The notes under the pieces are model-generated. The model was not told the origin of the DNA and did not search any database. It saw nothing but the letters and a program-made list of their open reading frames with translations. The position numbers and the translations under genes are program-made. This document shows, in pieces, positions 1 through 22,033 of a DNA stretch of 22,033 bases. This DNA is from a virus: positions 1 to 22,033 of the IMG/VR virus record IMGVR_UViG_3300037963_003509. One strand, written 5' to 3'. Positions within the stretch are counted from its first letter, which is position 1. Every line of letters begins with the position of its first letter.

Positions 1-41
1 TAGTGGGTGTTATTTGGTCTATCCTGTCTAAAAAGAAGTGA
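1..41 (+). CDS. C-terminal end of an upstream gene, possibly a holin (partial)
   Basis: An open frame enters from the left edge (codons in phase with position 3) and ends at TGA 39-41. The last 12 residues read VGVIWSILSKKK: a hydrophobic stretch followed by a lysine-rich tail. Such a charged C-terminus after a membrane segment is common in phage holins, and the genes that follow look like spanins and an endolysin, which fits a lysis cassette. The stop overlaps the GTG start of the next gene, so the two are probably translationally coupled. Only the tail is visible, so the holin assignment is inference from context. Confidence 0.4.
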   Translation, partial: VGVIWSILSKKK

Positions 42-232
42 GACATTTTTTCCGCATAATTGTATTAGCGTTAGAAGCTTATGTGAACTACACTAAAGGC
101 AAACAACGCAGATACATTTATGACTTGGAAGATAAAATTGATAAGCTTGCTGCTGATGGTAGCCCTGCTGCCAAGTTGCAACTTGAGAGACTTAGCGGGC
201 GACTCCAGCTTGAACGAAAGCGCAATATATGA
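38..232 (+). CDS. Small membrane-anchored coiled-coil protein, candidate inner-membrane spanin (Rz-like)
   Basis: This is a 64-residue protein starting at GTG 38, which overlaps the stop of the preceding frame. An N-terminal hydrophobic stretch (about residues 4-18, FFRIIVLALEAYVNY) is followed by a charged helical region rich in K, E, R and L (residues 20-62) that could form a coiled coil. That order (N-terminal membrane anchor, periplasmic helix) is the layout of inner-membrane spanins, which link to an outer-membrane lipoprotein and fuse the two membranes at lysis. The partner would be the overlapping frame at 120-389. It is shorter than lambda Rz (153 aa) and the anchor contains a glutamate, so a small holin-like or unrelated membrane protein is possible. 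Confidence 0.5.
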   Translation: MRHFFRIIVLALEAYVNYTKGKQRRYIYDLEDKIDKLAADGSPAAKLQLERLSGRLQLERKRNI

Positions 233-389
233 CCCACCTACAATTACCCTAGTACCAGGGTATGATTATCCCTTTAAAGAGGGCAATCTCATGGGGCGTG
301 GTCAGAAGTTCCATAGTGATTTTTCGTACAGACGTGCTATAATTATAGGTAATGATAGCAATCTGCGTGGGACACAGCCGACCAAATGA
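120..389 (+). CDS. Predicted lipoprotein, candidate outer-membrane spanin (Rz1-like)
   Basis: This is an 89-residue protein in a different frame, overlapping the previous gene by 113 bases and the amidase gene by 38. Its N-terminus is a textbook lipoprotein signal: a basic start (MTWKIK), a hydrophobic core (ISLLLMVAL) and a lipobox ending LPSC with Cys20 as the lipidated residue. Cleavage would leave a 70-residue mature lipoprotein with several prolines around residues 39-51 (DPPTITLVPGYDYP), as is usual for outer-membrane spanins. The out-of-frame overlap with a membrane-anchored coiled-coil gene, just before an endolysin, is the classic Rz/Rz1 arrangement. Function is inferred from architecture and position, not from sequence similarity. 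Confidence 0.6.
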   Translation: MTWKIKLISLLLMVALLPSCNLRDLAGDSSLNESAIYDPPTITLVPGYDYPFKEGNLMGRGQKFHSDFSYRRAIIIGNDSNLRGTQPTK

Positions 390-906
390 TTCAGGAGCAG
401 CCTCTGTAACTGGAGTCACTGAATGGGATTATAATTCTCAACTGGCTGACATGATCAGCGACAGGTTGAAGACTCCACATAAGATTTACTCTACCTATAA
501 AGGGAGTAGTTATTGGAGTTCTATGAAGTGGTTAGCTAGAACCCTTAAACATGACGCTGTTACAGCTGCTGTTGAATTACATTTTAATGCTGCGACTCCT
601 TCTGCTACAGGTCATGAGTGGTTGTATTGGAATACTTCAGAAAAAGGAAGGTTGTTTGCCCGTGCTTTAAGAGATTCTTTTGAGGATTGTTTCCCTCAAC
701 TGCGTAGCAGAGGCATCAAGCCACGCCAAAAAGGAAGTAGAGGGGCAGGGTTTTTAAGGTTAACGCACTGTCCAGCGACTATTGCAGAACCGTTTTTTGG
801 TAGTAATGAAGAGGATTGGGAGCTTGCTTTAAAAAATATGGAAGGCATGGCTACGGCAATGGCTGCTGGCATTGAACTGTATAAGGATCTATCTGAAAGG
901 TGGTAA
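352..906 (+). CDS. N-acetylmuramoyl-L-alanine amidase (Amidase_3-type endolysin)
   Basis: This 184-residue zinc amidase would cut the bond between N-acetylmuramate and L-alanine in peptidoglycan. Zinc ligands are visible in order: His8 in the N-terminal VGHSRPNDSGA motif, Glu24 in GVTEWDYN, and His77 in ELHFNA. The catalytic glutamate is Glu146 in TIAEPFFGSN. This is the Amidase_3 (AmiC/CwlV) pattern, and the length matches a bare catalytic domain with no cell-wall-binding domain. No signal peptide is present, so release would depend on a holin. The ATG at 352 lies inside the end of the lipoprotein gene (38-base overlap), consistent with a packed lysis cassette. Confidence 0.88.
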   Translation: MIAICVGHSRPNDSGAASVTGVTEWDYNSQLADMISDRLKTPHKIYSTYKGSSYWSSMKWLARTLKHDAVTAAVELHFNAATPSATGHEWLYWNTSEKGRLFARALRDSFEDCFPQLRSRGIKPRQKGSRGAGFLRLTHCPATIAEPFFGSNEEDWELALKNMEGMATAMAAGIELYKDLSERW

Positions 907-907
907 T

Positions 908-1213
908 GTGCAGCTTCCAAAATCAATATCAATTGCAGGGCAAAGGATAAAACTTGAGTTAGTTCCCTTTAATGGAGACAGTCCTGATTTTGGTTTGTAT
1001 TTGCACGATAAAAAAACCATCGAAATAAACAAAAATCTAAAAGGAAAAACACTTATAAACACAATCCGTCATGAGATGATGGAGGCTAGCTTGCTTATAA
1101 GTGGGGTAGGGTGGCTTGAAAACTATGATCAAGAAGCCGTTGTCCGTTGTATGGAAGAGATATTCTTCCCTGCTTGGGATCTTTTTTTAAAGAAGATACA
1201 GAAATTTGAGTAA
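908..1213 (+). CDS. Small HExxE-motif protein, putative metallopeptidase-like phage protein
   Basis: This is a 101-residue protein. I take the GTG at 908 as the start because a good ribosome binding site (AAAGGTGG, about 896-903) lies just before it; the frame is open further upstream to a TTG at 872, but that start would overlap the amidase gene by 35 bases. A predicted strand (TIEIN, residues 37-41) is followed by a helix carrying HEMMEA (His55, Glu56, Glu59). The strand-then-HExx helix order resembles zincins, with Glu in place of the usual second His. Small phage proteins with HExxE motifs of this type are known to me, but their function is not established. Whether this one binds zinc or is catalytic cannot be told from sequence. 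Confidence 0.65.
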   Translation: MQLPKSISIAGQRIKLELVPFNGDSPDFGLYLHDKKTIEINKNLKGKTLINTIRHEMMEASLLISGVGWLENYDQEAVVRCMEEIFFPAWDLFLKKIQKFE

Positions 1214-1736
1214 GAAAAGATTTATTATTAAACACAAGTTTCTTCATTATACTCCAAATGAAGAAGATATTGTATTGTGTTATAATAGATCATTAAACAT
1301 GGGCATCCTTCCAGGTTCTTATACTAAAGGAGCAGGTAATATGGTTGGGTGTTTAGGGGAGGTTGCTGTAGAAAAGTACTTAAGAAATGCTAAATATGTT
1401 GGTGATCAAAAATTTGATTACGATTTTGTTTATAGAAAAAAGAACATAGAAGTAAAGTCTAAGTCGTGTGGAGGTTTACCTAAAGGAGACTATTCTGCTT
1501 TTATTAATGGTAAAGAAGATAAGCTTGATAAAAATGACATTCACTTCTTTACAAGAATTAAAAGAGATTTGTCTGTGGTTTATCTATTGGGCTGGTTAGA
1601 TAATAATAGCATAAAGCAAAAAGCTACCTATAGATTAAAGGGAGATACTGACACTGATGGGTTTACTTTTAAAAGTGCTGGGTATCAACTCTTAATAAAA
1701 GATTTAAATAAACCATCTCTGATTAAAAAGGCGTAG
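1206..1736 (+). CDS. PD-(D/E)XK-fold nuclease
   Basis: This 176-residue protein carries a PD-(D/E)XK catalytic core. Glu52 lies in a helix (GCLGEVAVEKYL), acidic Asp71/Asp73 in FDYDFVYR, and the E-x-K triad in IEVKSK (Glu82, Lys84). It probably cleaves DNA in a metal-dependent way; the role could be a homing-type, restriction-like or recombination endonuclease. The start is a TTG at 1206, overlapping the previous gene by 8 bases; no better start lies near the conserved N-terminus. It is the last plus-strand gene before the convergent junction, and its last 14 bases overlap the end of the opposing gene. It lacks any recognisable specificity domain. Confidence 0.75.
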   Translation: MSKKRFIIKHKFLHYTPNEEDIVLCYNRSLNMGILPGSYTKGAGNMVGCLGEVAVEKYLRNAKYVGDQKFDYDFVYRKKNIEVKSKSCGGLPKGDYSAFINGKEDKLDKNDIHFFTRIKRDLSVVYLLGWLDNNSIKQKATYRLKGDTDTDGFTFKSAGYQLLIKDLNKPSLIKKA

Positions 1737-1995
1737 ATATGAATAAAGGAGCACATAACCCGTCAGAGGTTATCGACGGATTATTATAAATGCGGTCATT
1801 GAAATAGTCTTCAGCACTTCTACCCATTGTCTTAGATAACTCGTGTATGCATATTTCAGTACTGTAAACAGCTCTAGGTGTTTCAGAATCAATACCTAGA
1901 AAGGCTTTATCACAAGACTCTTCTGCAAGAGTTATATCTTCTACTTCACCTGGAAGGACTTCTTCAATATAGTCTAAAATTTCTTCTCTAGTCAT
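1723..1995 (-). CDS. Small acidic phage protein of unknown function
   Basis: This 90-residue acidic protein is the last gene of the minus-strand operon. Its ATG overlaps the stop of the primase-helicase gene (ATGA, 1992-1995), so it is likely coupled to it. The central and C-terminal pattern (AVYSTEICIHEL, then SAEDYFNDRI, then APLFIS) resembles a widespread family of small phage proteins with a conserved tyrosine, a CI-x-x-L helix, a short acidic helix and a final P-x-F-I strand, whose function is not known to me. The similarity is from memory and not tested. Its 3' end overlaps the convergent nuclease gene by 14 bases. Confidence 0.7.
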   Translation of the reverse strand: MTREEILDYIEEVLPGEVEDITLAEESCDKAFLGIDSETPRAVYSTEICIHELSKTMGRSAEDYFNDRIYNNPSITSDGLCAPLFISTPF

Positions 1996-4166
1996 TTGTT
2001 GGTTTCTTGTACGTTAGGTTCTACCTCACGATCTATATCGAATTTTTCGTTCAAGTCAATCTCCCATATTTTACCACCACCAAATCCTATGGATTTAATA
2101 GGCCTAGCCTTCTTACTATTTTTACTAATCTCCTCTAGAGTATGTAATCCTCGACGTACCAGCTCCATACTTCCAGAAACTCCTATGCTTCTACCTCCAT
2201 TAAACTCATGAACTGATCCTTGAAATTCTGTAAGAGTACCTCTCCAGATAGGGTTGGTAAAATACTCTCTTGCTCTCTTCACAAAAAACTCAACGAGCTC
2301 AGCTACAGTAGACCTACTAGAGTTGTCGTAGGCAGCAGAAGCTATTGATTGATCAATATAACTACTGACTCCAAACCTTGAAGACCCCATAATTTCTTTA
2401 GGAGCTTGCCAGTCAAGAAGCCATCTCGCAAAGTGAGGTAGTTCATCAGCTATAGTACCCTCTAAGTCTGTGTTTTGAGGAAACTTACTTGTTGCTTTGC
2501 TACTTATTCTTAAAGCCATTATCTTGTCTCTGTTACTAGAATCCAATGCAGGAATAACTGACAAACTATTTGCGTCCATGTTCAGTGATATAATAACTCT
2601 ACCTGTCCACGGCACAGAAACAGCGTCTACATACTTCGCATGGTATTCTATTCTAGGGTTAGCAACACTTCGTTTTATAAGTTCGGTTGCTCTTCGCTGG
2701 TCTTGGAATGATGCTGCCGATGTTGTATCATCTATCACCCATGCAGCAACTCTAGCTAAGTCTTTATTGAATTTAGTTTGTCCTGACAAGTAATCAGAAG
2801 CATCTGCAAAACCTCCTACTAGTGCAGATATCACTCTATTAGATAGTAATGATTTCCCTTTGTTAGTAGGACCAACTAAAAGTAAAGCATGACCTTGAGC
2901 AAAGTTTTTGTTTAAAACAGCTGAGTAAAACCTTTGAAGCCAAGCATAAAAATATGGTATGGTTTCTTTCCCATCGTTTGTGGCAAACAGTTGATTGAGC
3001 CATTTGTGTAGGAAAGGCCACATAGAAGGATCTCCATCTTCAGCAGGTTCAATGGGTGTGATGTTTGCGTTATTAAGTATCTTGTGTGAGTTGTAGTTAA
3101 CAACTCTTTCATCACTAAACACAACGGGAGCTATTTCGTTAATCCTGTTTTGTTGTGCGATAGTAACAAGAGCAGCTTCTACTTCAGATAGAGATTGACC
3201 TCTTCTAGGTCTAGGAGAAAAACCTGCCTGTCTAAGTTCTAATATAAGCTGGTCTTTTGGTATAGTGTGAATAACTCCATCCAACAGTGTAAAGTGGGAC
3301 TTTCCATTAAACCAGTAAAGGTCTAAGAGGTTTCCCATTTTCTGGGTTTCGTAATCTTTTATGAACTTAGATCCAAAGATTTCTTTCCAAGAAACAAAAC
3401 CTTTACCTGCTCGATCACTGTAACAGACCATGCCTTCTTCACAGACCTGACATCCTTCTCTGTCTATACCATCATCTATCCAAAACAAAGGCCCACGAGA
3501 ACCCACAGCAAAGTCCCCTTCCCATCTATCAGGAAATTTGTTATGAACTTCTTTTTCTACAACATCAATAGGTATAGAAGTTTCAGTTGATTGAGGAGGT
3601 TTGTCAGAAGCAGCTTTCATCAAAACAGATCTGTAAACTGACTTAGCTAAGGGTTGGCCCAGCTTCTGCCACTCTGTACCAATTTCAAAATACTGTGCTG
3701 CTCTATAAGATGAACTATCAAAACCAGCAAACAAACGCTCTGCTCCTATATGATTACTGAGCCGTCTTATAAAAGCGTCGTACATATCTTGTGAGATAGG
3801 TATGACTTCTTCAAACTCCCATATAAGACGAATATATCCTGACTGTGTTTTTGATATGTATGTTGGTACAAACTCTTTGCATTGTGCTTTTATCAGATTG
3901 ATAACCATGTCCCAATCAACAGGGGCATCATAGTCAGCAACCAGACCACCCACTCTGTTAACTGGATTATCATTTGATATCCTTGTGCCTGGACTGTCTC
4001 CTGTACACATTGAGTAAAACACATGGTCTGTGTCTGATGCAGAACACCAGTCTCTAAACTCTGCTTTAGTTTTAAATTTTGGTTTCTCTGATATATTTAT
4101 TTGGGTTAGATCATCTGACCCAAGTGCTTTCTTGCTTTTTAAGTTTTTGATGTATCGGTATTTCAT
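1992..4166 (-). CDS. Phage primase-helicase (AEP-like primase domain plus SF3-type helicase)
   Basis: This is a 724-residue replication protein. The C-terminal half has a P-loop ATPase: Walker A GPTNKGKS (residues 432-439), Walker B AAWVIDD (474-480, Asp479/Asp480) and a sensor-like VIISLNMD (524-531). This matches the D5/VirE-like SF3 helicases of phages. The N-terminal part has features of an archaeo-eukaryotic-type primase: GGLVADYD with Asp78/Asp80 as candidate metal ligands, then SKTQSGYIRLIWEF (105-118). Together it would open the fork and lay primers for the adjacent polymerase. The start codon overlaps the polA stop (ATGA, 4163-4166). The middle region (about 230-260), with Cys239, Cys242 and Cys248, could be a small zinc site. 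The primase assignment is less certain than the helicase. Confidence 0.85.
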   Translation of the reverse strand: MKYRYIKNLKSKKALGSDDLTQINISEKPKFKTKAEFRDWCSASDTDHVFYSMCTGDSPGTRISNDNPVNRVGGLVADYDAPVDWDMVINLIKAQCKEFVPTYISKTQSGYIRLIWEFEEVIPISQDMYDAFIRRLSNHIGAERLFAGFDSSSYRAAQYFEIGTEWQKLGQPLAKSVYRSVLMKAASDKPPQSTETSIPIDVVEKEVHNKFPDRWEGDFAVGSRGPLFWIDDGIDREGCQVCEEGMVCYSDRAGKGFVSWKEIFGSKFIKDYETQKMGNLLDLYWFNGKSHFTLLDGVIHTIPKDQLILELRQAGFSPRPRRGQSLSEVEAALVTIAQQNRINEIAPVVFSDERVVNYNSHKILNNANITPIEPAEDGDPSMWPFLHKWLNQLFATNDGKETIPYFYAWLQRFYSAVLNKNFAQGHALLLVGPTNKGKSLLSNRVISALVGGFADASDYLSGQTKFNKDLARVAAWVIDDTTSAASFQDQRRATELIKRSVANPRIEYHAKYVDAVSVPWTGRVIISLNMDANSLSVIPALDSSNRDKIMALRISSKATSKFPQNTDLEGTIADELPHFARWLLDWQAPKEIMGSSRFGVSSYIDQSIASAAYDNSSRSTVAELVEFFVKRAREYFTNPIWRGTLTEFQGSVHEFNGGRSIGVSGSMELVRRGLHTLEEISKNSKKARPIKSIGFGGGKIWEIDLNEKFDIDREVEPNVQETNK

Positions 4167-5923
4167 TTTTCGTATCGGCTAACAACTTTGCCATCAGCCG
4201 ATAAAGGGATATCTGAAATCCATTTAGGAGCCTCTGACATAACTTGTATTACTTTTTCGAGGGTTTGATTTGCTTCTTCTTCTTTTGTTTCAATAATAAA
4301 TTCGTCGTGTACGTGGAATAAGATATCCATGTCCTGCTCAGCTAACCTAATCAGCTGGTCTGCAAACACATCACGAGCTAGTGCTTGTGAAATATTCTCT
4401 GCTAGCAGACCTCCCCATAAACGAACGGGAATCTTTTTAGATCCTTTAGTAATCTTGGCTACATATGTTCTCCTACCATCTTTAAGTGTGGTAGATATTT
4501 TACCATAGTTAAGACTTCTACCTGATGGTAGGTCTAGTGTGAAGTCCTCTCTTCTAGAATATGCTATGTGCATTTTCCTTTGTAACTCGTTCCAATATGC
4601 AGGAACCTTCCTCATCATCCTCCTATATCGATGTACCGATGACTCCGCTTGTTCAAGAGGCATGCCAGTTATTAGTGAGAACTTAGCAGCAGAAGCTCCA
4701 TAGCCACACCCCAACACAATTTGTTTTACTGTGTGTCTAAGCTTCCCTTCTTCTTTCTTTTTAAAATCTCCATCTCCTCTAAAAAGCCGTAGTCTTTTAG
4801 CAAACGCTTCATATATATCTTCTGTCTTTGCGATTTCTTTTAACATGGTTACATCTCTTGCAAGCCAACACAAAGTCCTAACCTCAATCTGAGACAAGTC
4901 TGCAACTATTAGAGCGTTGCCTTTTTTAGGAGATATTAAGCTTCTTAAATTGACTCCAAACATTTCTCCTCTAGGTAAATTTTGTAAATTAAGATTAGCA
5001 CCCGAACCTGACCACCTGCCTGTGTGTGCTCCCATATACATTAAAGAACCATAGTATCTACCATCTGACATAGTAGCATTATCAAAACTCTCTAGCTTCC
5101 GCTTCAGTGAATTAATTCTTCTGTAGTTACGTACTGCACTAATCCATTTATATTTCTCACCATATTCTTCTATAAACTTGTTAGCATCATCGTCAGTCAT
5201 AGAAAGACTCACAGGGGGGTCGATCCCAACTTTACGACACTCTTCGTTAAAAGCTTTACGGGACAGAGTCGGTGCTTCTTCGATCCAAGGAATTGAGTTC
5301 TTCGTTTCAAACAAAGTTTTATTAATAGACTCTATCTGATTTTTTAAGAGGTCTTGATCTATAGGAATACCTTTTTGCGTAGCCCACCTGTTTATACAAC
5401 TAATATCTCTTTCGTGTTGAGGCCAGTCATCACATACTTTTTGCCAAAGAGATAAACAAAGCTCTGAGTCTTTAAGAGCATATTCACTAACTTCTTCTTT
5501 AAAATCTTCTGGCATGCTTTCCCATCTTTTGCCTTTCATGTTGTCCCGTGTTTCTTTATCCACTTCAACTCCTAACGCTACAGAAGAAGCTCCTTTTAAA
5601 TTGCGTGGCAATCCGCAATAAGCTGCCATGTCTGCTGTACAATGCCACTCGCCAACATCTACATGATCCCACCACTTTTGAGTAACTCCAAACTTATATA
5701 AGGTCTCATCAAAAGAAGCGTTATGAGACAACACACGCTGCCCTTTGAGTATTGACCAGTCAAAGTCTTTAGGATGCCCGACGAAAGAAGTTCCTTCATC
5801 ACCAACAACTGATACCATATATGCGTCGAAGTCTGGATGAGAAAAATATCCAAGAGGTCCAAGGGTCTTTATTGAGCAGTCCTTGTCGTAGTATGTTTCA
5901 AAATCTAGGGCAAATGTATCCAT
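4163..5923 (-). CDS. polA: Family A DNA polymerase with 3'-5' exonuclease domain
   Basis: This 586-residue replicative polymerase is shorter than T7 gp5 (704 aa). The N-terminal DEDD exonuclease is intact by motif: Exo I LDFET (Asp7, Glu9), Exo II NASFDETL (Asp72) and Exo III YALKDSE (Tyr148, Asp152). Polymerase motif A is ADLSQIEVR (Asp342, Glu347), motif B is R396-x3-K400-x3-L404-x3-YG, and motif C is VHDEF (His539, Asp540). The residue equivalent to Phe762 of E. coli Pol I is leucine here, a substitution discussed for phage lifestyle. No strong ribosome binding site precedes the ATG at 5923, which is the first start after a hairpin at 5936-5995. There is no 5'-3' exonuclease domain, as is normal for phage enzymes. 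Confidence 0.95.
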   Translation of the reverse strand: MDTFALDFETYYDKDCSIKTLGPLGYFSHPDFDAYMVSVVGDEGTSFVGHPKDFDWSILKGQRVLSHNASFDETLYKFGVTQKWWDHVDVGEWHCTADMAAYCGLPRNLKGASSVALGVEVDKETRDNMKGKRWESMPEDFKEEVSEYALKDSELCLSLWQKVCDDWPQHERDISCINRWATQKGIPIDQDLLKNQIESINKTLFETKNSIPWIEEAPTLSRKAFNEECRKVGIDPPVSLSMTDDDANKFIEEYGEKYKWISAVRNYRRINSLKRKLESFDNATMSDGRYYGSLMYMGAHTGRWSGSGANLNLQNLPRGEMFGVNLRSLISPKKGNALIVADLSQIEVRTLCWLARDVTMLKEIAKTEDIYEAFAKRLRLFRGDGDFKKKEEGKLRHTVKQIVLGCGYGASAAKFSLITGMPLEQAESSVHRYRRMMRKVPAYWNELQRKMHIAYSRREDFTLDLPSGRSLNYGKISTTLKDGRRTYVAKITKGSKKIPVRLWGGLLAENISQALARDVFADQLIRLAEQDMDILFHVHDEFIIETKEEEANQTLEKVIQVMSEAPKWISDIPLSADGKVVSRYEK

Positions 5924-5935
5924 AATATTTAAAAG

Positions 5936-5995
5936 AAGCCCCGACAGAATTAGGAAGAAAGCATGAAAATCCTAAGACTGTCGAGGCCAAGGCTT
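5936..5995 (-). other. Inverted repeat / RNA hairpin in the gap upstream of polA
   Basis: This is the only sizeable gap (80 bases) in the operon. Plus-strand arms 5942-5955 and 5970-5983 pair as CGACAG and TTAGGA with TCCTAA and CTGTCG: 12 base pairs split by one 2-nt internal mismatch (AA against GA), with a 14-base loop. Weaker outer arms AAGCC (5936-5940) and GGCTT (5991-5995) could extend it. In the mRNA (minus strand) the hairpin ends about 18 bases before the polA start. It is not followed by a clean U-tract, so it is not a standard terminator. It might be an RNA processing or translational control element, an attenuator or a protein-binding site; the role is unknown. Confidence 0.6.
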
Positions 5996-6003
5996 GCGCC
6001 TAT

Positions 6004-6213
6004 TTATTCTGAACCAGGTTCGTTTTCCCCCTCAAGATCTAGAACCTGTTGAGTACCAGAATCCTTTAAAAAAGAAATCTGGTCTTTAAAAGCTTCTACC
6101 AGAACCATCATACGGCTCTGCTGTGTAGCAAGCTCTTTTTGTTTACCCTCCATTTCAGAAATTAATTCCTCCACACTTTGGAGTTCCATTTCAAGTATTT
6201 CAATATTATCCAT
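6004..6213 (-). CDS. Small acidic coiled-coil protein of unknown function
   Basis: This is a 69-residue protein. Residues 1-55 are almost continuous helix with heptad-like hydrophobics (IEILEMELQSVEELISEM, then a Q/K-rich stretch, then VLVEAFKDQISFL) and should form a coiled coil; the last 15 residues are acidic (LEGENEPGSE). The ATG lies 2 bases after the stop of the preceding gene, with AAAGG about 10 bases upstream as a plausible ribosome binding site. Its position between the SSB-like gene and polA suggests a replication accessory or oligomerisation role, but nothing in the sequence shows one. Confidence 0.72.
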   Translation of the reverse strand: MDNIEILEMELQSVEELISEMEGKQKELATQQSRMMVLVEAFKDQISFLKDSGTQQVLDLEGENEPGSE

Positions 6214-6215
6214 AA

Positions 6216-6974
6216 TTAACCTTTCTTAAAGTTTTCAACCCAGTCAATGACCTCCTGTGAGGTCTCTTCCTTAGATGGCTTAAGAGTTGGTATCCACCAA
6301 ATCTTTTGATCCCACTGTTGTTGTTTACTTACTAACTCCCAAGTTTGTTTGACCAAAGAAACTCCAGGGTTAACCTTCTCAAAAAACTTAAGTGCTAAGT
6401 AGGTGTGTTCATAACCTTTACCTGAAACATCAAGTTTTCCAAGAGCCCATCGATCTTCACCGATAGGAACCTCAAACCCTTCTTCATCACACCCTTCGCT
6501 CTGTTTGATCAAAATTGTCAAATCCGCAAAAGGTATAACCTTCAAACCTCTATCACCTAGAGCTCTATTCTCTTCAACGAGTTCCAGCATCTCTTCACGG
6601 GTCTTGGCAATTCTTCCACGCTGCCCAGATCCATAGTCTGTTTTTTCACGCCACATTTGTAACGCACTTACCACAATGGCTTCTGCTGGATGGCCATCTT
6701 TAACAACAACGCTTTCTTGTTTAAGAACAATATCCCCAAACTCTCCTGCGTCATATCCTGAGCTTTTGCCTCGGATGTTGTATCTTCCAATAAGTATATC
6801 TTGTGCTGCTTCTTCCCATCTTGGGCTGTCAGATATAGATACACCTGTGTCTACTGTAGCTAACTCTGTAGCTTCAGTTTCATCTACTTCTACTTCTACT
6901 TCTACTGTTTTTACTTCTTTTGTTTTCGGCATTATACTGTTTTTCTGTTTTTCTGTTCTTCTGTTATAATTCAT
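6216..6974 (-). CDS. Replication-module protein at the position of a phage ssDNA-binding protein (function unproven)
   Basis: This 252-residue protein starts at an ATG (6974) that overlaps the stop of the exonuclease gene (ATGA). A second in-frame ATG at 6932 (MPKTKEV) may be the true start, giving 238 residues; the first 14 codons consist of an 8-base tandem repeat and look poorly coding. Residues about 20-40 are an acidic VE-repeat region encoded by four TCTACT hexamers on the plus strand. The rest is mixed alpha/beta with no motif I can name. In many phages the gene between a DUF2800-like exonuclease and a PolA gene encodes a DUF2815-type ssDNA-binding protein, so that role is likely from position only. 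Confidence 0.7.
   Translation of the reverse strand: MNYNRRTEKQKNSIMPKTKEVKTVEVEVEVDETEATELATVDTGVSISDSPRWEEAAQDILIGRYNIRGKSSGYDAGEFGDIVLKQESVVVKDGHPAEAIVVSALQMWREKTDYGSGQRGRIAKTREEMLELVEENRALGDRGLKVIPFADLTILIKQSEGCDEEGFEVPIGEDRWALGKLDVSGKGYEHTYLALKFFEKVNPGVSLVKQTWELVSKQQQWDQKIWWIPTLKPSKEETSQEVIDWVENFKKG
6883..6906 (+). repeat. Tandem hexamer repeat, four copies of TCTACT
   Basis: Four perfect copies of TCTACT lie inside the 5' part of the SSB-position gene and encode its alternating Val-Glu tract on the minus strand. The period is a multiple of three, so copy-number change would lengthen or shorten the acidic tract without a frameshift. Confidence 0.85.
6937..6965 (+). repeat. Tandem 8-base repeat at the start of the SSB-position gene
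   Basis: CTGTTTTT (6937-6944), CTGTTTTT (6945-6952), CTGTTCTT (6953-6960) and CTGTT (6961-6965) make 3.6 units. They lie between the two possible start codons (6974 and 6932) of the minus-strand gene. The unit is not a multiple of three, so gain or loss of one unit would break the frame from the upstream ATG but not from the downstream one. Confidence 0.85.
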
Positions 6975-8092
6975 GAGAGCGTGAACCGCTCATCATTTGT
7001 TTGTATTACAGACGCATCAGACAATGCGTCCATAAAATCCTGTGACACTTGACCTTTTGTTCCTTTCGCAGCTTTCTTTGCTGCAAGGTCTGTTGCCTTT
7101 TTTAAAGGGAAAGAAGCTATACTTAAAAGTTCTTCTTCTGCTACATCAAAGTCTTTGGCGATTTCTAAAAGCTTTTTGTTATCAACACATTTTCTAGGAG
7201 TGCCCATTGATTTAAGTCTTAAAGAAGGGAACTCAACCCCATCCTTTGCCATGCTAACTGCTTTGGATTTTATTTTAGTAGCCCAGTTTGAAACTATTTT
7301 TGCAACTGTCCAAAGCTGCTCCATAACTTCTGGGTCATCAGTGTTTTCAATATCTCCTTGAGGAACATACTTATCGCTGATTCTTGTCGCTATCTCAGTA
7401 ACGATAGCTCCTAGTGCTGGGCACTTTTCTTCATATGTGCAGAATCTACAATTACTAGTAGGTTCTAGTTTATCTAAACTAGGCACTCCTTTGTCCCACT
7501 GAGGACGTACTTCTTCACCATCTTTAATTACAATTGATAGTTCTTTTCTAATCTTGTCAGTATCTTCTCTAGTAAAAACGCCAGACAAAACCTCTCCTCT
7601 AACAGGTATATAAAAAACAAATGTTATTTCATTAAGATCCTCAAACTTTTGAAAAGCCCCCAACGCATATGCTTTTGCCTGCCAGTTTTCTAAAGGTTCA
7701 TCTATTACAGAAACACCTGTTTTATAATCTCCCATGACAGCTTTACCTTCGCCATACAAAGTTAGCCTGTCACATGTTCCAAAAGTAGCCGTCCCATCTA
7801 GATCTACGTCCACTATAATCTCATTAAACTCTTGCCTTTCTGTATCACCAATAACTTTATCTAAAAAAGTATCCTCAGCCTCTACCATACGTTCATAAAT
7901 ATCATGCTCTTCTTCGTCGTGCAAAGCTGATGGATCTCTAACTTCTAAAGCTTCGTGTATGCGTGTGCCCTTTTCAGCTGCTGCATTTGTTCCAGATCTT
8001 CCTTTAAAGCCTGCACATGCTGCGACGTATTTAAGGCTTGAAGGTGAGAACTCTGCGTGTCCTCTGTTTGTATGATCTGGCTGATTACCCAT
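6971..8092 (-). CDS. Cas4/RecB-like PD-(D/E)XK exonuclease with predicted Fe-S cluster (DUF2800-like)
   Basis: This is a 373-residue nuclease. Motifs in order are KGTRIHEAL (His46), TCDRL (Asp108), the D-x-K core GDYKTG (Asp122, Lys124) and the QxxxY-type motif WQAKAYALG (Gln138, Tyr142). This is the RecB/Cas4/AddB-type nuclease pattern. Four cysteines are placed as in the Fe-S members: Cys26 upstream of the core, then Cys215-x2-Cys218-x5-Cys224 downstream. It resembles the phage DUF2800 exonucleases found beside SSB and PolA genes. It likely resects DNA ends for recombination or replication. It overlaps the helicase gene by 8 bases and the next gene by 4 bases, so all three are coupled. Confidence 0.85.
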   Translation of the reverse strand: MGNQPDHTNRGHAEFSPSSLKYVAACAGFKGRSGTNAAAEKGTRIHEALEVRDPSALHDEEEHDIYERMVEAEDTFLDKVIGDTERQEFNEIIVDVDLDGTATFGTCDRLTLYGEGKAVMGDYKTGVSVIDEPLENWQAKAYALGAFQKFEDLNEITFVFYIPVRGEVLSGVFTREDTDKIRKELSIVIKDGEEVRPQWDKGVPSLDKLEPTSNCRFCTYEEKCPALGAIVTEIATRISDKYVPQGDIENTDDPEVMEQLWTVAKIVSNWATKIKSKAVSMAKDGVEFPSLRLKSMGTPRKCVDNKKLLEIAKDFDVAEEELLSIASFPLKKATDLAAKKAAKGTKGQVSQDFMDALSDASVIQTNDERFTLS

Positions 8093-9380
8093 GTAAAGTT
8101 TCTAAATTTTTAAGTTTTCTATTTATTGTCTCCATTACTTTTTCTTCTATCGATCCCTCAGCAACCAATATTTTCTGTATAGCATCTGACTTAGCTCCAT
8201 TTCTATGTATGCGACCTAAAGTTTGCAGATGGTTCTTAGCAGAAAATGACGGACTTATCAAACTGATACGTGGTCTATTACCATTAATATCGTGTAATGA
8301 AACACCTGTCCCACCTGCTGCAATGTTAGCAACCAGCAGGTTTGTTTTATCGCTCTGGAAGTCATCAATAACTTGTTGTCTCTGTGTTTCAGACTGACCC
8401 CCTTCAATACAAGCACAGCCTAACTGTTCACATAAAGCAGTAACTGAGTCTGAAAAATTTACAAATATAACCACAGAGTTTCCTTGAGACACTAAGTCTT
8501 TTGCTATGTCTGCAAGGTCTGGGACTTTAAAAGATTCTGCTAGTTGCCTAGCTCTAAGAATATCTACAATAGCGTGCCCACTGTCTGTTAAAGACTTACT
8601 GTCCATTATGTAAGCCTCTATAATTGCAGGGGTAATCCCTAAGTCGTCGTATGCTTTTACAATTTTATCTGTTTTACTAAACTGTGTTGGTTCAATGAAC
8701 ACACGGTTGTCACGGAAAGAATCTGGAAAATCTTCTACTGTAAGTTTGTGTGCACTCACGCCATAAATAGTTTCTTTTATGGCTGTTAAAGCTGTGCGTC
8801 TCCTTAACCTCCATTGATTCCACTGATCACGCTCACACCCATTTCTTACCATCCAACTATACCAACTTGGTCTGCCATCTGGTCTTTTGTTAAGTCCATG
8901 TAGACCTAGCATGTATCCTATTGCCCTCATTTCTGTAGGGTCTTCACACGCAGTAGCTGACATCCCATGAATTAAAAAACCTTGATTAACAAGAGATATT
9001 ACAAGCTGTGCGTTTTGAGTATAAGCTCCTTTGCATTTATGTATCTCGTCAACCAGCACTAGTGTGCTTTTTGGTATTTTCCAATACATTAACTTCTTAC
9101 CTTTTTTACTTAAAAACTTCGTATTACCTGTTCTTATTTTCTCGTAGTTAAGAACAAACAATGGTTCTATGCCCATTTCTTCTAACTCCCTTTTCCAAGA
9201 AGGGATAACAGATTTAGGGCACAGAACTGCTATGGGCCTTTTTAAAGTCTTAGCAATGTGCGCTGCTACAATAGTTTTACCTGTACCTACACTGCTAGTG
9301 TCGATGGTGTTAACACCACTTTTTAAAGTTTTTACAAAAAAACTATGTGCTTCTGCTTGTTTAGGGAAGAGGGTTTTCAT
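8085..9380 (-). CDS. SF2 DNA helicase (SNF2/DEAD-like)
   Basis: This 431-residue ATP-dependent helicase or translocase shows a Q-like start (FPKQAEA, residues 5-11), motif I VGTGKT (31-36), motif II DEIH (111-114), motif III MSAT (140-143), motif V AAGGTGVSLHD (354-364) and motif VI QTLGRIHRNG (386-395). The order and the Q-x-x-GRxHR motif fit the SNF2/RapA-like branch of SF2 common in phage replication modules. It has just the two RecA-like domains and no extra domain. A sigma70-like promoter lies immediately upstream (9390-9418), so this gene can begin its own transcript. Its 3' end overlaps the exonuclease gene by 8 bases. Confidence 0.92.
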   Translation of the reverse strand: MKTLFPKQAEAHSFFVKTLKSGVNTIDTSSVGTGKTIVAAHIAKTLKRPIAVLCPKSVIPSWKRELEEMGIEPLFVLNYEKIRTGNTKFLSKKGKKLMYWKIPKSTLVLVDEIHKCKGAYTQNAQLVISLVNQGFLIHGMSATACEDPTEMRAIGYMLGLHGLNKRPDGRPSWYSWMVRNGCERDQWNQWRLRRRTALTAIKETIYGVSAHKLTVEDFPDSFRDNRVFIEPTQFSKTDKIVKAYDDLGITPAIIEAYIMDSKSLTDSGHAIVDILRARQLAESFKVPDLADIAKDLVSQGNSVVIFVNFSDSVTALCEQLGCACIEGGQSETQRQQVIDDFQSDKTNLLVANIAAGGTGVSLHDINGNRPRISLISPSFSAKNHLQTLGRIHRNGAKSDAIQKILVAEGSIEEKVMETINRKLKNLETLHG

Positions 9381-9389
9381 GCGGTGCGG

Positions 9390-9418
9390 ATTTTAGCACA
9401 GCATAAATTGACTGTCTA
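9390..9418 (-). promoter_or_regulatory. Sigma70-like extended -10 promoter before the helicase gene
   Basis: Read on the minus strand there is TAGACA (9418-9413; 5 of 6 to the -35 consensus), a 17-base spacer, and TAAAAT (9395-9390; 5 of 6 to the -10) preceded by TGC, an extended -10. Transcription would begin near 9383, only about 3 bases before the ATG at 9380, implying a nearly leaderless mRNA. No Shine-Dalgarno sequence is visible before that ATG, which agrees. The -35 box overlaps the last codons of the RuvC-like gene. Confidence 0.6.
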
Positions 9419-9937
9419 ATTTTTTTTATCCCAATCGTCTACAAACTTACGCCCCTTGCGTATGTACTGAGCAATTAAAAAAGCGTCTATCATGCCATCG
9501 TGGGGTTTAGAACATCTTTTATTTTTTAACCAACACTCATCAGGTGCAATAAGTGTTGCCTGTGCTAGAGCAGCTTCTTTAGTATTATATGGGGCTCTTA
9601 AATGACCTAACATAGAGTGTTGCCAGTTATGTACTTTAACGCAACTAACATCCCATTGTTGGCTTTCTGCTAGTCCTAACAGCTTACCAAAAGAAATGCC
9701 CATAGACCGAACGGCTTGTGATGACTTAGCGTGGTGTAAAGGTTCTTCAATAGCTACAGTAAACTTCTCAGGACCAGGGTCACATCCCAACACCCATTGA
9801 TAAACTTTGTATGTATCTACTTCTCTTTTCTTACATCGATGCAATGTAGGCATTACTGTCTTACAAATGACATTGCCTGTTTTTTTATCAATAGCTACTA
9901 AACCTCCATCAAGGCCATTATCTATTCCTATTATCAT
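9416..9937 (-). CDS. RuvC-like Holliday junction resolvase
   Basis: This 173-residue protein has a RuvC/RNase H-like nuclease fold. Acidic residues are placed as expected: Asp6 in GIDNGLDGG after the first strand, Glu64/Glu65 in VAIEEP after the fourth strand, and Asp147/Asp151 in HDGMIDAFLIAQY in the last helix. It would resolve branched DNA made in replication and recombination before packaging. The length is close to E. coli RuvC (173 aa). Its ATG overlaps the preceding gene by ATGA (9934-9937). A promoter for the downstream helicase gene is embedded at its 3' end. Confidence 0.88.
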   Translation of the reverse strand: MIIGIDNGLDGGLVAIDKKTGNVICKTVMPTLHRCKKREVDTYKVYQWVLGCDPGPEKFTVAIEEPLHHAKSSQAVRSMGISFGKLLGLAESQQWDVSCVKVHNWQHSMLGHLRAPYNTKEAALAQATLIAPDECWLKNKRCSKPHDGMIDAFLIAQYIRKGRKFVDDWDKKN

Positions 9938-10167
9938 AAGTAATCAATATCTTTAGCCCTTACTAAAAGACCTTCACCCTCATAGGGAATGAACACAGAA
10001 ATATTTTTATCTAGAAGTTGTAGATATCTTATCTCTTTTGCGGTTGAAGCTTTGACTAAATAAAACTCTCCATCAACTTGCTCAGCACGAAACATAAAAT
10101 CTACTTCAGAAAAGTTTTCTCTTATTAAGACAAAAGGATTTGTAACTTTGACTTTGTGATTAAACAT
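9934..10167 (-). CDS. Small hypothetical protein
   Basis: This 77-residue protein has alternating hydrophobic residues that suggest a mostly beta fold (KVKVTNPFVLI, VDFMFRAEQV, EFYLVKA, SVFIPY, GLLVRAKDI). It has no motif I recognise. It overlaps the preceding gene by 8 bases and the RuvC-like gene by 4, so it is clearly part of the operon. The overlaps and codon phase support a real gene; no function can be assigned. Confidence 0.65.
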   Translation of the reverse strand: MFNHKVKVTNPFVLIRENFSEVDFMFRAEQVDGEFYLVKASTAKEIRYLQLLDKNISVFIPYEGEGLLVRAKDIDYL

Positions 10168-10423
10168 TATATTTATTTTCGTCGTCTAAAAAAACAGGAG
10201 ATGCTTCTCCTAGATTTTTTAAAAGATATTTATATTCATATATAGAATACGCTTCTTTTTTAGATATCTGATTATTTTTTTGGATTATATCAATGGTTTT
10301 CTTTTTTGAATAACAAGCGACAGGCACTCTTCCATAACCCTCAGCAACACCAATGAAAGCGTCTCGAAGAGATTTAATCGTCAATAAACAGTTGTCTGGA
10401 TTTTCTTGAGTGTCAGAAGACAT
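10160..10423 (-). CDS. Small hypothetical protein
   Basis: This 87-residue protein is lysine- and tyrosine-rich in its second half (KKKTIDIIQKNNQISKKEAY, then YEYKYLLKNL). It has no recognised motif, no signal peptide and no membrane segment. The start ATG at 10423 shares one base with the stop of the HTH protein gene (TAATG), a typical re-initiation junction. Its end overlaps the next gene by 8 bases. Function unknown. Confidence 0.63.
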   Translation of the reverse strand: MSSDTQENPDNCLLTIKSLRDAFIGVAEGYGRVPVACYSKKKTIDIIQKNNQISKKEAYSIYEYKYLLKNLGEASPVFLDDENKYNV

Positions 10424-11016
10424 TACTTATCTAGAGTATCTGCATCTATTATTTTAGCGTCTGCTTTTTCAACGGCTCCTTTACCACGATCAGCTTTTGT
10501 ATTATTAAGAATAGATATATCAATTTGAACTTTTCCTGAACCTCCCCCACTTTTTGCATTTAAGCCTAAGTTTCTACGAGCAATCTGATCAAGTGTATCT
10601 AATTCTCTAGGAGTTCTAGGAGCCTTAAAGTTTTTCTTACCATCACGTATTAGCTGCAAAGCTGTAGCAGCCATGTATGCTTGATATATTTCAGCAGGAG
10701 ATGCCTGACCCTCAGCTACTTGTTTGAGTAAATACTCTTCAGTCAGCCTAGCATTATGTTCATCAAGCTTTCTCTCTTCTTTACTCAACTCTTGTTTTCT
10801 AGGATCTAAATCAGATTCTGCTTCAACAGATTTAGTTTTATCTTTCGGATTATTTTGACTGCTACTTTTAGCTTTCACCCCACTTTCTCTAAGCCATCGT
10901 CTAAGTGTAGACGTGTGTATATCCAGTTCTTTACTTATACTTACAAGCGTATAATCTTTTTTATACAGCTCTAAAGCACGTTCTATCAGTTCTTGTTTTT
11001 TAGTTATCTTAGCCAA
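10423..11016 (-). CDS. HTH DNA-binding protein, probable terminase small subunit
   Basis: This 197-residue protein has an N-terminal helix-turn-helix of the Hin/homeodomain-like type (about residues 23-48: LVSISKELDIHTSTLRRWL). A charged, likely coiled-coil middle (70-105) follows, then a conserved-looking region (PRTPRELDTLDQIARRNLGL, 134-152) and a glycine-rich segment before a strand (KVQIDISIL). This order, HTH then oligomerisation helices then C-terminal strand, is that of phage small terminases, and the large terminase gene is its direct neighbour, though divergent. The start is TTG at 11016; an ATG just upstream is followed at once by a stop. A transcription regulator of the divergent region is the main alternative. 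Confidence 0.6.
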   Translation of the reverse strand: MAKITKKQELIERALELYKKDYTLVSISKELDIHTSTLRRWLRESGVKAKSSSQNNPKDKTKSVEAESDLDPRKQELSKEERKLDEHNARLTEEYLLKQVAEGQASPAEIYQAYMAATALQLIRDGKKNFKAPRTPRELDTLDQIARRNLGLNAKSGGGSGKVQIDISILNNTKADRGKGAVEKADAKIIDADTLDK

Positions 11017-11058
11017 ACTACATAATATATACTATTGTTATTGACAATTTTCAAGTTT
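11017..11058. promoter_or_regulatory. Divergent promoter/operator region between the HTH gene and terL
   Basis: This short A/T-rich gap separates the two divergent arms. On the minus strand TTGAAA (11054-11049) and TATATT (11029-11024; spacer 19) or TATATA (11031-11026; spacer 17) form a promoter that would start within 1-3 bases of the TTG start. On the plus strand TATACT (11028-11033) is a good -10 for terL, without a clear -35. The two -10 boxes overlap. A perfect inverted repeat, ATTGT-TATTG-ACAAT (11034-11048), lies just beside them and could be an operator. All of this is pattern-based. Confidence 0.45.
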
Positions 11059-12822
11059 ATGAGCAACAAGAAACATGTATATGAGCCACGAATAGTAGCA
11101 AACTCTGACAACATGGATGTCGGAGGTTTAATAATACCTGCCACAAACACATTAACTGCATTGCTATATGGGTTCAGACATCACGAGTCTAACAAAGCTA
11201 AAGAGTATTTCTTTTGGAGATTGTGTGATGAGCTTTGGAACCACGATGAGTTACCCGAAAAGATGATGGTCAAACATCCTTGGGCCACTGAAATGATTAA
11301 AGCGGTTATTGCTAACCGATATGTTTCTATTGGAGGAGCTGCTTCTTCTGGAAAGTCACACACAATGGCTGCGTGGGGGATACTAAACTGGTTAGCTGCT
11401 CCAAGAGATACACTGGTTCTTCTTACATCAACTACGTTAAGGGAAGCCCGTAAACGAATATGGGGTTCTGTTATTAGTTTACTCTCTGTTATTGAGGGAG
11501 CCCCTCTTAAGGTTAGAGATTCAATTGGCAATGTCGCTTATATAAATGAACAAGGTAACTTGATTGAAAGAGCAGGGCTGTCATTGATTGCAGCAGAACG
11601 CAGTAAAACTAGGGAAGCTGTTGGTAAGTTTATTGGTATAAAACAGAAAAGAGTAATCTTGATTGGTGATGAGCTTGCTGAATTGAGTGAAGCAATACTA
11701 CAAGCTGGTCTGTCAAACTTATCAAAAAACCCTTATTTCCAGCTAATTGGAATGAGTAACCCTTCCTCTAGGTTTGATGCGTTTGGTATCTGGAGTGAAC
11801 CTAAACATGGTTGGGATTCCGTAGATACAAATATAGATGATCGCTGGAAGACGAAGTGGGGTGGTCAATATGTAAGGTTCGATGGAGAGCGAAGTCCTAA
11901 TATTGTAGCAGGTGAAGATGTTTATCCTTGGCTACCTACACAAGCAAAACTAGATGAAGACAAAGCCTTACTTGGTCCTGAGTCACGGGGTTACATGCGA
12001 ATGGTTAGAGCAATCTTTTTTGACTCTGATGAGACTGAAGGGATTTATTCTGAAGCAGAGCTAACTAGAACAGGTAGTATGTCTGACACAGAGTGGCAAG
12101 GCAAACCAACACCTATTGCAGGTCTTGACCCTGCATTTACTAACGGAGGAGACCGAACAATTTTATATACTGGCTTTGTAGGGTACAACCACACAGGTCA
12201 GTTTTGTGTGTCATTAGGAGAGCCTCACCATCTTAACGACGATGCCACCAACAAAGCCGTGCCTCGGACTTACCAGATTGTTCGCCAAGTAAAAGAGTTG
12301 TGCAAGAAGAAAGGCATCTTGCCAGAAAACGTAGCGGTTGACGCAACAGGTGCAGGAGCCCCTTTCTGCGATGTTCTTGCTGGGGAGTGGTCTGATCAGA
12401 TACTTCGTGTTTCATTTGGTGGAAAGGCTTCAGATAGAAGGGTTTCTGCAAACAGTAAAATGACTGGGCAGGAACTTTATGTTAACAGAGTCAGCGAACT
12501 TTGGTTTGTTGGCAAGGAACTTATTAGAACAAAGCAACTGTTTGGAATTAAGAATGATTTAGCTCAAGAGATTACTAGTAGGAATTACGACATGATCAAA
12601 GGGTCAACTTTAAGAATGAAGATTGAATCAAAGCCAGAGTTTAAATCTAGGTTTGGCAGATCCCCTGACTTAGCTGATGCTGCTTTTCTATGCCTTGATT
12701 TAGCTAGGCAGAAGCATGGATTGGTAGCAGTAGAACCTTTAGAAGAAGGGTCTTTGGGTTTCAATAAGAAGCGGAGATCTATGAAAGACATGACAAACAT
12801 GCTAACGATAAACCCTATATAA
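11059..12822 (+). CDS. terL: Terminase large subunit (packaging ATPase/nuclease)
   Basis: This 587-residue protein drives DNA into the prohead and cuts the genome. The ATPase domain has Walker A GGAASSGKS (residues 92-100) and Walker B VILIGDE (199-205). The RNase H-like nuclease domain has GLDPAF (Asp357), VAVDATGAG (Asp428) and SPDLADAAF (Asp537, Asp540), the usual acidic set. I chose the ATG at 11059; the frame stays open back to a TTG at 11035 but those codons overlap the promoter and inverted repeat. It stands alone at the head of the plus-strand arm, followed by a 127-base gap, rather than directly after a small terminase gene. Confidence 0.93.
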   Translation: MSNKKHVYEPRIVANSDNMDVGGLIIPATNTLTALLYGFRHHESNKAKEYFFWRLCDELWNHDELPEKMMVKHPWATEMIKAVIANRYVSIGGAASSGKSHTMAAWGILNWLAAPRDTLVLLTSTTLREARKRIWGSVISLLSVIEGAPLKVRDSIGNVAYINEQGNLIERAGLSLIAAERSKTREAVGKFIGIKQKRVILIGDELAELSEAILQAGLSNLSKNPYFQLIGMSNPSSRFDAFGIWSEPKHGWDSVDTNIDDRWKTKWGGQYVRFDGERSPNIVAGEDVYPWLPTQAKLDEDKALLGPESRGYMRMVRAIFFDSDETEGIYSEAELTRTGSMSDTEWQGKPTPIAGLDPAFTNGGDRTILYTGFVGYNHTGQFCVSLGEPHHLNDDATNKAVPRTYQIVRQVKELCKKKGILPENVAVDATGAGAPFCDVLAGEWSDQILRVSFGGKASDRRVSANSKMTGQELYVNRVSELWFVGKELIRTKQLFGIKNDLAQEITSRNYDMIKGSTLRMKIESKPEFKSRFGRSPDLADAAFLCLDLARQKHGLVAVEPLEEGSLGFNKKRRSMKDMTNMLTINPI

Positions 12823-12845
12823 AACTTTCTTTAATGTCTTGATGC

Positions 12846-12873
12846 AATTGTTTCCCTTAAAACAGAAACAATT
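12846..12873 (+). other. Stem-loop after terL
   Basis: AATTGTTTC (12846-12854) and GAAACAATT (12865-12873) are perfect 9-base inverted arms around a 10-base loop. The stem is A/T-rich and followed by ACTTCTTT rather than a strong T-run, so it is at best a weak terminator. It could instead be a protein-binding palindrome or an mRNA 3'-end stabiliser. Confidence 0.5.
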
Positions 12874-12903
12874 ACTTCTTTACACATAAGAGTTTTTTAA
12901 ACC

Positions 12904-12936
12904 TCAACTTGACGTGTTGAAATTATGCTAAATAAG
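12904..12936 (+). promoter_or_regulatory. Candidate promoter with a palindrome, before the virion genes
   Basis: TTGACG (12909-12914) resembles a -35 box and TGCTAAATA (12926-12934) resembles an extended -10, though the spacer (14) is short. The -35 box is framed by the inverted repeat TCAAC (12904-12908) and GTTGA (12916-12920), which could be an operator. The next start codon is 12950. Confidence is low because of the poor spacing. Confidence 0.33.
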
Positions 12937-12949
12937 CTTAGATTTATGA

Positions 12950-13978
12950 ATGGCAAGAAATAGATCATCTTTAGGTAGAACTCTTAAGCAACTAAACCGA
13001 AAGCGAGAAGACATTAAAAAACCAGTATCTTCTTACGCACCTGCTTCAAAACCTCGTAAAAAATCAAAGCTCGATCAGATTGTAGAGGCTGAAACAATAA
13101 AACGAACTACGGGAATATCTGGTAAAGACCCTAAAACAGATAGAGTGATACCAGTTATTGGGGCCGATTCTCCTGCTGACGCTGATCGTTTTATAAGAGA
13201 GAACCCTAACGATTTTGTTAGAATGTCACCTGGTATAGTTGAAGCTAGAAAGAGTAATCCTAGATTTGATCCAGATACAGGAAAACCTAAGAAGTTTATG
13301 GACACTGCTCAAGGCCGTCAGTTCTTCACACCTACAGATAAGAACGCTGAAGGAGCTAAGTTTGTTAAAGAGTTTGGTACATATGGTTTATTAAGTGATC
13401 CCGCAGAGATTCCAGAAGAAGGAGTACGTAATATCACAAGACCTAAAAACCCAAATGCAAAAAAGCATAGGGAGTTTGCAGCAGAATTAAGACAAAAAGC
13501 TGCTGGTAATCCTAATTACTGGAACGATCCTGCTAATGCACAAGAGTTGGCGCAGATGTTAAATAGAGGGCCAAGTCTTGGATTAACTAGTTCTCAGATT
13601 ATGAATTTTATTCGTAAAGATCAGCAGAAAGAAACTACCATAAAAGATCAAAACGAAGGAAGAAGTATGGTTGAAGGTATTGTACGTACCCCAAGCCCAT
13701 ATAGTTTGATTGGATCTAGAGATCCTGCTGATATAGCTTTTGCTAGGAATCGTGCTTACCCTAATCAAGGTGGTAAGAACAGTAATTTTTTGAAGAAGTT
13801 TAAGCGACAGATGGGTAGGAGAAATAAAGGTAGAGGTAAAGGTAAAGGTAAAGGCAGAGGTCAAATCAGTGCGTTAGCGGATGCTTTTAAAAACCTACCT
13901 CCTAATCTTCAAGAAGAGTTAGTAAAGAACAACCCTAGCTTTTCATCATTACTTCCTGCAATAATTCCTGTTAAATAA
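12950..13978 (+). CDS. Basic virion-arm protein with Gly-Arg-Lys tract, function unknown
   Basis: This 342-residue protein is very rich in Lys, Arg, Asn and Pro. The N-terminal 40 residues are strongly basic (RTLKQLNRKRED, SKPRKKSK). Near the C-terminus a run of Gly/Lys/Arg (residues 289-304, GRGKGKGKGRG within it) is encoded by hexamer DNA repeats. A final short hydrophobic segment (SSLLPAIIPVK) ends the protein. I recognise no enzyme motif. The composition suggests DNA or RNA binding, or an internal virion protein packed next to the genome. It lies between terL and the giant gene, so a structural or ejected protein is plausible. No Shine-Dalgarno sequence is visible before the ATG. Confidence 0.7.
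   Translation: MARNRSSLGRTLKQLNRKREDIKKPVSSYAPASKPRKKSKLDQIVEAETIKRTTGISGKDPKTDRVIPVIGADSPADADRFIRENPNDFVRMSPGIVEARKSNPRFDPDTGKPKKFMDTAQGRQFFTPTDKNAEGAKFVKEFGTYGLLSDPAEIPEEGVRNITRPKNPNAKKHREFAAELRQKAAGNPNYWNDPANAQELAQMLNRGPSLGLTSSQIMNFIRKDQQKETTIKDQNEGRSMVEGIVRTPSPYSLIGSRDPADIAFARNRAYPNQGGKNSNFLKKFKRQMGRRNKGRGKGKGKGRGQISALADAFKNLPPNLQEELVKNNPSFSSLLPAIIPVK
13829..13858 (+). repeat. Tandem hexamer repeat encoding the Gly-Lys/Arg tract
   Basis: Five units read GGTAGA, GGTAAA, GGTAAA, GGTAAA and GGCAGA, followed by a diverged GGTCAA. They encode Gly-Arg/Gly-Lys pairs in the basic protein. The period is in frame, so copy-number change would only alter tract length. Confidence 0.85.
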
Positions 13979-13985
13979 TTTATTA

Positions 13986-14981
13986 ATGGCTATCGACGAC
14001 GAACAGGCTTGGAATAAAATTTCACGGGATGCCATGAGAGATGGCTTTCGTGATGTAGCATCAAAAGCAAAGTATTTAGCGGGTCAAGCTGCTTACTCTA
14101 AACCTTTAGGAGCTATGACTCCTGCATGGAGTAGGGCAAAGACTCAAGCTCAGCAAGCTGTAAACAATATTAGGTTTGGGGTTACTGATGATTTAGCTCT
14201 GCAACGGCAGCAAATGTTTCAAGATATTTCTCTATCTGGACTTAGGCCAGGTACACAGAATAGATTAATGAGGCAGATGGAATCTGAGATTGATCCTATT
14301 ATCGACAGGCAATTGCAATTAGATACAATGCAGAAGAACGCTGAGTTAGATATGGCTTCTGATGCTGCTATGGAACAACTTGCTCCAGACATTACTTCGA
14401 TTATGACTGATCAGGCAATGCCTATTGAGCAAAAATTTCAGAACTTATCTGCCTTGCAAATGAGTGTTCCTGCACTGGCTGGTAATAAGAAGTACGATAG
14501 TTTGTTTAAATCTGCTTTTGATTCTCTTCGTAATCAACAATGGACAAGATCAGTAACTCAACAGAGTTTATTGGATGTTGATGAAAAAGCTCTTAAAAGG
14601 CTCGCAGAGCAAGGTAACGTAAATGGTTTAAAAAGCTACATAGAAAGGCGTGGCCTTCAACAAGGACAGTATGACTTAGAGCAATATAGAGCTCTAGCTG
14701 AATCTCAAGCACAAAAAGGTGCAGGTTTGTTAGGTGTTGGAACTGTTGCTAGTATACAGGATCTTCGCAAAAAACTTCAGACTGGTACTTTTGATAATGC
14801 AGAAGCATTTAATTTAGAACTTGATTCAGCTATATCAATTTTACAACAGCCTGCATTAGAAAGTCTTAGAGTTAAAGATCAAGGTCAAATTAAAGAAAAT
14901 AAGAAAAAGTTACTTAAGATTTTAAGAGATACTTTAGATAACGATGATAAAGCGAAACGAGGACTTTTTGGACAAATATAA
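13986..14981 (+). CDS. Helical glutamine-rich virion-arm protein, function unknown
   Basis: This 331-residue protein is mostly helical by composition and rich in Gln, Ala, Leu and Asp (for example TQAQQAVNNIRFG, RLMRQMESEIDPIIDRQLQL, DAMEQ-type segments). It has no signal peptide, no clear membrane segment and no enzyme motif that I can see. The start ATG at 13986 lies 7 bases after the previous stop and the giant gene begins 2 bases after its own stop, so the three genes form one transcription unit. Position just before a giant internal-type protein suggests an ejected core or scaffold protein, but this is context only. Confidence 0.7.
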   Translation: MAIDDEQAWNKISRDAMRDGFRDVASKAKYLAGQAAYSKPLGAMTPAWSRAKTQAQQAVNNIRFGVTDDLALQRQQMFQDISLSGLRPGTQNRLMRQMESEIDPIIDRQLQLDTMQKNAELDMASDAAMEQLAPDITSIMTDQAMPIEQKFQNLSALQMSVPALAGNKKYDSLFKSAFDSLRNQQWTRSVTQQSLLDVDEKALKRLAEQGNVNGLKSYIERRGLQQGQYDLEQYRALAESQAQKGAGLLGVGTVASIQDLRKKLQTGTFDNAEAFNLELDSAISILQQPALESLRVKDQGQIKENKKKLLKILRDTLDNDDKAKRGLFGQI

Positions 14982-14983
14982 TA

Positions 14984-17900
14984 ATGGCAAATAAAGAAGA
15001 ATTTTTTGAAGATCCCTTTAACACACTTTACACAACAGAGCCTCCAGAGACAGATTATGGTCAGTCCATATTAGATGCTTTTGATGGGCGTAAGGTGTAT
15101 GATGAGAAGGGTAATCCGTTAGAAGTCTCACCACGTCCTGAGATAGAGAAAGACTTAGAAGATCCTTTTTCTGTTTTTGAAGAAGAGGAAATTAGTTATG
15201 ACCCGTACAGAGCAGATAAGCCTCCTACCTACCAAGAACTTAAAGACGCTGGGGTTGAAGATTATGATATCTTAACTCTAAGTAATTTTGAGAAAGCGAC
15301 AAAAAAGAAATTAGCTGATGCTGCTAAGGTTATTCCTGCCTCACCGCCACAGTCAACAGATGCTTTATCTATTGAAGAAACAACAGAAAGATCATTCCCT
15401 AAACTAGAGTCTGGTCCTTTAAGATCTCCATCTGGAGTTAGTTTTAATGATTGGTTGTCTGAGAACACAGAAAGAAAAAGGTCTGATTCATCTAGCTACA
15501 GAGACTGGATTAATTATAGAAGAGAAACAGGGTTTAGAGAAGGGGTTGATCTTATAGATTTTGAGAAACGGGTTCAAGAAGATATTGGCCGATATTTAAA
15601 GTCTGGTGAGACTGAAGAAATTGATCCTTCTTTTGTAAATAAAAGAGAAGAAATATTAGGAGCTAGCTTTGTAGAAGATTATTTAGGTATCACAGAGTCT
15701 GAGTTCACAGAAGATTTAAATGATACACAGAGAAAAACTTTAATCGATAGTGCGAAAATTGAAGCTGTTGATAGAGGAGATTATGCTTTCGCCCGTGTAG
15801 AAGTTGAAGATGGAAATGGTAATGTTGGCTCTAGGATTCATCTTGGAAAGAATATTATAACAGATGTTGAAGAGCTAAAGAGAGAGGCTGACAAGGCTCT
15901 TAAGGCAGGGTTGATTGAACCTGTAGACTTAGCAAGCATCCAAAAGATTTTAAAGAAAACAAATGTAGGTGATCTCCAGTTTAATAGAGCTCAGCTAACT
16001 CAGTTGAACCTTGAGTTAGACAACATAATGGAGGACACCACTAGTATTGCTAACGCTTTTTTACAAAGAGTTTTGCATTACCAACTTGTGCCCTCTAATA
16101 CTAAGTATAAAGACACAGGACTTACAGGTGGTAAAGGTTACTTAAAACCCTTACAACCACCAACTATTCAAGACGCTTTGCAGTTCAATGCACTAGTACA
16201 AGATGATTTGTATAGACCTGTACAGAAGCAGTTGTTGGTAAACGATTACAGGAGACGTGGTCGTTATGAGGAGGCAAACGATATATTAAACTCAAAGGAT
16301 ATGGGTTGGGTGTCAAAGCATATCGGAAATGAGAGCACTCATAAGTATGGTTTAAAAAATTTACGTAGTGCTATATATGAACAAGCTGCATCTTTTGTAA
16401 ATTCAAATGGTGTTTTTAAATACTTTGAAGATGTAAATTCTTTGTATAAAAACATTAGGATTACTCCTAAAGGAACTATCTTAATACACCCTAAACTAAA
16501 TTATAATAGAGAGTATTTTAGTTATGCTATAAATACTATGAAAGATAGTGAGGGTAATAAAACCAAGCTGTCTTCAGAACAAATAGAGGAGCTTTATGCT
16601 GCTAGAGAAGCGTACATATTAAACAATTGGGAAGAGATTGATAGGCTACTTAGAGAAGTAGCAGATGATTCTGTAGCAACTAAATGGTCAGAGAGCGTTG
16701 CTGAGAATGATAAAAAAAGTCCAGAGGATGCGCTATCAAGAGTAGAGCTTTTTGATGAGTTTTATGGTGATACCGACGAGAATTTTAAATCTCTTTTTGG
16801 CGAGGGTGTTAGAGCTTCAATAAAGAAAGCCTTCACCGATATGTATCATGGGATTGCTGCGTCTATTTTTGGCAGTGAGTTTTCGGCTAATGTATTAGTT
16901 AAGGAAGCGGAGCAAGAGGCTGATCGTAGAAAGTATAACAGTATATGGGGAGATGAGTTTGGTACAATGTACGACATCTCAACATTGGTAGCTCCAGTAG
17001 CTGCTGATATTTTTGCAGGTGGAGCCATTAAGAAATCTGTTGCTGGTATTGGTGCGGTTAGTAAGCTTGCCGAAGCTGGCGTAAAGCCTGGCTTATTAAA
17101 TTATAGTAAGCTTTTTGTTGGTTATGGTGTAGGCGCAAGGAAAGGAATGTCTTATGAAGACCTTGCAGATAACTTTATTAAACAAGGTACGTTAAATACT
17201 GCTTCTGTTAAGGAATCAGTAACTCAATCGATCAAGTCTTATAATACTTTACTAGCTGATAGACTAAACATTGATGCTGCTATCTTCTTACCAGCAGCTA
17301 ATAGAAGTGCTGCTGGGATGTATTCTTCTGTGTACAGTTCTCTAAAAGCACAGAACCCAAATGCTACACATGAAGAGTTGCATGCTATGTCAATGCTACC
17401 TGCTTTAGGTGGTGGTGCGCTTACAGGATTCATAACATTTGGTTTTTCTAACTTTGGTTTCGGTGGCTTAGAAAAAGTATTTTTAGAGAATGTTCCTTTT
17501 AAGAGAGCAGTTGGAGTTTTAAAAAATATTAAAGCGAGAGGGCTGGGATCAAAAGGACTTCCAATTACAGATGATAGTGCTAAGCTGTTTTTTAAGAACA
17601 TAATGGATAGAGAGATCCGAAAAGTTCTTGCTAATAATTTAAGAGAAGGTGGGTTAGGTGTTGCTGGAGAAGGTTTCTCTGAGGCTTTTGAAGAAGCCAT
17701 AGATACTTTCGTAAACTCTTTTGTGGAGACTTGGGCTACGGGCGAGGAGATGACTTTTGGTGATAGGGTATTGCAAGCAGGACACGCTTTCAAGCTTGGA
17801 GGTATTTTTGGTGCTGGTGCAAGAACAGCTAGGTCTGGTACTAGAGCATTGATAGGAGCTACTCCTTTAGGGGAGATGATGGAGCCTGACTTTTCAGATC

Positions 17901-20900
17901 CAGAGTTATACGCTGAAAGAGCTATAACAGAAGTGTCTGAAGAACTTGAGCAAAAACTTAAGGATACTAATTCTCCTTTAACGGCTTCTTATATCAGTCA
18001 GATATTACAAACACCTGCTGGAGCTACTGATACCACTGAGCCAGAGAGTATTCCAAGACCTCGTATACTTTCAGTCGAGATAGAGGATAGACAAAAAGAT
18101 TTAGAAGAGTTAAGAGAAGCTATAAAATCCCAAGATCTAAGAGAAGGTCCAGGTAGTATTACAAACCTACCTAAGATTAGTGATAGTGGAAAGCTTGAGC
18201 TAGCTAAGGCTGATGTTGATTATAATGTTTCTAGTGATGGACTTATACTAGGAATTAAAGATGAGAGTGGTAATTGGGTTGGGTTTGCCCCAGACCAGCC
18301 GAAGCAAGTCCGTCAATTAGATACGGATGTAAATGATTTTACAAACCCAGTTGTAGCTCCAGCAGATTTAGGAACTGTTCAAGGAGTTTCTGTTGAGCTT
18401 GATCGATGGGCTACTTCTGATATGAACAAAGCTAGCTTGAAGGCTCGTGGTATATCTATTGATACATCTTCAAAGACAGAAGGCATAGCAGATGTGGACA
18501 TAACAAGCTCTCGTAAAGGGAAAGGCCAGCCTGTCATTAGAATAAATAAAAAGGGTTTGTCTGATAGATTGGCAGAAGTTTCTGAAGGAGAGCGTTATAA
18601 TCTTTTCAATAAAATTTTAGGTGAGGAGCTAACACACGCTGCTGAGATTGTTCAGTTCATTAAGGATTACGAAGATACAAATGGTAGTTCTCCTACTGAG
18701 CAAGAGCTTAAAACTTACGTCAATAGCAGGCACTTAGACATGTACAATGACATGGCTGTACAAGAGCGTAAGAATGTTGTTGCAGCTTATTTAAATATTA
18801 AGCAAGACGAAGTTGTTCTGCCACAAGATTCAACATCTACAAGACCAGCATCAATGTCTGAACAGGCTATAGCAGCTGAGTTCATACGGATGCTTGTGCA
18901 GTATGAGAAGTCTGAGCAAACAACAGAGTCTGCTCAGTGGCTAACCTCTAATGAAATTGCCACATTTATGCGTGGTGTTTTTAATAGGATTAAAAAAGGA
19001 TTTCTTTCTTCAAAGAAAGGATTCGCTGGTCCAGTAGCACAGGAGTTAAGAAAACATTTAGATAACATAACTAAAATATTAGCTGACTTTACTGAACAAG
19101 ACATAAAGACGGCCCCTAAAGAAGTCATCACTGAGGCTATTGATGAGTCTGCTCTTATCGAGGACATTGATCACGGTAATAAAGAATGGCAGTTCTTAGA
19201 GAAACCTGGCACACCACTTAAAGATGTTGCTTGGAATAATAGAGGGAAGAAGAGAGATGGCTCTGCCATGCTGCATAGAGATAAGAAGGTTAAGGTTGTT
19301 AAAAGGATTGATACAACCTCTAATAAAACAATAGGTGATCAAAGAAAAGATAAGTTTGAGCTCGTTGACCTTGAGTCAGGAGAAATTATCGGTGAGTATG
19401 GTAGTCAACTTGATGCATTTAACGCATACAGAAAGATCCAAGAAAAAGAATCTAGTATTGAGAGTGACTTTGAAAATGTTGAACCACCTCAAGATCCTAC
19501 TATAAACAACGATACTGATCAGAAGTATGTTGACCTTGTCGAAAGTCAATCAATTGACGAGAACATGGATGAGATTCAAGACATGGTTTTTGAAGCCGTC
19601 CTAACACCTCAGCAAATACAAGCAGTTAAAGGTCATGCGGAAGCTGTTGCTTCTGGCAAGCAAGATCAAGTTAACTCTGCTAGAGCACAAGTTGTTGGGT
19701 CTGGTTTAGGTACAGGAGTACTTGACGCTATTAATGGTGTAAGTAATCCTACAAAAGCTTTGAAGAATGTGGTTGAGTCTTTTGGATTAGATTCAACACC
19801 TATAGTTGAAGATAGTTCAGGCACACTGCAAACTCTTAGTGTTAGGTTCCCAACGTCTGATCAAATCATTCCGCTTGATCCTAAAGAGGCTGGTACAATT
19901 GATAGAAGTGAAGAGCTACGGGTTGTTGAACTAGCTAAAAAAGCAATTGCCATTGCCCAGCAGTGGGGTATTGACACCCGTTTAGTTACCAATCCTCCTG
20001 TAGATCGTGGTGCAATGTGGGTAGATAACAATGTTCTTTACATTAACCCTAACCAATTATCTTTAGAAACCTCTGAGCTTTCTGAGCAGGGTGCTTCTGA
20101 TTATGTGGAAGCATTGTCTTTTGTACAAGTTGCTATTGTTCAATCTTACGAGACACATTCTCAGCAGGAAATCAAAGAGCTTATAGACGAGACATCAGAT
20201 GCTGAGATAGCTGATCTTGTGTCTGAAGTTTATTCTGAGCAGGCTAGAGACGCTGCTATTAATAGGGCTAGTGGAAATGCTGAGGGTGGTGAACTTACCG
20301 CAGCACAAGAGTTGACTAACTTGATGAGATACAAGATGGCTAGAGATGCTGTCCGTATTGTTAATGGTCAGGCTGCTATTGATGTTGATGGTTATGTAAA
20401 CCAGAAACCAACCTTCAAAGGTTTATTTGTAGCATTCTTAAATAGAGTAGCTAAAAGATTTTCATATTATAAAAGGATAAAAGCAAACAATGCAGCCTAT
20501 GCTGACATGCTTAACAACCTTATAGGTAGACTAAGAGCTTATAAAGGATCTAGGAGACAGCCATCGCACATGCGTTTTGATCCTAGAAAACCATTTGCTA
20601 CTGTTGAAATGGCTCAGGATATATTAGCCGATCAACAAGCAACTTATAGCGAAGATGCTATTCCTACATCAGCTTCTAAGAACGCACGGGTATCACTAGC
20701 TAATGTAGCTAACAGTCAGTCTTATCATAGTGGGCTAGCTCAAAGTATTTTAGATAACCATAAAGGTAAAACTTTAGATGGCGACTTAGATCTACCTGCT
20801 GTGTCCACACCAGCTGAGATTTTAGTTGCTTACTTTGAAGCTGACTTAAAATCTTTTGATGGTGTATTTGATTCACTAGATAGTAGTAAGAGTGGGTTTG

Positions 20901-22033
20901 AGTTATATACTGCTATGCAGGATAGGTATAAGTACCTTAGTGAAGGTGATCCTGACAGACCTGCTCTTAGTTTACTAAAAGCTTACTTGGATTTTGTTGA
21001 TGTCTCACAGGTATCTCTTATGAAGAGTTCACCTAATAGTTTCTCTGGTTATATAACCAGAATGCTTAAAGATCCAGTGACTCAATTACAGTCCGCTAAC
21101 ACGCCAACTGGTTTCGTTAACAACTGGACTTCGTTTGTAATTGCTGCAACAAAGGCAATAAAGTCGAATCAGAAAGGAGACTTTAATCAGACTGAGTTTA
21201 GAGAAGTATTAGACTCTGCATATACAGAAGATGAGAATGTCATTAAAGATCCTAATCTTCTAGCTAACTCTGATGCAAGAAGACAAAGTTATAACATACA
21301 ACTTACGGCTTCGTTCGGTAATAATCATTTAGAAACTGTAAACTCTAGAGTAGGAACTGAAGAGTTTGCTGAGTCATTCGACAAGCTTCTTGAGGTATTT
21401 GAAATTGATCCTATAGACAAGAACAATTTGTATAGGATGTACAACAGATTGCCTGAGTCAATTAGAGGACAGATGGCTGAGTTTGGTGTGCAGCCTAATT
21501 CGGATCAACAGACTTTTATAAATGGTTTCTCACGGCTTAGCAAAGTTGAAGGGCTTCCTAGTAGAGTCTACGCTATAAGTGATTTAGTTCAGTCTATAGC
21601 AGGATTACAAAACAATTTAAGAGAGAAGCGTGTTCCAATTAAAGCATTGAACTTAGCTTTCTCAGAAGATGCTTCTGATATAAAGCAGTCAGCTGTCGGT
21701 GTGTTTAGGCTTATTGAGTATTTAAATGGTGAGCCTTTAGTAACTGATGGTGAAGTTTTAGACACAGACTTTAATCCTATTGAAGCTGCTGTTGTAAGGA
21801 AGCATAGGTTTGGTGTGCAGTTGCCTACAGATGTTTCTCCAGGTTCAAAGTACATTGGAGGATTGACCATTGCCAATGACGGAACGCTACCTGTCGCAGG
21901 TTTCAAGGCTCAAGTTGAAAAGAGATCAGGGATTACAAGGTCAGAGATTGATCTTGTTAAGTCTTTAGTAGACGCATACTCATTTATAGATACAGACACT
22001 CAAGAGAAAAGAGTTAACGTCAGTGATGTTATT
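14984..22033 (+). CDS. Giant virion/polyvalent-type protein with duplicated zincin-like modules (partial, 3' end beyond window)
   Basis: The frame opens at ATG 14984, 2 bases after the preceding stop, and I read no stop through to 22033: 2350 codons, continuing past the edge. Residues 1-250 are acidic and Pro/Ser-rich. About 655-965 are hydrophobic and Gly/Ala-rich (TLVAPVAADIFAGGA, PALGGGALTGFITFGF, GEGFSEAFEEAIDTF), possibly membrane-inserting. Residues 1130-1375 look like a zincin-type module: strand VIRIN (1184-1188), helix EELTH (1214-1218), then FMRGVFNRIKKGF (1328-1340). A small beta domain (FELVDLESGEIIGEY, 1458-) follows. Residues 1640-1850 repeat the module: VLYIN (1684-1688) and LFVAFLNRVAKRF (1814-1826), without the motif. 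Size and style recall internal ejection proteins or phage polyvalent proteins. Family unknown. Confidence 0.85.
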   Translation, partial: MANKEEFFEDPFNTLYTTEPPETDYGQSILDAFDGRKVYDEKGNPLEVSPRPEIEKDLEDPFSVFEEEEISYDPYRADKPPTYQELKDAGVEDYDILTLSNFEKATKKKLADAAKVIPASPPQSTDALSIEETTERSFPKLESGPLRSPSGVSFNDWLSENTERKRSDSSSYRDWINYRRETGFREGVDLIDFEKRVQEDIGRYLKSGETEEIDPSFVNKREEILGASFVEDYLGITESEFTEDLNDTQRKTLIDSAKIEAVDRGDYAFARVEVEDGNGNVGSRIHLGKNIITDVEELKREADKALKAGLIEPVDLASIQKILKKTNVGDLQFNRAQLTQLNLELDNIMEDTTSIANAFLQRVLHYQLVPSNTKYKDTGLTGGKGYLKPLQPPTIQDALQFNALVQDDLYRPVQKQLLVNDYRRRGRYEEANDILNSKDMGWVSKHIGNESTHKYGLKNLRSAIYEQAASFVNSNGVFKYFEDVNSLYKNIRITPKGTILIHPKLNYNREYFSYAINTMKDSEGNKTKLSSEQIEELYAAREAYILNNWEEIDRLLREVADDSVATKWSESVAENDKKSPEDALSRVELFDEFYGDTDENFKSLFGEGVRASIKKAFTDMYHGIAASIFGSEFSANVLVKEAEQEADRRKYNSIWGDEFGTMYDISTLVAPVAADIFAGGAIKKSVAGIGAVSKLAEAGVKPGLLNYSKLFVGYGVGARKGMSYEDLADNFIKQGTLNTASVKESVTQSIKSYNTLLADRLNIDAAIFLPAANRSAAGMYSSVYSSLKAQNPNATHEELHAMSMLPALGGGALTGFITFGFSNFGFGGLEKVFLENVPFKRAVGVLKNIKARGLGSKGLPITDDSAKLFFKNIMDREIRKVLANNLREGGLGVAGEGFSEAFEEAIDTFVNSFVETWATGEEMTFGDRVLQAGHAFKLGGIFGAGARTARSGTRALIGATPLGEMMEPDFSDPELYAERAITEVSEELEQKLKDTNSPLTASYISQILQTPAGATDTTEPESIPRPRILSVEIEDRQKDLEELREAIKSQDLREGPGSITNLPKISDSGKLELAKADVDYNVSSDGLILGIKDESGNWVGFAPDQPKQVRQLDTDVNDFTNPVVAPADLGTVQGVSVELDRWATSDMNKASLKARGISIDTSSKTEGIADVDITSSRKGKGQPVIRINKKGLSDRLAEVSEGERYNLFNKILGEELTHAAEIVQFIKDYEDTNGSSPTEQELKTYVNSRHLDMYNDMAVQERKNVVAAYLNIKQDEVVLPQDSTSTRPASMSEQAIAAEFIRMLVQYEKSEQTTESAQWLTSNEIATFMRGVFNRIKKGFLSSKKGFAGPVAQELRKHLDNITKILADFTEQDIKTAPKEVITEAIDESALIEDIDHGNKEWQFLEKPGTPLKDVAWNNRGKKRDGSAMLHRDKKVKVVKRIDTTSNKTIGDQRKDKFELVDLESGEIIGEYGSQLDAFNAYRKIQEKESSIESDFENVEPPQDPTINNDTDQKYVDLVESQSIDENMDEIQDMVFEAVLTPQQIQAVKGHAEAVASGKQDQVNSARAQVVGSGLGTGVLDAINGVSNPTKALKNVVESFGLDSTPIVEDSSGTLQTLSVRFPTSDQIIPLDPKEAGTIDRSEELRVVELAKKAIAIAQQWGIDTRLVTNPPVDRGAMWVDNNVLYINPNQLSLETSELSEQGASDYVEALSFVQVAIVQSYETHSQQEIKELIDETSDAEIADLVSEVYSEQARDAAINRASGNAEGGELTAAQELTNLMRYKMARDAVRIVNGQAAIDVDGYVNQKPTFKGLFVAFLNRVAKRFSYYKRIKANNAAYADMLNNLIGRLRAYKGSRRQPSHMRFDPRKPFATVEMAQDILADQQATYSEDAIPTSASKNARVSLANVANSQSYHSGLAQSILDNHKGKTLDGDLDLPAVSTPAEILVAYFEADLKSFDGVFDSLDSSKSGFELYTAMQDRYKYLSEGDPDRPALSLLKAYLDFVDVSQVSLMKSSPNSFSGYITRMLKDPVTQLQSANTPTGFVNNWTSFVIAATKAIKSNQKGDFNQTEFREVLDSAYTEDENVIKDPNLLANSDARRQSYNIQLTASFGNNHLETVNSRVGTEEFAESFDKLLEVFEIDPIDKNNLYRMYNRLPESIRGQMAEFGVQPNSDQQTFINGFSRLSKVEGLPSRVYAISDLVQSIAGLQNNLREKRVPIKALNLAFSEDASDIKQSAVGVFRLIEYLNGEPLVTDGEVLDTDFNPIEAAVVRKHRFGVQLPTDVSPGSKYIGGLTIANDGTLPVAGFKAQVEKRSGITRSEIDLVKSLVDAYSFIDTDTQEKRVNVSDVI

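Follow-up and report, generated by a model that had tools for sequence, protein, structure and literature searches.

The window analysed here is an entire IMG/VR virus record of 22,033 bases from an uncultured aquatic phage, and it ends within a giant open reading frame; the question raised by this locus is what kind of protein that frame encodes. It starts with an ATG two bases past the stop codon of the preceding gene (encoding 331 aa), has 2350 codons and zero stops, and is open at its 3' end, in agreement with the initial annotation, which had described an uninterrupted plus-strand frame of at least 2350 codons reaching the last base. The acidic N-terminal region noted at that time was also seen, with a net charge of -16 in the first 110 residues and of -100 for the whole frame. 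A supposed hydrophobic middle proved to be mild, with Kyte-Doolittle averages of about +0.6 at aa 651-700 and 801-850, but no 19-residue stretch above 1.6, and the hydropathy scan gave no clear transmembrane stretch in the window protein.

The genes for the terminase large subunit (TerL), a 342-aa protein, a 331-aa protein and the giant protein follow one another in the same direction, the giant ORF being the last of this plus-strand unit (Table 1). With TerL and two other plus-strand genes directly upstream, it sits beside the late (virion) genes. Two smaller proteins followed by one large protein is the arrangement of podovirus ejection clusters, and it is present here; no sequence homology to known ejection proteins was shown. 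Left of TerL the genes lie mainly on the minus strand and encode a terminase-small-like HTH protein, resolvase, helicase, exonuclease, PolA and primase, with an amidase endolysin at the left end. A lipoprotein-like ORF (120-389), outer-spanin-like and with an LLMVALLPSC lipobox, overlaps the amidase endolysin gene (352-906), which suggests a lysis cassette for a Gram-negative host. Two small genes, one at either end of the replication block (1723-1995, and 10160-10423 on the minus strand), match phrog_13182; 18 members of this family are spread over 12 of 13 compared genomes, several of which have two. A 113-aa protein (872-1213), present in 12/13 genomes, gave a weak match to the phage metallo-protease families phrog_1233 and phrog_87.

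Table 1. Features of the giant ORF and its plus-strand unit (aa, residues of the giant protein).
Feature	Position	Strand	Evidence
HTH protein, terminase-small-like, divergent from TerL	10423..11016	-	
Terminase large subunit, heads the plus-strand unit of the giant ORF	11035..12822	+	phrog_2, E=1e-15; 72-92% identical in group
342-aa Gly/Lys/Arg-rich protein, very variable; second candidate co-ejected protein	12950..13978	+	
331-aa protein, 2-base gap before giant ORF; candidate smaller co-ejected protein	13986..14981	+	blastp clustering, 12/13 genomes
Giant ORF, first 2350 codons, runs off contig end	14984..22033	+	homologues in 20/20 related records; dN/dS ~0.18
Acidic N-terminal stretch, aa 1-110, net charge -16	14984..15313	+	charge computation
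N module conserved core, aa 440-1110, mostly helical, partly hydrophobic, no named family	16301..18313	+	alignment of 19 homologues; AlphaFold2
Zincin-like domain Z1, aa 1115-1420, EELTH at aa 1214 (18623-18637)	18326..19243	+	profiles, model
Stretch without assignment, aa 1421-1589	19244..19750	+	no family match; blastp match in G001 only
Zincin-like domain Z2, aa 1590-1890, paralogue of Z1	19751..20653	+	profile-profile, alignment
Start of variable region, aa 1891-2350, without assignment	20654..22033	+	rest and C module past contig end

Searches of Pfam and PHROGs with the window protein returned nothing significant, in keeping with the earlier view that it belongs to no named family, and neither tblastn against 50,697 phage records nor a scan of IMG/VR for close relatives gave a match to it. 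With the giant protein itself giving no matches, relatives were reached by way of the terminase, which found 417 matching IMG/VR stretches. A giant ORF homologue was found in all 20 of the related IMG/VR records examined, and 19 homologues were retrieved for comparison, comprising one with a scaffold gap (G001) and 18 complete copies of 3,030-5,394 aa, two of which (L132 and L137) are identical in length and near-identical in sequence. A profile scan of IMG/VR with the conserved N-terminal (N) module returned 149 encoding stretches. The phage group is large (417 terminase matches) and aquatic, and some of its contigs are 56-63 kb long.

The closest relative, G001, encodes a giant protein 71% identical to that of the window over 2328 aligned residues. 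Comparison of the two genes gave pN 0.18 and pS 0.59, or dN 0.21 and dS 1.15 (dN/dS ~0.18), and constraint was present in each 200-residue block. The giant ORF is under purifying selection throughout its frame, and this constraint, together with the 71% identity, shows that it is neither a chance frame nor an artefact. Misassembly, or genes fused by error, could appeal to the single contig that represents the window and to a gap of 10 Ns in the scaffold of the closest relative, yet it is hardly credible given selection over the full frame and 18 contigs with homologues of 3,030-5,394 aa, all of them uninterrupted rather than broken by in-frame stops or divided into separate genes. In G001 the gap follows after 3,200 codons, and since the next ORF, of 1,330 codons and in the same direction, carries the conserved C-terminal (C) module, the gene can be put at ~4,560 codons. 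From this estimate and the lengths of the complete homologues, the window holds about the first half of its gene, and the full-length protein is probably ~4,500 aa. In the last 350 codons of the window (20984-22033), synonymous divergence from the closest relative (L120) falls from ~0.5-0.7 to 0.1-0.3, a pattern that suggests recent recombination in the variable region.

Among the relatives the ends of the protein are constant and the middle is not. The N module spans 860-1,105 aa and the C module 1,024-1,136 aa, while the middle, Z2 excluded, ranges from 843 to 3,136 aa; for an average pair of relatives, blastp coverage is 82% in the N module, 96% in the C module and 21% in the middle. In the same phages the portal candidate is 69-74% identical and TerL 72-92% identical within the group, so the middle must be exceptionally fast-changing or recombining. 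Constant ends around a freely swapped middle suggest, as far as sequence comparison can tell, a delivery vehicle for a changing cargo. The group itself is remote from cultured phages: its portal had no tblastn match among 50,697 cultured phage records, and its terminase only matches of 23-25% identity. No informative PHROG was matched by the head and tail genes tested, PDB profile searches with the N module, the C module and the portal and major capsid protein candidates gave chance-level matches only, and a C-module scan of bacterial and archaeal genomes returned no match. The terminase scan also picked up four contigs of metagenome-assembled genomes (L215-L218), in bins assigned to Blastopirellula, Opitutae and Altibacter; as these are unrelated groups and the bins conflict, no host is claimed.

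Within the window protein, the core of the N module (aa 440-1110) has 24 invariant columns in the alignment of 19 homologues. Its AlphaFold2 model is nearly all helical and poor (pLDDT 57), and a fold search with it gave nothing significant. An HEELH sequence at aa 796 was considered as a third zincin and rejected, its last His alone being invariant in the alignment. The initial annotation had pointed to two zincin-like modules, and two homologous domains are indeed found (profile-profile E=4e-9), but both are without the canonical HExxH. Judged by their profiles, Z1 and Z2 are true paralogues. Z1 reads EELTH in the window and its nearest relative, HEMVH in L123 and HELAH in L122, while for Z2 most relatives keep an EExAH/EExxH motif and a downstream Glu, both of which are lost in the window copy. 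Since neither domain of the window keeps HExxH, they are probably not active proteases and probably persist as structural or binding remnants. The Z1 model (pLDDT 73) has an alpha-beta-beta-beta-alpha(motif)-alpha core with three strands, and this predicted order of a helix, three strands, the motif helix and a further helix is the same as that described for polyvalent metallopeptidases (PMC5512222). Fold searches of PDB and BFVD with this model gave no significant match; the non-significant BFVD rows include SprT, IrrE, virion RNA polymerase (vRNAP) and polyvalent proteins.

The middles of the relatives carry recognisable domains. ART-PolyVal, an ADP-ribosyltransferase (ART), scored above the Pfam cut-off of 31.2 bits in three of them, L123, L129 and L131 (scores of 57.4, 40.8 and 32.1 bits across the three). 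GNAT was found in L121, L129 and L134, in most cases near cut-off or under it, a methyltransferase in L129, below cut-off, and DUF7178 in L127 and L129. L129 combines a zincin, GNAT, methyltransferase and ART in one polypeptide. A zincin with canonical HExxH occurs in ten relatives and none was found in the window part; by profile comparison (E=2e-10, probability 97%) it is homologous to the C1 zincin of N4 vRNAP. Matches to phrog_2206 occur in only two relatives, at profile positions 2102-2248, and overlap their HExxH zincin. In the 2,350 residues of the window, an incomplete copy, no enzyme domain was recognised by Pfam or PHROGs.

A link to virions comes from the C module. A tblastn search with one C module matched ORF31 of Pseudoalteromonas phage Y3 and gp85 of Pelagibacter phage HTVC027P, and a search with Y3 ORF31 led to gp123 of Cellulophaga phage phi18:3 and to StenR_269, annotated as 'virion-associated RNA polymerase'. 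Profile comparison with the C module gave E=2e-38 for Y3 ORF31, E=4e-27 for phi18:3 gp123, E=8e-22 for HTVC027P gp85 and E=9e-8 for StenR_269, against E values of 0.3-0.4 for unrelated controls (N4 gp50 and phi18:3 gp114). On these profiles the C module, which is absent from the window, is homologous to phi18:3 gp123, a protein annotated as structural with the GenBank note 'annotation based on experimental MS/MS proteomics analysis'; HTVC027P gp85 is annotated as a 'putative structural protein'. Y3 ORF31 is preceded by a protein of textbook polyvalent type, carrying ddrB-ParB, ART, MTase, LPD5 and LPD1 domains. In Y3 a stretch of ~330 residues at the end of ORF30 recurs at the start of ORF31 (24147-37521), and this giant gene may have been split or duplicated by assembly. 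Against ten N4-like C-terminal domains the C-module profile gave E=0.13, and no homology to N4 C2 was found. A hypothetical protein of ~3,600 aa from the 249-kb Enterobacter phage SonariX is related to the C-terminal region of N4 vRNAP.

The closest parallels are ejected and polyvalent proteins. N4 gp50, which is ejected along with gp52 and gp51, consists of a membrane-spanning N-terminal domain, a cargo RNA polymerase, the HExxH domain C1 and a helical C2 of ~1,125 aa (PMC12633501). It too is a giant and the last of three genes, its layout parallels that of this family, and C1 is homologous to the HExxH zincin of the ten relatives. However, this family has an exchangeable middle where N4 has its RNA polymerase, with no single-subunit RNA polymerase domain detected, the N and C modules have no detectable homology to those of N4, and the zincin-like domains of the window are of another type, without HExxH. 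T7 gp16 is likewise the largest and last of a three-gene ejection cluster, gp14-gp15-gp16 (PMC8954989), as the giant ORF is after two smaller genes, and the order terminase, smaller proteins, giant matches both gp52-gp51-gp50 of N4 and the T7 cluster; gp16 is, however, much smaller, and the window protein has no match to a transglycosylase or other family. Polyvalent proteins such as Y3 ORF30/31 are also giant and multidomain, encoded near late genes and equipped with zincin, ART, GNAT and methyltransferase domains, the zincin-like metallopeptidase being their commonest hub domain (PMC5512222), and the Y3 gene pair shares the C module with this family. The present family differs from them in keeping its ends constant throughout a phage group and varying in the middle alone, and in that the sole recognised enzymatic-type domains of the window part are degenerate zincins. 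The C-terminal ~700 residues of phi18:3 gp123 are homologous (E=4e-27) and its gene is also the last of its unit, whereas the protein has 1,935 aa and no match to the N module. HTVC027P gp85, the last large gene in its plus-strand run, has a homologous C module but only 1,342 aa and no large variable middle.

With a probability of roughly 0.72, we take the ORF for the 5' half of a gene whose giant product, probably ~4,500 aa long, is an internal virion or ejection protein; the phage would be podovirus-like and its host Gram-negative. By analogy, the best reading is a giant polyvalent protein laid out like N4 gp50, in which exchangeable cargo would replace the RNA polymerase. Such a protein would be made late, together with the terminase unit and the two smaller proteins encoded upstream. 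It would be packaged in the capsid and driven through tail and envelope, either before the DNA or along with it. Packaging, membrane and ejectosome functions would fall to the constant N and C modules, and the middle would be the cargo taken to the cytoplasm, consisting of ADP-ribosyltransferase, GNAT, methyltransferase and zincin in relatives and of unrecognised folds in this phage. The sequence comparisons establish the ORF and its conservation, the design of constant ends and variable middle, the enzyme domains of relatives and the C-module homology, while presence in this virion, injection, the division of roles between ends and middle, and podovirus morphology are all inferred. The MS/MS link to the virion runs through the C module, beyond the window, via phi18:3, a phage outside this group. 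The initial annotation had placed the giant protein with the polyvalent or ejected proteins, and this is supported for what is a late-region phage gene; its virion-borne status is supported by the relatives' C module and not proven by the window. A podovirus morphology is hinted at by podoviruses among the C-module relatives, the lack of a second tape-measure candidate, and a portal candidate whose best match, although non-significant (E=1e-3, probability 22%), is the Y3 portal.

That the phi18:3 homologue is annotated as structural is no evidence of injection, and the middle of the window copy is without a recognised enzyme, which would suit an inner-core or tail protein of the virion that does not reach the cytoplasm and whose middle is structural or acts only in the envelope. 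This is rather unlikely, as the ART, GNAT and methyltransferase domains of relatives have intracellular targets and no obvious role in a passive structure. Those same effector-like domains could instead speak for a host-takeover protein that is produced in the infected cell and does not enter particles, but the gene lies on the late side and adjoins the terminase, and its C module is common to the phi18:3 protein annotated as structural from MS/MS and to proteins annotated as structural or as virion-associated RNA polymerase, making such a role improbable. A tail tape-measure protein of a long-tailed phage would account for the great length and the mostly helical prediction, and the group yielded no second candidate for that role. 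Against it stand lengths varying from 3,030 to 5,394 aa among phages with portals 69-74% identical, enzymes in the middle, a gene beside the terminase and away from the head-tail genes, and the lack of any match to a tape-measure family, whole-length or otherwise; we regard it as very improbable. A broader form of the ejection-protein reading, that the family is a general injector whose constant N and C modules (together ~2,000 aa) package and translocate whatever lies between them, is tentative and at present the odds are somewhat against it.

As a class, polyvalent and giant ejected proteins were already known (Iyer et al. 2017, PMC5512222), and this family is new. The locus had been put forward as undescribed biology, and this holds for the family but not for its class, polyvalent proteins injected with the DNA, which was described in 2017 (PMC5512222). 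The family, its design of constant ends and variable middle, and the C module shared by four separately annotated phage lineages were not found described in the literature searched, which was non-exhaustive. One C-terminal module, unnamed in Pfam, unites phi18:3 gp123, HTVC027P gp85, Y3 ORF31 and the StenR_269 'vRNAP', and the phage group to which the window belongs has no close cultured relative. If the family were a general injector, one lineage would have swapped unrelated effectors of 840-3,100 aa by recombination while keeping the vehicle, and N4, with its giant RNA polymerase, would represent a specialised case of this principle. Giant injected proteins have been described in a few model phages, and the division between cargo and delivery is little understood. 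The 18 complete homologues are natural variants that share their ends and differ in their middles, and they offer a comparison by which delivering and acting parts may be mapped; the exchangeable region would be a place to find new anti-host enzymes, and the ends could be tested as carriers of foreign cargo.
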